Assembly: GCF_003385845.1 (NCBI RefSeq)
Contig: NZ_QRDJ01000006.1
Span: 558,001-622,000, forward strand
Reading direction: 5' to 3'
Source of the DNA: Kushneria indalinina DSM 14324
GTDB taxonomy: Bacteria; Pseudomonadota; Gammaproteobacteria; Pseudomonadales; Halomonadaceae
Length of the DNA stretch: 64,000 nucleotides
The number at the start of each line of letters is the position of its first letter. Position 1 is the first letter of the stretch. Below, in pieces: positions 1-64,000 of the stretch. The translations under genes were made by a program, and so were the position numbers. A model generated the notes under the pieces. It searched no databases. It was not told where the DNA came from and saw only the letters and a list, made by a program, of their open reading frames with translations.

Positions 1-638
1 ATATCGACCGGATGCAGCCCCAGTCGAATCAGCGGCTCATGCTGATGACGTCGCCGCGCCCGCTCATTGACCAGCCATGACATGCCGCGACGCCAGCGAC
101 TGCGGGCACTCCAGACCAGTGACGGTGCCTTGATGGCCGTATAGTCCGGCAGCCGATAAAGGTGATCGGGATCGCTGGTATAGGTAAACCCCTGTGTGGC
201 AAGCGCCCGGCGCGCCCCGTCACCCAGAAGCCAGGCAGGTGCCACAAAGCCATCCAGCGGCCAGTCCTGACGGCGAAAGAGTTCGGCGCCGCGCTCCAGC
301 CGTTCAAGGGCTTCATCGTAGTCGATGGGGTAGAACTCGCCTTCATAGGTGTAGAGCCTGCGCATGAAATAATCGCGCGGCGTGCGTGGGGGGGGGGCAT
401 CATCACAGTGGTAGAAGCCGTGCAGGGCCAGTTCATCGCCTCGCGCCATGCGCTGATGCAAAAGGCGCAGCATGCCGGCATCCTCGAAGGTGTTGCTGCG
501 ATGATGGAAGTCCGGCACGACCAGCCAGGTCATGGGAACCTGTCCCATGCCATCGATCTGCTCGACAAAGGAGCGATAGTCGGGCCAGGTGGCAGGTGCA
601 ATATCATGCAATACCAGTGCAAATTCCCTGTCAGCCAT
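1..638 (-). CDS. DUF2334-type polysaccharide deacetylase, partial (C-terminus off window)
   Basis: An open frame begins at the ATG at 636-638 and stays open to the left edge (about 212 residues seen). It begins MADREFALVLHDIAPATW and contains VPMTWLVVPDFHH and ELALHGFYHCDD, the metal/catalytic style motifs (early Asp, later His) of the DUF2334 branch of NodB-like polysaccharide deacetylases. The family acts on acetylated glycans; the substrate here is unknown. The start overlaps the upstream glycosyltransferase stop by 8 bp (ATGGCTGA), so translation is probably coupled and the pair may make or modify a surface glycan. A run of ten G (plus strand, 388-397) lies inside the gene and encodes Ala-Pro-Pro-Pro. 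The frame is intact as written, but one base gained or lost would truncate the protein. Family call confident, substrate not. Confidence 0.82.
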   Translation of the reverse strand, partial: MADREFALVLHDIAPATWPDYRSFVEQIDGMGQVPMTWLVVPDFHHRSNTFEDAGMLRLLHQRMARGDELALHGFYHCDDAPPPRTPRDYFMRRLYTYEGEFYPIDYDEALERLERGAELFRRQDWPLDGFVAPAWLLGDGARRALATQGFTYTSDPDHLYRLPDYTAIKAPSLVWSARSRWRRGMSWLVNERARRRHQHEPLIRLGLHPVD

Positions 639-1770
639 GTTGTACGCTCGCCCTTGCCGTCGTGCTGATCCCCAGCAGCTCCTGATAATGATGCGTCACG
701 CCCTGCACCACGATATTCCAGTCATGATGGCGCTCGACATGCGCGCGCGCCTTCTGGCCCATCTTTCTGGCGTCATTTTCAAACAGCGCCAGAATGCTTT
801 GCATCATGTCCTCGCTGTCCAGCGGCTGACACAGCATGCCGCAACCTTCCGGCACATTTTCCGCCAGGGCCCCGGCCCGGGTCGCCACCACTGGTATACC
901 GCAGGCCATGGCTTCCAGCACCACCAGACCGAAGGTTTCCTGAGTGCCGGCGTGCAGCAGGGCGTCGCTGCTGGCGAAATAGCGTGCGATCTCGGCGGTC
1001 GGGCAGAAATGGTTGATCACCGTGACGTTATCCGGCACCTGGGTCGGCATGGAGGAGCCGACCAGCAGCAGGTGATAGGGCTGATGCTCGCCAGTGGCAA
1101 GCTTTCGCATCGCTTCCAGCAGGACATGCAGATTCTTTTCCTGTGAGCCGCGTCCGGCAAAGACCAGCAGCCGGGTCTCCTCGGAAAGCCCCAGCTCGGT
1201 CTTGACGCTGGCATCGCGCAGGGAAGGGTGAAAGGTCTTCAGATCCACCCCCAGCGGCTGAACGCGCACATGCTCGATCCCGAGTCTTTCGAGCCGCTGC
1301 GCCATGACGTTGCTGGGCGCCAGCACCCGGTCATAATGCGCATAAAGCCGTTTGATGTAGGTATTGATCAGCGGACGCGACCAGTTGCCCAGTCGATTGC
1401 TGATCATGGTCGGGAGATCGGAGTGATAAAAGGCCACCAGCGGAATATCCAGCTCGCGTGCACTGGCAATGGCCGCCCAGCCGACCATGTAGGGATCGCC
1501 GGCCTCGACCAGATCCGGGCGAACGTCACGCAGCGCGCGACGCCACGGCCGCCGTGTCAGAGGAAAGCGATAGCCGTTGCTGAAGGGCAGAGGTGCGGCA
1601 GGCACATTGACCCGATGGTCATCCTCGTGATGCGTGTACGCCTCTCCCGGTACCAGCAGCGTGTGTCGAATATCGGCAGTCGCGTTCAAGCGACGACGTT
1701 TGGCATCGAGATAGGTACGCACGCCACCGCTGGATGGCGCATAAAACATGGTCATGTCGGCAATATGCAC
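631..1770 (-). CDS. GT4-family glycosyltransferase
   Basis: A 379-residue GT-B glycosyltransferase. The N-terminus MHIADMTMFYAPSSGGVRTY carries the Gly-Gly-Val acceptor-side loop. The C-terminal half has LLVFAGRGSQEKNLHVLLEA and ETFGLVVLEAMACGIPVVAT, the nucleotide-sugar binding E-x7-E motif of GT4 enzymes. I chose the GTG start at 1768-1770 because AGGAGG lies about ten bases upstream and the protein then begins like its relatives; a TTG 42 bases further upstream is less likely. No signal peptide or membrane segment is seen, so it should act at the cytoplasmic face of the membrane. It is followed by the overlapping DUF2334 deacetylase. Glycosyltransferase plus deacetylase suggests lipid-linked or surface glycan synthesis; the donor and acceptor sugars cannot be told. 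Confidence 0.85.
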   Translation of the reverse strand: MHIADMTMFYAPSSGGVRTYLDAKRRRLNATADIRHTLLVPGEAYTHHEDDHRVNVPAAPLPFSNGYRFPLTRRPWRRALRDVRPDLVEAGDPYMVGWAAIASARELDIPLVAFYHSDLPTMISNRLGNWSRPLINTYIKRLYAHYDRVLAPSNVMAQRLERLGIEHVRVQPLGVDLKTFHPSLRDASVKTELGLSEETRLLVFAGRGSQEKNLHVLLEAMRKLATGEHQPYHLLLVGSSMPTQVPDNVTVINHFCPTAEIARYFASSDALLHAGTQETFGLVVLEAMACGIPVVATRAGALAENVPEGCGMLCQPLDSEDMMQSILALFENDARKMGQKARAHVERHHDWNIVVQGVTHHYQELLGISTTARASVQHG

Positions 1771-1920
1771 TACGCCGATACCTCCTCGAACCGCACGTAT
1801 TTGATCAAACAAGCCACGCCCTGAAGGCGCAGGTTGTCAGCAGGCGCCCTAGTATAATGTGTCAATCTGATGACTGCCGCGGTAACGGGTAACAGACTGT
1901 AGCCCTGATGCAAAGGGTGA

Positions 1921-1949
1921 CTGCCCGCCCCGATGGCCGGAGCGGGCAG
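1921..1949 (-). terminator. hairpin after RNase II gene
   Basis: Inverted repeat CTGCCCGC (1921-1928) / GCGGGCAG (1942-1949) just beyond the rnb stop codon. The T-tract on the minus strand is poor, so termination strength is uncertain. Confidence 0.5.
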
Positions 1950-1954
1950 ATGGT

Positions 1955-3913
1955 TCAGGCAGGACGTGCAACCAGTGAGCGAGTCTCTTCACGCGCTTCG
2001 ATCAGCACGACACTCAAGGCATCGCCCAGGCGATAACGCAACTCACCGCCAATGCTGATCAGACCTTCCTTGTCATCGATACTGACGGCATCGCGATCGG
2101 AATGCAGCATGGAGGCAGGGACAAAGGCCGAAGCACCGTTGGCCGGTAACCGAACACGCAGTCCACCGCGGCGGATATCAACGATTTCGCCTTCAAAAGG
2201 CGTCTCATTGGTGACGGCATCGGCCAGATAGCGGACATAGAGCCAGTCCTTGACGTCACGCTCGGCCATGCGGTTCAGGCGCCGACGCTCGCTGAGATGA
2301 TCAGTCACCGAGACCTCGGCGGCCTTGTCATGCTCGGCGTCGCCGCGCAGAACCTGCTTGATCAGGCGATGGTTGATCATGTCGCCGTACTTGCGGATCG
2401 GCGAGGTCCAGGTGGCGTAGGCCGGCAGGCCCATGCCGAAATGCGGTCCCGGTTCGGTCTGCATGACGCTGTAGCCCTGGAAGCGGCGCAGGCGGGCATC
2501 CAGCCAGGCATCCTGGCGCTCATCGAGCTGGTGGCGCAGCGCGCGCCAGGACGCGATATCGTTGAACTGCTCCGGCGTGGCCTCGACCGACTGGCTGGCC
2601 AGGAAGGCCTGCGCCTGCTCGGCCTTCTCGGTCGCAATCCCCTGATGGACGTTAAAGATGCCGTGGCCGACATGTTCGCTGAGCAGGTTGGCGCAGCAGA
2701 CGTTGGCCGCAATCATCGCCTCTTCTACCATGCGATGACCGATCCGGCGCTCTTCCGTGACGATATCCAGCACGTTGCCGGTCTCATCGAGCTTGAAAAC
2801 ATAATCGGGGCGGTCGGCAAAGACCAGCGCATGCTGCTGACGCCAGCTCTGACGCGCCTGCGTCAATCCGGCCAGCGCCTTGAGCTGGGCTTCACCGTTT
2901 TCAAACTCCGGCGTCCACGCGGGCGTTGTTCCTGCCTCAAGCGCCTCAAGATAATCGGAGACCTGCTCGTAGTTCAGACGCGCCTTTGAGCGCACGGTGG
3001 CGGCCTCAAAGTGGTGGCCACTGATCACGCCGTCACCATCCACTTCAAACGTGCACACCAGCGCCGGGCGGTCTTCATCCTGTTTGAGCGAGCACAGGTC
3101 ATCGGCCAGCGGCTCGGGCAGCATGGTCACGTTCTGACCCGGCAGATAGACGGTGAAGGCACGCTGGCGCGCTTCCAGGTCGACCGTATCGCCCGGTTCG
3201 ACATAGGCCGTGGGGTCGGCGATGGCCACCTTCATGCGGAAACGGCCGTTGTCCAGCGCCTCGACGCTGAGCGCGTCGTCCATGTCGGTTGTGGTGGCGT
3301 TGTCGATGGTAAAGAAGGGCACCTCGGTCAGATCACGACGCTCAAGACCTTCTTCACGCAGCGGCCAGCTGTCGCCGGCTTCCGGTGAGGCCTGCTCCAG
3401 CGCATGGCGCGCCAGTGTCACCCGCCAGGGGACAGAGGGATGCTCACCGGTCGCGATAATCTCGTCGACCTGAACAAAAAAGCCGCGATCGTTTTCACGC
3501 AGCGGATGACGCAGCAGGTGCGCCACGATCCAGTCGCCCTCATTGAGCGTGCTCTCCTCGATACTGCGGTGGGTGCGAGCACGCAGCGCCGTATTGATGG
3601 AGGGATGATCAGGAACGACAGACAGACGCCCATCACGCTTTTTGACGCGACCGATGAAGCGATTGAGTCCGGCTTCAATCAGGCTTTCCGGCTCGACACT
3701 CTTGCGTTCTTTCTCCTCGTTGAGCACGGCTTCGACACGGTCACCGTGTACGACCTGCTTCATGGCGGGGGGCGGCACGAAAAAGGACTGGCCGTCGTCG
3801 GTTTCCAAAAAACCGTAACCCTTGTCAGTGGCCTTGATTAAACCGGTCACACGGGGCGTTTTTTCACGGATATTTTGCTTGAGCTGGGCGAGCTGGCTGT
3901 TGTTCGAGAGCAT
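1955..3913 (-). CDS. rnb: exoribonuclease II (RNase II/R family)
   Basis: A 652-residue 3'-to-5' processive exoribonuclease that degrades single-stranded RNA. The N-terminal cold-shock-like RNA-binding part contains GLIKATDKGYGFLETDDGQS. The RNB catalytic domain carries FFTIDNATTTDMDDALSVE, the Asp cluster that binds catalytic magnesium. A C-terminal S1-type segment follows (GEIVDIRRGGLRVRLPANGA). Length is close to E. coli RNase II (644) and shorter than RNase R (about 800), which favours rnb. The start ATG at 3911-3913 has only a weak ribosome site. It is a single-gene unit flanked by intergenic hairpins. Family assignment is firm; RNase II rather than RNase R is inferred from size and domain content. 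Confidence 0.92.
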   Translation of the reverse strand: MLSNNSQLAQLKQNIREKTPRVTGLIKATDKGYGFLETDDGQSFFVPPPAMKQVVHGDRVEAVLNEEKERKSVEPESLIEAGLNRFIGRVKKRDGRLSVVPDHPSINTALRARTHRSIEESTLNEGDWIVAHLLRHPLRENDRGFFVQVDEIIATGEHPSVPWRVTLARHALEQASPEAGDSWPLREEGLERRDLTEVPFFTIDNATTTDMDDALSVEALDNGRFRMKVAIADPTAYVEPGDTVDLEARQRAFTVYLPGQNVTMLPEPLADDLCSLKQDEDRPALVCTFEVDGDGVISGHHFEAATVRSKARLNYEQVSDYLEALEAGTTPAWTPEFENGEAQLKALAGLTQARQSWRQQHALVFADRPDYVFKLDETGNVLDIVTEERRIGHRMVEEAMIAANVCCANLLSEHVGHGIFNVHQGIATEKAEQAQAFLASQSVEATPEQFNDIASWRALRHQLDERQDAWLDARLRRFQGYSVMQTEPGPHFGMGLPAYATWTSPIRKYGDMINHRLIKQVLRGDAEHDKAAEVSVTDHLSERRRLNRMAERDVKDWLYVRYLADAVTNETPFEGEIVDIRRGGLRVRLPANGASAFVPASMLHSDRDAVSIDDKEGLISIGGELRYRLGDALSVVLIEAREETRSLVARPA

Positions 3914-3977
3914 CTCGTTAATCGGTTAGGGAATCGGGGGCCCACTATAAGGCCTCACACGAGCCGGTGAAAGAGGC

Positions 3978-4005
3978 ACCCTTGCCACCGAGTCGTAGCA
4001 AGGGT
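3978..4005 (-). terminator. hairpin after SDR gene
   Basis: ACCCTTGC (3978-3985) / GCAAGGGT (3998-4005), immediately downstream of the SDR stop on the minus strand. No clear T-run follows. Confidence 0.45.
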
Positions 4006-4012
4006 GGGTGCA

Positions 4013-4639
4013 TTATTCCAGCGCCTGTTCGATAGGGCGGTCGCCATCGAGCAAGACGATCTCGCCGGGCGCGGTCGTTTTACGCGCCAGCAGGGTCAAA
4101 AGCGCCGTGGCGACGTTGTCGCGCGAGACATCACCGGTGGCAGCCCTGGCCGGGTCAGTCTCGATGTGACCGCTGCCGGCCTCGTCGCTCAGCCGACCCG
4201 GGCGCAGGATGACATGCTCAAGGTTTGAACACTGCAAATAGGCATCAGCGGCGCGCTTGGCCACCAGATAAGGCTGTAGTTTCTCCGGCCCTTTCAAGGG
4301 GTCGGTATGCAGGGTGCTGACCATGAAAAACCGGCGGATGCCATGCTCCCGGGCCAGATCCACGGCGCGCATTGCACCGTTGAGATCCACCATCAGTGTC
4401 TGGTCCAGTCCGGTCGCAGCCCCCGAGCCTGCGGTAAAGACCACCTGATCGCAGCCTTCAAAAGCGTGTGTCATCTGGCCGGTCAGATCGCCCATGACCG
4501 TCTCGACCCCAATTGAGTCAAGGAACGCTTTCTGTTGCTCGTTGCGCGCCATGGCGCGTACCGGATGGCCCTTGCGGGCAGCCTGCTCGCACAGGCGACG
4601 ACCAATCTTGCCGTTGGCGCCAATGATCAATGTGGTCAT
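4013..4639 (-). CDS. atypical SDR, NAD(P)H-binding protein
   Basis: A 208-residue Rossmann-fold protein beginning MTTLIIGANGKIGRRLCEQA, with the GxxGxxG dinucleotide motif at the N-terminus. It is of the small NAD(P)-binding, NmrA/YwnB-like kind: short, no obvious Tyr-x3-Lys catalytic pair, with conserved-looking ILRPGRLSDE near the C-terminus. The start at 4637-4639 is preceded by AGAGGT seven bases upstream; an upstream in-frame ATG would add 33 non-conserved residues. It is divergent from the nag operon with 165 bp between starts, so it may share control with it. The substrate is unknown; relatives are annotated as redox sensors or sugar-nucleotide-like epimerases without proven reactions. 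Confidence 0.8.
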   Translation of the reverse strand: MTTLIIGANGKIGRRLCEQAARKGHPVRAMARNEQQKAFLDSIGVETVMGDLTGQMTHAFEGCDQVVFTAGSGAATGLDQTLMVDLNGAMRAVDLAREHGIRRFFMVSTLHTDPLKGPEKLQPYLVAKRAADAYLQCSNLEHVILRPGRLSDEAGSGHIETDPARAATGDVSRDNVATALLTLLARKTTAPGEIVLLDGDRPIEQALE

Positions 4640-4655
4640 TACCAATACCTCTTGT

Positions 4656-4710
4656 CTGAAGGCCCTGTCTGAAGACGAGACCTTGCCTGAAGACAGGGCT
4701 AGCGCTGAAG
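4656..4710. promoter_or_regulatory. nag divergent control region with repeats
   Basis: Between the divergent SDR and nagA starts lie four copies of CTGAAG on the plus strand (4656, 4669, 4687, 4705; spacings 13, 18 and 18) and a perfect 9-bp inverted repeat GCCCTGTCT (4662-4670) / AGACAGGGC (4691-4699). These are candidate binding sites for a nag regulator. No regulator gene adjoins the operon. Confidence 0.4.
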
Positions 4711-4804
4711 ATACGCCTGTATTGAGTTGGGGTGTCATGAACGGATATCAATCATGGCACCTTCGATGGCGCAGGCCATGCATGGGCAGACAGGGAAACG
4801 GGCG

Positions 4805-5905
4805 ATGACACTTGAAGGCAACATACTGACCCCCGAAGGCTGGTTCAGGGGTGAGCTGACCATCAGACAGGGTCGGATCGCCGGTGTCAGCGGCACGCCG
4901 GTGAATCCCGAGGACAATGACGCGCCCCGGATCATTCCCGGGTTTATCGATCTGCACGTCCACGGCGGGGGCGGGGCGGATCTCATGGAAGGAGGGGATG
5001 CGCTGGCCACGCTTGCCAGCACGCATGCCCGCTTCGGTACCACCAGCCTTTTGGGCACCAGCATGACGGCTTCTCGCGAGGCGCTGATACACGCCTTTGG
5101 CGATGCCGGGCGCATTATGGCAACGCCCCCCGAGCGGGCGGCCGATATTCTGGGCATCCACCTTGAAGGCCCCTTTATCAACCCGGACATGCTGGGCGCC
5201 CAGCCGCCCTATGCCCGTCCGGGAACGCTTGAGGCGTTTGATGAGCTCGATGCTCTGGCCCCCATTCGGGTCATCACCATCGCGCCGGAAGTCGACGGGC
5301 ACATGGCCCTGATCAAGACGTTGGCCGCACGGGGTGTTCGGGTGCAGATCGGGCACAGTGCTGCCATGCACGATCAGTGTGTCGAGGCTCTTCAGAGCGG
5401 CGCCCGGGGCTTTACCCATCTATACAACGCCATGAGCGGGCTGCACCACCGCGCCCCCGGCGTGGTGGGTGCGGCGCTGGCGCACGGCGACTACGCCGAA
5501 CTGATCGGCGATCTGGTGCATGTGGAGGCCGGCGCGCTGCTGGCCGCGCGCCGTGCCATCCCGCATCTTTATGTGGTCACCGATGCCACGGCGGCGGCCG
5601 GCATGTTTGATGGCGAATATCGCCTGGGGGAACATCGCGTCTTCAAGCAGGGCGACAGCGTGCGCCTGGCCGATGGGGGACTTGCCGGCAGCGCTCTGAC
5701 CATGGATGTGGCGCTGCGCAACCTGACGGGGCTCGGGCTGTCACTGGAAGAGGCCTCTCAGCGCCTGTCATTGTGGCCGGCCCGCTATCTAGGCGTGAAT
5801 GATCGCGGAATACTGGCGCCGGGTTACCGGGCCGATATCGTGACCCTCTCGCCGCAGCTGGAAATCGAGCAGGTGTGGGTCGCCGGGCAGCCGGTGCTCG
5901 AATGA
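4805..5905 (+). CDS. nagA: N-acetylglucosamine-6-phosphate deacetylase
   Basis: A 366-residue amidohydrolase that removes acetate from GlcNAc-6-phosphate to give glucosamine-6-phosphate. Visible motifs are the metal-binding DLHVHGGGG near residue 55, the metal/catalytic region ILGIHLEGPFI, THLYNAMSGLHHRAPG in the middle and the active-site Asp region VVTDATAAAG. The start at 4805 is preceded by an AGGGA ribosome site; in-frame ATGs upstream would add an unlikely tail. It is the first gene of a five-gene amino sugar operon on the plus strand. Length is a little short of E. coli NagA (382). Function is assigned with confidence from motifs and neighbours. Confidence 0.94.
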   Translation: MTLEGNILTPEGWFRGELTIRQGRIAGVSGTPVNPEDNDAPRIIPGFIDLHVHGGGGADLMEGGDALATLASTHARFGTTSLLGTSMTASREALIHAFGDAGRIMATPPERAADILGIHLEGPFINPDMLGAQPPYARPGTLEAFDELDALAPIRVITIAPEVDGHMALIKTLAARGVRVQIGHSAAMHDQCVEALQSGARGFTHLYNAMSGLHHRAPGVVGAALAHGDYAELIGDLVHVEAGALLAARRAIPHLYVVTDATAAAGMFDGEYRLGEHRVFKQGDSVRLADGGLAGSALTMDVALRNLTGLGLSLEEASQRLSLWPARYLGVNDRGILAPGYRADIVTLSPQLEIEQVWVAGQPVLE

Positions 5906-5951
5906 TGCACACGATGATCCTTTTTTCTGACCCTGAGCCGGGAGAGCCGTC

Positions 5952-6971
5952 ATGTCATTGATGCGTGATGAGGCGCTGAGCGCGCCACAACGAATTGCCG
6001 AGCAGTGGCGCGTCAATCGCGACACCATGGCGCAGCTGGGAGAGGTGCTGCGCCAGCGCTCCATTCACGGCGCCATGACCGTGGCGCGCGGCAGCTCCGA
6101 TCATGCCGCCGGCTACTTTGCTCGCCTGATGATGCAGATGAGCGGCCGGCCCTGCGCGTCACTGCCGCTGTCGCTGTGTACCCTGGATAACACGGCCTGG
6201 CAGATTGATCACACGCTGGCGCTGGCGGTATCGCAGTCCGGTCGCAGCCCGGATCTGATCGAAGCGCAAAAGGCCCTGAAGAGCGGCGGCGCCCTGAGCC
6301 TTGCCATGGTCAATGCCACGGATTCGCCGCTGGCGCGGGGCGCCGATCACGTGATCGATCTGCAGGCCGGGGCAGAAACAAGCGTGGCCGCCACCAAAAG
6401 CTTTCTCGCCACGCTGTCGGCCAGCGCCTCGCTGATGGCGCACTGGCAGCGCGACCACGCCCTGCTTGAAGGACTTGAGGCGCTGCCCGAGGCGCTGGAA
6501 CAGGCCTGCCGGCTTGATTGGGGCAAGGGCGTCGAGGCGCTGCGTGATGTTGATCGCCTTCTGGTCATCGGACGTGGCGCCGGTTTGCCCATCGCGCAGG
6601 AAGCAGCACTCAAGTTCAAGGAGACCTGCGTCATTCAGGCGGAAGCCTTCAGCGGCGCCGAGGTGCAGCACGGACCGATGGCGCTGGTAGGGCAGGACTA
6701 TCCCGTACTGATCCTGGCGCCAGGGGGCAACGCCCAGCAGGGGCTGGTCGAGCTTGCCGACACCTTTCGCGCGCGTGGGGCGCGGGTACTGCTGGCGGCC
6801 GATGCCGCGGTGGCCTCACGCGATCTCACCATCGCCGATGCCCCCCATGAGGCGCTGGCGCCACTTTGTGCCATTCAGAGCTTTTATCTCATGAATGAGG
6901 CACTTTCCGTCGCGACAGGGCATGATCCCGACCGCCCCGAATTTCTCAACAAGGTCACGCAGACGCGCTGA
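5952..6971 (+). CDS. SIS-domain glucosamine-6-phosphate deaminase (NagB-II type)
   Basis: A 339-residue protein made of two SIS domains like the C-terminal isomerase half of GlmS. It contains VARGSSDHAAGYFARL, SQSGRSPDLIEA and GAETSVAATKSFLATL, the phosphosugar-binding Ser/Thr loops, and ends with EFLNKVTQTR. It lacks the glutaminase domain, so it should run toward deamination, giving fructose-6-phosphate and ammonia. This is the NagB-II (AgaS-like) type that replaces classic NagB in Shewanella and Pseudomonas relatives. It follows nagA by 46 bp and precedes the PTS genes, which supports the role. GlmS-like synthase activity is unlikely without a glutaminase domain. Confidence 0.88.
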   Translation: MSLMRDEALSAPQRIAEQWRVNRDTMAQLGEVLRQRSIHGAMTVARGSSDHAAGYFARLMMQMSGRPCASLPLSLCTLDNTAWQIDHTLALAVSQSGRSPDLIEAQKALKSGGALSLAMVNATDSPLARGADHVIDLQAGAETSVAATKSFLATLSASASLMAHWQRDHALLEGLEALPEALEQACRLDWGKGVEALRDVDRLLVIGRGAGLPIAQEAALKFKETCVIQAEAFSGAEVQHGPMALVGQDYPVLILAPGGNAQQGLVELADTFRARGARVLLAADAAVASRDLTIADAPHEALAPLCAIQSFYLMNEALSVATGHDPDRPEFLNKVTQTR

Positions 6972-7037
6972 CAGCGCGCCTGTGTGATGACTCACAGGAC
7001 GGCCATGACGCCATGACAACGACAACAGGACCTTCTC

Positions 7038-9686
7038 ATGCCCGACACTGCTGAACCAACGCCCGCGCAGACGCTTTTACAGGCACCATTAAAGGCGGTA
7101 CTGGTGCCGCTTGACCAGGTGCCCGATCCCGTCTTCGCCCAGCAGACCATGGGGCCGGGCATTGCCCTGGAGCCACTGGAGGCGCAGCTTTTTGCCCCCT
7201 GCGACGGCGAGGTGGTGCATCTGGCGCGCACACGCCACGCCCTGACCCTCAGGACCGATCAGGGCTGCGAGATACTGATTCACCTCGGGCTGGACACCGT
7301 CGATCTGGAAGGCGAGGGCATTACCGCCCACGTCACCTCGGGCGATCGCGTCAGGTGTGGTGATCTGCTGTGGGATTTTGATCCGGACCTGCTGGCCTGC
7401 CGGGCGCTGAGTCTGATTACGCCGCTGGTGGTGACCAGCAATGACCAATGGCGCTGCGAGCTGGCAGAGACATCATCTCCCGGCAGTGTGATCGAGCGCG
7501 GCGCGTCATTGATGACCCTCGTTGCACTCTCTGACCGGCTGCCTGCCGAGGCGGTAGAGGGCAGCAACAACGAATATCGTGACCAGGTCACGCTGGCGCT
7601 GGCGGCCGGGCTGCATGCGCGTCCGGCGGCACGCCTTCGAGGCATTGCCCGACAGCACGGCTGTACCCTCATGCTTGAGCGTGGCGAGCATGAGGCCGAT
7701 GCCGCCAGTCTGACGGCGCTCATGGGCCTCTCGCTGCGTCAGGGAGACACCCTGACCATTATCGCCCGTGGTTCGAACGCCGCCGCGGCGCTGGGCGAGG
7801 CGGCGGCGCTTTTAACCACCCCCGAAGCCGCCGAGGACGATCCGGCCCACGATGAGCCGTCCGAAGAGGTCTCTACGGCGGTACCGGCCGGCGATGCCAC
7901 CACCTGCCATGGACTGGTTGCCAGCCCGGGCCTTGCCGTCGGCCCTCTGGTACGTCTTGAACACCCGCGCCTTGAGGTTGACGAAGACCGCGAGGAGAGC
8001 GCCGAAGAAGCCGGACGCCAGCTGAAGGCGGCCATCAGGGCGCTCAATGACACCCTGGTCACGGATATCGAACAGGCCCGCGCCGAGGGCCGGCGCGAAG
8101 AGGCCGATATTCTGGAGGCGCATCAGGCCTGGCTGGATGATCCGGCCCTGCTGGAGGAGAGTCTGGCGCATATCGAGGCCGGGCGCAGCGCTGCCTTTGC
8201 CTGGCGTGAGGTGCTCGAGCTTCGCATCGTCGAGCTGCGCCAGAGCCAGAGCCGACTGCTGGCCGCGCGCGGCGATGACCTGCGTGATCTGCAGGCGCGG
8301 CTGGTGGCACTACTGGTCCCGGATGCCGCAGCGGCCAGTCATTTCGAGATGGCACCGGGCGCTATCGTGGTGGCGGAGGAGATCACGCCGTCACAGTTTC
8401 TGGCACTGGATCGCGTCGCCCCTGCCGGGCTCTGTGTGGCCGGCGGTGGTACGACCTCTCACGTGGCGCTGCTGGCGCGCGCCCGCGGATTGCCCTGTCT
8501 GGCGGCCATGGGGTCTCGAGTGCTGGAGATCATGGCCCACCATGACGGTGCCACCGTCATTCTGGATGCACAGCAAGGGGTACTGACCTTCCAGCCCGAG
8601 GACGCACAGCTCGACACTGCCCGCGAGCAGATCGAGCAGGCCCGGGTGCGCGCCGCCGCCGAGCGTCGGGTCGCCCATGAACCGGCCCACACGCAGGACG
8701 GCGCACTGATCGAGGTTCGTGCCAACGTTGCAGGTGTCGAAGAAGCCCGCGCCGCCCATGGTGCCGGCGCCGATGGCATCGGCCTGATGCGCAGCGAGTT
8801 TCTTTTCATGGCCCGCAAGCAGGCGCCGGATCAGGACACACAGCGCCAGATCTACCAGCAGGCGCTCGAGGCCATGGGGGATCATCCGGTCATCATCCGC
8901 ATGCTGGATATCGGTGCCGACAAGCAGCTGGACTATCTGGCCCTGCCTGCCGTGCCCAACCCGGCGCTGGGCACGCGGGGCGTGCGCCTGATGGCGCGCC
9001 ATCAGGACCTGCTGGACGTGCAGCTGCGGGCGCTGCTGGCCGTAACACCGCTGGATCGTCTTCACATCATGGTCCCCATGGTGACCGAGGCGGCCGAGCT
9101 GGTGGCGGTGCGTGAGCGACTCGACACTCTGGCACAAGAGATGAATCTCGAGGGCCGGCCGGCACTGGGGGCAATGATCGAGGTGCCCGCGGCGGCGCTG
9201 TGCGCCGACCAGCTCGCGCGCGTGGCGGATTTTCTCTCCATCGGCACCAACGATCTGACCCAGTACACCCTGGCCATGGACCGCGAGGATCCGGATCTGG
9301 CCGGGCGCGCCGATGTGCTGCATCCCGCCGTGCTGCGATTGATCGACATGACCGTCAAGGGCGCCGCCGGGCGCCAGTGTCCGGTCGGCTTGTGCGGCGC
9401 TGCGGCGGGCGATCAGCAGGCCTGGGCGGCGCTGGTAGCACTCGGCGTGGAGGAGCTGTCGGTGGAGCCGGCGCGCGTGGCCGCCGTCAAGGCCGGTATC
9501 CGACGGCTCGACCGGGCCGCGCTTGCCCGGCAGCTGCGCACGTGGCTCGATGAGGCCATCGATAGCGTCACGCTGCGCCAGCGCCTTGAGCAGTGGCTGC
9601 AGGAACATGCCTCGACATCCCATACAGATGCCATAACAACGGATGCCACAACAACCGACAGGGGAGTACCGCGCGATGCGACTTGA
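7038..9686 (+). CDS. nagF: PTS EIIA-HPr-enzyme I fusion for N-acetylglucosamine
   Basis: An 882-residue multiphosphoryl-transfer protein. Residues about 10-150 are a glucose-type EIIA, with phospho-His82 in ILIHLGLDTVDLEGEG. Residues about 180-265 are HPr, with His193 in AAGLHARPAARL. Residues about 295-850 are enzyme I, with His475 in GGGTTSHVALLARARGLPC and the PEP-binding C-terminal barrel. It relays phosphate from PEP to the membrane permease encoded next, so the system is self-contained. The same architecture is known as NagF in Pseudomonas. The next gene starts inside its last 11 bases, so translation is coupled. All three active histidines are present. Confidence 0.94.
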   Translation: MPDTAEPTPAQTLLQAPLKAVLVPLDQVPDPVFAQQTMGPGIALEPLEAQLFAPCDGEVVHLARTRHALTLRTDQGCEILIHLGLDTVDLEGEGITAHVTSGDRVRCGDLLWDFDPDLLACRALSLITPLVVTSNDQWRCELAETSSPGSVIERGASLMTLVALSDRLPAEAVEGSNNEYRDQVTLALAAGLHARPAARLRGIARQHGCTLMLERGEHEADAASLTALMGLSLRQGDTLTIIARGSNAAAALGEAAALLTTPEAAEDDPAHDEPSEEVSTAVPAGDATTCHGLVASPGLAVGPLVRLEHPRLEVDEDREESAEEAGRQLKAAIRALNDTLVTDIEQARAEGRREEADILEAHQAWLDDPALLEESLAHIEAGRSAAFAWREVLELRIVELRQSQSRLLAARGDDLRDLQARLVALLVPDAAAASHFEMAPGAIVVAEEITPSQFLALDRVAPAGLCVAGGGTTSHVALLARARGLPCLAAMGSRVLEIMAHHDGATVILDAQQGVLTFQPEDAQLDTAREQIEQARVRAAAERRVAHEPAHTQDGALIEVRANVAGVEEARAAHGAGADGIGLMRSEFLFMARKQAPDQDTQRQIYQQALEAMGDHPVIIRMLDIGADKQLDYLALPAVPNPALGTRGVRLMARHQDLLDVQLRALLAVTPLDRLHIMVPMVTEAAELVAVRERLDTLAQEMNLEGRPALGAMIEVPAAALCADQLARVADFLSIGTNDLTQYTLAMDREDPDLAGRADVLHPAVLRLIDMTVKGAAGRQCPVGLCGAAAGDQQAWAALVALGVEELSVEPARVAAVKAGIRRLDRAALARQLRTWLDEAIDSVTLRQRLEQWLQEHASTSHTDAITTDATTTDRGVPRDAT

Positions 9687-11385
9687 TTTCATGGGGGCGC
9701 TTCAGCAGCTGGGACGCTCGCTCATGCTGCCCATTGCGGTACTGCCCATTGCCGGACTGCTGCTGCGCATGGGCCAGCCCGACCTGCTGGACATTGCCTT
9801 TATTGCCCAGGCCGGTAACGCCATTTTTGAAAACCTGCCGCTGATCTTTGCCATCGGCGTGGCCGTGGGCATCGCCGATGACAGTAACGGTGCCGCCGGC
9901 CTTGCCGGGGCGATCGGCTACCTGGTCATTACGGCGGTGCTCGAAGCCCTCAATCCCGACATCAACATGGGCGTACTGGCCGGCATCATTGCCGGCGTGG
10001 TGGCGGGGCTCTGGTACAACCGCTGCAAGAACATTGCGCTGCCCGATTATCTGGCCTTTTTTGCCGGGCGGCGCTTTATCCCGATTGTCACCGGACTGAC
10101 CGCGCTGGCGCTGGGCTGGATATTCGGCTGGGTCTGGCCGCCGGTCCAGACCGCCATCGACCAGAGCGGGCAGTGGATGATCGACTCCGGTGAGCTGGGC
10201 CTTTTTGTCTATGGCACGCTCAATCGGCTGTTGATCGTGACCGGGCTGCATCACGTGCTCAACTCGCTGGTATGGTTTGTGTTTGGCAACTTCGAAGGCG
10301 CCACCGGCGATCTTCACCGCTTCTTTGCCGGCGATCCCAGCGCCGGACGCTTCATGACCGGATTTTTCCCGGTGATGATGTTCGGCCTGCCGGCGGCAGC
10401 ACTGGCGATGTATCACACCGCCGCGAAGGATCAGCGCGCCCGGGTAGGGGGCATGCTCTTTTCGCTGGCGCTGACCGCCTTTCTGACCGGCATCACCGAG
10501 CCGCTGGAGTTCACCTTTATCTTCCTGGCGCCCGTGTTGTATGCGGTGCACGCCGTACTGACCGGGGTATCGATGGCGCTGATGAGCTGGCTGGATGTGA
10601 GGCTCGGATTTACCTTCTCTGCCGGCCTGTTCGACTACCTGCTCTCCTATGGGCTCTCCAGTCGCGGCTGGCTGCTGATTCCGGTCGGGCTGTTGTATGC
10701 CGCGTTGTATTACATGATCTTTCGCTGGGCCATCGTGCGCTTTGATCTTAAAACGCCGGGGCGCGATGCCGTGGCGCCGGCGTCGGCTGCCGATGAAGAG
10801 GGCGAGGTTCAGGCGCGTGGCCCGGCCTTTGTCACGGCACTGGGCGGCAGCGACAACCTGACCTCGGTGGGGGCCTGCACCACCCGACTGCGGCTGGTGG
10901 TGCAGGACGCTGAACAGATCGATGAAGCCGCGCTCAAGAGACTGGGCGCCCGCGGCGTGCTCAAGCTCAAGGGCGGGCACCTGCAGGTCGTGATGGGGCC
11001 GATTGCCGATGGGGTGGCCGAGGATATGCGCACGGCGCTGCGCCAGCGCGGCAAGCCGGTGGAAACGCCGGATGTCGCTCGCACCATGGCCCCGGCTGCC
11101 GAGCAGGAGATGTCCGCCCAGAGCCGTCTGAAGGATGCCGAGCTGTCCCGCTGGCTCGAGGCACTCGGCGGCGTTGCCAACCTGCGCCGCAGCGAGCTGG
11201 TGGCGCTGTCGCGCGTGCGCCTTGAGGTGAGTGAGCCGTCAGGTATCGATCACAATGCCTTGTCAGCGCTGGGCGCTGCGGGGGTGCAGCGCATCGGTGA
11301 TCACTGTCTGCATCTGGTGCTGGGGGAGCAGGCGTGGATCGTGGCGCAGCAGCTTCAGGCGGAGATTCAGCGCGATGGCCGCTGA
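9676..11385 (+). CDS. nagE: PTS N-acetylglucosamine permease EIIC-EIIB with second, Cys-less EIIB
   Basis: A 569-residue inner-membrane permease. The EIIC part (about residues 1-365) begins MRLDFMGALQQLGRSLMLPI and has many hydrophobic segments plus the ITEPLEFTF signature. An EIIB domain follows with its phosphorylation cysteine at Cys401 (SVGACTTRLRL). A second EIIB-like repeat fills residues about 491-569, starting SRWLEALGGVANL, but has ALSRVRLEV where the Cys loop should be, so it cannot take the phosphoryl group. No EIIA is attached; that is supplied by the preceding fusion protein. The start at 9676 has AGGGGAG nine bases upstream. The kinase gene overlaps its end by 11 bp. Substrate specificity is inferred from the operon. 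Confidence 0.9.
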   Translation: MRLDFMGALQQLGRSLMLPIAVLPIAGLLLRMGQPDLLDIAFIAQAGNAIFENLPLIFAIGVAVGIADDSNGAAGLAGAIGYLVITAVLEALNPDINMGVLAGIIAGVVAGLWYNRCKNIALPDYLAFFAGRRFIPIVTGLTALALGWIFGWVWPPVQTAIDQSGQWMIDSGELGLFVYGTLNRLLIVTGLHHVLNSLVWFVFGNFEGATGDLHRFFAGDPSAGRFMTGFFPVMMFGLPAAALAMYHTAAKDQRARVGGMLFSLALTAFLTGITEPLEFTFIFLAPVLYAVHAVLTGVSMALMSWLDVRLGFTFSAGLFDYLLSYGLSSRGWLLIPVGLLYAALYYMIFRWAIVRFDLKTPGRDAVAPASAADEEGEVQARGPAFVTALGGSDNLTSVGACTTRLRLVVQDAEQIDEAALKRLGARGVLKLKGGHLQVVMGPIADGVAEDMRTALRQRGKPVETPDVARTMAPAAEQEMSAQSRLKDAELSRWLEALGGVANLRRSELVALSRVRLEVSEPSGIDHNALSALGAAGVQRIGDHCLHLVLGEQAWIVAQQLQAEIQRDGR

Positions 11386-12253
11386 CGACGACACCCTGCT
11401 GGTGGGTGTGGACGGCGGCGGCAGCGGTACCCGGCTGCTGGCACAGTGGCACGGGCGTTGTGTCGAGGTCACGGGCGGGCCGTCAGGGCTCGGACTGGGC
11501 GTCACGCGCGCCTGGCACGCCATTCTGGAGGCGCTGAAAAAGGCGCAGCAGGCATTGGGATTGGCCCTGCCCACCACGCAGTGCCGGCTGGCGCTGGGGC
11601 TTGCCGGTGCCAACCAGTCGTCATGGCGTGACGCCTTTTTACAGGCCGCGCCGAGGCTTGCGGGCCTGAGGCTTGAAAGTGATGCCTTTACCACCCTGAT
11701 CGGCGCTCATCAGGGCCGGCCCGGGGCCATCGTGGCGCTGGGAACCGGCAGCGTCGGTGAGGCGCTGCATGCTGACGGGCGACGCTCTGGCGTTGGCGGC
11801 TACGGCTTTCCCTCGGGCGATGAAGCCAGCGGTGCCTGGCTGGGGCTGCGGGCGAGCCGCCATGTCCAGCATGCGCTGGACGGGCGCGCGGCGCCGGATG
11901 ACTTTTCCCGGGCGCTGTGTGAGGCGATGTCGACGCTCTCACCAGCGCCCGTGACCTGTGCGGCGACGTTGACCCACTGGCTCTCCAGCGCCGATCAGAC
12001 CCGATTTGCCGCGCTCGCGCCGGTAGTCATTCAGCATGGCGAGCATCCGATCGCGCAGGCGCTGCTACAGCAGGCAGGTGAGGATATCGCGCTGATGTAT
12101 CGGGCGCTGGACCCGCAGGCGCAGCTGCCGCTGGCACTGTGCGGAGGGCTTGCCCATGCGCTTGAAGCCTGGGTGCCGCAGGGGATCAAACAGCAGCTGG
12201 TTCGCCCGCACGGCAGTAGCGTCGAGGGGGCGTTACGGCTGGCGGGCGAGTAG
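11375..12253 (+). CDS. BadF/BadG-family amino sugar kinase (GlcNAc or glucosamine kinase)
   Basis: A 292-residue ATPase of the BadF/BadG/BcrA/BcrD (ASKHA) fold. It begins MAADDDTLLVGVDGGGSGTR, with the phosphate-1 loop, and has IVALGTGSVGEAL as phosphate-2 and LALCGGLAHALEAW near the C-terminus as the adenosine loop. It likely phosphorylates unphosphorylated GlcNAc or glucosamine in the cytoplasm, for example sugar from chitobiose breakdown or cell-wall recycling, and so complements the PTS route. The start at 11375 lies inside the last codons of nagE. Relatives include GspK glucosamine kinase and human NAGK-like enzymes; which amino sugar is used cannot be decided here. Confidence 0.85.
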   Translation: MAADDDTLLVGVDGGGSGTRLLAQWHGRCVEVTGGPSGLGLGVTRAWHAILEALKKAQQALGLALPTTQCRLALGLAGANQSSWRDAFLQAAPRLAGLRLESDAFTTLIGAHQGRPGAIVALGTGSVGEALHADGRRSGVGGYGFPSGDEASGAWLGLRASRHVQHALDGRAAPDDFSRALCEAMSTLSPAPVTCAATLTHWLSSADQTRFAALAPVVIQHGEHPIAQALLQQAGEDIALMYRALDPQAQLPLALCGGLAHALEAWVPQGIKQQLVRPHGSSVEGALRLAGE

Positions 12254-12329
12254 TGCACATCATCAGGGCACGGGCAGACGCTACAATGAGCGTCTGCCAT
12301 GCCGGCTTTTACTGCGTACAGGAGATTGC

Positions 12330-13127
12330 ATGACGCCTCATCTGATCGTGACCGATCTGGATCGAACGCTGCTCAACGCCGATCATGGCCTTGATGACGT
12401 CACCGTTGAGACCTTTCAGACGCTCGAGCGACAGGGCCATTCGCTGGCCATCGCCTCGGGACGTCACTACCAGGATATTCGCGAGGTCCGGCGTCAGCTC
12501 GGGGTCAATGCGCATATCATTTCGGCCAACGGCGCGCACCTGCACGGCCCGGATGACCGGCTGATTCACGAGATTCTGGTGCCGCCGGACATCGTGCGCA
12601 CGGTGCTGGAGATGGATGTCCCGGGTGAGGTGCGCATCAATCTTTACACCAGCGATCGCTGGCTGATCGATGCGCCCGAGCCGAAGCTACTGGCCTTTCA
12701 TGAAAGCACGGGATTTACCTACGACGTGGTCGACATGGCCGGCGTTGATGGCCAGCAGGTCGGCAAGGTGCTCTTTATCGGCGACCCTTCGCTGCTCAAG
12801 GCGATCGAAACCCGCGTTCGCGCCCATTTCGAGGATCGCACGCACATCACCTATTCCCTTGAGAACTCGCTGGAAGTGATGGATCGGGAGGCGTCCAAGG
12901 GGCAAATGCTCAACCGCCTGGCCACGCAGCTTGAGATTCCGGTGTCACGCACCGTGGCGTTCGGTGACAACCTCAACGATACCGATATGCTGCAAAATGC
13001 CGGCCGTGCCTTTGCCATGGGCAACGCCCATCCCGAACTTCTGACCCGGGCGCCCAATGCCGAGCTGATCAAGGCGCACACTGAAGCCGGTGTCGCCGTA
13101 AAGCTGCGCGAGCTGTTTGCGCTCTAG
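12330..13127 (+). CDS. Cof-type HAD phosphatase (YigL-like)
   Basis: A 265-residue haloacid dehalogenase-superfamily hydrolase with a type IIB cap. Motif I is IVTDLDRTLLNADH (the nucleophile Asp; Arg replaces the usual Gly in DxDGT), motif II is SGRHYQDI, the lysine motif is EASKGQML, and motif IV is VAFGDNLNDTDML. The overall pattern, including IISANGAHLHG, resembles E. coli YigL, a phosphatase acting on pyridoxal phosphate and sugar phosphates. The start at 12330 follows AGGAG. The 76-bp gap after the kinase leaves open whether it belongs to the nag transcript. Physiological substrate unknown. Confidence 0.88.
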   Translation: MTPHLIVTDLDRTLLNADHGLDDVTVETFQTLERQGHSLAIASGRHYQDIREVRRQLGVNAHIISANGAHLHGPDDRLIHEILVPPDIVRTVLEMDVPGEVRINLYTSDRWLIDAPEPKLLAFHESTGFTYDVVDMAGVDGQQVGKVLFIGDPSLLKAIETRVRAHFEDRTHITYSLENSLEVMDREASKGQMLNRLATQLEIPVSRTVAFGDNLNDTDMLQNAGRAFAMGNAHPELLTRAPNAELIKAHTEAGVAVKLRELFAL

Positions 13128-13148
13128 GGGTGGTTCTCTCATCTTTTA

Positions 13149-13184
13149 CCCCGACGATCGATCCTGACATGTCGATCATCGGGG
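13149..13184 (+). terminator. hairpin at end of nag/HAD unit
   Basis: A long, nearly perfect stem: CCCCGACGATCGA (13149-13161) pairs with TCGATCATCGGGG (13172-13184) with one mismatch. It follows the HAD gene by 21 bp. A G-rich stretch, not a T-run, comes after it, so it may protect the mRNA end rather than terminate strongly. Confidence 0.5.
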
Positions 13185-13194
13185 TGGGGGGATA

Positions 13195-13346
13195 TCAGGT
13201 GCTGTCTGCTTTCCCCTTGTCGGCCTTGCCATCATCAACGCGTTTCATTTGTTGCCAGAGCTGGCGACGCAGGTCGGCAAGCTTTGGCGCGCGGTCGTCT
13301 TCAAAGGGCAGGGGGCGCAGCATCCTGAGCGTGCGAATGCCCAGCC
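13195..13346 (-). pseudogene. 3'-terminal fragment of ycjF (island scar)
   Basis: This minus-strand piece encodes the last ~50 residues of a YcjF (DUF697/TIGR01620) protein: LGIRTLRMLRPLPFEDDRAP through RRQLWQQMKRVDDGK, with its own stop at 13195-13197. The full-length ycjF at 21854-22942 ends in the same residues. Upstream of the fragment (above 13346) similarity is lost at the edge of the sugar cassette. It has no start, ribosome site or N-terminal domains, so it is a relic left by recombination, not a gene. Its different last residues (ADKGKADST against RQKS) show it is a diverged allele rather than a fresh copy. Confidence 0.85.
13226..13346. repeat. direct repeat, left copy (ycjF 3' end)
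   Basis: A 121-bp segment matches 21870-21990 in the same orientation without gaps. I count 14 mismatches (about 88% identity), nearly all silent in the ycjF frame. The two copies bracket the sugar cassette. Confidence 0.85.
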
Positions 13347-13369
13347 AAACGGACAGTTCGCTGACGACA

Positions 13370-14524
13370 TTATGGGTCGGACATGGACGAGCCATCGGAT
13401 GGCACCAGCTTTACCCAGGCAGCGTTCCTAGCGTTGGAGTCCAGACAGGCCGTAATAAAGTCCATCCCGGCCAGCCCATCCTGCAAATTCGGGATATGGT
13501 TCCGGCTGGATGTGACGCCGCGTCGCGCATCGCGAATCCGAGTGGCTGCTTGTGTATAAAGGGTGGCGAATCCTTCAAGGTATCCTTCCGGGTGTCCCGG
13601 TGGCGTACGAAGATGGTGACTGCCTTCCTCAGGCTGATCAGGGCCGCCTCGAGTCAACAGACGTGGCGCGGCGCCGAAAGGCGTGAAGCGCAGAAGGTTA
13701 GGGTTTTCCTGATTCCATTCCAGGCTGCCCTTATCGCCATAAAGGCGCAGGCTTAGCGCATTTTCGCGCCCGACTGCCACTTGCGAGGACCACAGCATTC
13801 CCTTGGCACCGCCGTCGAAACGCAGCATAACGTGTCCGTTGTCGTCCAAGCGTCGCTCGGGTACAAAAGTGGAGAGATCGGCGGCAAGTTCAGTGCATTT
13901 GAGGCCGGAAACATGACAAAGCAGGTTGAAGGCATGAGTGCCAATATCACCTACGCAGCCTGCTGCGCCTGATTTTGCAGGGTCAGTACGCCAGTCGGCC
14001 TGCTTGTTGGAGACTTCAGATGCCAGCCAGTCCTGCGCATATTCTACCTGCGCCACCCGGATCCGGCCCAGCTGGCCATCGGCGACCATGGCACGTGCCG
14101 AGCGGATCAGCGGGTAGGCGGTATAGTTGTAGGTCTGAAAGAACATCGCTGTGCTGTCGCCTGCCGCTGCGGCAATCTCATGCGCCTGCTCAGGTGTGGC
14201 AGCAAGCGGCTTATCGCAGATCACGTGTATGCCGGCGCGTAGAAAAGCCACCACAGGGCCTGCATGCATGTGATTAGGGGTGACAATTGCCACCGCATCA
14301 ATGCCATCAGGATGCCTGGCCTCGGCACGCGCCATTTCCGAGTAGTCGGTGTAGCTACGGGCAAGGCCCAGTTCTCCGGCCGACTCAGTAGCGCGTTCGG
14401 GATCGGAGCTCAGCGCACCCGCCACAAGATGCCAATGCCCGTCGATGCGGGCTGCGATGCGATGAACGCCGCCGATAAAGGCGCCTTGTCCGCCACCGAC
14501 CATTCCGAGTTTGAGTGGTACCAT
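13370..14524 (-). CDS. Gfo/Idh/MocA-family oxidoreductase (distal gene of sugar cassette)
   Basis: A 384-residue NAD(P)-dependent sugar or cyclitol dehydrogenase. The N-terminal Rossmann domain begins MVPLKLGMVGGGQGAFIGGV; VICDKPLA is the Lys-containing EKP-type motif of the family; AGCVGDIGTHAFNLL in the middle supplies the usual Asp/His active-site pair. The C-terminal alpha/beta domain follows. The start at 14522-14524 has AGGAG seven bases upstream. It is the last gene of the minus-strand ABC/dehydrogenase operon and ends 24 bp before the ycjF scar. It likely oxidises or reduces the imported sugar; substrate and direction unknown. A second member of the family lies at the operon start. 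Confidence 0.88.
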   Translation of the reverse strand: MVPLKLGMVGGGQGAFIGGVHRIAARIDGHWHLVAGALSSDPERATESAGELGLARSYTDYSEMARAEARHPDGIDAVAIVTPNHMHAGPVVAFLRAGIHVICDKPLAATPEQAHEIAAAAGDSTAMFFQTYNYTAYPLIRSARAMVADGQLGRIRVAQVEYAQDWLASEVSNKQADWRTDPAKSGAAGCVGDIGTHAFNLLCHVSGLKCTELAADLSTFVPERRLDDNGHVMLRFDGGAKGMLWSSQVAVGRENALSLRLYGDKGSLEWNQENPNLLRFTPFGAAPRLLTRGGPDQPEEGSHHLRTPPGHPEGYLEGFATLYTQAATRIRDARRGVTSSRNHIPNLQDGLAGMDFITACLDSNARNAAWVKLVPSDGSSMSDP

Positions 14525-14564
14525 GAAATGCTCCTTTTTGAATGCTGTTTGCAGAGGGTACGTT

Positions 14565-15647
14565 TCAGGCGGCATTCAACAGTGCTGTTCCAGAGGCGTC
14601 ACGCGAGAAGAGATGAACGTGTTCGGGAGCAATTGTAACGCCAATCTGCTTGATATCTTCTTCCACACGACTGGGTACGGCGACAACGATCTCGGGATCT
14701 GTGTTGGTCATGACATAACAGGCTGAACCGGTACGCTCGACCAGATTAACCGGAAGACTCAGCCTGTTTTCGTCGATGCCTTCTTCCGGCATGAGATGCT
14801 CAGGTCGAAGTCCCAGCATAACGGCCTCTCCGGCCGGGCGCCGGCCAATGAACTGCAGCACCGGAGCGCCGGGCAGTTCAAGGCGCACGGAAACGCCATC
14901 CTCGGCTACAGTGGCAGGCAAAAAATTCATGGCCGGCGAGCCTATAAAACCTGCCACGAAGCGATTAGTCGGGCGGTCGTATAGAGTAAGCGGTGCGCCC
15001 TGTTGCTCAATTCGGCCGTTACGCATGACCACTACATGATCGGCCATAGTCATTGCCTCGATCTGATCATGCGTGACATAGACTGAAGTGGCGCCAAGGC
15101 GTTGATGCAGTTTGCGTATTTCGGCACGCATATGTACGCGAAGCGCCGCATCGAGGTTTGACAGAGGTTCATCAAACAAGAATGCGCTAGGGTTCCGGAT
15201 AATCGCACGTCCCATTGCTACCCGCTGTCGCTGTCCACCGGACAGCTCGCGCGGGAAACGATCAAGCAGCTCTTCAAGGCCGGTTATCTGAGAAATTTCC
15301 TTGACCGCATGGTCGATCACTTCTTTAGGCTGGCGCTTGAGTCGCAGCGCATAGGTGAGATTTTTGCGCACCGTCATGTGTGGATAGAGCGCGTAGGACT
15401 GGAAAACCATCGCAAGATCTCGTTCTCGCGGCGCCTTGCCGGTCACTTCCGCGCCTTCAATAAAAATTTTTCCGGCGCCTGCTGTCTCAAGCCCTGCAAT
15501 GGTTCGCAGCAAGGTGGACTTGCCGCAGCCCGAAGGTCCAACGAGAGCTACAAACTGGCCCTTGGGAATCTGCATGCAGATGTCGCGCAGAACGTGGTTG
15601 GTGCTGTAGTACTTGTTTAGCTGATCGATTTCGATCTGGAAGGTCAT
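14565..15647 (-). CDS. ABC sugar importer ATPase (MalK/UgpC type)
   Basis: A 360-residue ATP-binding subunit. Walker A is GPSGCGKST, the signature is LSGGQRQRVAMGRAI, Walker B is AFLFDEPLSNLDAALRVH, and the switch His is in SVYVTHDQIEAMTMAD. A C-terminal OB/TOBE regulatory domain (about residues 235-360) is typical of CUT1 importers. Its ATG overlaps the stop of the preceding permease (ATGA), so translation is coupled. It powers uptake of the cassette's sugar through the two permeases encoded just upstream. Specificity cannot be read from the ATPase. Confidence 0.93.
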   Translation of the reverse strand: MTFQIEIDQLNKYYSTNHVLRDICMQIPKGQFVALVGPSGCGKSTLLRTIAGLETAGAGKIFIEGAEVTGKAPRERDLAMVFQSYALYPHMTVRKNLTYALRLKRQPKEVIDHAVKEISQITGLEELLDRFPRELSGGQRQRVAMGRAIIRNPSAFLFDEPLSNLDAALRVHMRAEIRKLHQRLGATSVYVTHDQIEAMTMADHVVVMRNGRIEQQGAPLTLYDRPTNRFVAGFIGSPAMNFLPATVAEDGVSVRLELPGAPVLQFIGRRPAGEAVMLGLRPEHLMPEEGIDENRLSLPVNLVERTGSACYVMTNTDPEIVVAVPSRVEEDIKQIGVTIAPEHVHLFSRDASGTALLNAA

Positions 15648-16462
15648 TTGAGGGCTCCCGAGGTCAGGCCGCTAACGATCTGGCGTTGTAGAAGGACGAA
15701 CACGATGAGGATCGGGGTGACATAAATTGCGGCATAGGTCATTACCCCGGACCAGTCCGAGGAGTTGGGGCCCATAAAGGACTGAAGCCCTACCGTGGCT
15801 GGTTGCAATGCCCGTTCCGAAATGAGCGAGCGAGAGTAGACATATTCACCAAATGACTGCAAAAAGATCAGGACGCTGCTGACCAGTATGCCGTTGCGTG
15901 CTAGTGGCACCATGATCCGCAAAAAGGCACCGAGGCGAGAGTTACCATCGATCAGCGCCGCCTGCTCCAGCTCTCGCGGTACCTGCAAAAAGGTAGCGCG
16001 TACCAATACGATGAACAGCGGCAGCATTTTGGCCGCCTGCGCCAGAATCACCGCTGTCCGCGGATAGTCCGTCAGTCCGACCTGCTCGAAAGATACAAAA
16101 AGCGGCGTAATCATCAATGAGGAGGGGAGCACCTGCATCATCAAGACGGCGAACAGCACTACATCCATCCAGCGGTTGCGAAGGCGCGATAGCACATAGG
16201 CGCAACCGCTGCCCATTACCGTAACGATCAGCGTAGTGCCACCTGCGATCAGCAGGGAGTTGAACAGATAGCGCCCCATGTCATGGCGTTGCCACACCTC
16301 GATTATCGCCAGCTGAGGATGTTCGGGCCAGAAGCTGGGCGGGTAGGCGAAGATCCCGGTACTCCCTTTCATGGCGGTGATGTACATCCAGTAAAGCGGG
16401 AAAAGGTAGATACTGACGAAGACGAGAGCGAGAGCTAGAAGAATGATGCGTTTAATGCTCAT
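15644..16462 (-). CDS. ABC sugar importer permease (MalG type)
   Basis: A 272-residue inner-membrane permease of the CUT1 family with about six hydrophobic segments, starting MSIKRIILLALALVFVSIYL. The EAA loop that docks the ATPase is visible as ELEQAALIDGNSRLGAFLRI. It ends VSGLTSGALK, the common end of MalG-like subunits. AGGA precedes the ATG at 16462. It follows the MalF-like gene by 10 bp and overlaps the ATPase gene by 4 bp. Together the three proteins plus the binding protein make a complete importer. Confidence 0.92.
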   Translation of the reverse strand: MSIKRIILLALALVFVSIYLFPLYWMYITAMKGSTGIFAYPPSFWPEHPQLAIIEVWQRHDMGRYLFNSLLIAGGTTLIVTVMGSGCAYVLSRLRNRWMDVVLFAVLMMQVLPSSLMITPLFVSFEQVGLTDYPRTAVILAQAAKMLPLFIVLVRATFLQVPRELEQAALIDGNSRLGAFLRIMVPLARNGILVSSVLIFLQSFGEYVYSRSLISERALQPATVGLQSFMGPNSSDWSGVMTYAAIYVTPILIVFVLLQRQIVSGLTSGALK

Positions 16463-16472
16463 GATGGCTTCC

Positions 16473-17387
16473 TCAGCTTGCTTGTTCGTGACGAGTGGAG
16501 CGGACGTAGACGACGGCCACCAGAATCACAAACAGGATCATCAGCATCGATATTACCGAGCCCTGGCCGATTTCATAGTTTTCAAACGAAAGTTGCCACG
16601 ACCAGTACTGGAATACGTTGGAAGCGTTAGCTGGTCCTCCCTGTGTCAGCGCGGCAAATAGATCGAACTGCTGTAGTGTGAAAATGGTTCCAAGCGAGAT
16701 AACGGCCCCAAGCTGGGCTCGCATCATTGGCAGGGTGATGGTCGTAAAGCGCTGCAGGCAGGTAGCGCCGTCCATTTTGGCGGCTTCATAAAGATCGTCG
16801 GGAATGCCGGCAAGGCCCACTGACAATAGAATCATGTTGAATGGGATGCCCAGCCAGACGTTGGCAATGATGACGGCGTAGAGGGTCCAGGCCGGATCTG
16901 AAAGCCAGAAGATCTTGTCACGCACCAGCCCCAGCGACTGAAGGCCGTAGTTCAATACACCGTAGTCGCCGGCCAGCACCCAGCTCCAGACTGCCCCTAC
17001 CACCAGCGCCGGCATAATCCAGCCCGCAAGGAAAAGGCCGCGCAGGAAGGTGGCACCGGGAAACGACTGTTGAAAAAAAAGCGCCAGTGCGAAACCGACA
17101 GAAACCTGAGCCAACAAGGAAATACCAACGAATTTGACCGTATTGAGAAAGATCGGCCAACTTTCGGGTCGAGTCAGCACGTCCCGGTAGTTATCCCACC
17201 CTACGAAGGGGCGCACAAGCTGTGCCAGCGAGAATAGATCAACCTGCTGGAATGACATGATCAGGTTAAAAATCAAGGGAAAGGCCGAGAAAACCAACAG
17301 ATAGCCGAGTGAGAGCAGCACAAGAGTCGTGTCGAACCCTTTTCCATCTATCAGCCCGTTCATCAGGCCGGTTTTGAATCTGGGCAT
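16473..17387 (-). CDS. ABC sugar importer permease (MalF type)
   Basis: A 304-residue inner-membrane permease with six predicted membrane spans. The first is around GYLLVFSAFPLIFNLIMSF, and the EAA loop DLYEAAKMDGATCLQRFTTI is in the third quarter. The long N-terminal periplasmic stretch of E. coli MalF is absent, as in most CUT1 importers. A GGGGA ribosome site lies ahead of the ATG at 17387. It sits between the binding-protein gene and the second permease, the standard order. Confidence 0.92.
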   Translation of the reverse strand: MPRFKTGLMNGLIDGKGFDTTLVLLSLGYLLVFSAFPLIFNLIMSFQQVDLFSLAQLVRPFVGWDNYRDVLTRPESWPIFLNTVKFVGISLLAQVSVGFALALFFQQSFPGATFLRGLFLAGWIMPALVVGAVWSWVLAGDYGVLNYGLQSLGLVRDKIFWLSDPAWTLYAVIIANVWLGIPFNMILLSVGLAGIPDDLYEAAKMDGATCLQRFTTITLPMMRAQLGAVISLGTIFTLQQFDLFAALTQGGPANASNVFQYWSWQLSFENYEIGQGSVISMLMILFVILVAVVYVRSTRHEQAS

Positions 17388-17451
17388 TGTTGTTCCCCAT
17401 GTATGCTGGACATGAATACGAGGGCGGCATCTACCGCCTTCGTCTGTAACC

Positions 17452-18663
17452 TCAGTCGAGGATACGGTCGATCTTCAACTGAGCGTTTTCCAGTGCTACA
17501 GCCGGTTCAACTTGTCCTGTCAGCGCTGACTGAACAGCCTGCTGAATCGTTTGGGAAATTTTTTGCCATTCTGGGGTGGGGCCACGGGTGCGGGCATACT
17601 TCATGCTCTCATCAAACACTGCGTAGGCCTGTGGAAAGTTCGGATCTTTTACTTCGACTCTAGAGGCCGGCAGCATGCCGAACTCATTCCAGACCCTGTC
17701 CATATTGGCGTGCATGAATTCGAGAAACTCGAAAGCTTCTTTTGGATATCTGGTGTTGGCCAGGATTGTATTAACGCCTTCTCCCAGCGCCGAGGCTCGC
17801 TTGGCCTTCTTTTCCGGCACCGGTAGCATGGCGACACGATAGTTGAAATCGGCTTCCTCGCTCATTCTTGGCAGTTCCCATGGGCCGGAGATGGCCATGG
17901 CGGCGTTGCCCGCATTAAAGGTGCCGGTACTTTCGTACTGGCTTCGAATCAATGTATCGCGCGAGGCTAGCCCCTCTTCAATGAGTCGGGTCCAGAGAGT
18001 CAAAGCCCGCTTGGCACCCGGTGTGGCGATATTGTTGTAGTCGCCGCCGCCCATTTGCACCCATGGCAGAAACTGGAATGTACCCTCTTCGCTGTTGATG
18101 GCCGAAAAAGCAAGGCCATAAACGTTTTCCGACGAATCAGTAAGCGCTTTCGCGTACTGGTAAAGCTGTTCCCAGGTCGTGGGCGGCTGATCGGGATCCA
18201 AGCCTGCCGCCTCGAACATGTCGGCGTTATAGTAGAGTGCAAGCGTATTTGACCCCCGCGGTAGACCGTAAAGGCTGTCGTCAAACCTGACCGAGGCTAG
18301 TGGTCCGGGAAAGATCCTGTCGATGTCAACGATATCGGATTTTCGGACATAAGGAGCAAGATCCAGCAGCAAATGGCGCGGGGCAAACAATGCCATATCC
18401 GGATTGTCGATATAGGTGACATCCGGTCCATTGCCGGTTGCCACTGCGCGTGCGAGGTCGTTGACTACGTCGCGAAACTGTACCGTGCGTACATTGATGG
18501 TGATATCGGCATGCTGTTGGTCGAATTCCCGAGCCATGACATAGTGATATTCACCCGGTTGATCAATTGTCCAAAGGTCAAGTTCAACAGGCGCCGAATG
18601 GGCCATGGTCCAGCTGCCGGACAGTCCGAGAGCGGAGAGAAACATTATTTTCAGCGGATTCAT
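17452..18663 (-). CDS. ABC sugar-binding protein (family 1 solute-binding)
   Basis: A 403-residue periplasmic protein. The signal peptide is MNPLKIMFLSALGLSGSWTM followed by AHSAPVE, a signal-peptidase I type site with no lipobox Cys. The mature part has GNGPDVTYIDNPDMALFA, GLPRGSNTLALYYNADMF and AMAISGPWELPRM, all typical of family 1 carbohydrate-binding proteins such as MalE. It should deliver an oligosaccharide, glycoside or polyol to the permeases encoded next. The ribosome site GGAGAAG is eight bases before the ATG. The ligand cannot be told from sequence. Confidence 0.93.
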   Translation of the reverse strand: MNPLKIMFLSALGLSGSWTMAHSAPVELDLWTIDQPGEYHYVMAREFDQQHADITINVRTVQFRDVVNDLARAVATGNGPDVTYIDNPDMALFAPRHLLLDLAPYVRKSDIVDIDRIFPGPLASVRFDDSLYGLPRGSNTLALYYNADMFEAAGLDPDQPPTTWEQLYQYAKALTDSSENVYGLAFSAINSEEGTFQFLPWVQMGGGDYNNIATPGAKRALTLWTRLIEEGLASRDTLIRSQYESTGTFNAGNAAMAISGPWELPRMSEEADFNYRVAMLPVPEKKAKRASALGEGVNTILANTRYPKEAFEFLEFMHANMDRVWNEFGMLPASRVEVKDPNFPQAYAVFDESMKYARTRGPTPEWQKISQTIQQAVQSALTGQVEPAVALENAQLKIDRILD

Positions 18664-18699
18664 GGGAACTTCTCCCTGATTCAGGTTTCTGCATCGTTC

Positions 18700-19632
18700 T
18701 CAGAGCAGTGATGGATCGCCGCCCTCATACCGACCGGTTCCGGGCACAAAGTCGCCGCCGCGGCAGGTCTTGAGATAGTTGAGCGCCTGTACCTGACCTG
18801 TCATCTCCAGATCGTCGCGATAGACAGGGTCATGCCATCCTTCGATGTCGATAGCGCCTTCGTAGCCTGCGAGCCTCAACTCGGTGATGATGTCACTCCA
18901 GTTGCTGTCACCGAATCCGGGCGTTCGCATAAAGACATGCGGCAGTCTGCCGAAAATGCCGTGCTCGCGAATGACATCCCAGCGTATGGTGGCGTCCTTG
19001 CCATGGACGTGAAAAATCCTGTCGCCCCACTTGCGAATCTGAGGCAGTGGATCGATGAGATAAACCTGTTGGTGACATGGTTCCCATTCCAGGCCGATGT
19101 TGTCGTCGGGTGTTTCGTTGAACATCATTTCCCACGCGTCGGGCGTATGAGCGATGTTCCAGTCGCCTGACTGCCAGTTGCCATCCATGGCGCAGTTTTC
19201 AAAGGCGATGCGTACGCCTTTGTCGGCGGCACGTTTGGCAAGATCCGACCATATCTCCCGATATCGCGGCAGACTGTCGGGAATCGATCTGCCGCGCAGG
19301 CGACCCGTAAAGCCTGCTACACAGGTGGCGCCAAAATGGTGGGCATTGTCGATGCAGTCCTTCCAGCCCTGCAGGGTGTCGCGGTCGAGCGGCTTGTCTT
19401 CCAACGGGTTGCCGAACATGCCAAGAGTCGACAGGGTAATGTCGCGATCGCCAATGGCATCGCGGCAGCGTCTTCCCAGTTCGGCCAGATCCTGACCATT
19501 GGTTGTTTGCCAGAAAAATGGCTCAAAGCTTTCAAAACCCAGATCGGCGATCTCGTCGATACGAGTGGCCGCTTCACCGCCCGAGGCGGCAATCATGGTG
19601 CCGATGCGAATACGCTTGGCAGGGTTGCTCAT
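18700..19632 (-). CDS. xylose-isomerase-like TIM-barrel sugar isomerase/epimerase
   Basis: A 310-residue protein of the AP-endonuclease 2/xylose-isomerase-like family. It starts MSNPAKRIRIGTMIAASGGE and carries the metal-binding pattern spread over the barrel: IAFENCAMDGNW (Glu), NIGLEWEPCH (Glu/His), IFHVHGKDATI (His) and GAIDIEGWHDP (Glu). It binds a divalent metal and should isomerise, epimerise or lyse a keto-sugar. Its ATG overlaps the preceding dehydrogenase stop by 4 bp (ATGA). Pairing with two Gfo/Idh/MocA enzymes recalls inositol-type and 3-keto-glycoside pathways, but the reaction is unproven. Confidence 0.85.
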   Translation of the reverse strand: MSNPAKRIRIGTMIAASGGEAATRIDEIADLGFESFEPFFWQTTNGQDLAELGRRCRDAIGDRDITLSTLGMFGNPLEDKPLDRDTLQGWKDCIDNAHHFGATCVAGFTGRLRGRSIPDSLPRYREIWSDLAKRAADKGVRIAFENCAMDGNWQSGDWNIAHTPDAWEMMFNETPDDNIGLEWEPCHQQVYLIDPLPQIRKWGDRIFHVHGKDATIRWDVIREHGIFGRLPHVFMRTPGFGDSNWSDIITELRLAGYEGAIDIEGWHDPVYRDDLEMTGQVQALNYLKTCRGGDFVPGTGRYEGGDPSLL

Positions 19633-20672
19633 GGTGTGTCTCCCTGAATGCTGATTGGAATGATCCGGCCGGTTTCGGCGCTTTCGATGGCAGCGACGGT
19701 CATGGCCAGGCTGTGAATGTTGTCGGATGCGCAGGTGAGCGGTGCTCGTCCCTCAAGGCGTGCGGCAAGGAAGTCGGCGATGACTCCGGCATGGCCTTCA
19801 GGCACATTCGCTCTAATAGAGGGTGGTACGGTTACCTCGCGCATCGGGCGCAGTAGTCCCTCGCCCTGTTCTGGTATCTCTGCCAGAAAACCGTGGTTAC
19901 CATTCCATACAAGCGTGCCGCCGGTGCCCACAATGCGCCACTGCGCTTCCCAGCTGGTGGATGCGCCCTCGGCGCACCATGAGCCGCGGTAGGTAAAAAT
20001 CACATTGTTTTCGCAGTCAAAAAGGGCGCTGGCACTGGCGCCATGGCGGTACCACGAGCCGGGTGGATTGGTTTCACGGCAAAAGACATTGCGCGGTATG
20101 ATATTGGCGAGGTAGCGAGCGGCGTCGAAAGTGTGAATCGCCATGTCATGCAGCAACACATGCGCCATCTCCTCACGGAACCCACCAAAATGCGGTGCGA
20201 GAAAGAAGTCCGCATGCACTTCAGTCACCTGGCCAATGGCGCCCGAGGCTAAAAAGTCGCGCGCACGCTGTATGCCCGGCAGGTAGCGGCGGTTCTGGAT
20301 GACGGCATGTACCCGGCCGCTGCTTTCAGCTTCAGCGAGTAGTGCGCGAGCGTCGGTCAGGTCCCGGGCCAGCGGTTTTTCCGACAGCACGTCGCAACCA
20401 TGAGCGAATGCAATCTCTACTACTTCTCGCCGGGCGTCAGGTATCACGATGTCAAACACCATATCGGGCTGCAGCTGGTCGAGCATTGCTGCCAGATCAT
20501 CTCCATAGGCAGCCTGTGAGCCATAAACTGCTGCCTTGGCTGCAGCCAGTGTCGGATCAAGATCGACAAAACCGACAATTTGCAGCGATTCAGCGATCTC
20601 GGGAGTTTGACTTATAGTGTGCAGCCAGCCGTCGGCCATGGCGCCGCAACCCACCAGAACTGCCGTTTGCAT
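19629..20672 (-). CDS. Gfo/Idh/MocA-family oxidoreductase (first gene of sugar cassette)
   Basis: A 347-residue NAD(P)-dependent dehydrogenase. The N-terminus MQTAVLVGCGAMADGWLHTI has a GxGxxx nucleotide loop; CDVLSEKPLARDL is the conserved EKP motif; HVLLHDMAIHTFDAARYL contains the Asp-x3-His active-site pair. The start at 20670-20672 has AGGAG ahead; an in-frame start 30 bp upstream lacks one. It leads the minus-strand operon and is divergent from the LacI-type regulator, with a palindromic operator between them. It is clearly a different paralog from the enzyme at the other end of the operon, so two redox steps may be needed. Confidence 0.88.
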   Translation of the reverse strand: MQTAVLVGCGAMADGWLHTISQTPEIAESLQIVGFVDLDPTLAAAKAAVYGSQAAYGDDLAAMLDQLQPDMVFDIVIPDARREVVEIAFAHGCDVLSEKPLARDLTDARALLAEAESSGRVHAVIQNRRYLPGIQRARDFLASGAIGQVTEVHADFFLAPHFGGFREEMAHVLLHDMAIHTFDAARYLANIIPRNVFCRETNPPGSWYRHGASASALFDCENNVIFTYRGSWCAEGASTSWEAQWRIVGTGGTLVWNGNHGFLAEIPEQGEGLLRPMREVTVPPSIRANVPEGHAGVIADFLAARLEGRAPLTCASDNIHSLAMTVAAIESAETGRIIPISIQGDTP

Positions 20673-20719
20673 GGCTGTTCTCCTTTGTGAAGCTTCTCGC
20701 ACTTTTGCGATGCAGCGTG

Positions 20720-20735
20720 CCGTAAACGTTTACGG
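20720..20735. promoter_or_regulatory. LacI-family operator palindrome
   Basis: CCGTAAACGTTTACGG is a perfect 16-bp palindrome with the central CG that LacI/GalR regulators favour. It lies between the divergent regulator and sugar operon, 47 bp from the operon's first codon. Candidate -10 boxes for the regulator gene are TATAAC (20743) and TAGAAT (20754). Confidence 0.8.
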
Positions 20736-20796
20736 AAACAGTTATAACTTAAATAGAATGTAAGGGTAATAATCTAAAGGTATAACGGAGTAGGTA

Positions 20797-21816
20797 ATGA
20801 CCAGTATTCGTGAACTTGCCATGCACCTTCAGATTTCGATCGGAACTGTTTCGCGAGCGTTGAATGGCAAGCCGGATGTAAATCCTGTGACTCGTGAGCG
20901 TGTGATAGCAGCAGCACATGAGCTGGGCTATGCGCCAAACCAGACCGGTCGTGCCCTGCGCCGTGGTGCTACTCAGACCATCGGCATCATGATCGAGACC
21001 AGTAGTGCTGTTGAACGCAACGGTGACGACTTTTTCCTACCGGTCGTCGATGCAGCTCAGACTCAACTGGCACGTCACGCCTACGATCTAGTGATCTTGC
21101 CCTGTAGTTCGAGCGACGATGTCTGCAGCTTTCTATCACGTGTGGTAGGGCGTGGTATTGTGGATGCAATCATCCTTGCTGATATTCGTCGACAGGATCC
21201 ACGTATCGAGCTGCTAAGCAAAAAGGGGATTCCTTTCTTGACGCTTGGAAGGTCCGGAGTCTCCAGTAACCATGCCTGGATCGATCTTGACTTCGAAGGT
21301 TTTGTCGAGCACTCGTTGGCGGAGCTGGTGGCCTTGGGGCATCGACGCATCGCCATTACCCTGCCGCAGAGTGATGTCAATCTCGGTGAGATGCTATATG
21401 CGACCTACCAATCGTTTTTAACGCGTCACCAGCTGAGCTATGACCCTGCCCTGGTCATGCGAGTGGAGCAAAACGAAAATGGTGGCAGCCAAGCGGTTGC
21501 TGCACTGATGGCGCTGGATGACCGGCCAACGGCGCTATTGCTGAGCTATGAAGCGATCGCCATGGGTGTTTATTCCGAATTGCGCGAGGCTGGGCTAGTC
21601 GTAGGGCAGGACTTATCAGTAATCGGGTTTCGTCACAATCCGCAGCTGCGCTTTCTGTCCCCCGGATTAACAGCCTATGAGATCCCTCTGGCAGCGCTCG
21701 GGCAGGCCCTGGCCGATGGCATACTGGCCGTGCTCAGAGGCGAGCCCGGTCCGACTCTGATCTGGCCCGGGACGCTGCATGCCACCGCCAGCATTGGCCC
21801 GCCGCCGAAGCCATGA
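20797..21816 (+). CDS. LacI-family transcriptional regulator of sugar cassette
   Basis: A 339-residue repressor. The N-terminal helix-turn-helix is TSIRELAMHLQISIGTVSRA followed by the hinge helix region (PNQTGRALRRG). The effector domain has the two-lobed periplasmic-binding fold (LGRSGVSSNHAWIDLDFEGF, LSYEAIAMGVYSELREAGL). It most likely binds the palindrome at 20720-20735 and controls both itself and the divergent operon in response to the imported sugar. Base composition is visibly less GC-rich than the nag genes, as expected for acquired DNA. It is convergent with ycjF, 37 bp away, with no terminator seen between them. Confidence 0.92.
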   Translation: MTSIRELAMHLQISIGTVSRALNGKPDVNPVTRERVIAAAHELGYAPNQTGRALRRGATQTIGIMIETSSAVERNGDDFFLPVVDAAQTQLARHAYDLVILPCSSSDDVCSFLSRVVGRGIVDAIILADIRRQDPRIELLSKKGIPFLTLGRSGVSSNHAWIDLDFEGFVEHSLAELVALGHRRIAITLPQSDVNLGEMLYATYQSFLTRHQLSYDPALVMRVEQNENGGSQAVAALMALDDRPTALLLSYEAIAMGVYSELREAGLVVGQDLSVIGFRHNPQLRFLSPGLTAYEIPLAALGQALADGILAVLRGEPGPTLIWPGTLHATASIGPPPKP

Positions 21817-21853
21817 CGCAATAGGTCCCCATGACTGGTTTGGCATCTTTGTC

Positions 21854-22942
21854 CTACGACTTTTGCCTTTTGCCATCATCGACCCGTTTCATCTGCTGCC
21901 AGAGCTGGCGGCGCAGATCGGAAAGCTTCGGGGCGCGGTCATCCTCGAAGGGCAGCGGGCGCAGCATCCTGAGGGTGCGAATGCCCAGCCGTGCCGTCAG
22001 CAGTCCGCTGGCCATGCCCTGACCGGCGCGGCTGGAGAGTCGGCTGGCCAGATTCATCGACAGAAGATCCATGCTCACCTCGGTGGCCAGTTCACTGGCA
22101 CCGGCAAATGCCATGTTGGCAAGCACGGCGCGAAACAGACGCAGGCGACTGGCATAGCCCAGCTCCAGACCATACAGCGCGGCCAGGCGATCGATCATGC
22201 GCAGGTTGCGCCAGGCCATCAGGCCCATGTCGATCAGCGTCACGGGGCTGATCGCCACCAGCAGGGCCGTTTCGCTCGACATGCGGGTAATCAGCTGGCG
22301 GGCGCTGGCATCCCGCGGCGCCAGCACGTAGTGGCTGAAAAGATCCCGGGTCTCGCGGGCATTGTGATGGTCCTGACGGGCCCGCTGAAAGTCCTGCCAG
22401 TGCGGGTCGCGATCGCTCAGGCCCATCTGGTGACGCAGGCGATTGCACATGTCCTGCATGCGATCACCGTCCATCTGCGTGTCCGTAATGTGGGCATCGA
22501 TGTCCTCGCGCAGACGCGCGTGTCGGCGTAGCCGCTTGAGGCGCACAAGCTCCCGGGTCAGAGAGGTGCCGGCCAGCGTGACCACACCCAGCCCCAGCAC
22601 GCTCCAGGCGCCGCTGACCCAGTCACCGCCAAACCAGGCATTCTGGAAGGTCTCGACGGCCTGAACGCCGCCCATGACCAGCGTGCCCGCCAGAACACTC
22701 AAAAGCCCCCAGCGACGCTTTCTGGGCCTGGCCAGCGCGTGGTCCAGGGCACTGTCGATCTGCTCGGGCGGGGCTTCCTCCTCGAGGGGATGATGCACGC
22801 TGTCGAGCTGATAGCGCGCGCCGGGCGCCGGGTCCACCGGGATAAAGTGCTGTTCGAAGGTGGGCGCTTCGGGCGAGGGCGCCGTTTTGGCGGTGGCCTC
22901 GTCCTTTACATCAAAGCGTCTGCCGGGGCGTGGATCGTTCAT
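21854..22942 (-). CDS. ycjF: YcjF/TIGR01620 family membrane protein (DUF697)
   Basis: A 362-residue inner-membrane protein. A charged N-terminal part precedes two hydrophobic segments (RRWGLLSVLAGTLVMGGVQA; VLGLGVVTLAGTSL), and a DUF697-like C-terminal half follows (TALLVAISPVTLIDMGLMAW). It is translated just after ycjX, with a 4-bp overlap. In enterobacteria the pair sits beside the phage-shock genes and is stress induced, though its activity is unknown. The last 40 codons are duplicated at 13.2 kb, so the 3' end may have been exchanged when the sugar island arrived. Confidence 0.88.
   Translation of the reverse strand: MNDPRPGRRFDVKDEATAKTAPSPEAPTFEQHFIPVDPAPGARYQLDSVHHPLEEEAPPEQIDSALDHALARPRKRRWGLLSVLAGTLVMGGVQAVETFQNAWFGGDWVSGAWSVLGLGVVTLAGTSLTRELVRLKRLRRHARLREDIDAHITDTQMDGDRMQDMCNRLRHQMGLSDRDPHWQDFQRARQDHHNARETRDLFSHYVLAPRDASARQLITRMSSETALLVAISPVTLIDMGLMAWRNLRMIDRLAALYGLELGYASRLRLFRAVLANMAFAGASELATEVSMDLLSMNLASRLSSRAGQGMASGLLTARLGIRTLRMLRPLPFEDDRAPKLSDLRRQLWQQMKRVDDGKRQKS
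21870..21990. repeat. direct repeat, right copy (ycjF 3' end)
   Basis: Same 121-bp segment as at 13226-13346, here inside intact ycjF. The two copies are 8.6 kb apart and in the same orientation. Confidence 0.85.
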
Positions 22943-24339
22943 CGCAGCTTGTCTCCCAGTAGCCAGTCCAGCGCGCTGTCCATGCGAATGTGGGGCAGGG
23001 CTTCGCCCGAGCCCTGAGGCGCCGGCCTGAAGGCCGTAAATTCAAAGCCCTGACGTTGCCAGAACTCGGCATCCGGCAGGCGCGGGGGCACTTCGCCGGG
23101 AAACATCAGCACTTCTTCGCCCGATTCGGTCGTGCCCTTGAGGGCGGGGTGACGCTTGCCGTCCTGCTCCACCGTGCGGGCCTGAGTGGCACGTATGGCG
23201 GCCAGCGACAGGGACTTGACCGGGACATCCGCATAGCGCAGGTCCCGCAGCGGCTCGGACATCAGCGCCTGTACCAGCGACAGCAGGTTGTCGTGCTGCT
23301 CGGGCGTGACGTGATCGGCCTTGGTGGCGGCAATCGCCAGGCGGTCGATGCGCGGATTGAAAAGGCGCGACAGCAGGCTGCGGCTGCCGTAGTCAAAGCT
23401 CTGCATCAGTGTGGCGATGGCGTGGCGCAGATCGTCGAAGACATCGGGCCCGGCATTGAGCGCCGAGAGCACATCCACCAGCACGATCTGGCGATCAAAG
23501 CGGCGAAAGTGCTGGCGATAAAAGGGGCCGATCACGGTGCGCTTGTAGTGCTCAAAGCGTCGCGCCAGTGTCTGGTAGTTGCTGTCGGCCGGCAGCTCGG
23601 CAAGCCGCGCCGGGTCACCGAGCTGCTCCAGTGGCCACGGAAAGAACTGCAGCACCGGGGCGCCATCGAGTTCGCCGGGCAGCAGGAAGCGTCCCGGCTG
23701 CACCCAGGTATAGCCGCCTTCATTGCGCGCGCGGTTGAGCGAGCGGGCGTACTCGGCGCTGATATCGGCCAGCTCCTGTTCGTCGGCCGTGGCGGCCGGA
23801 TCCAGCTCGCTGACCCGATTCAGAAAGCTTTCGGCGAAGCGGCGTCGGCGGCCCGTGAGTTGTGCTCCGAGGGCTTCGCACCACTGCTGATAGCTCTGGC
23901 GCAGCATGGGCAGATCCAGCAGCCACTCACCGGGGTAGTCGATCAGGTCCAGCGTCAGGGTGCGCTGCTCGCCCAGGAAATGACGGCTATTGGTGCGACT
24001 CTTGTAGCGGATGAGCAGACGAAGCTCGCTGATACCGCGGGTCGCCGGGGGCCATTCGGGCGGCGTTCCCTCGAGGGCGGCAAGCGCGCCATCATAGGGA
24101 AAGCGGGGCACGGACAGATCCGGCTGGGTCTGGCGCTGGGCGCCCAGCAGTCTGCCTTCGCGGGTACAGCTCATCATGTCCAGCCGGGCATCAAGGCCTG
24201 CATGGCGCAGCTGATTGACCAGCGAGGTCAGAAAGGCGGTCTTGCCGGCGCGTGACAGGCCCGTAACCGCCAGGCGCACCTGTCGGTCAAGGCTGCGTTC
24301 AAGCCAGTCACTGGCATAACCGGGCAGCGATAGCGGCAT
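22939..24339 (-). CDS. ycjX: YcjX family P-loop NTPase (DUF463)
   Basis: A 466-residue P-loop protein. Walker A is GLSRAGKT (residues 27-34), followed by the family-typical LDLIDYPGEWLLDLPML (switch/Walker B region) and DRQIVLVDVLSALNAG. The NKxD-like region RLAIAATKADHVTP indicates a GTPase-like fold. YcjX proteins are linked to phage-shock type membrane stress and to YcjF, which overlaps its stop by 4 bp. No psp genes lie nearby. Biochemical role is not established. Confidence 0.9.
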   Translation of the reverse strand: MPLSLPGYASDWLERSLDRQVRLAVTGLSRAGKTAFLTSLVNQLRHAGLDARLDMMSCTREGRLLGAQRQTQPDLSVPRFPYDGALAALEGTPPEWPPATRGISELRLLIRYKSRTNSRHFLGEQRTLTLDLIDYPGEWLLDLPMLRQSYQQWCEALGAQLTGRRRRFAESFLNRVSELDPAATADEQELADISAEYARSLNRARNEGGYTWVQPGRFLLPGELDGAPVLQFFPWPLEQLGDPARLAELPADSNYQTLARRFEHYKRTVIGPFYRQHFRRFDRQIVLVDVLSALNAGPDVFDDLRHAIATLMQSFDYGSRSLLSRLFNPRIDRLAIAATKADHVTPEQHDNLLSLVQALMSEPLRDLRYADVPVKSLSLAAIRATQARTVEQDGKRHPALKGTTESGEEVLMFPGEVPPRLPDAEFWQRQGFEFTAFRPAPQGSGEALPHIRMDSALDWLLGDKLR

Positions 24340-24536
24340 GGGCGTCCTTGTTGTCGGTCATTGCAGGTCGGTGGCCCCGATTGTAGCGAATTGCATGTCA
24401 GACCGCCTGAAAGCAATCGGATTGGTAACATGGCACACAACGTCTATAGTCTATGCAGCGCTGTACATTGCATACAGGCTCCCCGGCCGGGGCAAGGGCA
24501 AAACATTCAAGCAGGGTGGTTATCAGGGAGAAGACC

Positions 24537-24797
24537 ATGGGCAGCGTAATTTTTTGGCTGATTATTGGCGGTGTGGCTGGCTGGATTGCCGGCAAGATCA
24601 TGCGTGGCGGCGGCTTCGGCATCGTCGGCAACATCATTGTCGGTATTGTGGGGGCAGTACTGGGTGGCGCCATCTTCAGCATGTTGGGTGCTGGTTCTGG
24701 CGGCACTATATGGTCACTTATCGTAGCAACTATTGGCTCAGTGATTCTTTTGTGGCTGGTCTCTCTGATCAAGGGCAAGGGTAACGGCAAGGTCTGA
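24537..24797 (+). CDS. GlsB/YeaQ/YmgE-family stress membrane protein
   Basis: An 86-residue hydrophobic, Gly-rich protein starting MGSVIFWLIIGGVAGWIAGK, with about three membrane segments and a basic tail (LIKGKGNGKV). This is the pattern of transglycosylase-associated (Tag) proteins of the YeaQ/YmgE/GlsB family, which are common general-stress proteins with no known catalytic role. The ribosome site is AGGGAG seven bases before the ATG. It stands alone, with its own terminator. Confidence 0.9.
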   Translation: MGSVIFWLIIGGVAGWIAGKIMRGGGFGIVGNIIVGIVGAVLGGAIFSMLGAGSGGTIWSLIVATIGSVILLWLVSLIKGKGNGKV

Positions 24798-24820
24798 ACC
24801 TGCTCCGTTATTCTTCCTGA

Positions 24821-24852
24821 CGACGCCCGGTACTGCCGGGCGTCGTTGCGTT
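24821..24852 (+). terminator. terminator after GlsB-like gene
   Basis: CGACGCCCGG (24821-24830) / CCGGGCGTCG (24836-24845), loop of five bases, followed by TTGCGTTT. Confidence 0.75.
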
Positions 24853-25046
24853 TGGCCCGCTATCTGGTCCCTTTCCCTTATCTTCCATCTTTCAGGCGAC
24901 GCCATTTTCCGCGTTGAATTACCCTTTTTTGTCATGGTCGTCCATACAGTGTTGGCAATCGTGCAAATTGGAAAAGCCCATTAACATCCCGTTACTTGAT
25001 TGTGTAAATTTATCGCCTGTTAGAGACCCATACAGGAAAGCAATCA

Positions 25047-26522
25047 GTGACCGATTCAGCTCCCATCCGCTATACCACGGCCAACGGCGCGCCCGTACCC
25101 AATGATGACGTCAGCATCACCGCTGGCCGTAATGGGCCGCTGACCTTTGATAACTGGCGTCTGTTTGAAAAGCTCGCCCACTTTAATCGTGAACAGATTC
25201 CCGAGCGCGTCGTGCATGCGCGCGGCAGTGCGGCCTTTGGTACCTTTAGCCTTACGCGCGATCTCTCTGACCTGACCATCGCTGATTTCCTGCGTGGCGT
25301 GGATACGCAAACGCCGGTGGCGCTGCGTTTTTCAACCGTGGCCGGCGGCCAGGATTCGGCCGATAACATTCGCGACGTCCGCGGTTTCGCGGTCAAGTTC
25401 TATACCCGTGAAGGCAACCTTGATCTGGTCGGCAATAACACCCCGGTCTTTTTTATTCGCGAGCCGAGCAAGTTCCCCGATTTCATTCATACCCAGAAAA
25501 AGGACCCGCGCACCAATCTGCCCAGCCAGCAGAATCAGTGGGAATTCTGGGCCAATCATCCGCAGTCCTTCCATCAGGTCACGATCCTCAAGTCGGACCG
25601 CGGCATGCCCTACAGCTATCGCACCATGCACGGCTTTGGCTCGCATACGCTGAGCCTTTACAACGATGCCGGTCAGCGCGTCTGGGTGAAGTGGCACTTC
25701 AAGACCAACCAGGGCATTCGCAACATGACGCCCGAGGAAGCGCAGGCGCTGCCGGTCAATCATCATCAGGCGGATCTTTTCAGTCACATCGAGCAGGGCG
25801 ATTTCCCCGGCTGGACGGTCAAGCTGCAGGTGATGACCGAGGAAGAGGCGCGCCACTATCACATCAATCCGTTCGATCTGACCAAGGTCTGGCCGCACAC
25901 TGACTTCCCGCTGATGGAGATCGGACAGCTCGAGCTCAACCGCAACCCGGACAACTATTTTGCCGAGGTGGAACAGCTGGCATTCAGTCCGTCGAACTTC
26001 GTGCCGGGCGTGAGCGCCTCGCCCGATCGCGTACTGCAGTCGCGTCTGTGGTCGTATGCCGATGCGCACCGCTACCGCCTGACGGTCAACTATCAGCAGA
26101 TTCCGGTGAACCAGCCGCGCTGCCCGGTCAACAACTACCAGCGCGATGGCTTCATGGCCGGCACCCTGCGAGATGATGGCCTGGGCGGACAGTACTCGAC
26201 GACCAACTTCTATCCCAATAACCGCGTGGCCCAGGGCGCACCGGCACCGGATGCCCGCGTGGGCGAGCCTCCGATGCCGCTGGAAGCGGATGCGTGGGTG
26301 GGATATTACGACAACACCGATGAAGACAACTTCTCTCAGGCCGGCAACCTGTATCGCCTCTTTGATGAAGGAGAGCGCGATCGTCTGACCAGCACGATCG
26401 CTGCCGATCTGACCGAGGTCGATCAGAGTGTCCGTGATTGCATCGTTGCGCAGTGTCACGCCGCCGATCGCGACTACGGTGAGCGTGTCGAAGCTCGTCT
26501 CAAGGCATTGCTGGGAGGATAA
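25047..26522 (+). CDS. katA: catalase, small-subunit monofunctional
   Basis: A 491-residue haem catalase that breaks hydrogen peroxide to water and oxygen. The catalytic His lies in IPERVVHARGSAAFG, the catalytic Asn in NTPVFFIREPSKF, and the proximal haem Tyr in SRLWSYADAHRYRL. Length fits the small-subunit clades, about 480-500 residues. The GTG start at 25047 has AGGAAAG upstream. No signal peptide is seen, so it is cytoplasmic. A strong terminator separates it from the second catalase gene, so the two can be controlled independently. Confidence 0.94.
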   Translation: MTDSAPIRYTTANGAPVPNDDVSITAGRNGPLTFDNWRLFEKLAHFNREQIPERVVHARGSAAFGTFSLTRDLSDLTIADFLRGVDTQTPVALRFSTVAGGQDSADNIRDVRGFAVKFYTREGNLDLVGNNTPVFFIREPSKFPDFIHTQKKDPRTNLPSQQNQWEFWANHPQSFHQVTILKSDRGMPYSYRTMHGFGSHTLSLYNDAGQRVWVKWHFKTNQGIRNMTPEEAQALPVNHHQADLFSHIEQGDFPGWTVKLQVMTEEEARHYHINPFDLTKVWPHTDFPLMEIGQLELNRNPDNYFAEVEQLAFSPSNFVPGVSASPDRVLQSRLWSYADAHRYRLTVNYQQIPVNQPRCPVNNYQRDGFMAGTLRDDGLGGQYSTTNFYPNNRVAQGAPAPDARVGEPPMPLEADAWVGYYDNTDEDNFSQAGNLYRLFDEGERDRLTSTIAADLTEVDQSVRDCIVAQCHAADRDYGERVEARLKALLGG

Positions 26523-26548
26523 CTGCCATTCATCAGGGAAGATGACAA

Positions 26549-26579
26549 GGCTGTCGGACACTGTCCGGCAGCCTTTTTT
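26549..26579 (+). terminator. terminator after katA
   Basis: GGCTGTCGGAC / GTCCGGCAGCC hairpin (26549-26573) with one T-G pair, directly followed by six T. Confidence 0.85.
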
Positions 26580-26853
26580 GCTGTCAGGAACCGGCAGATG
26601 CAGGCGTTATATATCAGTAAGCCCTTTTTTATCAGTGGTTTGAGAGAAAATGGCTATCAGGGTGATCACGGATTCTCTTTTGGCATGGTGGCGCAAAGGC
26701 ACCTACGCTGATTAGCTGCAAGGTGCCCTGTATTGATTGATCAGTGTCCTGACATGCTGAGCAAATGGTAATTCGAGCGCTTTTCTAAGGCGCCGCCGAT
26801 GGATAGGCAGACCGGCAGTGGTTCATTGCCGAATTCGATGAGGAGACTATACC
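26580..26853. other. intergenic katA-katE, no gene seen
   Basis: About 270 bp, less GC-rich than its flanks, with stop codons in all frames. It must hold the katE promoter, but I see no convincing -35/-10 pair. The only clear signal is the GGAG ribosome site before the GTG of katE. Confidence 0.5.
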
Positions 26854-28998
26854 GTGGCAAATAATCCCTATAGCGCGTCCAACAATGACGGTCCGCATGA
26901 CACTGATTTCAAGACCAGTGATCAGAGCAAGAATGAAAGCCTTGAGCAGTTTCGCAATGATGCTGAAGGCCACGACCTGCGTACCAACAACGGCGTACGC
27001 ATTGCCGACAACCACAACTCCCTGAAGGCAGGTGAGCGTGGTCCAACGCTGATGGAGGACTTCATCTTCCGCGAGAAGATGAACCATTTCGATCACGAGC
27101 GTATCCCTGAGCGTATTGTGCACGCCCGCGGCGCCGCCGCGCACGGCGTGTTCGAGGCCTACCCGGAGGCCGAGCAGTATTCCAAGGCAGCGGTATTCAA
27201 GGCCGGCAAGCAGACACCGACCTTTGTACGCTTTTCCACCGTGCAGGGCTCGCGCGGCTCCAACGATACCGTGCGTGATGTGCGTGGCTTTGCGACCAAG
27301 TTTTATACCGAAGAGGGCAACTGGGATCTGGTTGGCAACGACATGCCGATCTTTTTCATCCAGGACGCCATCAAATTTCCCGACTTCGTGCACGCTGTAA
27401 AGCCCGAACCGCACAACGAGATTCCGCAGGGGCAGTCGGCGCACGATACCTTCTGGGATTTTGTCTCCCTGATGCCGGAGTCGGCGGCCATGGTGCTGTG
27501 GACCATGTCTGATCGCGCTTTTCCGCGCAGCTATCGTTCCATGGAAGGTTTCGGGATTCATACCTTCCGACTGGTCGACAAGCAGGGCAAGTCGCGCTTT
27601 GTGAAGTTTCACTGGAAGCCGCTGGCAGGCACCTGGTCATTTATCTGGGATGAGGCGCAGCTGCTGTGGGGTCGCGACCCGGATTTCAACCGTCGCGAGA
27701 TGGCCACCGATATCAGCAACGGTGACTATCTTGAGTGGGAACTGTGCGCCCAGATCATCGAGGAAGAAGACGAGCACAAGTTCGACTTCGACATTCTGGA
27801 TGCGACCAAACTGATTCCCGAAGAGATCGTGCCGGTTACACCGCTGGGCAAGCTGACGCTCAACCGTAACCCGGACAACTACTTCGCCGAGACCGAGCAG
27901 GTCGCGTTTAATCCGGGACACATCGTGCCGGGGATCGACTTCACCAACGATCCGCTGCTGCAGGGTCGTCTGTTCTCCTATCTCGATACCCAGATGCTGC
28001 GTCTGGGCGGGCCGAACTTCAAGGAGATCCCGATCAACCGTCCGGTCACGCCGGTGCATAACAATCAGCGTGACAGCTTCCATCGCATGACGATCAACAA
28101 GGGTCAGGCCTCCTACGAGCCCAACTCGATTGACGACGGCTGGCCGCGTGAAACGCCGCCGGCAGCGGAAAATGGCGGGTTTGAATCGGTCAACGAGCGC
28201 GTTGATGCGCACAAGGTTCGCGGTCGCAGTGCTTCCTTTGCCGATCACTACTCGCAGGCGACGCTGTTCTGGAACAGCCAGACAGACGTGGAAAAGGAGC
28301 ACATCGTTCAGGCCTACGCGTTTGAGCTTTCCAAGGTCGAACGCCCGTGGATTCGTGAGCGCGTGATCCAGCAGATCCTGCCCAACATCGATCTGGACCT
28401 GGCGCGTCGTGTCGGTGAGATTCACGGCATCGAGGCACCGACAGAAAAGCCGGCCTCGGCAGAAGAGCTGGGCAAGAGCACGCTGACCGAGTCGCCCTCG
28501 CTGAGTCTGATGGCGCGTCTGCCCGGCAATATCAAATACCGCAAGGTGGCCATTCTGGTTGCCGACGGGGTTGATCTTGACCAGGTCACGGCGCTGCAGT
28601 CGAAGCTCAAGGCCGAAGGCGCGCAGGGCATGATCATTGCGCCGACCATGGCACCGGTCAAGGCAAGCAATGGCAACACCATCACGCCGGACGCCATGCT
28701 CAACGGTTTGCCGTCGGTCACCATGGATGCGGTACTGATCGCCGGTGGCGCGCAGAGCATCGAAACGCTCAAGGCCAGCGGTCAGGGACGCTACTATCCG
28801 CAGGAGGCCTGGAAGCATCTGAAGGTGATCGGCGCCGTAGGTGAGGGCAAGGATCTTCTTGAGGCGGCCAATATCAGGATGGATGAAGGTGTGCTGACGG
28901 GTGACACCGTTGATGCCATCTTTGATGATTTTAAAAAGCTGCTCGGCCAGCATCGCGTGTGGAGCCGCAATCCGGAGGCCAACACTCAGCCGGCCTGA
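26854..28998 (+). CDS. katE: catalase HPII, large subunit
   Basis: A 714-residue large-subunit haem catalase. The catalytic His is in [18 protein letters not shown], the Asn in [15 protein letters not shown], and the haem-ligand Tyr in [18 protein letters not shown]-terminal flavodoxin/DJ-1-like domain (from about residue 545, [20 protein letters not shown]) is the mark of the HPII clade. An extra N-terminal arm (residues 1-60) helps lock the tetramer in this clade. The GTG start follows GAGGAG. E. coli katE is stationary-phase induced; no promoter evidence for that is visible here. Confidence 0.94.
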
Positions 28999-29034
28999 TT
29001 CCGCGGATCAAGCTCCGTTATCCGATGACTGATA

Positions 29035-29057
29035 ACCCCGGCTTGGCCGGGGTTTTT
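29035..29057 (+). terminator. terminator after katE
   Basis: ACCCCGGC (29035-29042) / GCCGGGGT (29046-29053) with a three-base loop and a T-run. Confidence 0.85.
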
Positions 29058-29210
29058 AGTGTCCGCCTGTGGATTAACATATTATGACCATCCGGAGTGG
29101 ACGTTCGCACAAGAGCTGCGTATGTTGCTTGCCAAACCGGCATCTGTCAGTCATCTGCCAAAAGGCATGGCGGATTTGCCCCGCTTACGTCAGTGCTTTG
29201 AGTGGATATC

Positions 29211-30503
29211 ATGGCCTCTTCCAAAGAGCGATTTATTGGACTTGAGTGGCTGAGATTTTTTCTCGGTCTCTACATCGTCATCTTTCATACCCTGCATAAC
29301 TACCCGTCCATCAGAAGCTGGTCGGGCTATGTCACGGATCTGGGATTTTTTTCGACCAGTACCTTTTTTATCCTGTCAGGTTTTTTGCTGGCTCATGTCT
29401 ATCTCAATGATCAGCACGAGATGCGTGAGCCGGCCAAAAGCTTCATGACCAAGCGGTTTGCCAACCTGTATCCGATCCATATCGGCTCGTGTCTGCTGGC
29501 CATGGCGGTGTCCGCCGGGGTGGGATATCTGGCCCTGACGGCGCAGGATGCCGGCACCTCGCTGCGCTTTGTACTCTATGACGTCAACAACGACACCGGC
29601 ATCGTCAACCCTGAGGCCCTGCGCCACACCATGGGTGATGTTGAGCTCTGGTTTAATGTCGTGCTCAACGTATTCATGCTGCACGCATGGAACCCCTATT
29701 ATCTGACGTTCAATCCGCCGTCCTGGTCGATCTCGGCCCTGTTTTTCTTTTATCTGACCTTTCCCTTCATTGCGCCCCGGCTCATGAAGGTCAAAAGGAC
29801 ACGGCTGGCCATCCTGGTCACCAATCTGGTCTATCTGGTGCCGCCCTTGCTGGTGGTAGCCTTTACGCCCTATGACATGCCGGAAACAGGCATCCTGCAT
29901 CGCAACCCCATCATTCGTTTGCCCGAGTTCATTGCCGGTATCCTGCTGTGCGCCTTTTACATGCAGCAGAAAAACGCCGGCAGTCTGCTCAAGGCACGCG
30001 GCAAACTGATGTTGACGCTGTATATCGTGGTGTGTTGTCTGGTGGCCACCTGGCTGCTTGAGCACGGGCGCGCCTGGTACTACCTGCTGCATAACGGCTT
30101 GTTGCTGACGGCTGAAATGGCACTGATCTATCTGTGCGTGCACATCCCCACGCCTGACAGCAAGCGGTTGACCAAGTTTGCCGGGCGTCTGGGTGGGGCA
30201 TCGCTGCCCATGTTTGCCCTGCATGTGCCGCTTTATGTGATCTTTACTCGCAGTGAGCAGATTTTAAAGGGCGAGCCGTCCCTGTGTGCCGACAACCTGC
30301 GCCTGTGTCTGGCGGCGGCCGGTGATAGTTCCATATGGCTCTATCCGGTCTATCTGTTGATGACCGTGGTTCTTTGCGTTCTCTTTCAGGAGCAGTTTGT
30401 CGTACGTATTCGCCGCTGGATCCTGGGCTGGATGCTGCCCTCGGCCCCTGCGCGTAACAAGACACATGCCGAGCGCATGGCGGACCCGCGCGAACCCCGC
30501 TGA
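29211..30503 (+). CDS. acyltransferase-3 family membrane protein (OafA/YrhL-like)
   Basis: A 430-residue integral membrane acyltransferase with ten or so hydrophobic segments. The N-terminal signature GLEWLRFFLGLYIVIFHTLH contains the R and H residues of the family active site, and FFSTSTFFILSGFLLAHVY matches the next conserved segment. Family members transfer acetyl or other acyl groups to surface polysaccharides, lipid A or peptidoglycan. The start is uncertain: ATG at 29211 or GTG at 29202, neither with a strong ribosome site. Neighbours give no clear acceptor. It stands alone, or leads into the DUF1266 gene 72 bp further on. Confidence 0.85.
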   Translation: MASSKERFIGLEWLRFFLGLYIVIFHTLHNYPSIRSWSGYVTDLGFFSTSTFFILSGFLLAHVYLNDQHEMREPAKSFMTKRFANLYPIHIGSCLLAMAVSAGVGYLALTAQDAGTSLRFVLYDVNNDTGIVNPEALRHTMGDVELWFNVVLNVFMLHAWNPYYLTFNPPSWSISALFFFYLTFPFIAPRLMKVKRTRLAILVTNLVYLVPPLLVVAFTPYDMPETGILHRNPIIRLPEFIAGILLCAFYMQQKNAGSLLKARGKLMLTLYIVVCCLVATWLLEHGRAWYYLLHNGLLLTAEMALIYLCVHIPTPDSKRLTKFAGRLGGASLPMFALHVPLYVIFTRSEQILKGEPSLCADNLRLCLAAAGDSSIWLYPVYLLMTVVLCVLFQEQFVVRIRRWILGWMLPSAPARNKTHAERMADPREPR

Positions 30504-30508
30504 GACAA

Positions 30509-30548
30509 GGGGGCGGTTCAGGTTACAATAACGACAACGACCGCCCCC
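30509..30548 (+). terminator. possible hairpin after acyltransferase
   Basis: GGGGGCGGT (30509-30517) / ACCGCCCCC (30540-30548), 22-base loop, no T-run. Termination is doubtful. Confidence 0.35.
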
Positions 30549-30575
30549 GCAATGGCGTGACCGAACATCTGTCCC

Positions 30576-32858
30576 ATGAGGTATTTTTTGAAAGAGAGCC
30601 TGCAGACCTGGTGCGCCCAGCGTCTGGCCAGCCATGGCTGGCATCGTGAGGTGCCGCCCGAGCGTGCCATGAACGTTTCTCGTGCCCTTGCCCGTCTGCG
30701 CAGCATGGACATCGAGGAGCCTGGTGCTCTGGGGTGGCAGATGGTAGGGCGCCTTGATCAGGCGCAGCGTGATGAAGCCGTCACCATGCTGGTGCTGGCC
30801 TTCAATGCCCAGTGGCTGGATGAGCAGGCGCTCGCGCAGTGGCTGACCTGGCTTCAGGAGGAGACCACGCAGCCCCCGTGGCCCGATCAGGGCGACAGTG
30901 CGATATGGCGTGCCCGCGCCCCCTTTGCCCCCATCATGATCGACAGCATGGAAGCGGCCGGCCTTGAGCGCGAACGCACCGGGCATTTCCTGCGCGAGGT
31001 CTGGTCCATTCATGAACGTGATGAGCTGATACGCATGCTGCTCTGGTTGGCCGGGCAGGGGCATCGTCACGGCTGGGAGCTGGATCATCTGCGCTTTGAA
31101 GCCATGACCCGGCCGCAACGGTTGCAGTGGCACGCGCGCATGGCGCCCCAGGCGACCTATGCCGCCACGCTCGAGGCGCTGGTGGTACAGGGGCAGCCCC
31201 GAGATGTGGCCGCGTGGGACTGGTTGCGTCTGGTGGATCTGGCCTGGGCCGGCATGACCATGGGCTGGCTTGATCAGGACGAAGCCAGAGGCTTTGCCGC
31301 GCACGGGGTGGATCTTCTGACGCGTCGTTATGACAGCTGGCATGACGTGGCACTGGCCTGGCAGCGTGGCCGCAGTCTGCATGAAGGGCTCGATCTACTG
31401 GAGAACTTCACGGTGGAATGGCAGCTGCTGCTTGAAGCGCCCGATAGTCCCTGGCAACGGCCGCTCCATGAGCTGCTTGACGATGATCTTCGTGAACGTT
31501 CGCGAGCGATGATCCGCAGGCTGCGCAGCAGTGCGCGTCACTGGGCACTGGCAGTGGCCTCCATTAGGGAGTCGGATCTGCTGTATCGTCAGTACGCGGC
31601 GCCCGGTGTGAGCGATGATCAGCGCCGGCTGAGTCGGGAATACCTCAACGAGATTCTGGACTGGCGACCGGAAGAGGGCGTGGCAGGGCTGTCACGCTTC
31701 TGGATGCCGGGGCAGGTACACCATCTCAATCAGCTGGCCTCCGATGCCCTGCATGGCAGGCTGCCGGACACGGCAACCCCCTTTGGTACCCCATCACCCG
31801 AGCTTTTGGCCTACCGTCAGCAGTTGGCAGGCTGCGCGTCGGTCTCTGCCACGATCATCATGGCGGAAAAATATGCCTTTCATCTTCAGATGTTTGAAAG
31901 TGCCGACCATGGTGAAGCCGAGCTGCTGGAGCGCTATTACACCCGGCTTGCTGCCACGCTGAGCCGTCACTACCTCAGTGTGGATGCCATGCTGGAGGCC
32001 TGGGTGTGGTGGGAGCAGACCCTGCCTGAAGACAGCACGCAGGAGTCGCTGGTCGAGGATATTGAATGGCATCGCCATGACCCCGGCAGCCCCTTTCACT
32101 GGCTGACCGCGCCTGCCGGCTTTCATCAGGAGCCGGGTAAACGGCCGTCGTTGTCACGCTTCACGGCGCTCTCGCTCTCGGGGCCGCTCAATGCCGCGCT
32201 CTGGGGCGAGCCTGAAAGACAGTATGGTGTACAGGCCACCGAAATCCGTGAATGGCTGGACAGTCACTATGGCCTTGGGGGTACGGCGCAGCTGATTCGT
32301 TTTCTCGATTTTCTGGTCGAGGCGGGCGATCGTCAGGAGTATCTGATCAACTACGGTCCCTATACGCTCAATCAGCGACGCCTGCAGCAGGAAATTGCCG
32401 TGCTTGAGTCTGCCAATTGCAGTGAAGATGAAAGGGTGCATCTGGAAAGGTTGCGCCGCGTGCTGAAAAACGATCATCAATGCAACGATATCGATATGGC
32501 CGCATGGGACATCGCGCAGCTGGTGGATCTTGCTGCTGCCGGGCGGCAGCTGGGCTGGTTAAGTGCAGAAAGGCTTCACCACTATCTGGATCAGGCGCTG
32601 GCGCTGGCCTCCCGCCATTACAGTGACTGGTGGGCCTACGGCAAGGGGATGCTGGCAGGCTACAGCTTTTTCATGGTCGACACCCCCGAGCGTGAACACT
32701 TTCTGGCGGAATTCAATCAGGCCATGATGGCCTGGCAGACAGGGCTGCCGCCGCTGGCCGGCAGCTGGGCCAGCCTTGATTTTCCCGGTGCTCAGCCGCG
32801 ACGCTGGCCACCATTGCACGCCGATACGCTACCGGGAGATGCGCGTGTTCTGCATTAA
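30576..32858 (+). CDS. large protein with two DUF1266 domains
   Basis: A 760-residue cytoplasmic protein, rich in Trp, Leu and His, with no signal or membrane span. Two copies of a DUF1266-like unit are visible. The first core is AAWDWLRLVDLAWAGMTMGW followed by RRYDSWHDVALAWQRGRSLH (about residues 120-290). The second is AAWDIAQLVDLAAAGRQLGW followed by SRHYSDWWAYGKGMLAGYSF (about 560-715). A divergent stretch near 430-490 with SRHYLSVDAMLEAWVWWEQ may be a third, degraded copy. DUF1266 proteins such as E. coli YbeU/YbeR have no known function. The ATG at 30576 has a weak ribosome site. The single-unit family is usually 230-300 residues, so this is a long tandem version. Confidence 0.7.
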   Translation: MRYFLKESLQTWCAQRLASHGWHREVPPERAMNVSRALARLRSMDIEEPGALGWQMVGRLDQAQRDEAVTMLVLAFNAQWLDEQALAQWLTWLQEETTQPPWPDQGDSAIWRARAPFAPIMIDSMEAAGLERERTGHFLREVWSIHERDELIRMLLWLAGQGHRHGWELDHLRFEAMTRPQRLQWHARMAPQATYAATLEALVVQGQPRDVAAWDWLRLVDLAWAGMTMGWLDQDEARGFAAHGVDLLTRRYDSWHDVALAWQRGRSLHEGLDLLENFTVEWQLLLEAPDSPWQRPLHELLDDDLRERSRAMIRRLRSSARHWALAVASIRESDLLYRQYAAPGVSDDQRRLSREYLNEILDWRPEEGVAGLSRFWMPGQVHHLNQLASDALHGRLPDTATPFGTPSPELLAYRQQLAGCASVSATIIMAEKYAFHLQMFESADHGEAELLERYYTRLAATLSRHYLSVDAMLEAWVWWEQTLPEDSTQESLVEDIEWHRHDPGSPFHWLTAPAGFHQEPGKRPSLSRFTALSLSGPLNAALWGEPERQYGVQATEIREWLDSHYGLGGTAQLIRFLDFLVEAGDRQEYLINYGPYTLNQRRLQQEIAVLESANCSEDERVHLERLRRVLKNDHQCNDIDMAAWDIAQLVDLAAAGRQLGWLSAERLHHYLDQALALASRHYSDWWAYGKGMLAGYSFFMVDTPEREHFLAEFNQAMMAWQTGLPPLAGSWASLDFPGAQPRRWPPLHADTLPGDARVLH

Positions 32859-32990
32859 CGCAGTCATGAGTAATCATTAATGTCCTTTTGTTACCTTTGA
32901 CTGGCTTTCGATTAATGCTTTGGTCATAACAAGGGTGGTTTGATTAATTTTAAATACTCGCCACCCTTGATCAAATTCCTTACCATCCTG

Positions 32991-33012
32991 AAGGCGTCGT
33001 TTTTGACGCCTT
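32991..33012 (+). terminator. hairpin between DUF1266 and NlpC/P60 genes
   Basis: AAGGCGTC (32991-32998) / GACGCCTT (33005-33012), loop GTTTTT, followed by ATTTCC. Another hairpin precedes it: AAGGGTGG (32931-32938) / CCACCCTT (32961-32968), with an AT-rich loop. Either could end the DUF1266 transcript. Confidence 0.5.
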
Positions 33013-33079
33013 ATTTCCTCTCTGTACACGAGAATTTCAGGATGCTTCCAGTGCGCCATCAACAAAAAGGGCCGTATGA

Positions 33080-33676
33080 ATGCGGCGAATAATCATGGGT
33101 AGTCTGGTGTGTCTTGCTTTAGGTGGGTGTGCTGCTTCTCAGCCCGGTTCTCAGGATGGTGCAAAGGATATGGCCATGCTTTCGCTTTCGACGGCCAAGG
33201 CGTCGAAAGCGAAAGCAGGAAAGAATGCCCGTCAGACGTCCCGGTATGACTATACCTCGCCTGAGGATGCCTATCCGGTCGATATAGAGGCCGCGTTGAT
33301 GGCTGAATATGATACCTGGCAGGGCACACCCTACAAGTTCGGGGGCGAGAGCAGCAGCGGTATCGACTGTTCGGCACTGGTACAACAGGTCTTTCGTGAC
33401 AGCTTCAACTTTGACCTGCCGCGAACTACCGCCGGACAGGTACTGACCGGTCGGCGCATTGAAAAAACGGCACTCAAGGCCGGTGACCTGGTCTTTTTCA
33501 GGCCATGGCGCGGTGACCGGCATGTCGGCATCTACGTCGGTGAGGGCCGCTTCATGCATGCTTCAAGCTCCAGAGGCGTCAAGATTTCCCGACTGGACAA
33601 TCCCTACTGGAGCCGACATTACTGGCAGTCCCGCCGCACGCTGGATACCAATGCGCTTGCCATGCGCACTCCCTGA
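33080..33676 (+). CDS. NlpC/P60 lipoprotein endopeptidase (Spr/MepS-like)
   Basis: A 198-residue lipoprotein. The signal peptide MRRIIMGSLVCLALGGCAAS has a lipobox ending at Cys17. The C-terminal NlpC/P60 domain shows GTPYKFGGESSSGIDCSALV (catalytic Cys), GDLVFFRPWRGDRHVGIYVG (catalytic His) and GRFMHASSSRGVKISRLD (third polar residue). It is expected to cut peptidoglycan stem-peptide cross-links from the outer or inner membrane, like MepS/NlpC. A short Lys/Ala/Ser-rich linker (residues 35-55) joins the lipid anchor to the domain. Single gene, closed by a strong terminator. Confidence 0.92.
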   Translation: MRRIIMGSLVCLALGGCAASQPGSQDGAKDMAMLSLSTAKASKAKAGKNARQTSRYDYTSPEDAYPVDIEAALMAEYDTWQGTPYKFGGESSSGIDCSALVQQVFRDSFNFDLPRTTAGQVLTGRRIEKTALKAGDLVFFRPWRGDRHVGIYVGEGRFMHASSSRGVKISRLDNPYWSRHYWQSRRTLDTNALAMRTP

Positions 33677-33690
33677 ACACCTGAAGCATC

Positions 33691-33726
33691 AAAACGGGCC
33701 GATATTGTGAAATATCGGCCCGTTTT
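33691..33726 (+). terminator. terminator after NlpC/P60 gene
   Basis: A long stem: AAAACGGGCCGATATT pairs with AATATCGGCCCGTTTT (33691-33726). The A- and T-rich ends allow termination in both directions. Confidence 0.9.
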
Positions 33727-33873
33727 GTTTTCCCACCCTGTTGACCATCCGGATGTGACTGCGATGGCAGGCCACTATTCCTCCACAGCGTTTTTTATAC
33801 CGTTACCTTCTGTCCCACCAGTTTGAAGCCACCTGATCCTGTTCTGCCTCGATACGCCATGACTTCTCATTTC

Positions 33874-33904
33874 TTGTACAAGATATATAAACATATTGTA
33901 CAAT
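33874..33904 (+). promoter_or_regulatory. twin TTGTACAA operators over a promoter
   Basis: TTGTACAA occurs at 33874-33881 and again at 33896-33903, 22 bp centre to centre (two helical turns). The first extends to the perfect 12-mer TCTTGTACAAGA and the second to the perfect 10-mer ATTGTACAAT. They overlap a plausible promoter with -35 TGTACA (33876-33881), 17-bp spacer and -10 TACAAT (33899-33904). The next gene starts at 33965. Confidence 0.6.
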
Positions 33905-33964
33905 CGCAAAGGCGTACGGCTGGCAGGATGCCGGCCTGAATATTGACTTCAGGACTTTTCAGGT

Positions 33965-34684
33965 ATGGATACCCAACGCTCAAGCTCTTCGGCATGCCCC
34001 GCTGAAGCGATACCTCTCTCTTTGGCAGCCTCCTCACTCGACCGCGGATCGCCGTCTCGATCGGCATGCGAGCTGTTGAACGGTCATGGTATATCGCTGC
34101 TGAATATGGCCCCCCATCATCGTGTCCTGGACATGTACGGCTCGGGTCAGCAGCGCATGCATCTGATCTCCGGTGCGCTGGATGAACGAGGCGAGCTGGT
34201 CGCCAACATCATGGGGGCACTGTCACTGGAAAGCGTTGCGCTTCGCCAGACGCCCCATAATGTCACCATGACACGTCTTGATGATGATCGACTGTCTCCG
34301 GAGGACGTGGGCTCCTTTGATCGCGTGCTGCTCGATATTCCTGCACTGATCGGGCGGCATCTGTCGGCGCGGGAACGCTCCGAGCGGCTGGTGTCACTGC
34401 TTCTTCGCGCCATCAGGCTGTGCCGTGATGGCGGCCGCGTGGTGTATATGACGCATGGTCATCTGGTGCAGGACAACGAAATGGTGATCGATCAGGTGAT
34501 TAATGATGCCCACAAGGGCATTGCCCTGGGCCGCATTGATCTACCCGGGGTTAGCGGTCGTCCCGGCAATACCTGCTGTGGGGGGCAACAGCTTGATCCC
34601 AGGATTGCCAGAGCCCTGCATGTGACGGACAGCACGGGCAGCGAGGACCGTTTTCTGGCCGTGTTCGAGTGTAGGCATTCGTAA
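33965..34684 (+). CDS. degenerate Nol1/Nop2/Sun (RsmB/RsmF-like) methyltransferase homolog
   Basis: A 239-residue protein that follows the catalytic core of bacterial RNA m5C methyltransferases in order. HHRVLDMYGSGQQRMHLIS stands where the SAM loop (AAPGGKT) should be, GELVANIMGALSLESVALRQ follows, then FDRVLLDIPALIG (residues 119-130) where the family has DAPCSG, CRDGGRVVYMTHGHLVQDNE (153-171) where it has the STCT motif, and an end like the family's (SEDRFLAVFEC). Both catalytic cysteines and most of the SAM-binding glycine loop are missing although the frame is intact, so it is probably not a methyltransferase. There is no N-terminal NusB or RNA-binding domain. It could be an RNA-binding or regulatory remnant. 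The gene sits behind two palindromic operators. The homology is my own motif reading. Confidence 0.6.
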   Translation: MDTQRSSSSACPAEAIPLSLAASSLDRGSPSRSACELLNGHGISLLNMAPHHRVLDMYGSGQQRMHLISGALDERGELVANIMGALSLESVALRQTPHNVTMTRLDDDRLSPEDVGSFDRVLLDIPALIGRHLSARERSERLVSLLLRAIRLCRDGGRVVYMTHGHLVQDNEMVIDQVINDAHKGIALGRIDLPGVSGRPGNTCCGGQQLDPRIARALHVTDSTGSEDRFLAVFECRHS

Positions 34685-34738
34685 ACCGGACGCCATCCGA
34701 ACAGGCCGGCATCGACGCCGGTACGGCCCATCTCTACA

Positions 34739-35440
34739 ATGATGCCTCTTTTGCCTCCGGTACCGAGGATGTCTCACTTGACCCTTCGTCTGCGTCGTTC
34801 ATGCCAGACCAGCATGGCATGGATGGCGCATCAGCTTGTCACCTGGCGTATCTCGCCGGCAGGACTCGCACTTACCGCCATCGTGCTTGCCGTTGCCACT
34901 GCGCCGTTGCTATATGCACAACAGTGTCTGATGGCGGCGCTGGCTGTACTGTTGTACCGCCTGATGAGCGTGCTGTCGGGCTGGGTATCAAGGGCCCTGG
35001 GCCACCTTGACGCCAGGCAGCGCTACCTGCGTCCCTTCATGGAAATCGTTCTGATCGTGTCGGTCATGGCTGGGCTTTCGCTCTACTCGCCCGAGCGGCT
35101 TTTCTGGCCTGCGCTGACCCTGGTCATTGTCCTGCTCGTCTTTGATCTGGAAAGACGGCTGGTGGTGCTGCTTCAGGAAGTGCAAAGCATTGTCACCCGG
35201 ACAGGGGCGCCCGAGCGTATCATCAATATTGTCACGGGAAGTGTAGGGCGCACTCTGCTATTGATGGCCGCCTGCTACTGGCCACAGAGCTTTTTCTGGA
35301 GCGGGTTCGCCTTTGCTGGCCTTTGTCTGGGGATACTGGCCTGGCGGCTGGTGACCAACTATCGACAGCTGGGCATGGCCCCGGAAATGAGTGCGTCAGG
35401 GGCGCCTACCGAGCAAACCGACCCGGATAGCAGCATCTGA
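34739..35440 (+). CDS. hypothetical polytopic membrane protein
   Basis: A protein of about 233 residues with a basic N-terminus and five or six hydrophobic segments (for example ISPAGLALTAIVLAVATAPL, FMEIVLIVSVMAGLSLY, LFWPALTLVIVLLVFDLE). The order of helices and the PERIINIVTGSVGRTLLL region loosely recall CDP-alcohol phosphatidyltransferases, but the D-x2-D-G-x2-A-R...D-x3-D active-site signature is absent, so no enzyme function is claimed. The start is uncertain (34739, 34742 or 34769; none has a good ribosome site). It follows the pseudo-methyltransferase by 54 bp and may be co-transcribed with it. It converges on the SlyD-like gene. Confidence 0.6.
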   Translation: MMPLLPPVPRMSHLTLRLRRSCQTSMAWMAHQLVTWRISPAGLALTAIVLAVATAPLLYAQQCLMAALAVLLYRLMSVLSGWVSRALGHLDARQRYLRPFMEIVLIVSVMAGLSLYSPERLFWPALTLVIVLLVFDLERRLVVLLQEVQSIVTRTGAPERIINIVTGSVGRTLLLMAACYWPQSFFWSGFAFAGLCLGILAWRLVTNYRQLGMAPEMSASGAPTEQTDPDSSI

Positions 35441-35458
35441 CCTGCAGAAAAGACATAA

Positions 35459-35487
35459 AAAAAGGCAGCCTGCTGGCTGCCTTTTTA
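35459..35487. terminator. bidirectional terminator
   Basis: AAAAGGCAGCC / GGCTGCCTTTTT hairpin with loop TGCT, between two convergent genes. A-run on one side and T-run on the other serve both strands. Confidence 0.9.
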
Positions 35488-35505
35488 AACACTGACCATT
35501 GGTGA

Positions 35506-35988
35506 TCAGTGCTCATGACCGCCTTCACCGTGTACATGGCCGTGCTCGAGTTCTTCGGCACTGGCTTCGCGTACGGATTCGACGCTGACGTCAAAGTTCA
35601 GGGTTTCGCCGGCCAGCGGATGGTTGCCGTCAACGGTAACCGTATCACCTTCGAGCTTGGTGACGGTGACCAGCAGCGGGCCGCCTTCGGTCTGCGCCTG
35701 AAACTGCATGCCGGGCTGGATGTCTTCTACGCCCTGGAAGGCATCGCGCGGTACTTCCTGCACCAGAGAGGGCTGGACTTCGCCGTAGCCTTCGCCGGGT
35801 TCAACGCGCGCCTGAAGGGTGTCACCTGTCGTCTTGCCTGACAGTTCCTTCTCCAGTCCGGGAATGATGTTGCCGGAACCGTGCAGATAGGAAAGCGGAT
35901 CACGACCTTCAGAGCTGTCGAGTACTTCACCGGAATCGTTTTTCAGAGTGTAGTGAAACGATACGACTGTGTTCTCTGCGATCTGCAT
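35506..35988 (-). CDS. FKBP-type peptidyl-prolyl isomerase, SlyD-like
   Basis: A 160-residue chaperone/isomerase. The FKBP core begins MQIAENTVVSFHYTLKNDSG, with DPLSYLHGSGNIIPGLEKEL as the active-site strand. An inserted IF domain (about residues 70-130) carries the chaperone activity in SlyD proteins, and NHPLAGETLNFDVSVESVRE closes the fold. The tail is His-rich (EHGHVHGEGGHEH), shorter than in E. coli SlyD but suited to nickel binding for hydrogenase or urease maturation. The start at 35988 follows AGGA; an upstream ATG lacks one. Cytoplasmic. Confidence 0.92.
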   Translation of the reverse strand: MQIAENTVVSFHYTLKNDSGEVLDSSEGRDPLSYLHGSGNIIPGLEKELSGKTTGDTLQARVEPGEGYGEVQPSLVQEVPRDAFQGVEDIQPGMQFQAQTEGGPLLVTVTKLEGDTVTVDGNHPLAGETLNFDVSVESVREASAEELEHGHVHGEGGHEH

Positions 35989-36142
35989 GATAAGGGTCCT
36001 TTGCGTCGGTACGTGTTGGTTGCTCTCAAACTGTCGGGGCATCGTCTCCATTAATGCGTGCCGACGTGCTGACTCATGAAGATGGCGACGGCCATATATT
36101 TTTCAACCCCGGCCAGGCCATCAATCGCGCTTTTTTTACGAT

Positions 36143-36158
36143 ATCATGCCAGCATGAT
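36143..36158. promoter_or_regulatory. inverted repeat upstream of small membrane protein
   Basis: ATCATGC (36143-36149) and GCATGAT (36152-36158) with a two-base spacer lie in the 272-bp gap between the divergent SlyD-like gene and the small membrane protein. It may be an operator; nothing else supports this. Confidence 0.35.
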
Positions 36159-36260
36159 GCTGACCCGTGTTCAGGCCGGTGTCATGAAGGCCCGGTAGCA
36201 CAGGCGTTGTGCCCGAGGTCATACTGGATTATAGACACTTAAATTCGCGCAGGAGAGCTT

Positions 36261-36545
36261 ATGACCATTGCTGTCATCTGGATTGTTATCTTTGCCATCG
36301 CAACGGCGCTGGCCTGGAAGAGCTGGGAAAGCGGCTTTGCTAAAATGATCAAGCGGTGGGTGCCGGCCATACTGCTGATTGACGATGATCAGGCCAATCG
36401 CATTACTTGGTGTGTTGTAGCGGGCGTACTGTTTGCAACACTGATGACCAATCCTGCTTCCATGTTGCTGACCCTGATAATGATTGCCCTGATCGCTCTG
36501 ATTGCACGAGCGGTGATTCGCTTTGCGCTGAGCAAGGTGCACTGA
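36261..36545 (+). CDS. small hypothetical inner-membrane protein
   Basis: A 94-residue protein with two or three hydrophobic segments. MTIAVIWIVIFAIATALAW begins the first, WCVVAGVLFATLMTNP the second, and MLLTLIMIALIALIARAVIR the third. The loop WVPAILLIDDDQANRI is acidic. I do not recognise a family. The ribosome site AGGAGAG lies about seven bases before the ATG, and a terminator follows, so expression is credible. Confidence 0.7.
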   Translation: MTIAVIWIVIFAIATALAWKSWESGFAKMIKRWVPAILLIDDDQANRITWCVVAGVLFATLMTNPASMLLTLIMIALIALIARAVIRFALSKVH

Positions 36546-36606
36546 AAGCGTTTGAGCCTTTGGGCGATCGTTCGAATCAATGAGGCGCTTTCAAATGAAT
36601 GCCATC

Positions 36607-36634
36607 AAAAAGGGCTCTCGAGGGAGCCCTTTTT
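36607..36634. terminator. bidirectional terminator
   Basis: AAAAAGGGCTC / GAGCCCTTTTT hairpin between the convergent small membrane protein gene and putP. Confidence 0.9.
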
Positions 36635-36674
36635 GACGTTCAATGCTCTGATTCCTGCATCGCCATAAAGACGC

Positions 36675-38165
36675 TCAGCGAGAGATCTGCTGGTACTCTC
36701 CGGCATCGCTGGTGGCACGGCTGACCAGAACAATGGCAATAAACGAGGCGATAAAGCCGGGAATGATTTCATAGATCCCGTCGCCGCCCAGAAACGCTGC
36801 GTTCCAGCCCAGTGCAATCCAGATCATGACGGTGACCGCGCCCACGACCATGCCGGCAATGGCGCCGGTACCGTTGGTGCGCGACCACATCAATGACAGC
36901 AGAATCACCGGACCGAATGCGGCACCAAAGCCTGCCCAGGCGTTGCTCACCAGACCCAGCACCTGAGAGTTCGGATCAGAGGCGATGATTGCGGCCACTA
37001 TTCCTACCAGCAGGACACTGACGCGACCGACCGTGACGACTTCCTTCTCCGTGGCTTCCTTGCGCAGGAACAGGCGATAGAAGTCCTCGGTCAGCGAAGA
37101 AGACGCCACCAGCAGCTGGCTGGAAATGGTGCTCATGATCGCCGCCAGCAGTGCCGCATAAAGAAAGCCCGTGACCAGCGGATGGAACAAAAGGTTGGCC
37201 AGAATAATGAAGATCGTTTCAGGGTCCTGAATGTCCATGCCGTTGCGAACCGCGTAGGCGCGCCCGAACAGACCCAGCGAGACGGCCCCGATCATGGAGA
37301 TCAGCATCCAGCTCATGCCGATATTGCGAGCGGTGGGCACATCCTTGAGCGAGCGTATGGCCATGAAGCGCACGATGATGTGCGGCTGTCCGAAATAGCC
37401 AAGCCCCCACGTGACCGCGGAAAGCCACCCGATAAACGTCAGTCCGTCCGTCCAGGACAGCAGGGTGGGATCGACCTCATTGAGCGTCTGCGAGGCCTGG
37501 GCAAAACCGCCACCGCCTTCGCCGAAGAGCACCACGGCCGGCATGATCACCAGCGCCAGCATCATGATGCAGCCCTGCACGAAGTCCGTCAGGCTCACCG
37601 CCAGAAAGCCCCCGACCACGGTATAGACCAGTACCACGCCCAGTGTAATGATCACACCCGAGGCGTAATCGCTCGCCCCGCCAATGCTGACCAGACCCGA
37701 AAAGGCGCTCTGGAACAGCTTGCCGCCGGCCACCAGCCCGGACGCCGTGTAGATGGCAAAAAAGACCACGATGACGATGGCGGAGACCACCCTCAGCGAC
37801 ATGGCGCGGGTCGGGAAGCGATTGGCCAGAAAGGCGGGGATGGTAATGGCGTTGCCATAGTGGACCGTTTGTTCACGAAGACGCGGTGCGACCAGAAGCC
37901 AGTTGAAAAAGGCCCCCAGCAGCAATCCAACGCCGATCCAGGCCGACCCCAGACCGGAGGCAAACATCGCCCCGGGCAGGCCCAGCAGCAGCCAGCCGCT
38001 CATGTCCGAGGCGCCGGCTGACAGCGCCGCCACCTTCGGGCTGAGCGTGCGACCGCCCAGCATGTAGTCCTCGGAGGTCGAGGTCGCGGTGCGCATGGCA
38101 TACAGGCCGATACCGACCATGAGCGCGAAATAAGCAAAAAGGCTGATCCAGACACCGATAGCCAT
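36675..38165 (-). CDS. putP: sodium/proline symporter
   Basis: A 496-residue SSS-family transporter with about 13 membrane spans. It starts MAIGVWISLFAYFALMVGIG and shows the PutP sodium/substrate region YMLGGRTLSPKVAALSAGAS and DMSGWLLLGLPGAMFASGLG. Length matches E. coli PutP (502). It imports proline with sodium, for use as carbon and nitrogen source or osmolyte. It lies downstream of putA in the same direction with a 144-bp gap holding an inverted repeat, so it may have its own promoter as well. The ribosome site AGGAGA precedes the ATG at 38165. Confidence 0.94.
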   Translation of the reverse strand: MAIGVWISLFAYFALMVGIGLYAMRTATSTSEDYMLGGRTLSPKVAALSAGASDMSGWLLLGLPGAMFASGLGSAWIGVGLLLGAFFNWLLVAPRLREQTVHYGNAITIPAFLANRFPTRAMSLRVVSAIVIVVFFAIYTASGLVAGGKLFQSAFSGLVSIGGASDYASGVIITLGVVLVYTVVGGFLAVSLTDFVQGCIMMLALVIMPAVVLFGEGGGGFAQASQTLNEVDPTLLSWTDGLTFIGWLSAVTWGLGYFGQPHIIVRFMAIRSLKDVPTARNIGMSWMLISMIGAVSLGLFGRAYAVRNGMDIQDPETIFIILANLLFHPLVTGFLYAALLAAIMSTISSQLLVASSSLTEDFYRLFLRKEATEKEVVTVGRVSVLLVGIVAAIIASDPNSQVLGLVSNAWAGFGAAFGPVILLSLMWSRTNGTGAIAGMVVGAVTVMIWIALGWNAAFLGGDGIYEIIPGFIASFIAIVLVSRATSDAGEYQQISR

Positions 38166-38197
38166 AAATTTCTCCTGTGTTCTGATTATTGGGTCGG

Positions 38198-38247
38198 AAG
38201 GTTTCCTGCAGCTGTCATGAGCAGGGCGCGAGCGAATGGGAAACCTT
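38198..38247. repeat. inverted repeat between putA and putP
   Basis: AAGGTTTCC (38198-38206) and GGAAACCTT (38239-38247) are perfect 9-bp arms 32 bp apart, in front of putP. On the plus strand the right arm is followed by T, which serves no known transcript, so a regulatory site or a long-loop mRNA hairpin is more likely than a terminator. Confidence 0.45.
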
Positions 38248-38309
38248 TTTTGACGTTGTTTTCAACCACAAATGGCCTCCCATTGCTCGTTGTCGTCATG
38301 ATGTGTGGA

Positions 38310-41300
38310 TCAACCGTCTCCCATGGCCAGCAGGGACGCATTGCCCCCCAGGGCGGCCGTGTTGATCGTGCGCGTTTTCTCGTTGGCAAAGCGCAGCAGA
38401 TAGTGGGGGCCGCCGGCCTTGGGCCCGGTACCGGAAAAGCCCTGGCCGCCAAAGGGCTGTACGCCCACCACGGCCCCTATGATATTACGATTGACGTAGA
38501 CATTGCCGACCCGGATGCGACGGGCCACCCGATTGGCAAAGGTCTCGTTGCGGCTGTGGACACCAAAGGTCAGCCCGTAGCCGCGCTCATTGATGGTGTC
38601 GATCACCGCATCGATGTCGGCCGCCCTGAAGGTTGCGACATGCAAAATGGGACCAAACTGCTCGGTCTCCAGCGCATCAATGCCATCGATCCGAAACGCC
38701 GTCGGGGCAATGAAGGTGCCATTGGCAGCAATGGCCGGATCAATCGCGGTCTCGGCGATCAGGCGGCCTTCACCCTTGAGTCGGTCGATATGGGCCTGGA
38801 GCCCCTGTCGAGCCTCATCATCGATGACCGGGCCGACATCGGTGGCCAGTTTTGTCGGGTCACCGATATTGAGCTCGGCCATTGCCCCCTTGAGGGTGTC
38901 GATGACGCGCTCGGCGATATCTTCCTGAACGTAGAGCACGCGCAGCGCCGAACAGCGCTGGCCGGCACTCTGATAGCTCGAGACCACCACATCCTTGACC
39001 ACCTGCTCGGGCAGGGCAGTGGAGTCCACGATCATGGCGTTGAGCCCCCCGGTTTCGGCCACCAGCGTTGGCAGCGGCGCGTTGTCGCGTGCGGCCAGCG
39101 AGCGGTTGATCAGCTGCGCCGTCCCGGTCGAGCCGGTGAAGGCAATCCCGGTGATCCGGCGATCGCTCGAGAGCACGGCGCCGACCGTGGCGCCATCGCC
39201 AGGCAGCAGCTGTACCACCCCGCGCGGCATGCCGGCCTCATGCAGCAGTTCGACAACGCGATGCGCGACCAGCGAGGTTTGCTCTGCCGGCTTGGCCAGC
39301 ACGGTGTTGCCGGTCACGGCCGCTGCCACGGTCTGGCCACAGAAGATGGCGATCGGGAAGTTCCACGGACTGATGGTGGCAAAAACGCCCTTGCCCTGCA
39401 TGATGAGTTCGTTGGACTCGCCGGTCGGCCCAGGCAGTACCGTAGGCGCTTCAAAGATGTCCCGGGCGCGGGCGGCGTAGTAGCGACAGAAATCCACCGC
39501 TTCGCGCACTTCGGCCACGCCATCGGGCAGCAGCTTGCCCCCTTCCATGCAGCACAGGGCCATCAGTTCGGGCGTGTGCTTTTCCATCAGATCGGCAAAG
39601 CGCTCCAGAATGGCGGCGCGCTGCTCGACCGGCGTATCGTTCCAGTCGGGAAAGGCCTTCCAGGCCACATCGATGGCACGTGAGGTCTCATCAGCGCTGG
39701 TCCAGCGCACCTGGCCAACGGTGCGCTGATGATCCCACGGGCAGACGACGTCGCGAAGTTCGCCGTCATTGCGGTCCAGATCGTACCCGACCAGCGGCCC
39801 GGCGCGGTAATCACGCTCTAGAAAGGGCGTCATGGCATCGATCAACGGCCTGAACTGACTTTCGACGTTGAGGTTGATGCCCCGCGAGTTGCGCCGACCG
39901 TCGGGATAGATGTCGGCCGGCATGGGAATATTGGAATTAAAATACTGCCCCACACCGATCAGGTTCTCGACCGGGTGAACGCAAAGCGATTCCACTGGCA
40001 CGCGCGGGTCGACCAGCTGATGGACAAACGAGGAGTTGGCACCGTTTTCCAGCAGGCGACGCACCAGGTAGGGCAGCAGGTCCTTGTGGGCGCCCACCGG
40101 GGCATAGATGCGACACCAGGTGCCCTTCGGGGCCTGCTTGAGGGCGGCCTCGTAAAGGGCCTCACCCATGCCGTGCAGACGCTGGAATTCGAAAGCGCGA
40201 TCGCCCTGATGGGCCAGGTCGATAATGGTCGCGATGGTATGGGCATTGTGGGTGGCAAACTGCGGGAAGAGGCGGCCGCGCGTGTTGTCGGAGAGCAGAT
40301 AGGTCGCGCAGGCCAGATAGGAGACATCCGTGCAGGCCTTGCGGGTAAAGACCGGGTAGCCGTCCACACCCAGCTGCTGCGACTCCTTGATCTCGCTGTC
40401 CCAGTAGGCGCCCTTGACCAGACGTACCGGGATTTCATCATTTTGATCATCGGCGATGCGCGTCAGCCACTGAAGCGCCGGCAGGGCACGCTTGGAGTAG
40501 GCCTGAATGACCAGGCCGAATCTGCCCCAGCCCTGACAGACATCGGCGTTGTACACCGCCTTGAAGACCTCGAGTGACAGCTCGAGTCGGTCGACTTCTT
40601 CGGCATCGATGGTCAGCGCGACATCCAGACCGCGCGCCAGCTCAACGAGCTGTTTGACGGTGGCGACCAGCTCTTCGAGAACCTGCTCGCGCCGCCCGGA
40701 CTCATAGCGCGGGTGCAAAGCCGAGAGTTTGATGGAAATCGAGGGGGCCGGCGTACTGGATGCCAGCTTCTGGCTGGTTTTGCCCACGGCGCGAATGGCG
40801 CTGGTGTAGTCGTCAAAATAGCGCTCGGCATCGTTTCGGGTCAGCGCCGCTTCGCCCAGCATGTCGTAGGAATAGGTGTAGCCCTTGTCGAACAGCGGCC
40901 TTGAGCGCTTGAGCGCCTCATCGATATCGCGGCCCAGCACGAACTGGCGACCCATGACCTTCATCGCCTGACGCATCGCCTGGCGAATGACCGGCTCTCC
41001 CATGCGGTTGACCATGCGATTGATAAAGCCCGCCGGGCGGCCGTCCTGCGGCTGATCCAGCTTGATCACGCGCCCGGTGGTCAAAAGCCCCCAGGTCGAG
41101 GCGTTGACGAACCAGGACTCGCTCTGGCCGGCGTATTTCTCCCACTCCCCGACGCTCAGGCGGTCCTCGATCAGGGCATCGGTTGTGGCGCTGTCGGGCA
41201 CACGCAGCAACGCCTCCGCCAGACACATCAGCATCAGACCTTCCTGGGTGCCCAGGCTGTACTGCTGCAAAAGCTCATCGATGGAATCCACCGCGGTATC

Positions 41301-41501
41301 CATGGCGCGCACTTCCCGCACCAGCGCTGCGGTCGTGTCGGCGATCCGCTTGAAATCCCCTTCATCGGTTTGCAAAAGCTCGATAAATTCCCGCATCAGA
41401 TCGTTTTCATCGACGATGTAGTGATCGCTGAGGCGGGTGAAAAGGGTAGCGGGGGGCTGCTGCCAGGTGCCGGCATCCAGTATCTGTTGGCTGTTGAGCA
41501 T
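38310..41501 (-). CDS. putA: bifunctional proline dehydrogenase / P5C dehydrogenase
   Basis: A 1063-residue enzyme oxidising proline to glutamate. The FAD-dependent proline dehydrogenase barrel occupies about residues 130-480 (SIKLSALHPRYE; VRLVKGAYWDSEIK; YAPVGAHKDLLPYLVRRLLE). The NAD-dependent aldehyde dehydrogenase half has NFPIAIFCGQTVAAAVTGN and catalytic Cys850 in SAGQRCSALRVL. There is no N-terminal ribbon-helix-helix domain, so unlike E. coli PutA it should not repress its own genes, and the AraC-type gene upstream is the likely regulator, as in Pseudomonas. The start at 41501 is preceded by AAGGAA. The C-terminal extra domain of long PutAs is also absent. Confidence 0.95.
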   Translation of the reverse strand: MLNSQQILDAGTWQQPPATLFTRLSDHYIVDENDLMREFIELLQTDEGDFKRIADTTAALVREVRAMDTAVDSIDELLQQYSLGTQEGLMLMCLAEALLRVPDSATTDALIEDRLSVGEWEKYAGQSESWFVNASTWGLLTTGRVIKLDQPQDGRPAGFINRMVNRMGEPVIRQAMRQAMKVMGRQFVLGRDIDEALKRSRPLFDKGYTYSYDMLGEAALTRNDAERYFDDYTSAIRAVGKTSQKLASSTPAPSISIKLSALHPRYESGRREQVLEELVATVKQLVELARGLDVALTIDAEEVDRLELSLEVFKAVYNADVCQGWGRFGLVIQAYSKRALPALQWLTRIADDQNDEIPVRLVKGAYWDSEIKESQQLGVDGYPVFTRKACTDVSYLACATYLLSDNTRGRLFPQFATHNAHTIATIIDLAHQGDRAFEFQRLHGMGEALYEAALKQAPKGTWCRIYAPVGAHKDLLPYLVRRLLENGANSSFVHQLVDPRVPVESLCVHPVENLIGVGQYFNSNIPMPADIYPDGRRNSRGINLNVESQFRPLIDAMTPFLERDYRAGPLVGYDLDRNDGELRDVVCPWDHQRTVGQVRWTSADETSRAIDVAWKAFPDWNDTPVEQRAAILERFADLMEKHTPELMALCCMEGGKLLPDGVAEVREAVDFCRYYAARARDIFEAPTVLPGPTGESNELIMQGKGVFATISPWNFPIAIFCGQTVAAAVTGNTVLAKPAEQTSLVAHRVVELLHEAGMPRGVVQLLPGDGATVGAVLSSDRRITGIAFTGSTGTAQLINRSLAARDNAPLPTLVAETGGLNAMIVDSTALPEQVVKDVVVSSYQSAGQRCSALRVLYVQEDIAERVIDTLKGAMAELNIGDPTKLATDVGPVIDDEARQGLQAHIDRLKGEGRLIAETAIDPAIAANGTFIAPTAFRIDGIDALETEQFGPILHVATFRAADIDAVIDTINERGYGLTFGVHSRNETFANRVARRIRVGNVYVNRNIIGAVVGVQPFGGQGFSGTGPKAGGPHYLLRFANEKTRTINTAALGGNASLLAMGDG

Positions 41502-41764
41502 AGTGAAGTTCCTTGCCGCAAAGGACGGCCAGCGCAGGATCAAACCGCGTGGACAAATGAGGCGTCGATGGCTGGCGGTGACAAAAAAGGATAGTGGCTT
41601 TTTTGACTTTAGGCTGTGACGCGCAGCGTCGTCTTGTCGATTTGCCGGGAAGGGTTGTCAGATTGGCGGGAGTTTGACGGGCAGTTTGGTCGTGCAAAAA
41701 GCGGGAGTTTCGGCAATACGTCTTTGGTCTTAGGGGCGGGCAGCCGGACCAATGCCGGTGATGC

Positions 41765-42538
41765 TCAGCCTGCGCGGGTCTGGCGCAATGCTCTGGGGGA
41801 GTGACCGAAGTGGCGTCTAAAGGCATGCGACAGGGCACTTTGATTGGCAAAGCCCGAGCGCTCGGCGATATCGATCAGGGGCAGGCTGGATTCCAGCAGC
41901 AGTTTGCGTGCCGCATTGAGACGCTTGCGCAGGATGTACTGATAGGGCGGCAGCCCCGTGCGTATACGAAAGAGCTCGGTAAAGTGGGCACTGGACAGAT
42001 GAACCAGACCGGCCAGGTCTTCCACGCGGATGGCCCGGGCCAGATGGCGATCGATGTAGTGATCCAGCATGCCCAGATCGAGCCGCGACTGCGGGGTCGC
42101 CTGCCGATCGAGCAGGCGATGGGAGAGAATCGACAGCAGGGTCGTGATCAACAGGTCGCGATCGACGTCCGGCTGATGGGTGATCTCCTCGACCATAAAG
42201 GTGAGATAGGCACGCGCGGCACTGTCGAGTTCAAAGTGCAACGGGTGAGAAAACAGCTGAAAGTGATGACGGTAGGCGCCCGACAGGCCTGGTGCATCGT
42301 CAAAGAGATCCAGCAGCAGCTGGGAGTTGTCACCGATGCCGCGGTAGCAGTGCTCCCGATCACCCGGAATGGTGCAGCCGTGAAAGGGCGCAATGTGCAG
42401 CGGCTGTCCGTCGATGATGATTTCGGCCTCGCCTGCCAGGCCGATCACGATCTGATGGAAGGGGTGTGAGTGCGCCTGGGAAATCTCTTCCAGCGGCGCC
42501 CGACGGATGACGTTGGTACTGGTCAGCGCGATGGTCAT
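41765..42538 (-). CDS. AraC-family regulator, likely activator of put genes
   Basis: A 257-residue protein with an N-terminal cupin sensor (HSHPFHQIVIGLAGEAEIII; IPGDREHCYRG) and two C-terminal helix-turn-helix motifs (IRVEDLAGLVHLSSAHFTEL; LIDIAERSGFANQSALSHAF). It ends HFGHSPRALRQTRAG, typical of the family. It lies 263 bp upstream of putA in the same direction. In Pseudomonas an AraC-type protein (PruR) activates putA and putP in response to proline; this position and the lack of a DNA-binding domain in PutA suggest the same role. No operator was identified. Confidence 0.85.
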   Translation of the reverse strand: MTIALTSTNVIRRAPLEEISQAHSHPFHQIVIGLAGEAEIIIDGQPLHIAPFHGCTIPGDREHCYRGIGDNSQLLLDLFDDAPGLSGAYRHHFQLFSHPLHFELDSAARAYLTFMVEEITHQPDVDRDLLITTLLSILSHRLLDRQATPQSRLDLGMLDHYIDRHLARAIRVEDLAGLVHLSSAHFTELFRIRTGLPPYQYILRKRLNAARKLLLESSLPLIDIAERSGFANQSALSHAFRRHFGHSPRALRQTRAG

Positions 42539-42578
42539 GGCAGTTCAATCATTAACGAAGAGCAGTCATCGGCCTGAC

Positions 42579-42956
42579 TCAAAAGGCGCGCCGGTCATCG
42601 AGCGACAGGCGTGCCGTCAGGTGCTGGCGCAGCGCGCGGATCTCCTCGATCCCGGTGCCTGAAAACAGATTGCCGCCCTGTTGAAGCCGCCAGGGCTGGC
42701 CGTACTCATCCATGATGACCTGACAGCGCCGACGCACGTTTTCCAGATAGGGGTCATGACGGATCGGGTAACCGATGATGGTGTGCCAGCGAGCCTCCGA
42801 AACGCGATTTTCCAGCGCCTCGTCAAGCAGAGACAGCAGGTCGTCGGCGCTGGTGCGATAGCGCGGTGTTCGCGACAGGATCAGCGCCGTAACCATGAAA
42901 CCGCAGATCAGCAGACAGACAACAAAGGTCAGCGCAAAAATAGCCATGGGAGTCAT
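42579..42956 (-). CDS. small membrane-anchored hypothetical protein
   Basis: A 125-residue protein with one N-terminal membrane helix (MAIFALTFVVCLLICGFMVT) followed by a soluble, charged domain containing RWHTIIGYPIRHDPYLENVR and RCQVIMDEYG. I do not know its family by name. The start is either 42956 or 42947; neither has a clear ribosome site. It sits 40 bp upstream of the AraC-type regulator and downstream of the CNNM-type gene, all on the minus strand, so co-transcription is possible. Confidence 0.65.
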   Translation of the reverse strand: MTPMAIFALTFVVCLLICGFMVTALILSRTPRYRTSADDLLSLLDEALENRVSEARWHTIIGYPIRHDPYLENVRRRCQVIMDEYGQPWRLQQGGNLFSGTGIEEIRALRQHLTARLSLDDRRAF

Positions 42957-43010
42957 CGCTTGCCGGGTCGGAGCATCATTCTAGCATGTTCCGATCCGGC
43001 ACCGAGAGTC

Positions 43011-44063
43011 TCAGCGTCTGGGCAGCATGTCGTCGGTGGCCGCTTCGCGACTGCGGCGAACGCGCTTGAGCCACAGCTGTCGGGCGTGATGTCGCAGGTT
43101 GGAAACATCGTCGGTTTCATCCACGATGTCCTGGCCCAGAATGGTTTCAAGAATGTCTTCCATCGTCAGCACGCCCACCCAGTTGCCATGGTCGTCATAT
43201 ACCACACACATGTGATGGTGATCGTTAAGCATGCGGATAAAGACCTGCTCAACGCTGTCCTTGCTATCCACCGATTCGATGGGATGCATGATCGCCTCGA
43301 GAGTGGCGTCATCGGCGGCGTGATAGGCGTCCATTTTGTGCACATAGCCGACGGTCTGCTCCGGTGGCGTCATGACGGGATAGCGTGTAAAGGGCAGGTC
43401 GCTATAGCCGGCGTCGAATTCGGCAACGGTCATTTCGGGCGCCACGGTCTTGCACACCGTGCGAGGGGTCATGACCTCATGGACACGGATATTGTGCAGA
43501 TTGAGGATGTTGACGATGGTTCGGCTCTCGTCGGTATCCACCACGCCGCGCTCCTGACCCAGGCGCGCCAGTGCCTTGATCTCTTCACGAACATCGACGT
43601 CATCTTCCCCGCCGCCACCAATGCGACGCGTGATCTGTTCCGACAGCCATATAAAGGGCAGCAGCAGCCAGATCAAAGTCTTGAGTGTCGGTGCCAGAAT
43701 TGGTGCGAGCTGACGCCAGTAACGGGCGCCGATGGTCTTGGGCAGAATTTCTGACAGCACAAGGATCAGCAGCGTCATGATGGCCGAGGCCACACCGATC
43801 CATGTCTCGCCGAAAACGGCAGAGACCTGCGCGCCCACGCCTGTCGCTCCGGCCGTATGAGCGATGGTGTTGAGCGTGAGAATGGCGGCCAGCGGCCGGT
43901 CGACATTGTCCTTGAGCTGGCTCAGGGAGTGATGCAGCGCCGGGCGATCTTCCTTCAGGCGTGCGATGTGGCTGGGGGTCAGCGACAGCAGTGCAGCCTC
44001 GAGTACCGAACAGATAAAAGAGATGGCAATGGCGGCAACGGCGAAGACGATCAGAAGGACCAT
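43011..44063 (-). CDS. CNNM/CorC (HlyC)-family membrane protein
   Basis: A 350-residue protein with an N-terminal CNNM (DUF21) transmembrane domain (SVLEAALLSLTPSHIARL and LNTIAHTAGATGVGAQ, then ILVLSEILPKTIGARY) and a C-terminal pair of CBS domains (VHEVMTPRTVCKTV; DDHGNWVGVLTMEDILE). The usual CorC_HlyC transporter-associated tail is missing or very short. Family members take part in magnesium or cobalt export and resistance. Function in this cell is inferred from the family only. Confidence 0.88.
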   Translation of the reverse strand: MVLLIVFAVAAIAISFICSVLEAALLSLTPSHIARLKEDRPALHHSLSQLKDNVDRPLAAILTLNTIAHTAGATGVGAQVSAVFGETWIGVASAIMTLLILVLSEILPKTIGARYWRQLAPILAPTLKTLIWLLLPFIWLSEQITRRIGGGGEDDVDVREEIKALARLGQERGVVDTDESRTIVNILNLHNIRVHEVMTPRTVCKTVAPEMTVAEFDAGYSDLPFTRYPVMTPPEQTVGYVHKMDAYHAADDATLEAIMHPIESVDSKDSVEQVFIRMLNDHHHMCVVYDDHGNWVGVLTMEDILETILGQDIVDETDDVSNLRHHARQLWLKRVRRSREAATDDMLPRR

Positions 44064-44399
44064 GGAGGCTCAAACGTAATGGCAAGGCAGCCATTAATGA
44101 CACTTTCAGCAAGCGAGTGAATTAAAAAACGATTAACCCGGCAGGAAAAGTGTAAAAATATGTAAGAATTCAGGCAGGGCTATGGGAGGGCTTTCGCGTC
44201 GATAAGACCGACATTGTCTGCAAGATGTCGCCATTTTGCGACATTACTTAAGTAAGTTTAATACAGGTCTTTCGAAATTAAATAAAATGATCACGAAATC
44301 TGCCTCTTTTAATACTTTAGCCTCTAAAGCTGATGGGTATAATCCGCGACGATAGCAAACGATTAACCCATGTAATGGTAAAAGGCTTGCGCGTTCGGC
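44064..44399. other. AT-rich intergenic patch with inverted repeats
   Basis: About 335 bp with no credible gene and much richer in A/T than its flanks. It holds ATGTCGC (44225-44231) / GCGACAT (44238-44244) with a six-base loop. Beginning on its last base is the perfect palindrome TTACTTAAGTAA (44244-44255). They lie about 150 bp ahead of the small gene at 44400 and could be regulatory sites for it or for the divergent CNNM-type gene. Confidence 0.6.
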
Positions 44400-44675
44400 A
44401 TGCAATCCCTGGACTCACTCGAGCTGGCCATCCTGACTCGCCTGCTCAATACAGGCCGATACCAACGTGTATATGTCAAGGCAATGGAATTTGGCGTCAC
44501 GGATGCAGAGTTTGCCCGTGCCGTACGCTATCTCACTCAAAAGGGGTTGATCGATGCAGTCTGGGAAGAGCACGCGTCCCGCCATCTGATGCAACGTCTG
44601 TTTCGAAAACCCTGTTTCGAGCAGTGCTGCGGACGTATTACCGAGCATGGCCTGAATGTGGTCATGGCCGGCTAG
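44400..44675 (+). CDS. small hypothetical protein, winged-helix-like
   Basis: A 91-residue cytoplasmic protein beginning MQSLDSLELAILTRLLNTGR. The sequence VTDAEFARAVRYLTQKGLID looks like the recognition part of a small winged helix, and it ends ITEHGLNVVMAG, a common ending of short DNA-binding wing domains. No named family is recognised. The start has only AAAGG well upstream. It lies downstream of an AT-rich palindromic patch and upstream of tRNA-Gly. Confidence 0.55.
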   Translation: MQSLDSLELAILTRLLNTGRYQRVYVKAMEFGVTDAEFARAVRYLTQKGLIDAVWEEHASRHLMQRLFRKPCFEQCCGRITEHGLNVVMAG

Positions 44676-44720
44676 AGAGACTGCGGTCGCAGCGGTGGTG
44701 GCGCCGGATGATCGGACATA

Positions 44721-44746
44721 AAAAAACCGCCACAACGAGGTGGCGG
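44721..44746 (-). terminator. terminator-like hairpin, minus strand
   Basis: CCGCCAC (44727-44733) / GTGGCGG (44740-44746) with an A-run at 44721-44726, which is a T-run on the minus strand. It faces transcripts coming from the right; the nearest minus-strand gene there starts at 45482. Confidence 0.6.
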
Positions 44747-44873
44747 CCATGCAAGGAACAGTTAAACCAAAACGCATTCCTCAGCGACTGAAGAAGAACG
44801 TCTTGCTTACTATGACCGTCGTGTTTCTGGTTTGATCCCCAAAATTGGAAATTTTTTTATTTGATGCCTTTTT

Positions 44874-44897
44874 GCCACAAAAACAGCGCTTTGTGGC
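44874..44897. repeat. inverted repeat upstream of tRNA-Gly
   Basis: GCCACAAA (44874-44881) / TTTGTGGC (44890-44897), eight-base loop, in an AT-rich stretch 46 bp before the tRNA. It lacks a following T-run on either strand. Confidence 0.45.
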
Positions 44898-44942
44898 GTG
44901 CAGCTTGTGTTTGTTGGCGGTGGCTTTTATGATGAGCGCCAT

Positions 44943-45018
<76 letters not shown>

Positions 45019-45209
45019 TTTCCTTCCCTCGCATTTCCTCTCGTGTATTTAGACCCCCTGCAGGGCCACGTATCAGCGCCCTTTATGGTTTCTTGAGTCT
45101 TATAGCCTTTAACGTTATCCGATATCTCTGTGAACAGTGCATCGTATGCACCCACTGGTAGTTCGCTGTTGGGTATACAGACTTCATTAATGCACGTTTG
45201 GTTGGCCGC

Positions 45210-45482
45210 TCAGGCCTGACTGAAAAAGTGCAGTACCCGATCCACGCCCAGACTGTCGGACCAGGCGGCCGGCGTTTGAATCGTGGCAATGAGCATCTGA
45301 TCTTCCCTGTCTACATATTGCTCAAGATCAGCAAGGATGTGATCGGGCGTGGCCGTTGTTCTGACCAGCCAGGTCGTCTCGAGCACGTGCAGGCTGTCGG
45401 GATAAAGGGCCAGTGCCCGGATCAGATGGTTATACTCCTGCCCCGGGCGTTTGAGATCACAGGTAATCATGTAGTCAGCCAT
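45210..45482 (-). CDS. Cas2-fold orphan protein (SinR-family annotation)
   Basis: A 90-residue protein with the Cas2/VapD-like ferredoxin pattern: MADYMITCDLKRPGQEYNHL (first strand ending in Asp, then a helix), LHVLETTWLVRTTATPDHIL, and DREDQMLIATIQTPAAW (third strand). No cas1, other cas gene or CRISPR repeat lies in the window, so a CRISPR role is unlikely. Database proteins of this size are often called SinR family without evidence. The start at 45482 has GGAG seven bases upstream; a second ATG lies 12 bp before it. The possible roles are nuclease, toxin or simple binding protein; none is proven. Confidence 0.65.
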   Translation of the reverse strand: MADYMITCDLKRPGQEYNHLIRALALYPDSLHVLETTWLVRTTATPDHILADLEQYVDREDQMLIATIQTPAAWSDSLGVDRVLHFFSQA

Positions 45483-45513
45483 GCAGTGCTCCATTGGCCC
45501 GTTCAGTCAGGAT

Positions 45514-45538
45514 GCTGCCGGAAGGTCACTCCGGCAGC
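45514..45538 (-). terminator. hairpin after flavoprotein gene
   Basis: GCTGCCGGA (45514-45522) / TCCGGCAGC (45530-45538), loop of seven, about 90 bp past the dehydrogenase stop on the minus strand. T-run weak. Confidence 0.5.
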
Positions 45539-45627
45539 AGAATGTGGTGTGGCAGCCCGTTTGTTCGGCGCCTCACCCGACAGCGTGGGGCAGGGCCCTC
45601 AGCCGGTGAACACGAGCAGGAAGGGGC

Positions 45628-47088
45628 TCAGCTGCCCGGTCCGTTTTCCATATAATGTCGAGCCATGGCCGGGCCCATCCGAAGGGCTGCATTAAGGTCG
45701 CGCAGGGCGGTGCGCAGCCCCTCTTCAAGGCAGGGATGATAGAAGGGCATCTCCAGCATCTGTGCCACCGTCATGCGCTGCTGATGACACCAGGCCAGCA
45801 GGTGAGCGAGGTGCTCTGCCTGTGGGCCAAACATTTCAGCGCCAAGAAAAAGTCCCGACCCCTGCTCGCCATAAACGCGCAGTAGCCCATGGTTCTGGCG
45901 CATAACGCGTGCGCGCCCCTGCTCCTTGAAATCGACTTCACCAATGGCGTAGCTGTCGCTGTCGCGCTGTTCGATTTCGGCCCATGTCTGTCCGGTCGTC
46001 GCAATCTGCGGATCGGTGAAAACCACGGTCAGCATTGAGCGGCGATGGCCAGCGCGAATATCCGGATAGCGCCCGGCATTGTCACCGGCCAGGTGGCCTT
46101 CATCGGAAGCTTCATGCAGCAGCGGCAGCTCGGTATTGGCATCACCTGCAATGAAGATGGAGGCAGGGGTGCCATCCCGACGCTGACACTGCAGGGTGTA
46201 ACGATCAAATACCGGCAGGTCCTCATGCATGCGCAGACAGGCACGATCGATATCCAGACCCTTGATGTTGGGAGGACGTCCCGTGGTGGCCAGCAGATAA
46301 TCGAAGCGTTCGGTCACTTCACGCTGACTGTCGCGCTCGACAAAGGTCACCTCAACCCGGTCGTCGACGTGGGCCACGTTGCGCGTATCGGCCTCGGGGT
46401 CGAGATAGAACTCTTCGTTGAAATATCGATCGGCGTAATCACGAATGTCGGGGTCACTGATCGGGCCGATAGTGCCATTAACACCGAACATGCGCACCCG
46501 GACCCCGAGTCGTGACAGCGCCTGTGCCAGCTCCAGGCCGACCACGCCCGGGCCAAAGACGGCGATCGATTCGGGCAGATCATCCCAGTAAAAGATATCG
46601 TCGTTGGTCACCAGACGTTCACCGGCAGCCTTGAGAAAGCCCGGGTAGTCGGGGCTTGAGCCGGTGGCGATGACAATCCGCTCGGCATGAATGCGGGTGT
46701 GGTCATCAATGAGCAGGGTGTCGGGGCTTTCAAAGGTGGCATGGCCGCGAATGCGCTGTTCGGCATCGATGTTGTCTACCGAGTCGATGACGCCCTCGAC
46801 AAAGTGATCGCGTTCGCGTTTGACGCGCGCCATGACGTCGCGGCCATTGACGTTAATGTCGCCATCGATATGGACCCCATAGGCACTGGCATCTCGGACA
46901 TGATGGGCCGTCTCGGCGGCTGCGATCAGAAGCTTGCTGGGCATGCACCCCACCCGCGCGCAGGTCGTGCCATAGGGGCCGCCCTCGATCAGGATCACAC
47001 TGTCGGTGTGGGCACGGGCCGCACTATAGGCGCCAAGACCGGCGCTTCCGGCGCCAATGATGGCAACGTCTACACGTCGTTCCTGCAT
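45628..47088 (-). CDS. dihydrolipoamide dehydrogenase-like flavoprotein disulfide reductase
   Basis: A 486-residue FAD/NAD-dependent oxidoreductase. The FAD loop is DVAIIGAGSAGLGAYSAARA, the redox disulfide is TTCARVGCMPSKLLIAAAET (the C-x4-C pair), and the NAD-binding part contains SIAVFGPGVVGLELAQAL. FIAGDANTELPLLHEASDEG is the second FAD motif, and the C-terminal dimer domain has MPFYHPCLEEGLRTAL. The active-site wording (CARVGCMPSK rather than CLNVGCIPSK) and the lack of neighbouring acyltransferase genes suggest a stand-alone member rather than the pyruvate dehydrogenase E3. It follows the peroxiredoxin-glutaredoxin gene across a terminator. The ribosome site GGAG precedes the ATG. Confidence 0.85.
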   Translation of the reverse strand: MQERRVDVAIIGAGSAGLGAYSAARAHTDSVILIEGGPYGTTCARVGCMPSKLLIAAAETAHHVRDASAYGVHIDGDINVNGRDVMARVKRERDHFVEGVIDSVDNIDAEQRIRGHATFESPDTLLIDDHTRIHAERIVIATGSSPDYPGFLKAAGERLVTNDDIFYWDDLPESIAVFGPGVVGLELAQALSRLGVRVRMFGVNGTIGPISDPDIRDYADRYFNEEFYLDPEADTRNVAHVDDRVEVTFVERDSQREVTERFDYLLATTGRPPNIKGLDIDRACLRMHEDLPVFDRYTLQCQRRDGTPASIFIAGDANTELPLLHEASDEGHLAGDNAGRYPDIRAGHRRSMLTVVFTDPQIATTGQTWAEIEQRDSDSYAIGEVDFKEQGRARVMRQNHGLLRVYGEQGSGLFLGAEMFGPQAEHLAHLLAWCHQQRMTVAQMLEMPFYHPCLEEGLRTALRDLNAALRMGPAMARHYMENGPGS

Positions 47089-47132
47089 GTTGGGACTCCA
47101 GTATCAGGGCGTACGGTTTGGTCATGCACACA

Positions 47133-47163
47133 CAAAAACGGCCACCCGTAGGTGGCCGTTGTG
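47133..47163 (-). terminator. terminator after peroxiredoxin-glutaredoxin gene
   Basis: AACGGCCACC (47137-47146) / GGTGGCCGTT (47151-47160) with a four-base loop. On the minus strand the stem runs into five T. Confidence 0.85.
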
Positions 47164-47184
47164 ATCCAGCAGGCGATCGATTGA

Positions 47185-47934
<750 letters not shown>

Positions 47935-48106
47935 CGTTTGCTCCATGTATTATTGAAATACTGCGGCGACGAGCACCGCTGCCAGAAAACACCCTTCAGT
48001 CTATTGGACTGAGCCACATCATGGTATTTGAATAAGACAAAGGTAGTAATAGGAAGGGATAATTGGCAAGCGCCGCTCGATATGCGGCGCCGGGCAAATC
48101 ATCGAA

Positions 48107-48589
48107 TCACTGGCGGTAACAGTAGTGGATATGTTCCTGCTTGCGCGGCCCTTCAACCGTCCAGGTCAGATCAAATCCATCGTCTGTCATGATCAACTCG
48201 CCACTATACAGATCTCTCACACAAAGATGCGGGGAGAGACTCATCAGACGGTGATCGTCGACCACCACCAGTGGGAACAAAAAGACGGCGTCTTCCGGTC
48301 CCCGGCGCTCGTGATAAAGCTCCACGCGGTCCTCCATTACCTCAAAACGATAGACGTTGCTAAAGGCCATCCTGCGCCCGTTGGCGTGGGTAAAATGCCC
48401 CTTTTCGTGAAAGCGCACGATGGGGTAATCATCGCTGACAAGGACCTCTCCGACGCCGTGGCCTGCCCAGTCGCTGGAAGATTGTGGCCCGGGGGTGGCC
48501 ATAAAGGTGAGCTGCCGGGTTGCCTTGAGGCACTCGGTCAGGCGTATAATCGTTGTTAACCTTGAAAATCTATCTGGTTGACGAAGCAT
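48107..48589 (-). CDS. DUF6314-family protein
   Basis: A small cytoplasmic protein of up to 160 residues. The core reads HGVGEVLVSDDYPIVRFHEK, then MAFSNVYRFEVMEDRVELYH, and ends TWTVEGPRKQEHIHYCYRQ, which I read as the DUF6314 pattern (a lipocalin-like beta barrel with conserved Tyr-Arg and His). The function of the family is unknown. The start is unsure: ATG at 48587-48589 lies back to back with the divergent transporter start and has no ribosome site; the next ATG (48502) would lose conserved-looking residues. Confidence 0.65.
   Translation of the reverse strand: MLRQPDRFSRLTTIIRLTECLKATRQLTFMATPGPQSSSDWAGHGVGEVLVSDDYPIVRFHEKGHFTHANGRRMAFSNVYRFEVMEDRVELYHERRGPEDAVFLFPLVVVDDHRLMSLSPHLCVRDLYSGELIMTDDGFDLTWTVEGPRKQEHIHYCYRQ
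48544..48549 (+). promoter_or_regulatory. candidate -10 box of EamA gene
   Basis: A perfect TATAAT sits 40 bp before the transporter start, inside the divergent DUF6314 frame. The -35 is poor (TTGCCT with 19-bp spacing). Confidence 0.4.
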
Positions 48590-49477
48590 ATGGGCTATCT
48601 ACTCGGGGTCACGCTCTTGTGGTCCTTCTCGTTCAGTCTGATCGGTGTGTATCTGGCCGGTCAGGTGGACAGCTATTTTGCCGTATTAACGCGTGTCTCG
48701 CTCGCCTGTCTGGTATTTCTGCCCTGGCTTCGACCACGCCTTCTGGACCGGCGCCGAACGCTGGGGCTGATGGGGGTGGGCGCCATACAGCTGGGACTGA
48801 TGTATGTGTGCTATTACCAGTCCTTTGTCCTGCTCAGCGTGCCGGAGATACTGCTCTTCACCATTTTCACGCCCATCTATATTGCACTGCTGGATAATCT
48901 TCTCTGCCGTCGTCTGGATGTGTTCCAGCTGGCCATGGCGGGACTTGCCGTGCTGGGGGCGGCACTGATTCGTTATCAGGCAGTGGGTGATGCCTTCTGG
49001 ACCGGCTTTCTCATGGTGCAGAGCGCCAACCTGTGTTTTGCCATCGGCCAGGTGGGCTACCGACATCTCATGCGCGGCGTTGAGGGCTCCTTTCCAGCAC
49101 TCAACGTCTTTGGCTGGTTCTACATCGGCGCTCTGCTGGTGGCTGTGCCGGCCTGGTGGTGGCTGGGAGATGCCACCCGGCTGCCTACCACCTCGGTACA
49201 GTGGGGGGTGCTGGCCTGGCTGGGCATGGTGGCCTCGGGCGCCGGCTATTTCTTCTGGAATCAGGGTGCTCGGCGCGTGGATGCCGCCACGCTTGCGGTC
49301 ATGAACAATCTGCTGATTCCGGCAGGGCTGCTGGTCAACCTGGTGATCTGGAATCGCGAGGCAGACCTTTCCCGGATCGCGCTGGGCGGTGCCGTCATGC
49401 TGCTGGCGCTTGTGGGCAGCGAATGGTGGCGTCGACGCTCGATGTTGCCATCGTCGGCCTCGGCTGAATTTTCCTGA
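48590..49477 (+). CDS. EamA-family (DMT) transporter
   Basis: A 295-residue membrane protein with ten hydrophobic segments in two EamA repeats. The first starts MGYLLGVTLLWSFSFSLIGV. The second runs from about residue 150 and includes SGAGYFFWNQGARRVDAATL. Members of this branch, often near carboxylate/amino acid/amine exporters, move metabolites out of the cell; the substrate is not known. ATG is at 48590; a TTG 12 bp upstream is less likely. It is divergent from DUF6314 and 68 bp ahead of nadK, same strand. Confidence 0.88.
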   Translation: MGYLLGVTLLWSFSFSLIGVYLAGQVDSYFAVLTRVSLACLVFLPWLRPRLLDRRRTLGLMGVGAIQLGLMYVCYYQSFVLLSVPEILLFTIFTPIYIALLDNLLCRRLDVFQLAMAGLAVLGAALIRYQAVGDAFWTGFLMVQSANLCFAIGQVGYRHLMRGVEGSFPALNVFGWFYIGALLVAVPAWWWLGDATRLPTTSVQWGVLAWLGMVASGAGYFFWNQGARRVDAATLAVMNNLLIPAGLLVNLVIWNREADLSRIALGGAVMLLALVGSEWWRRRSMLPSSASAEFS

Positions 49478-49545
49478 TGGCGTGGTTTACCCCCTTGCGC
49501 GGCTGAACGCATAATGCCGTCTCGATGAAACAGTCTGGACGGGGC

Positions 49546-50427
49546 ATGACACAGTTCAACCGGGTAGGGTTGGTGGGGCGGCCTGATAGTGACAAGGTCG
49601 TCGAAACGCTTGAGCGTCTGACGGTATTTCTGGAGTCGCGCGGGCTCGAAGTGCATCTCGAGACAGAAACGGCCAGAACCTGTTCGATTCGACAGGGCAG
49701 AGGGATGTCGCTCGAGGAGATCGGCCGGCAGTGTGATCTGGCGATCGTGGTCGGCGGTGACGGTAGCCTGCTGGGTGCCGGACGCATGCTGTGCCGCTTC
49801 AATACGCCGATCCTGGGGGTCAATCGCGGTCGGCTGGGGTTTTTGACCGACATTAATCCCGACGAGGTCGAGCATCGCGTCGATGAGGTGCTCAACGGGC
49901 AGTATGAAGTGGAAAGGCGCTTTCTGCTCGACACCGAGGTCAGGCGCGATGGCGTCGTCATCGGTACGGCCTGCAGCCTCAATGATGTCGTGCTTCATCC
50001 GGCGGCGGCGGTGCGCATGATCGAGTTTGAGCTCTATATCGATCGTCAGTTTGTTTATCGCCAGCGCTCCGACGGCCTGATTGTGGCGACGCCGACCGGC
50101 TCTACGGCCTACGCACTTTCCGGGGGTGGCCCCATTTTGCATCCGCGGCTCGAGGCCATTGTGCTGGTGCCGATGTTTCCCCATACCCTGTCGAGTCGGC
50201 CGATCGTGATCGATGCCGCCAGCGAGATTCTGCTGGAGGTCGTGGACAGCCATGATGCTGAGCTGCAGGTCAGCTGCGACGGGCAGATGAAAGTGGTCGT
50301 ACAGCCCGGCGACATGATCTCCATTCGGCGCAAGCCCGAATATCTGAAATTGCTCCATCCGCCGGGATACAGCTATTTCGAAGCCTGTCGCAGCAAGCTG
50401 GGCTGGAGCAGTGGTCTTGTTGGTTGA
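49546..50427 (+). CDS. nadK: NAD kinase
   Basis: A 293-residue enzyme phosphorylating NAD to NADP. The conserved GGDGS motif is in AIVVGGDGSLLGAGRMLCRF, the substrate loop is GVNRGRLGFLTDINPDEV, and LIVATPTGSTAYALSGGGPI is the second family signature. The start at 49546 (MTQFNRVGLVGRPDS) matches relatives better than the ATG 21 bp earlier. Length equals E. coli NadK (292). Essential housekeeping enzyme, followed within a few bases by a phosphoesterase gene. Confidence 0.95.
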   Translation: MTQFNRVGLVGRPDSDKVVETLERLTVFLESRGLEVHLETETARTCSIRQGRGMSLEEIGRQCDLAIVVGGDGSLLGAGRMLCRFNTPILGVNRGRLGFLTDINPDEVEHRVDEVLNGQYEVERRFLLDTEVRRDGVVIGTACSLNDVVLHPAAAVRMIEFELYIDRQFVYRQRSDGLIVATPTGSTAYALSGGGPILHPRLEAIVLVPMFPHTLSSRPIVIDAASEILLEVVDSHDAELQVSCDGQMKVVVQPGDMISIRRKPEYLKLLHPPGYSYFEACRSKLGWSSGLVG

Positions 50428-50431
50428 TCCC

Positions 50432-51400
50432 ATGGCGGACGCATCTGCACCCGATAGCGCCGAAGAAGGGGTCGACCTGATCGGCGATGTCCATGGCTGC
50501 GGCGACATGCTCGAATGCCTGCTGGAGAAGATGGGGTATCAAAAGCGGGGCGGGGTCTACGCGCACGATTCCCGCCGCGCCATATTTCTGGGCGACCTGA
50601 TCGATCGTGGTCCTCATGTCCAGAAGGCACTCGAGATCGTGCGCTCCATGGTGGATGCCGGCACCGCGCTGGTGGTGATGGGCAATCACGAAGCCCATGC
50701 GCTGAAGCAGTGTCTGGGGCAAGGGGGCCGCGGTTTTACCATGCCGCGCGTTGGCGGACGCAGCGAGCGGGTGATGTCCGAGACGCTGGCACAGTTCGAG
50801 CGCTCACCGACGCTGTGGGCGTCGTATCTCGAATGGTTTCTCGAGATGCCCCTGTGTCTTGAGTTCGAGCATTTTCGCGTGGCGCATGCCTGCTGGGATG
50901 AATCGCTGCTGCGTCCCTTTCTGAACGATCATCCGGATGGCCGGATTGATCGGCATTTTCTGGCAGCGGCCAGCGTTCAGGGCAGCCCTGAACACCGCGT
51001 GCTCGATCGCACGACGCGCGGTACACAGCTTCGCCTGCCTCAGGGGCAGGTCATTCATTCGCTGGATGGCACCCGGCGAAGCGTCTTTCGCACGCATTTC
51101 TGGGCACGTTCGCCACAAACCCATGGTGATGTGGTCTTTCAACCTGACCCGCTGCCACCCGAGTTCGAAGACCAGCCGCTTCGCGACGAGGAGCGCCGCC
51201 GACTGGTACATTATCCGCTGTCACAGCGTCCGCTGTTTGTCGGCCACTACTGGTGCGAGGGCATCCCGAGCCTGCCGGCTGCCAATATTGCCTGTCTGGA
51301 TTATAGTGCTGTCAGGGGCGGACGACTGGTCGCCTATCGCTTTGATGGTGAAACGACGCTGGATGCAGGGCGGTTTTGCTGGATCAGTGCCGATACGTGA
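50432..51400 (+). CDS. calcineurin-like metallophosphoesterase
   Basis: A 322-residue metal-dependent phosphoesterase. The metal-binding motifs are VDLIGDVHGCGDMLECLL (DxH), IFLGDLIDRGPHVQKAL (GDxxDRG) and LVVMGNHEAHALKQ (GNHE). The C-terminal part has PLFVGHYWCEG, the final GHxx-type ligand. The motif set is like bacterial serine/threonine phosphatase and ApaH-type enzymes. The start is uncertain: ATG 50432 or GTG 50411, which overlaps nadK. It is likely coupled to nadK. Substrate not known; diadenosine polyphosphates or phosphoproteins are options. Confidence 0.85.
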   Translation: MADASAPDSAEEGVDLIGDVHGCGDMLECLLEKMGYQKRGGVYAHDSRRAIFLGDLIDRGPHVQKALEIVRSMVDAGTALVVMGNHEAHALKQCLGQGGRGFTMPRVGGRSERVMSETLAQFERSPTLWASYLEWFLEMPLCLEFEHFRVAHACWDESLLRPFLNDHPDGRIDRHFLAAASVQGSPEHRVLDRTTRGTQLRLPQGQVIHSLDGTRRSVFRTHFWARSPQTHGDVVFQPDPLPPEFEDQPLRDEERRRLVHYPLSQRPLFVGHYWCEGIPSLPAANIACLDYSAVRGGRLVAYRFDGETTLDAGRFCWISADT

Positions 51401-51510
51401 AGACGCGAAAGCCGTCATGAAATAAAATTCGGATTTTTTGGAATGCGCCCGGAACTTTTGAGTCACACTGTCGTCAGAGTAAGTGTTCCCTTGAATGATC
51501 CCTTGCTCTT

Positions 51511-51545
51511 GTCCGGCGGACCCTCTCCGCCGGACTTCTTTTTGT
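51511..51545 (+). terminator. terminator after phosphoesterase gene
   Basis: GTCCGGCGGA (51511-51520) / TCCGCCGGAC (51526-51535), loop of five, then TTCTTTTT. Confidence 0.9.
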
Positions 51546-51614
51546 GTGCGGCATTCAACGTCCGATCCCATGAGCATGACCGGCTGGCAGGTTCCAGCCT
51601 CAAATGGAGTCAGC

Positions 51615-52499
51615 ATGCCTCAGGCGCTGCGTTTTCCTCTTGATGCCGATATCGACGGGCTGCGTCACGCACTCTGGAAACATCGCATTGGCCATCACTA
51701 CTCGCGCGACCAGGACGGGCAGGTGATCTGGCTGATCGAGGATGTTCAGCTTGAAAAGGCACGCGAGCTGATCGAAAGATGGCGCCAGGGGGAGTCCATG
51801 GCACTGGACGAGGCGCACGAGCCGGTGGCGCGCGCCGGGTCAATCTCGGGCGCGCTGCGCTCGGCCCCGGTGACGACGCTGGTGATCGTGATGTGTCTGG
51901 CCGTATTTGCGTGGCAGGGCATCGACGATATTCAGGCCCTGACGGCGCTGGCCATTGCCCCTATTGCCATCGAGGGGCAACAGCTCTACGCCTCCACGCT
52001 GGGGTATGCCCTGTCACAGGCGGAAGTCTGGCGGCTGTTCTCACCGGCCTTTTTACATTTCAGCCTGATGCATCTGGTCTTCAACCTGCTCTGGCTCTGG
52101 TATTTTGGCCGTCAGGTTGAAGTCCTGCAGGGCCGCTGGCGGCTGCTGGCGCTTTTGACCTCGGCCATGCTGGTCTCCAATCTGGCGCAGTACGCCACCG
52201 GTACGGTGCTTTTTGGCGGCATGTCCGGTGTCGTCTATGCGCTGGTCGGGTTTGTCTGGCTCTATTCGCGCCTGGTGCCGGCCAGTGGCTTTCAGTTCCC
52301 CACCATGCTGATGGTGTTCATGGTGGGATGGCTGGTGCTGTGCATGACCCCGGCTGCCGGCTGGATCGGCTTTGGCAACGTCGCCAATGAGGCTCATCTG
52401 GGCGGGCTGCTGCTGGGGCTGGCGGCGGGACTTCTGGGCTCGCGCTTTCATCCGCGTCAGACAGGGCCCGAGAACAGACACGAGGATATCGACGGGTAA
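51615..52499 (+). CDS. glpG: rhomboid intramembrane serine protease
   Basis: A 294-residue membrane protease. The cytoplasmic N-terminal domain (residues 1-80) precedes six membrane helices. The catalytic pair is Ser204 in GGMSGVVYALVG and His261 in NEAHLGGLLLG; the oxyanion residues His153 and Asn157 are in SLMHLVFNLLWLWYFG, almost identical to E. coli GlpG. It cleaves membrane-embedded substrates. The start at 51615 follows GGAG six bases upstream. It begins a same-strand run with the two DUF genes that follow. Confidence 0.94.
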   Translation: MPQALRFPLDADIDGLRHALWKHRIGHHYSRDQDGQVIWLIEDVQLEKARELIERWRQGESMALDEAHEPVARAGSISGALRSAPVTTLVIVMCLAVFAWQGIDDIQALTALAIAPIAIEGQQLYASTLGYALSQAEVWRLFSPAFLHFSLMHLVFNLLWLWYFGRQVEVLQGRWRLLALLTSAMLVSNLAQYATGTVLFGGMSGVVYALVGFVWLYSRLVPASGFQFPTMLMVFMVGWLVLCMTPAAGWIGFGNVANEAHLGGLLLGLAAGLLGSRFHPRQTGPENRHEDIDG

Positions 52500-52502
52500 A
52501 GC

Positions 52503-52769
52503 ATGAGCGACATGAACTTTGAGCGCATGATCGAGCAGATGACACCGCAGATGTATGAAGGCCTCAAGCGCGGTGTGGAACTGGGAAAATGGCCTGACGG
52601 CCGATCACTGAGCAGTGAACAGCGCGAGCTGTGTCTTGAGGCCATCCTGCGTTTTGAGGCCAGACACGATGTGGCCCCCGAGCAGCGCACGGGGCATATC
52701 GATCGCCATGGCTGCGGCAGCGACCAGCATGGCGAGGCCCGGGGCGACAGCATCAAATGGGTCAATTAG
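52503..52769 (+). CDS. DUF1315 (YeaC-like) protein
   Basis: An 88-residue cytoplasmic protein matching the DUF1315 pattern: NFERMIEQMTPQMYEGLKRG, then VELGKWPDGRSLSSEQRELC and AILRFEARHDVAPEQRTG. The function of the family is not known. It lies three bases after glpG and overlaps the DUF2797 gene by 13 bp, so the three are likely one transcript. Confidence 0.88.
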   Translation: MSDMNFERMIEQMTPQMYEGLKRGVELGKWPDGRSLSSEQRELCLEAILRFEARHDVAPEQRTGHIDRHGCGSDQHGEARGDSIKWVN

Positions 52770-53653
52770 ACCTCGAACGTCTCTGGTGCATGGAAACGGC
52801 GCCAGATGCGACGCTGACCCGCGCCGGAGGGCTTTCCCGAATGGCCATCACGGCCGATGCTTCGGGCAGCGCGCACTACCACCTGCGTCTCGGTGAGCAC
52901 AGCGAACCGCTCAATGCCTGGCTGGGCCATGATATTGCGCTGGAATTCACCGGCAGTATTGTCTGCGTGAACTGCCAGCGCCCCACCCGCAAGAGCTTCG
53001 GTCAGGGACATTGCTACGGCTGCTTTCGGCGTCTGGCGCGCTGCGATACCTGCATGATGGCGCCCGAGCGCTGCCACTATTTTCAGGGCACCTGTCGCGA
53101 GCCCGAGTGGGGCGAACGACACTGCTTTGCACCTCATGTGGTGTATCTGTCCAACGCCTCCGGTGCCAAGGTCGGCATTACCAAACCCTCACAGATGCCC
53201 ACGCGCTGGCTTGATCAGGGCGCGGTCCAGGCGCTGCCGATCCTGTCGGTGGCATCGCGCCGGCAGTCAGGGCTGGTCGAGGCACTCTTTCGCAGCGAGA
53301 TCAGCGATCGCACCCACTGGCAGCGCATGCTCAAGGGCGAGGTGGCTGATATCGATCTCCCCGCACTGCGCGATGATCTGATGGAAAGACTGGCCCCGGG
53401 GCTTGCCTCCCTCAGGGCGCAGTTCGGAGAAGACGCCATTCACCCCCACGCTGAACAGCGCCTCGCCCGGTTTGACTACCCGGTGCTGACCTGGCCCGAG
53501 CGCGTCAAGGCTTTTAATCTGGATCGCGTCCCACGGGTCGAGGGACGCCTGATGGGGCTGAAAGGGCAGTATCTGATCCTGGACAGCGGCGTGCTCAACC
53601 TGCGCAAATACACCGGCTATCAGGTCAGCGTCACGCTGTCGGCGCGCTCATGA
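52757..53653 (+). CDS. DUF2797 protein with zinc-type cysteines
   Basis: A 298-residue protein with a cysteine-rich centre: IVCVNCQRPTRKSFGQGHCY, then CFRRLARCDTCMMAPERC, which looks like a treble-clef or zinc ribbon site. It is followed by VVYLSNASGAKVGITKPSQM, which resembles the start of GIY-YIG-like nuclease folds (YLS...KVGIT). DUF2797 has no proven function; a nucleic-acid role is suggested by these parts. Its stop codon interlocks with that of the convergent RimK-type gene in TCATGA (53648-53653). Confidence 0.82.
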   Translation: MGQLDLERLWCMETAPDATLTRAGGLSRMAITADASGSAHYHLRLGEHSEPLNAWLGHDIALEFTGSIVCVNCQRPTRKSFGQGHCYGCFRRLARCDTCMMAPERCHYFQGTCREPEWGERHCFAPHVVYLSNASGAKVGITKPSQMPTRWLDQGAVQALPILSVASRRQSGLVEALFRSEISDRTHWQRMLKGEVADIDLPALRDDLMERLAPGLASLRAQFGEDAIHPHAEQRLARFDYPVLTWPERVKAFNLDRVPRVEGRLMGLKGQYLILDSGVLNLRKYTGYQVSVTLSARS

Positions 53654-55159
53654 TGACAGGCTCTGGCGCCCCGGCTGCTGCCGGGGCTGGCGCTTGCGCT
53701 CCATCTGCGCCAGAAACCACGCCATGATGCGTCGATAAAGTTCCGGCCCCAGCACGACATCTTCCACGCCCACATCCAGGTTGGGATTGTCGTTGACCTC
53801 GATGACCACCACCCGATCACCGCTCTGCTTGAGATCCACCCCATAAAGGCCGTTACCGATCAGACGCGTCGCCTTGAGCGCGGTTCTGATCACCTTCTCG
53901 GGCGCATTGGCCGGGTCCATTGTCTCGAATCCGCCGCTGCGCACCCGCCCACCGCTGTGATCATAGATCTGCCAGTGGCCGCGGGCCATGTAGTAGCGGC
54001 TGGCAAACAGCACCTGACCATCCAGAATGCCGATGCGCCAGTCATACTCGGTGGGCATCCACTCCTGTAACAGCAAAAGCGCCGAATCCTTGAACAGCCG
54101 TCTTGCCTCCTCGATCAGCTGCGCGCTGGAGCTGATCTTGACGATCCCGCGTGAAAAGGCGCCGTCCGGTATTTTCAGTACCTGCGGAAAGGTCAGGGTG
54201 TCGGCCAGCGCCCCCAGACGGTCGAGATCGCCGCGGTTGAGCAGATGGCCTTCGGGCGCCGGAATGCCGCGGGCGCGCAGCAGGGCATGCAGATACACCT
54301 TGTTGGTGCAGCGCAGAATCGACTGCGGGTCATCGATGACGACCAGCCCCTCGAGCTCGGCGCGGCGCGCCATGCGCCAGGTGTGGTGATCAAGCCGGGT
54401 GGTTTCGCGAATGAACAGGGCGTCGAATTCGGCCAGTCGCCCCTCATCGCGTCGGGTGATCAGACTCACGTCGATGCCCATCGAACGTCCGGCGCGGATG
54501 AACTGCTTGATCGCGCTCTTGTTACTGGGGGGCATCGCCTCGGCGGGGTCGACCAGAATGGCCAGATCAAAGCGGTAGCGTCGTCGGGCGGCCGGGGTGC
54601 GCCACACCTGGCGAGAGTGGCCGTTAAGGGCGCGGGCAAAACGCTCCTCTTCTTCCGGGGCGACGTCCTTGAGCGAGAGCGCTTTTAGTCGGGTCAGCCG
54701 CCAGTCGCCGTGGCGTTTGATAAATCGGGCCTCCATGATCGGGCAGGGCAGATGGGAAAATAGCCGGCGCCCGAGCCGTGCCAGCGCCTCGCTGGCGGTG
54801 TCGCCGAAGAAAAGTCGCAGATCCAGCCGCTCGCCCTGCAGGGCGCCGCGACGGTCCAGCTCGGCCATCATGGCGTTGAGCCCATCAAGCTGCAGATCGA
54901 TCAGCGCCTTGCGCCCCAGCTGATTGAGCGTTTCCACATCCGGCTGTACGCGCTGGCCGCGGGCCTGGGCCAGCAGCGACACGTAATAGCCGGTTTCGAG
55001 ATAATCGAGGCCACTGCACAGATTGATGACGTGAGTCGCCCGATCCTGGTCGGTATTGTCTTCCAGGGCCAGAAAGTCATCGGCGCTGACGATATCATCG
55101 CTGGGATAATAGGGGCGCCAGTCGCTGGGGTGATCCACAACAATACGCAAACGTGACAT
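53648..55159 (-). CDS. RimK-type ATP-grasp ligase with N-terminal RLAN-like domain
   Basis: A 503-residue protein. Residues about 1-190 form a RimK-like ligase N-terminal domain (INLCSGLDYLETGYYVSLLA). Residues about 220-490 are the ATP-grasp domain, with KVYLHALLRARGIPAPEGHL, FPQVLKIPDGAFSRGIVKIS, LLLQEWMPTEYDWRIGILDG and the metal-binding end VIEVNDNPNLDVGVED. It should join an amino acid, commonly glutamate, to a protein or small-molecule carboxylate. Its target is unknown. In many gammaproteobacteria similar genes stand beside a GNAT or succinylglutamate-desuccinylase-like gene; here a GNAT lies 1.5 kb upstream. Start ATG at 55157-55159. Confidence 0.88.
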   Translation of the reverse strand: MSRLRIVVDHPSDWRPYYPSDDIVSADDFLALEDNTDQDRATHVINLCSGLDYLETGYYVSLLAQARGQRVQPDVETLNQLGRKALIDLQLDGLNAMMAELDRRGALQGERLDLRLFFGDTASEALARLGRRLFSHLPCPIMEARFIKRHGDWRLTRLKALSLKDVAPEEEERFARALNGHSRQVWRTPAARRRYRFDLAILVDPAEAMPPSNKSAIKQFIRAGRSMGIDVSLITRRDEGRLAEFDALFIRETTRLDHHTWRMARRAELEGLVVIDDPQSILRCTNKVYLHALLRARGIPAPEGHLLNRGDLDRLGALADTLTFPQVLKIPDGAFSRGIVKISSSAQLIEEARRLFKDSALLLLQEWMPTEYDWRIGILDGQVLFASRYYMARGHWQIYDHSGGRVRSGGFETMDPANAPEKVIRTALKATRLIGNGLYGVDLKQSGDRVVVIEVNDNPNLDVGVEDVVLGPELYRRIMAWFLAQMERKRQPRQQPGRQSLSS

Positions 55160-55232
55160 GACGCTCTCCGCAGCTCAGGGAAACATGCGCATCATAGGAC
55201 GGCGCCGTGCATCGTGGAATAGGCTCGATCAC

Positions 55233-56540
55233 TCATGAGCGGTTGTCGGGATCAGTGTGGCGGGCGTAGGCCCGTGCCGACACGATGCTGGAGCTGCCGT
55301 GGATCACCACCGAGGCCACCACCACCAGCGTGACCAGTGGCCAGGCCAGCTCAAGATCGGCCTTTTCGCGCACTTCCAGGGCATACAGCAGGGCCGCCAC
55401 ACCCAGTGGGCCGATCCATCCCAGCCAGGCGGCGGTTCTGATGCCCTTCAGCGGGCCCAGCAGCGGCGACAGCAGCAAAAGCGCCGGCAGGCGACGCAGG
55501 AACACGATCAAAACGGTGGCCAGCAGGGCCAGCCAGCCCAGCGACAGCCACCCCTGCCAGGGCAGGACAATCCCTAGCAGGAAAAACACCGGAATGGTGA
55601 AAAGGCGCTCCAGCGTCGACTGCATCTCCTCCTGCTGGAGATCCTCGTTTTCGGTCACCGTATGGGACAGGCCCAGATTGCCGATAAAGACGCCGATAAT
55701 GGCGTTCATGCCGATCATGTGTAGACCGAAGAGCAGCAGCAGGGTAAAGGCCAGCGCAAAGGGCAGCAGGGTGCTTTGTGACATCCAGCCGGCGGCGTGG
55801 GCCTTTTGCAGTGCCTTGCCGGCGATTAATCCGAGCGCGTACGCCGCCCCGATACACGCAAGGTTTTCATAGCCGACCGTCATTAAAAGCCAGTGCATGC
55901 CTTCCAGCGGCGCGCCCTGGGTGATGCTCAGCCAGAGCGCCATGGCCAGCATGACCATGGGAGACGCCAGCCCATCGTTGATACCGGATTCGTAGGTAAT
56001 GGCGTGACGCATGGGGGCGGGGATCAACTGTTTTGCCTGATCGCCCTGAACGACGGTGGCCGTCACGACCGGATCGGTGGGGGTGAGGATCCAGCCCAGC
56101 AGAAAGGCCAGCGCCCAGCCGGTGGCCATGGTGATCTGTATCAGCACGGTCGTGAACGCGGCCATCAACACCATGCCGCCAATGACAATGACGGCGAGCG
56201 GGCGGCTGTAATCCTCCAGAAAGCGCCGCTCCATCTGCAGGGCCGCCGAACTCAGGGCCATGGCCATCGTGATTCGGCAGGCCCACTCCATCAGCGTTGT
56301 CACATCGCCCAGCGAGTCGATCGGCACCAGGTGGGTGACAGGGCCGACGATGACACCGGCCAGCAGGGCGAACTGGACCTCCGTGGCATACCACTGGCGG
56401 ATCTTCTGGATCATCAGACCATTGATGAGCCACAGACAGGAGATGCAAACGGCGAGGATCAAAACGGTGTGAGTCATGCGGGCGGTACTGGGCTGGTTCA
56501 TGGATGGAATAAAAAGGCGCTTCCAGTGTAGCTGCAACAT
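55233..56540 (-). CDS. Na+/H+ antiporter (NhaP/CPA1 type)
   Basis: A 435-residue membrane protein with about 12 hydrophobic segments. The CPA1 core is LAFLLGWILTPTDPVVTATV, with the Asp of the TDP motif, and YESGINDGLASPMVMLAMAL, with the ND pair of the ion site. It exchanges sodium or potassium for protons, a common need in salt-tolerant bacteria. The ATG at 56540 has AGGA five bases upstream; an internal Met 39 bp later is possible. No regulatory C-terminal domain is attached. Confidence 0.88.
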   Translation of the reverse strand: MLQLHWKRLFIPSMNQPSTARMTHTVLILAVCISCLWLINGLMIQKIRQWYATEVQFALLAGVIVGPVTHLVPIDSLGDVTTLMEWACRITMAMALSSAALQMERRFLEDYSRPLAVIVIGGMVLMAAFTTVLIQITMATGWALAFLLGWILTPTDPVVTATVVQGDQAKQLIPAPMRHAITYESGINDGLASPMVMLAMALWLSITQGAPLEGMHWLLMTVGYENLACIGAAYALGLIAGKALQKAHAAGWMSQSTLLPFALAFTLLLLFGLHMIGMNAIIGVFIGNLGLSHTVTENEDLQQEEMQSTLERLFTIPVFFLLGIVLPWQGWLSLGWLALLATVLIVFLRRLPALLLLSPLLGPLKGIRTAAWLGWIGPLGVAALLYALEVREKADLELAWPLVTLVVVASVVIHGSSSIVSARAYARHTDPDNRS

Positions 56541-56635
56541 GATATTCCTGCGGTAGATGCGCTACATGGCAGGGTTCCGGCGGCGGGAAAATGATAGGAT
56601 TGCGGCCTTTTGGACCCTGACCTGGAGAAGATCGC

Positions 56636-57115
56636 ATGGCTTTCACGCTGCGTGCAGCGGGGGGTAGGGATGCGGCGGCACTCAACGCCCTGGAGCGCAC
56701 CTGTTTCGGTGACAACGAAGACAGTTTCAGCCCTTCGCAGCTGAAGTATCTGGTAACGAAGGCCAATGCGCAGACGCGTCTGGTCGTGGATGATGACGGT
56801 GCCCTGATGGGGTATGGCACGCTGCTGTTTCGCCGCAACGAGAAACGGGCGCGCCTTTACTCCTTTTGCCTGCATCCGGAGGTGCGCGGACAGGGACTGG
56901 GGCAGCGGCTGCTACTGGCGCTGGAGGCCGTGGCCCTGGCGCGTGGCTGCGACAGCATCTATCTGGAGGTGCGGGCCGATAACCGTTCGGCCATATCGCT
57001 GTATCGGCGCATGGGGTACGAGGTGCTGCACTGGATGGAGGATTATTACCATGACGGCTGCGCGGCCTGGAAAATGATCCGCTCGCTGGGGGAGAGTGCC
57101 AGCACGGCGCCATAG
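56636..57115 (+). CDS. GNAT N-acetyltransferase
   Basis: A 159-residue acetyltransferase. The acetyl-CoA loop is HPEVRGQGLGQRLLLALEAV (Q/RxxGxG), followed by CDSIYLEVRADNRSAISLYR and MGYEVL, the pattern of RimI-like enzymes. It transfers acetyl from acetyl-CoA to an amine; the target may be a protein N-terminus or a small molecule. It begins 95 bp after the divergent antiporter start. Its C-terminus has no extra domain. Confidence 0.88.
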   Translation: MAFTLRAAGGRDAAALNALERTCFGDNEDSFSPSQLKYLVTKANAQTRLVVDDDGALMGYGTLLFRRNEKRARLYSFCLHPEVRGQGLGQRLLLALEAVALARGCDSIYLEVRADNRSAISLYRRMGYEVLHWMEDYYHDGCAAWKMIRSLGESASTAP

Positions 57116-57207
57116 TCGTTCATCGGCCTGAAGGCCTGTCGCTCAGGGTTGGTGGCAGGCGTCTCGGACGCTATGATCGGCAGTTCACGTTTTCGCGGGA
57201 GTGTGGC

Positions 57208-57642
57208 ATGTCGAGTCTTCCTCCGGATCCTGCCACGGATGATCGCGTGCGCTCTCCGGTCAAGCGTGCCTTCTGGATCGTACTGGCAGCGCTTTGTTTC
57301 GGGATCGGGATCGTGGGTATTTTCCTGCCCCTGCTGCCGGCCACCGATTTCATGCTGCTGGCGGTCATTTGTGCGTCAAGGGGCTCAAAGCGCTTTGAAC
57401 GCTGGATTCGGCGTAACCGCTTCGCGGGGCCGTTGATTCGGGCCTGGGAAGAGGAGCGCGCCATTCCTCTGCCGGCCAAGATCATTTCGATCGGCATGAT
57501 GTTTTTCAGTGCCTGGGTGATCTGGGTGCATACCGGCTTTAACTGGATCTTCTGGGCGCTTTTGATGGTGTTGATCATCGTGGGCACCTTTGTGGCCACG
57601 CGTCCGCTGCCTTCCGGCAAGTCCCGCCTATCAAATGACTGA
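57208..57642 (+). CDS. DUF454 (YbaN-like) membrane protein, copy 1
   Basis: A 144-residue inner-membrane protein. The family core is GIVGIFLPLLPATDFMLLAV, then SKRFERWIRRNRFAGPLIRA and WEEERAIPLPAK, followed by two more hydrophobic segments. It has a longer N-terminus than its neighbour copy. DUF454 proteins such as E. coli YbaN have no known activity. GGGAG precedes the ATG. It is followed, 108 bp on, by a paralog. Confidence 0.88.
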   Translation: MSSLPPDPATDDRVRSPVKRAFWIVLAALCFGIGIVGIFLPLLPATDFMLLAVICASRGSKRFERWIRRNRFAGPLIRAWEEERAIPLPAKIISIGMMFFSAWVIWVHTGFNWIFWALLMVLIIVGTFVATRPLPSGKSRLSND

Positions 57643-57750
57643 TCCTCTGGATTTCCCGTTTTCCTTCGTGGCCATCGGCTGTCGTATCAAGCCCGTGTTT
57701 TGGAATGACGCCATCATGCTGACTGGAAAAAAATACTCGGGGAAGGCGTC

Positions 57751-58122
57751 ATGCGCTATATCTGGATAGGCCTTGCCGGGCTCTGCTTTGTGCTGGGCGC
57801 CATCGGCGTCATCGTACCGCTGCTGCCGACCACGCCCTTCATGCTGGCTGCGGTGGCGCTGGCCTCAAAGGGGTCGCCACGCTTTGCGCACTGGATTCGC
57901 CAGCACCGGCTGGCAGGGCCCGCCATACGCCACTGGGAGCATGAGCGCGCCATCTCGTCACGCGCCAAGGGGGTGGCGGTGGCGACCCTGATCTTCAGCG
58001 CCGTGGTGATCTGGCTGACCATTCCGTCTCTGGCCGTGCGTATCGGGGTGACCGTGCTGCTGACGGGCATCGGTACCTGGCTTGTCACACGCGCCACGCC
58101 CTCGCCGCGCCAGAAGTCATAA
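57751..58122 (+). CDS. DUF454 (YbaN-like) membrane protein, copy 2
   Basis: A 123-residue paralog of the preceding gene: GAIGVIVPLLPTTPFMLAAV, SPRFAHWIRQHRLAGPAIRH and WEHERAISSRAKG line up directly. The two differ at many positions, so the duplication is old. It has two clear membrane segments and a basic tail. Its role is unknown; tandem copies may be partners or have different partners. Confidence 0.88.
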   Translation: MRYIWIGLAGLCFVLGAIGVIVPLLPTTPFMLAAVALASKGSPRFAHWIRQHRLAGPAIRHWEHERAISSRAKGVAVATLIFSAVVIWLTIPSLAVRIGVTVLLTGIGTWLVTRATPSPRQKS

Positions 58123-58210
58123 CCCTGCCCGTTCATGCGCGCGTGCTTTGAGCCGCCGATGACTTGCGGCGTACACTAGGCACACGATCGATCAATTTCA
58201 GGAGCCCTCC

Positions 58211-60841
58211 ATGGCCGAGCCGCAAGCCATTCATCTCAGCGATTACCGTCCCCCGGCCTACCGCGTCGAAAAAACCGAGCTGACCTTTGATCTTGACCCC
58301 AGTACCACGCGGGTCAGGACACGTCTTCACCTGCAGCGCCACCCCGAATACGGTGAAGACGCTGCATTGACGCTGCACGGCCATGGGCTTACTACCGAGC
58401 GCGTTGCCATTGATGGTCAGGCGCTGCTGGAAAGCGAATATCGCATTGAAGATGATCAACTGGTGATCGATCGGGTGCCGGCCGAGTTTGTGCTGGATAC
58501 CGAGGTGGTCATCGACCCGGCCAACAATACCGCGCTGGAAGGGCTTTATGTCTCGGGGCCGATGTTTTGCACCCAGTGCGAGCCCGAAGGCTTTCGTCGC
58601 ATTACCTGGTACCCGGACCGCCCGGACGTAATGTCCGTGTTTACCACGACGGTTATCGGCGACCGGCAGCGTCAGCCGGTGCTGCTCTCCAACGGTAACC
58701 CCATCGAGCGCGGCGAGCTGCCCAACGACCGTCACTTTGTCACCTGGGAAGACCCGCACCCCAAGCCCTCTTATCTGTTTGCGCTGGTGGCCGGCTCGCT
58801 TGAGTGCGTGCGGGACAGCTTCACCACCATGAGCGGGCGCGAGGTGGCGCTCGAGCTGTGGGTCGAGGCGCCCAATCTGGAAAAGACCGACTGGGCGATG
58901 GCCTCGCTCAAGCGCGCCATGACGTGGGACGAAGAGGCCTACGGGCGCGAGTACGATCTGGATCTGTTCATGATCGTGGCCGTGGATGATTTCAACATGG
59001 GCGCCATGGAGAACAAGGGGCTCAACATCTTCAACAGTGCGGCGGTGCTGGCCAACCCGCAGACCACCACGGACGCGGCCTTTCAGCGCATTGAAGGGAT
59101 CGTGGCGCACGAATACTTCCATAACTGGTCGGGCAATCGTGTCACCTGCCGCGACTGGTTCCAGCTGGCGCTCAAGGAAGGCTTTACCGTCTTCCGCGAT
59201 CAGAGCTTTTCATCAGATATCAACTCGGCGCCGGTCAAGCGCATCGAGGACGCCGCACTGCTGCGCACCCTGCAGTTTGCCGAAGACGCCGGGCCTACCG
59301 CGCACCCGGTGCGCCCCGATCATTTCATCGAGATCTCGAACTTCTACACCCTGACCATCTATGAAAAGGGTGCCGAGATCGTGCGCATGCTCAGTAACCT
59401 GCTGGGAGAAGAGACGTTCCGCCGCGGCAGCGATCTCTATTTTGAGCGCTTTGACGGTCAGGCGGTGCGGGTCGAGGACTTTGTCGATGTGATGGCCGAG
59501 GTATCAGGTGAAGACCTGACCCAGTTCATGCGCTGGTACGCCCAGGCGGGCACGCCGCAGCTGACCGCGCGCAGCGACTATAACGCCGAACAGCGCCAGC
59601 TCACTCTGACCATCCGTCAGCAGACGCCGCCCACGCCGGGTCAGGAGGACAAGCAGGCGCTGCATGTGCCGGTACGCATGGGCCTTCTGGGGGCTGATGG
59701 CGAGCCGATCAAGCTGGTGATCAACGGCGAATCAAACGGCACCGACACCGTGCTGCATCTGCGTGAGGCCGAGCAGCGCTGGGTATTCGATGACGTTGAT
59801 GAAGGCGCGGTGCCGTCGCTGCTGCGCGGCTTCTCGGCGCCGGTGCGGCTGGATTACCCCTGGTCGCGCGATGAACTTTCGCACCTGATGCGCTTTGACG
59901 AGGACGGCTTTAACCGCTGGGACGCCACCCAGCGACTGGCGCTGATCGCGATCGAAGAGATGATGGTGGCCCATCAGCGCGGTGAGCTCATGGCCCTTGA
60001 TGCCCGCCTGATTGAAGCCTTTCGTCACCTGTTGCGCGAGCCCACGGATGACAAGGCGGTGCTGGCCGAAATGCTGCGCCTGCCCAGCGAGGCGTGGATT
60101 GCCGAGCAGCAGACCCGGGTGGATATCGACGCCATTCACGGGGCCCGCCGCGCCGCGATTGAGCAGCTGGCGGATAACCTGTTTGCCGAGTTTGAAAGCG
60201 TCTATCACGCCAATCAGCAGACGGATGCGTATGCCCCGACGCCCGACCAGATCGCCTCGCGCAGTCTCAGGAACGTGGCGCTCTCCTATCTGGTCGCCAA
60301 CGGTGAGCCCGAGGCGCTTAACATGGCCCGTGCCCAGTATGAGGCCGATCACAACATGACGGACGTGCGCGCAGCACTCACATTGCTGGCGCATTCGGAC
60401 CGTGCCGATCTGGGGGATCCGGCGATTCGCGCCTTCGGCGAGCGCTGGGCCCATGATTCACTGGTGATGGATCAGTGGTTTGCCACCCAGGTCACACGCC
60501 CGCAGGCGGATGCGCTGGAGCGTGTGCGCTTTCTGATGAAGCATCCGGCCTTTTCGATCAAGAACCCCAACCGGGTGCGCGCGCTGATTGGTGCCTTTAC
60601 CCAGCAGAACCGGGTCAATTTCCATCGTCTCGATGGTCAGGGCTATCAGCTGCTGGCGGATGTGGTGATCGAGCTCAACCGGCTCAATCCGGAAATTGCC
60701 GCCCGCATGATCGTACCGCTCACGCGCTATCATCGCCTGGATGAGCAGCGCCAGAAGTTGATGCGCGGTGAGCTTGAGCGTATTCGAAAAGAGGAGCTTT
60801 CACGCAACGTCTACGAGGTGGTAGAGAAAGCGCTCGCCTGA
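58211..60841 (+). CDS. pepN: aminopeptidase N (M1 zinc metallopeptidase)
   Basis: An 876-residue cytoplasmic aminopeptidase. Zinc ligands are His300 and His304 in the HEYFHNW motif and Glu323 in LALKEGFTVFRDQSF. The exopeptidase motif is NMGAMENKGLNIF. A long C-terminal helical domain (about residues 550-876) is typical of bacterial PepN, and length matches E. coli PepN (870). It cleaves N-terminal residues from peptides. An AGGAG ribosome site precedes the ATG. The gene is closed by a strong terminator. Confidence 0.96.
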   Translation: MAEPQAIHLSDYRPPAYRVEKTELTFDLDPSTTRVRTRLHLQRHPEYGEDAALTLHGHGLTTERVAIDGQALLESEYRIEDDQLVIDRVPAEFVLDTEVVIDPANNTALEGLYVSGPMFCTQCEPEGFRRITWYPDRPDVMSVFTTTVIGDRQRQPVLLSNGNPIERGELPNDRHFVTWEDPHPKPSYLFALVAGSLECVRDSFTTMSGREVALELWVEAPNLEKTDWAMASLKRAMTWDEEAYGREYDLDLFMIVAVDDFNMGAMENKGLNIFNSAAVLANPQTTTDAAFQRIEGIVAHEYFHNWSGNRVTCRDWFQLALKEGFTVFRDQSFSSDINSAPVKRIEDAALLRTLQFAEDAGPTAHPVRPDHFIEISNFYTLTIYEKGAEIVRMLSNLLGEETFRRGSDLYFERFDGQAVRVEDFVDVMAEVSGEDLTQFMRWYAQAGTPQLTARSDYNAEQRQLTLTIRQQTPPTPGQEDKQALHVPVRMGLLGADGEPIKLVINGESNGTDTVLHLREAEQRWVFDDVDEGAVPSLLRGFSAPVRLDYPWSRDELSHLMRFDEDGFNRWDATQRLALIAIEEMMVAHQRGELMALDARLIEAFRHLLREPTDDKAVLAEMLRLPSEAWIAEQQTRVDIDAIHGARRAAIEQLADNLFAEFESVYHANQQTDAYAPTPDQIASRSLRNVALSYLVANGEPEALNMARAQYEADHNMTDVRAALTLLAHSDRADLGDPAIRAFGERWAHDSLVMDQWFATQVTRPQADALERVRFLMKHPAFSIKNPNRVRALIGAFTQQNRVNFHRLDGQGYQLLADVVIELNRLNPEIAARMIVPLTRYHRLDEQRQKLMRGELERIRKEELSRNVYEVVEKALA

Positions 60842-60858
60842 GCCTGGTCTGACCCCAC

Positions 60859-60890
60859 AAAAACGGCGCCCACCCGGGCGCCGTTTTTTT
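60859..60890 (+). terminator. terminator after pepN
   Basis: ACGGCGCCC / GGGCGCCGT hairpin (60863-60883) flanked by an A-run and followed by seven T; it may also serve the convergent IalB gene. Confidence 0.92.
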
Positions 60891-60930
60891 GATGCCGCCG
60901 GCCGGGCCGGGGCATGCCCTGCAAGCTGTA

Positions 60931-61461
60931 TCAGGGGGCGATGGCGCGGGTGGCGTCGGTAAAGCCCAGCAGCGAAATACTGGTATCCAGGCGCTCACCG
61001 TTGGGGTCGAAGAGACTCACCGTGGCTCTCGTGCCGCCACGCAGCTGGTTGAGCAGCTGACCCTGCAGGGGCAGGTCGGCGCGACAGGCATCATCCATGC
61101 AGACCTGATAAGGGAAGGGGATCTCTTCGCCATTGTCGACCTGCAGCTGCAGACCCGGTGCCAGGCGCACGCCCAGCGGCAGCAAAAAGACCATGACCGG
61201 ATCACTGCTTTGCGGCGGGTAGGCTACCACCACTCGCATGACAGGACGGTCGCTCCCGGGGCTGTTGACCAGCTGTGTCATGGTGCAGCGTGCGTCATTG
61301 CCGCCGCCCTTCGGGCAGCGCACTTCCCAGTCCCTGAACTGTTGAATATCGGCATCGGGTGCGTTTTGTGGCTGCGCCTGGGCAGTGGGCACCATATAAA
61401 GGGAAAATAGCATCGTCAGCAGGGCCAGAATCCCTGAAGCCGACATACGGCGTAACGGCAT
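60931..61461 (-). CDS. IalB-family (invasion-associated locus B) secreted protein
   Basis: A 176-residue protein with a signal peptide (LALLTMLFSLYMVPTAQA, cleaved near residue 30) and the IalB core FRDWEVRCPKGGGNDARCTM, then FLLPLGVRLAPGLQLQVDNG and VCMDDACRADLPLQG. The two Cys pairs are typical. The family is named after Bartonella but is widespread in environmental proteobacteria and has no known activity; a periplasmic role is expected. No membrane span after the signal. Confidence 0.85.
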   Translation of the reverse strand: MPLRRMSASGILALLTMLFSLYMVPTAQAQPQNAPDADIQQFRDWEVRCPKGGGNDARCTMTQLVNSPGSDRPVMRVVVAYPPQSSDPVMVFLLPLGVRLAPGLQLQVDNGEEIPFPYQVCMDDACRADLPLQGQLLNQLRGGTRATVSLFDPNGERLDTSISLLGFTDATRAIAP

Positions 61462-61771
61462 GTGCAGTCTCTCCTGTCAAAAATGGACGCAGATTGTCGA
61501 TGGCAAACCCAGGTAATGCCACGCAAGCAGTACCCGAAGCGCTACACACTAAGCCCTGAGACCTGCTTTATAAAGCGCTATTCGCCTTGTGGCACATGGC
61601 CTCGAAATAGCCGGCCGCTGAAACGAGAGAAGAGCAGGGTAGAGTAGAGGCGCCGGCACTTCCGGCTCCGACATGGCAGAGGCTCTGAATCGACAGGCGA
61701 TACCGCATGGGCAAAAAGGGAGCAAGGCCCGGTATGTCGGGCCTTGCGTTCAGGGTCTGTTCCCGAAGCAT
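61462..61771. other. intergenic region IalB-DUF1641
   Basis: 310 bp with no credible gene. It contains the divergent-side promoter of the IalB gene and, near 61.7 kb, the terminator listed separately. Short open frames here have no ribosome site. Confidence 0.6.
61712..61747 (-). terminator. terminator of formate dehydrogenase operon
   Basis: GCAAGGCCCG (61722-61731) / CGGGCCTTGC (61738-61747) hairpin. On the minus strand it is followed by TCCCTTTTTGC. It lies 25 bp past the DUF1641 stop. Confidence 0.9.
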
Positions 61772-62254
61772 TCAGGCGCTGGTCGATTTGCCGGTAAAGT
61801 GGGATACCGGTTTGTCGATGTCACGATCCATGCCGCGGCCAAAGGCCTTGAGTGCTTCCATCAGAGGGGTGATGGCTCGCCAGAGCTCGTCATCGTGCAA
61901 AAGCTTCCAGGTCCCTGACATGCCCGGGGCTTCTCCTTCCTCGGTATGCTCACGTTTCTGGCCGGCGGCCTCTACGGCGTCCTTCAAGGAGAACGCCACC
62001 TTGTAGAACTGGCCCGGTTCGATGCGTGACAGCACCATCGCCAGCACCGACAGGTTCTGGATGACGTTGAGCGAGCCCTCCTTGTTCAACCCCTTGATCA
62101 GCACTTCTGCCACATCGTTATTGGCCGCCACGAGATCGTTGGCAAAGCGCAGCACGCCATGTTCGTGCAGTGTTTGCAAAAGCCGGTCGAGCTCTTCATG
62201 GGCATCCGGCCCGATCTTTGGCGGTGTGACGTCGTGCGAAATACGCTCGGCCAT
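61772..62254 (-). CDS. DUF1641 protein of formate dehydrogenase locus
   Basis: A 160-residue soluble protein with the DUF1641 pattern: LQTLHEHGVLRFANDLVAAN, NDVAEVLIKGLNKEGSLNVI and NLSVLAMVLSRIEPGQFYKV, then a charged middle and a Trp-containing helix. Such proteins stand beside formate-dehydrogenase-like genes in many bacteria and are thought to be accessory factors or subunits, without proven role. Its ATG shares one base with the upstream stop (TAATG), so it is translated with the dehydrogenase. Confidence 0.85.
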   Translation of the reverse strand: MAERISHDVTPPKIGPDAHEELDRLLQTLHEHGVLRFANDLVAANNDVAEVLIKGLNKEGSLNVIQNLSVLAMVLSRIEPGQFYKVAFSLKDAVEAAGQKREHTEEGEAPGMSGTWKLLHDDELWRAITPLMEALKAFGRGMDRDIDKPVSHFTGKSTSA

Positions 62255-64000
62255 TACATTTGCTCCGGATGCTGGATGTGTTCAGGGGGCTCGACATAGT
62301 CCTGGCGCGCCCATTTGACGGCAGGGTTCGGCCCTTCATTGGGCGTGGGGTGGCCGTAGCGGAAGTTAGTGTGCGGCAGCGGTGGCGCGCCCTTGTCGCG
62401 AGGCAGCACTTCAAGGCGCACCGCGGTTTCCTTGTAGGCCGGGGTATCGACCACCGGGTCATGATGCTCGCCGGTCAGGGCGTTGACGCCGGGCTTGCCC
62501 TGGTGGATGGGCAGAAACAGAGTGTTGCCGCGAACGCGGTCGGTGACCAGAGCGCGGATCTCCTCGATTTCGCCACGACGCGAGACGAGGCGCACCCAGG
62601 TGCCGTCCTCAATGCCTCTTTTGCTTGCGAGCTCAGGGCTGACTTCCACAAACCAGCTGGGCACCTGACTCCAGAAGCGCGGACCGCGGCCGGTCTGGTT
62701 GTTGGCCTGAAAGTGCTCCAGAAGCCGGCCGTTATCGAGCATCAGGTCAAACTCGTTATCCTCGGCTTCCTGCGGTGGCTGCCACTTCAGCGGGAAGAGT
62801 ACCGCGCGCTTGTCCTCGAAGTTGAAGCCCTCGGTATACAGCAGCGGTGTGCTGGTGCCATCGGCCTTCACCGGCCAGAGCTGTGAGTTCCAGCCCTCCA
62901 GGCGCTCGTAGCTGACGCCGGCAAACAGGGGGGCAATGCTGGCGCACTCGGCCATGATCTCGCTGGGATGGGTATAGCCCCAGTCATGGCCCATGCGCGC
63001 GGCCAGGTCGGTCAGAATGCGCCAGTCCGGGCGGCTGTCGCCCAGTGGTGGCATTACTTCATAAAAGCGCTGAATGCGGCGCTCGGTATTCACGAAGGTG
63101 CCTTCCTTTTCCACGCTGGGGCAGGCGGGCAGTACGACATCGGCAAACTCGGCGGTCCGGCTTAAGAAGATGTCCTGCACCACCATGAAATCGAGTCTGG
63201 TAAAGGCATCGTGGACGTGATGCGTATCGGCATCTGCAAAAGCGGTTTCTTCACCGATGATGAACATGGCCTTGAGATCTCCGCGTTCGGCGGACTGCAC
63301 CATCCTGAAGTTGCCTTCGCCCACCTGATCGGAAAGCCGCTCCTTGTCGATACCCCAGCCCTTTGCCCAGCGCCTGCGCGCGGCATCATCGGTGACCGAT
63401 TCATAGCCCGGGTAGAAGTCGCGAAGACAGCCAAAATCGCTTGCGCCCTGCACGTTGTTATGTCCGCGCATGGGATAGCCGCCGGTGCCCGGTTTGCCGT
63501 AGTTGCCCGTCACCAGCAGCAGGTTGGAGAGCGCCGTGCTGGTGTCCGAGCCGTGCGTGTGTTGGGTGATGCCCATGGCCCAGAGCAGACAGACGCTCTC
63601 GGCGCGGCCGATCATTTCGGCGGCCTCAATGAGCTGCTGGCAGGGAATGCCGGTCATTTCCTCGGCATATTCCAGCGTGAAGGGGGCAAGCGAGCGACGA
63701 TACTCCTCGACCTGGTTGACGTGCTGATCGAGAAATTCGGTATCGGCCAGATCATGATCGAACATGTAGCGCGACAGCGCCGAGGCCCAGATCAGATCGG
63801 TGCTGATGCGGCCCTGCAAAAAGATATCGGCGCGGTCGGCCATCTCGTGCTTGCGGGGGTCCGCCACGATCAGCTTCTGTCCATGCAGCTTTTGGGCGGC
63901 CTTGATTTTCGAGGCAATCACCGGATGGCACTCGGCGGTGTTGCTGCCCACGATCACCACCACCTCGGCCTTCTGAATATCCTCGATCGTGCCGGCATCG
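62254..64000 (-). CDS. molybdopterin formate-dehydrogenase-like catalytic subunit, partial (N-terminus off window)
   Basis: About 581 C-terminal residues of a large molybdopterin oxidoreductase; the frame is open to the right edge. Seen are VVVIVGSNTAECHPVIASKI (pterin-binding, as in FdhF), SRYMFDHDLADTEFLDQHVN, GNYGKPGTGGYPMRGHNNVQ, DIFLSRTAEFADVVLPACPS and the C-terminal molydopterin dinucleotide-binding domain (MLDNGRLLEHFQANNQTGRG). The iron-sulfur and Cys/selenocysteine site must lie upstream, outside the window, so the active residue cannot be judged. Together with DUF1641 it suggests an FdhA/FdhF-type formate dehydrogenase or formate-related oxidoreductase. Confidence 0.88.
   Translation of the reverse strand, partial: DAGTIEDIQKAEVVVIVGSNTAECHPVIASKIKAAQKLHGQKLIVADPRKHEMADRADIFLQGRISTDLIWASALSRYMFDHDLADTEFLDQHVNQVEEYRRSLAPFTLEYAEEMTGIPCQQLIEAAEMIGRAESVCLLWAMGITQHTHGSDTSTALSNLLLVTGNYGKPGTGGYPMRGHNNVQGASDFGCLRDFYPGYESVTDDAARRRWAKGWGIDKERLSDQVGEGNFRMVQSAERGDLKAMFIIGEETAFADADTHHVHDAFTRLDFMVVQDIFLSRTAEFADVVLPACPSVEKEGTFVNTERRIQRFYEVMPPLGDSRPDWRILTDLAARMGHDWGYTHPSEIMAECASIAPLFAGVSYERLEGWNSQLWPVKADGTSTPLLYTEGFNFEDKRAVLFPLKWQPPQEAEDNEFDLMLDNGRLLEHFQANNQTGRGPRFWSQVPSWFVEVSPELASKRGIEDGTWVRLVSRRGEIEEIRALVTDRVRGNTLFLPIHQGKPGVNALTGEHHDPVVDTPAYKETAVRLEVLPRDKGAPPLPHTNFRYGHPTPNEGPNPAVKWARQDYVEPPEHIQHPEQM

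Follow-up and report, generated by a model that had tools for sequence, protein, structure and literature searches.

What is a bacterium doing with an RNA methyltransferase domain that has lost its catalytic residues: carrying a decaying gene, or keeping the domain for other work? The question is raised by a gene of Kushneria indalinina DSM 14324, found at 33965..34684 (+ strand) of the 64,000-nucleotide stretch of contig NZ_QRDJ01000006.1 analysed here, which is referred to as the window. A first-pass annotation, made from the sequence alone, had described an undamaged RsmB/RsmF-like gene without both catalytic cysteines and without the SAM loop, preceded by an elaborate promoter and kept as a pseudoenzyme for another job, such as RNA binding or regulation.

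Family membership of the 239-aa protein

The frame is undamaged as first described, being open from the ATG at 33965 to the stop codon ending at 34684, and encodes 239 aa. The protein matches PF01189 with 35.4 bits (E 1.1e-8, Pfam cut-off 27), and the same family is matched by 8/8 orthologs at E <= 0.01. Against seven gammaproteobacterial RsmF/NSUN-type enzymes, residues 41-235 align with strong support (hhalign 99.8%, E 6e-30, 31% identity). A profile of the eight orthologs, searched against solved chains, recovers NOP2, NSUN2 and a NOL1/NOP2/sun family protein, and yebU weakly (20 sequences with E up to 0.1, the best at 1.1e-9). The protein falls far under the cut-offs of all eight NCBIfam models listed, the best being the RsmF/NSUN-type model TIGR00446 nop2p with 32.7 bits against a cut-off of 210.45. 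Motif order and the C-terminal end of the catalytic domain are common to RsmF/NSUN-type enzymes and the 239-aa protein; the enzymes, however, have additional parts flanking the catalytic domain on both sides, and the Kushneria protein has neither. As the AlphaFold2 model from a five-sequence alignment has a mean pLDDT of only 34.1 and is unusable, the assignment of an NSUN-type (Rossmann-type) fold rests on sequence profiles, which agree with one another. A different fold would count against the annotation; profile-profile comparison points instead to NSUN/RsmF-type enzymes.

Loss of key active-site residues

Alignment with intact homologs places the remains of the catalytic motifs in the annotated order and at the annotated positions. 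Motif I, the SAM-binding loop that reads AAPGGKT in intact relatives, is degenerate as GSGQQRM (codons 59-65, 34139..34159, + strand). Motif IV is DIPALI (codons 124-129, 34334..34351, + strand), with A127 at the cysteine position and about 15 residues missing downstream, and motif VI is MTHG (codons 162-165, 34448..34459, + strand), with H164 in place of the nucleophilic cysteine (TC). The motif II acid aligns with I82, in a region that reads ANI in 8/8 orthologs. The AAPGGKT loop and the motif II acid have roles in SAM binding. Thus the motif VI cysteine, the motif IV cysteine (DxPC) and the loop with the motif II acid, which mark an active NSUN/RsmF m5C enzyme, are all absent. The roles of the two cysteines in NSUN catalysis are known (PMC6409601). 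In the reading favoured here, m5C methyl transfer is lost in this protein, and SAM binding very probably as well. The active-site loss is not total, as D124 (8/8 orthologs) and the Pro of motif IV are retained.

The same residues are missing in the orthologs, none of which has either cysteine: the motif IV position is Ala in 6/8, Val in 1/8 and Phe in 1/8, and the motif VI position is His in 7/8 and Ser in 1/8. The most divergent ortholog, that of genome G001 (40% identity), has the same losses in another form (DTRF, MTSS). Other stretches are invariant in 8/8, for example GQQLD. Both cysteines are found in all 31 non-Kushneria rows of the phylogenetic tree described below, although for the motif IV cysteine the unbiased count is 19/19, because the frames of the other 12 rows were picked by the motif that contains it.

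Distribution, ancestry and selection

The gene was found in 8/10 Kushneria genomes. Among 201 genomes drawn from the family, these ten included, the same eight match at 1e-6 and none of the 191 others does, so that as far as searched the gene is restricted to the genus Kushneria. A class-wide draw gave matches at 1e-5 in 44 of 369 genomes, two of them Kushneria, and 22 loci were read among the 44. The eight best non-Kushneria matches (65 to 92.7 bits) lie in frames of 464-563 aa that are longer than the Kushneria protein on both sides. Sixteen weak PF01189 rows in the family, the Kushneria gene itself excluded, were considered as further orthologs; the 11 that were inspected read as RlmD-, RlmI-, CobL- and TrmB-like proteins and not as relatives of the gene. 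No match was found in phages, plasmids or viral contigs that would indicate a mobile-element origin.

An intact RsmB, which shares the family PF01189 with the 239-aa protein, is encoded elsewhere in the host genome. Descent from RsmB was rejected: the ortholog profile scores the host RsmB at 2.6 bits and RsmF/NSUN-type frames at up to 90.7 bits, and a tree of 37 rows, rooted at the midpoint, groups the six Kushneria sequences together (100/99). Their branch, with a length of 1.34, attaches close to the RsmF/NSUN-type rows, and RsmB lies in a separate clade. This tree omits L093, L109 and L112, for which the scripted frame was wrong, and L122 stands in for L093. Thus the RsmF half of the RsmB/RsmF-like description holds, with the best-scoring relatives on the RsmF/NSUN side, and the RsmB half does not. 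Judging from profile scores and tree topology, the gene most likely branched off, in truncated form, from the RsmF/NSUN side.

The gene is clearly under purifying selection. No internal stop is present in 8/8 orthologs, and the 21 pairs among the seven close orthologs have Nei-Gojobori dN/dS values of 0.06-0.16 over the core (residues 44-192). The seven pairs with G001 give 0.19-0.44, at high dS (1.27-3.05). The N-terminal 43 residues are less constrained than the core. As both cysteines are absent in 8/8 orthologs, the gene was found only in Kushneria and core dN/dS is low, this is a conserved pseudoenzyme and not a decaying gene or a single degenerate case. The annotated role, a pseudoenzyme kept for another job, stands on this evidence of selection.

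The locus and the neighbouring gene

The gene lies between an NlpC/P60 lipoprotein gene upstream (33080..33676, + strand, PF00877 1.9e-32) and an FKBP-type, SlyD-like gene downstream (35506..36051, - strand, PF00254 1.3e-10), both of which serve as synteny markers. The NlpC/P60 gene is present in 25 genomes, and the interval was read in eight that have no pseudo-methyltransferase gene. Its content varies: the flanks are about 190 bases apart in G012, and just one small frame separates them in G024. In G018 and G016 the NlpC/P60 gene is followed by a CDP-alcohol phosphatidyltransferase gene, which in G018 adjoins the FKBP gene. An MFS gene accompanies the CDP-alcohol phosphatidyltransferase gene in G006 and G008. 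By eye, the interval holds an MFS gene in G010 and a LysR-type gene in G015. Most simply, the pseudo-methyltransferase gene is a newcomer in the NlpC/P60-SlyD interval. Further upstream, 30576-32858 (+ strand) encodes a 760-aa DUF1266 protein, and by eye a similar frame adjoins the NlpC/P60 gene of G018 and of G024. After the NlpC/P60 gene, an inverted repeat with perfectly matching 17-nt arms, 4 nt apart (33690-33727), is followed by T-rich DNA and is kept in the orthologs, with compensating changes by eye. It is likely a terminator ahead of the pseudo-methyltransferase gene; the terminator scan did not report it.

The next gene downstream (34739..35440, + strand; most orthologs start at Met 11, position 34769) has no Pfam match itself. 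Its relationship is seen with the phosphatidyltransferase homologs of the same interval in G018, G006, G016 and G008, all four of which match PF01066 (hhalign 99.1%, E 4.3e-19; best BLAST 5e-21). The aspartates of the motif DxxDGxxAR...GxxxDxxxD, which hold the catalytic metals in CDP-alcohol phosphatidyltransferases (PMC6506517), are replaced by Ser, Ser, Arg and Glu, identically in the 7/7 Kushneria with the degenerate form. The G018 and G006 homologs have 4/4 motif aspartates. Those of G016 and G008 have Glu at the third and fourth positions, respectively, suggesting that the motif was already loose in this phosphatidyltransferase branch. The neighbour, a membrane-type protein, is thus probably a second pseudoenzyme.

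The degenerate neighbour occurs in 7/10 Kushneria genomes, always beside the pseudo-methyltransferase gene and co-oriented with it (7/7). Its dN/dS is 0.15-0.32 over the first 205 codons. In G005 the frame is open for 232 aa, and the one TGA within the match is the gene's own stop, overrun by the match. In G001 the pseudo-methyltransferase is present but nothing matches the neighbour, an argument against an obligate pair; G006 and G008 have a homolog of the neighbour without the pseudo-methyltransferase.

Probable promoter region and mRNA leader

Upstream of the gene, a repeat of the form TTGTACAA-N14-TTGTACAAT (33874..33904, + strand) is a likely promoter or operator. Within 33874-33904, two exact TTGTACAA palindromes lie 22 bases apart, about two helical turns. 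The first half, TTGTACAA, is kept in 7/7 orthologs; the second is TTGTAC in 5/7 and TTATAC in 2/7. The repeat has a sigma-70-like match of 9/12, and it may possibly be the operator of some regulator. A degenerate 31-base pattern, allowing up to three mismatches, finds 33874-33904 as the only site in the genome. A genome search for TTGTACAA pairs with a spacer of 15-30 gave no matches, the local spacer of 14 falling outside that range. The elaborate promoter of the first-pass annotation thus resolves into the TTGTACAA-N14-TTGTACAA repeat and, after it, a structured mRNA leader.

This leader holds three candidate GGA sites, all on the + strand and all invariant in 7/7 orthologs. Pairing and folding predict a hairpin GGCUGGCA-GGA-UGCCGGCC (33918..33936), with GGA in the loop and a candidate CsrA-type site CAGGAUG. 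A CAGGA before the start codon (33950..33954), invariant in 7/7, is the probable Shine-Dalgarno sequence and second GGA site. RNAalifold predicts a start-codon hairpin GGUA-UGGA-UACC (33962..33973) with a third; of its four pairs, three are kept in 7/7 and the fourth in 6/7, with no covariation. Over 113 columns leading up to and covering the start codon, seven orthologs have a mean column identity of 86%; a longer upstream alignment, in which this block is included, has 63%. Two of the seven rows of the longer alignment (L001 and L006) are the same genome, so it has six distinct genomes, and the 86% block and the pairing analysis use seven distinct genomes.

The 8-bp leader hairpin presents CAGGA(U/C)G, and its GGA loop is invariant in 7/7. 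Its pairing is conserved, with 98.2% of 56 cells paired, compared with 9-48% when the columns are slid by 1-3. In L007 the loop is adjoined by A-C instead of the A-U pair, with the CAGGA(U/A/C)G form kept. Two pairs are changed on both sides, in two sequences each (four cells). Among 500 shuffles, three of five covariation measures are reached by 5, but doubly changed pairs are reached by 180 and pair types by 419, and because of these two measures the covariation is suggestive, not strong. Single-sequence folding energies are unremarkable (z -1.83 to +0.77, five sequences). Of 47 CAGGAHG occurrences in the window, a single one has a stem of at least seven pairs closed by C-G. When 53 ORF leaders of the window were scored, in a set whose starts were chosen by script and in which some frames are surely no genes, no leader but this had a GGA stem of at least seven pairs, and it was one of four with at least three GGAs. 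A leader model built from the seven orthologs and run on 13 sources returned those seven and six opposite-strand matches of at most 19.8 bits, and none at the G001 locus. The G001 leader has a hairpin CGGCU-GGA-AGCCG that reads CUGGAAG, unlike CAGGAHG.

The host genome has a csrA gene, and the layout of a CsrA target, a loop GGA with a second GGA at the Shine-Dalgarno sequence, is present in sequence and predicted pairing. CsrB repeats have the form CAGGA(U/A/C)G, and glgC, which is repressed by CsrA, has a GGA in an upstream hairpin and another at the Shine-Dalgarno sequence, an arrangement common to glgC-type leaders and the Kushneria leader (PMC7652899). The Kushneria leader differs in its longer stem, in a triloop if the A-U pair forms, and in that its site is putative. 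CsrA ligands from SELEX mostly have stems of four or fewer pairs (PMC7652899), and the 8-bp stem exceeds most of these. CsrA targets have been modelled in 15 gammaproteobacteria, Halomonas hydrothermalis among them, in a preprint that does not mention Kushneria (PMC12889724). In the proposed mechanism, a CsrA dimer held by CAGGAUG in the leader hairpin would reach the GGA at the Shine-Dalgarno sequence or the start codon and, once there, would block ribosomes as described for glgC. The amount of the pseudo-methyltransferase would then probably be set by CsrA.

What the protein may do

Key residues of the active site are lost, yet the gene is kept in close relatives, mostly beside a second, apparently dead enzyme and behind a conserved folded leader, which makes a non-catalytic job probable. 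We favour, with some confidence, a stand-alone, catalytically dead NSUN/RsmF-type domain that is selected for a non-catalytic role and is probably CsrA-dosed. Such a protein would most likely bind another macromolecule and act in the cytosol as a small scaffold or regulator, with the adjacent membrane pseudoenzyme as a possible partner.

A rival reading, in which the domain still attaches to RNA, ribosomal or other, and serves in assembly or protection without methylating it, as reported for the non-catalytic part of human NOP2, seems unlikely. The family is RNA-modifying, the invariant stretches (GQQLD, 8/8) suggest a retained surface, and there are precedents in NOP2 (PMC9561284) and NSUN4 (PMC6409601). 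However, the flanking regions carried by the eight best-scoring relatives (464-563 aa) are missing, which is somewhat against it. Six orthologs have a net charge of -7 to +1 in the core, whereas 17/21 RsmF/NSUN-type rows are positive; the contrast is weak, since values close to zero are also seen in the best-scoring relatives (L091 -2, L122 +1, L094 0). About equally doubtful is a complex with the adjacent membrane pseudo-phosphatidyltransferase that would regulate an envelope process, with the cytosolic part dosed by CsrA. Adjacency and co-orientation in the 7/7 Kushneria with the degenerate second gene would fit such a complex, as would the dN/dS of the neighbour (0.15-0.32), but the two genes also occur apart, the first without the second in G001 and a homolog of the second without the first in G006 and G008. 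Moreover, a phosphatidyltransferase gene occupies the same interval in other genera, so the adjacency may be chance.

Two further explanations have little to recommend them. That the protein is an active enzyme with changed chemistry, for example through H164, is very improbable: H164 is present in 7/8 orthologs and D124 in 8/8, but G001 has Ser in place of H164, both motif I and the motif II acid are altered (ANI in 8/8), and residues that should follow motif IV are missing. A relic without function, neutral or in slow decay, is at least as hard to accept. Loss of the active-site residues and confinement to a single genus are what such a relic would show, but the open frame in 8/8 and the core dN/dS contradict it, and the leader block is better conserved than the longer alignment around it (86% versus 63%).

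Significance

NSUN proteins with work independent of methylation are known from human NOP2/NSUN1 and NSUN4 (PMC9561284, PMC6409601), and catalytically inactive human NOP2 rescues (PMC9561284). These are active enzymes with a second role, whereas in the Kushneria domain the cysteines are gone and the domain stands alone. Searches of the open-access literature, with limited wording, found no paper on NSUN or bacterial RNA-methyltransferase pseudoenzymes; among the titles listed for RsmF and rRNA methyltransferases with lost catalysis none concerned such a pseudoenzyme, and the one title found for Kushneria with RNA methyltransferase was that of a plant-stress review. Our impression is that little has been written on bacterial relatives of RNA methyltransferases in which the fold is retained and both cysteines and the SAM loop are lost.

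Pseudoenzymes as such are familiar,. What is unusual here is a bacterial RNA m5C methyltransferase domain that is still selected without its cysteines and SAM loop, with a second, probably dead enzyme adjoining it and a leader resembling a CsrA target. It is conceivable, if rather speculative, that the two pseudoenzymes, both under purifying selection, form a genus-level module, a CsrA-dosed regulator that would link RNA-level control to the cell envelope. A selected gene, an intact paralog (RsmB) in the same cell, related genomes without the gene and a tractable leader together make a clean system, suited to asking what an RNA-modification fold does once modification is lost.
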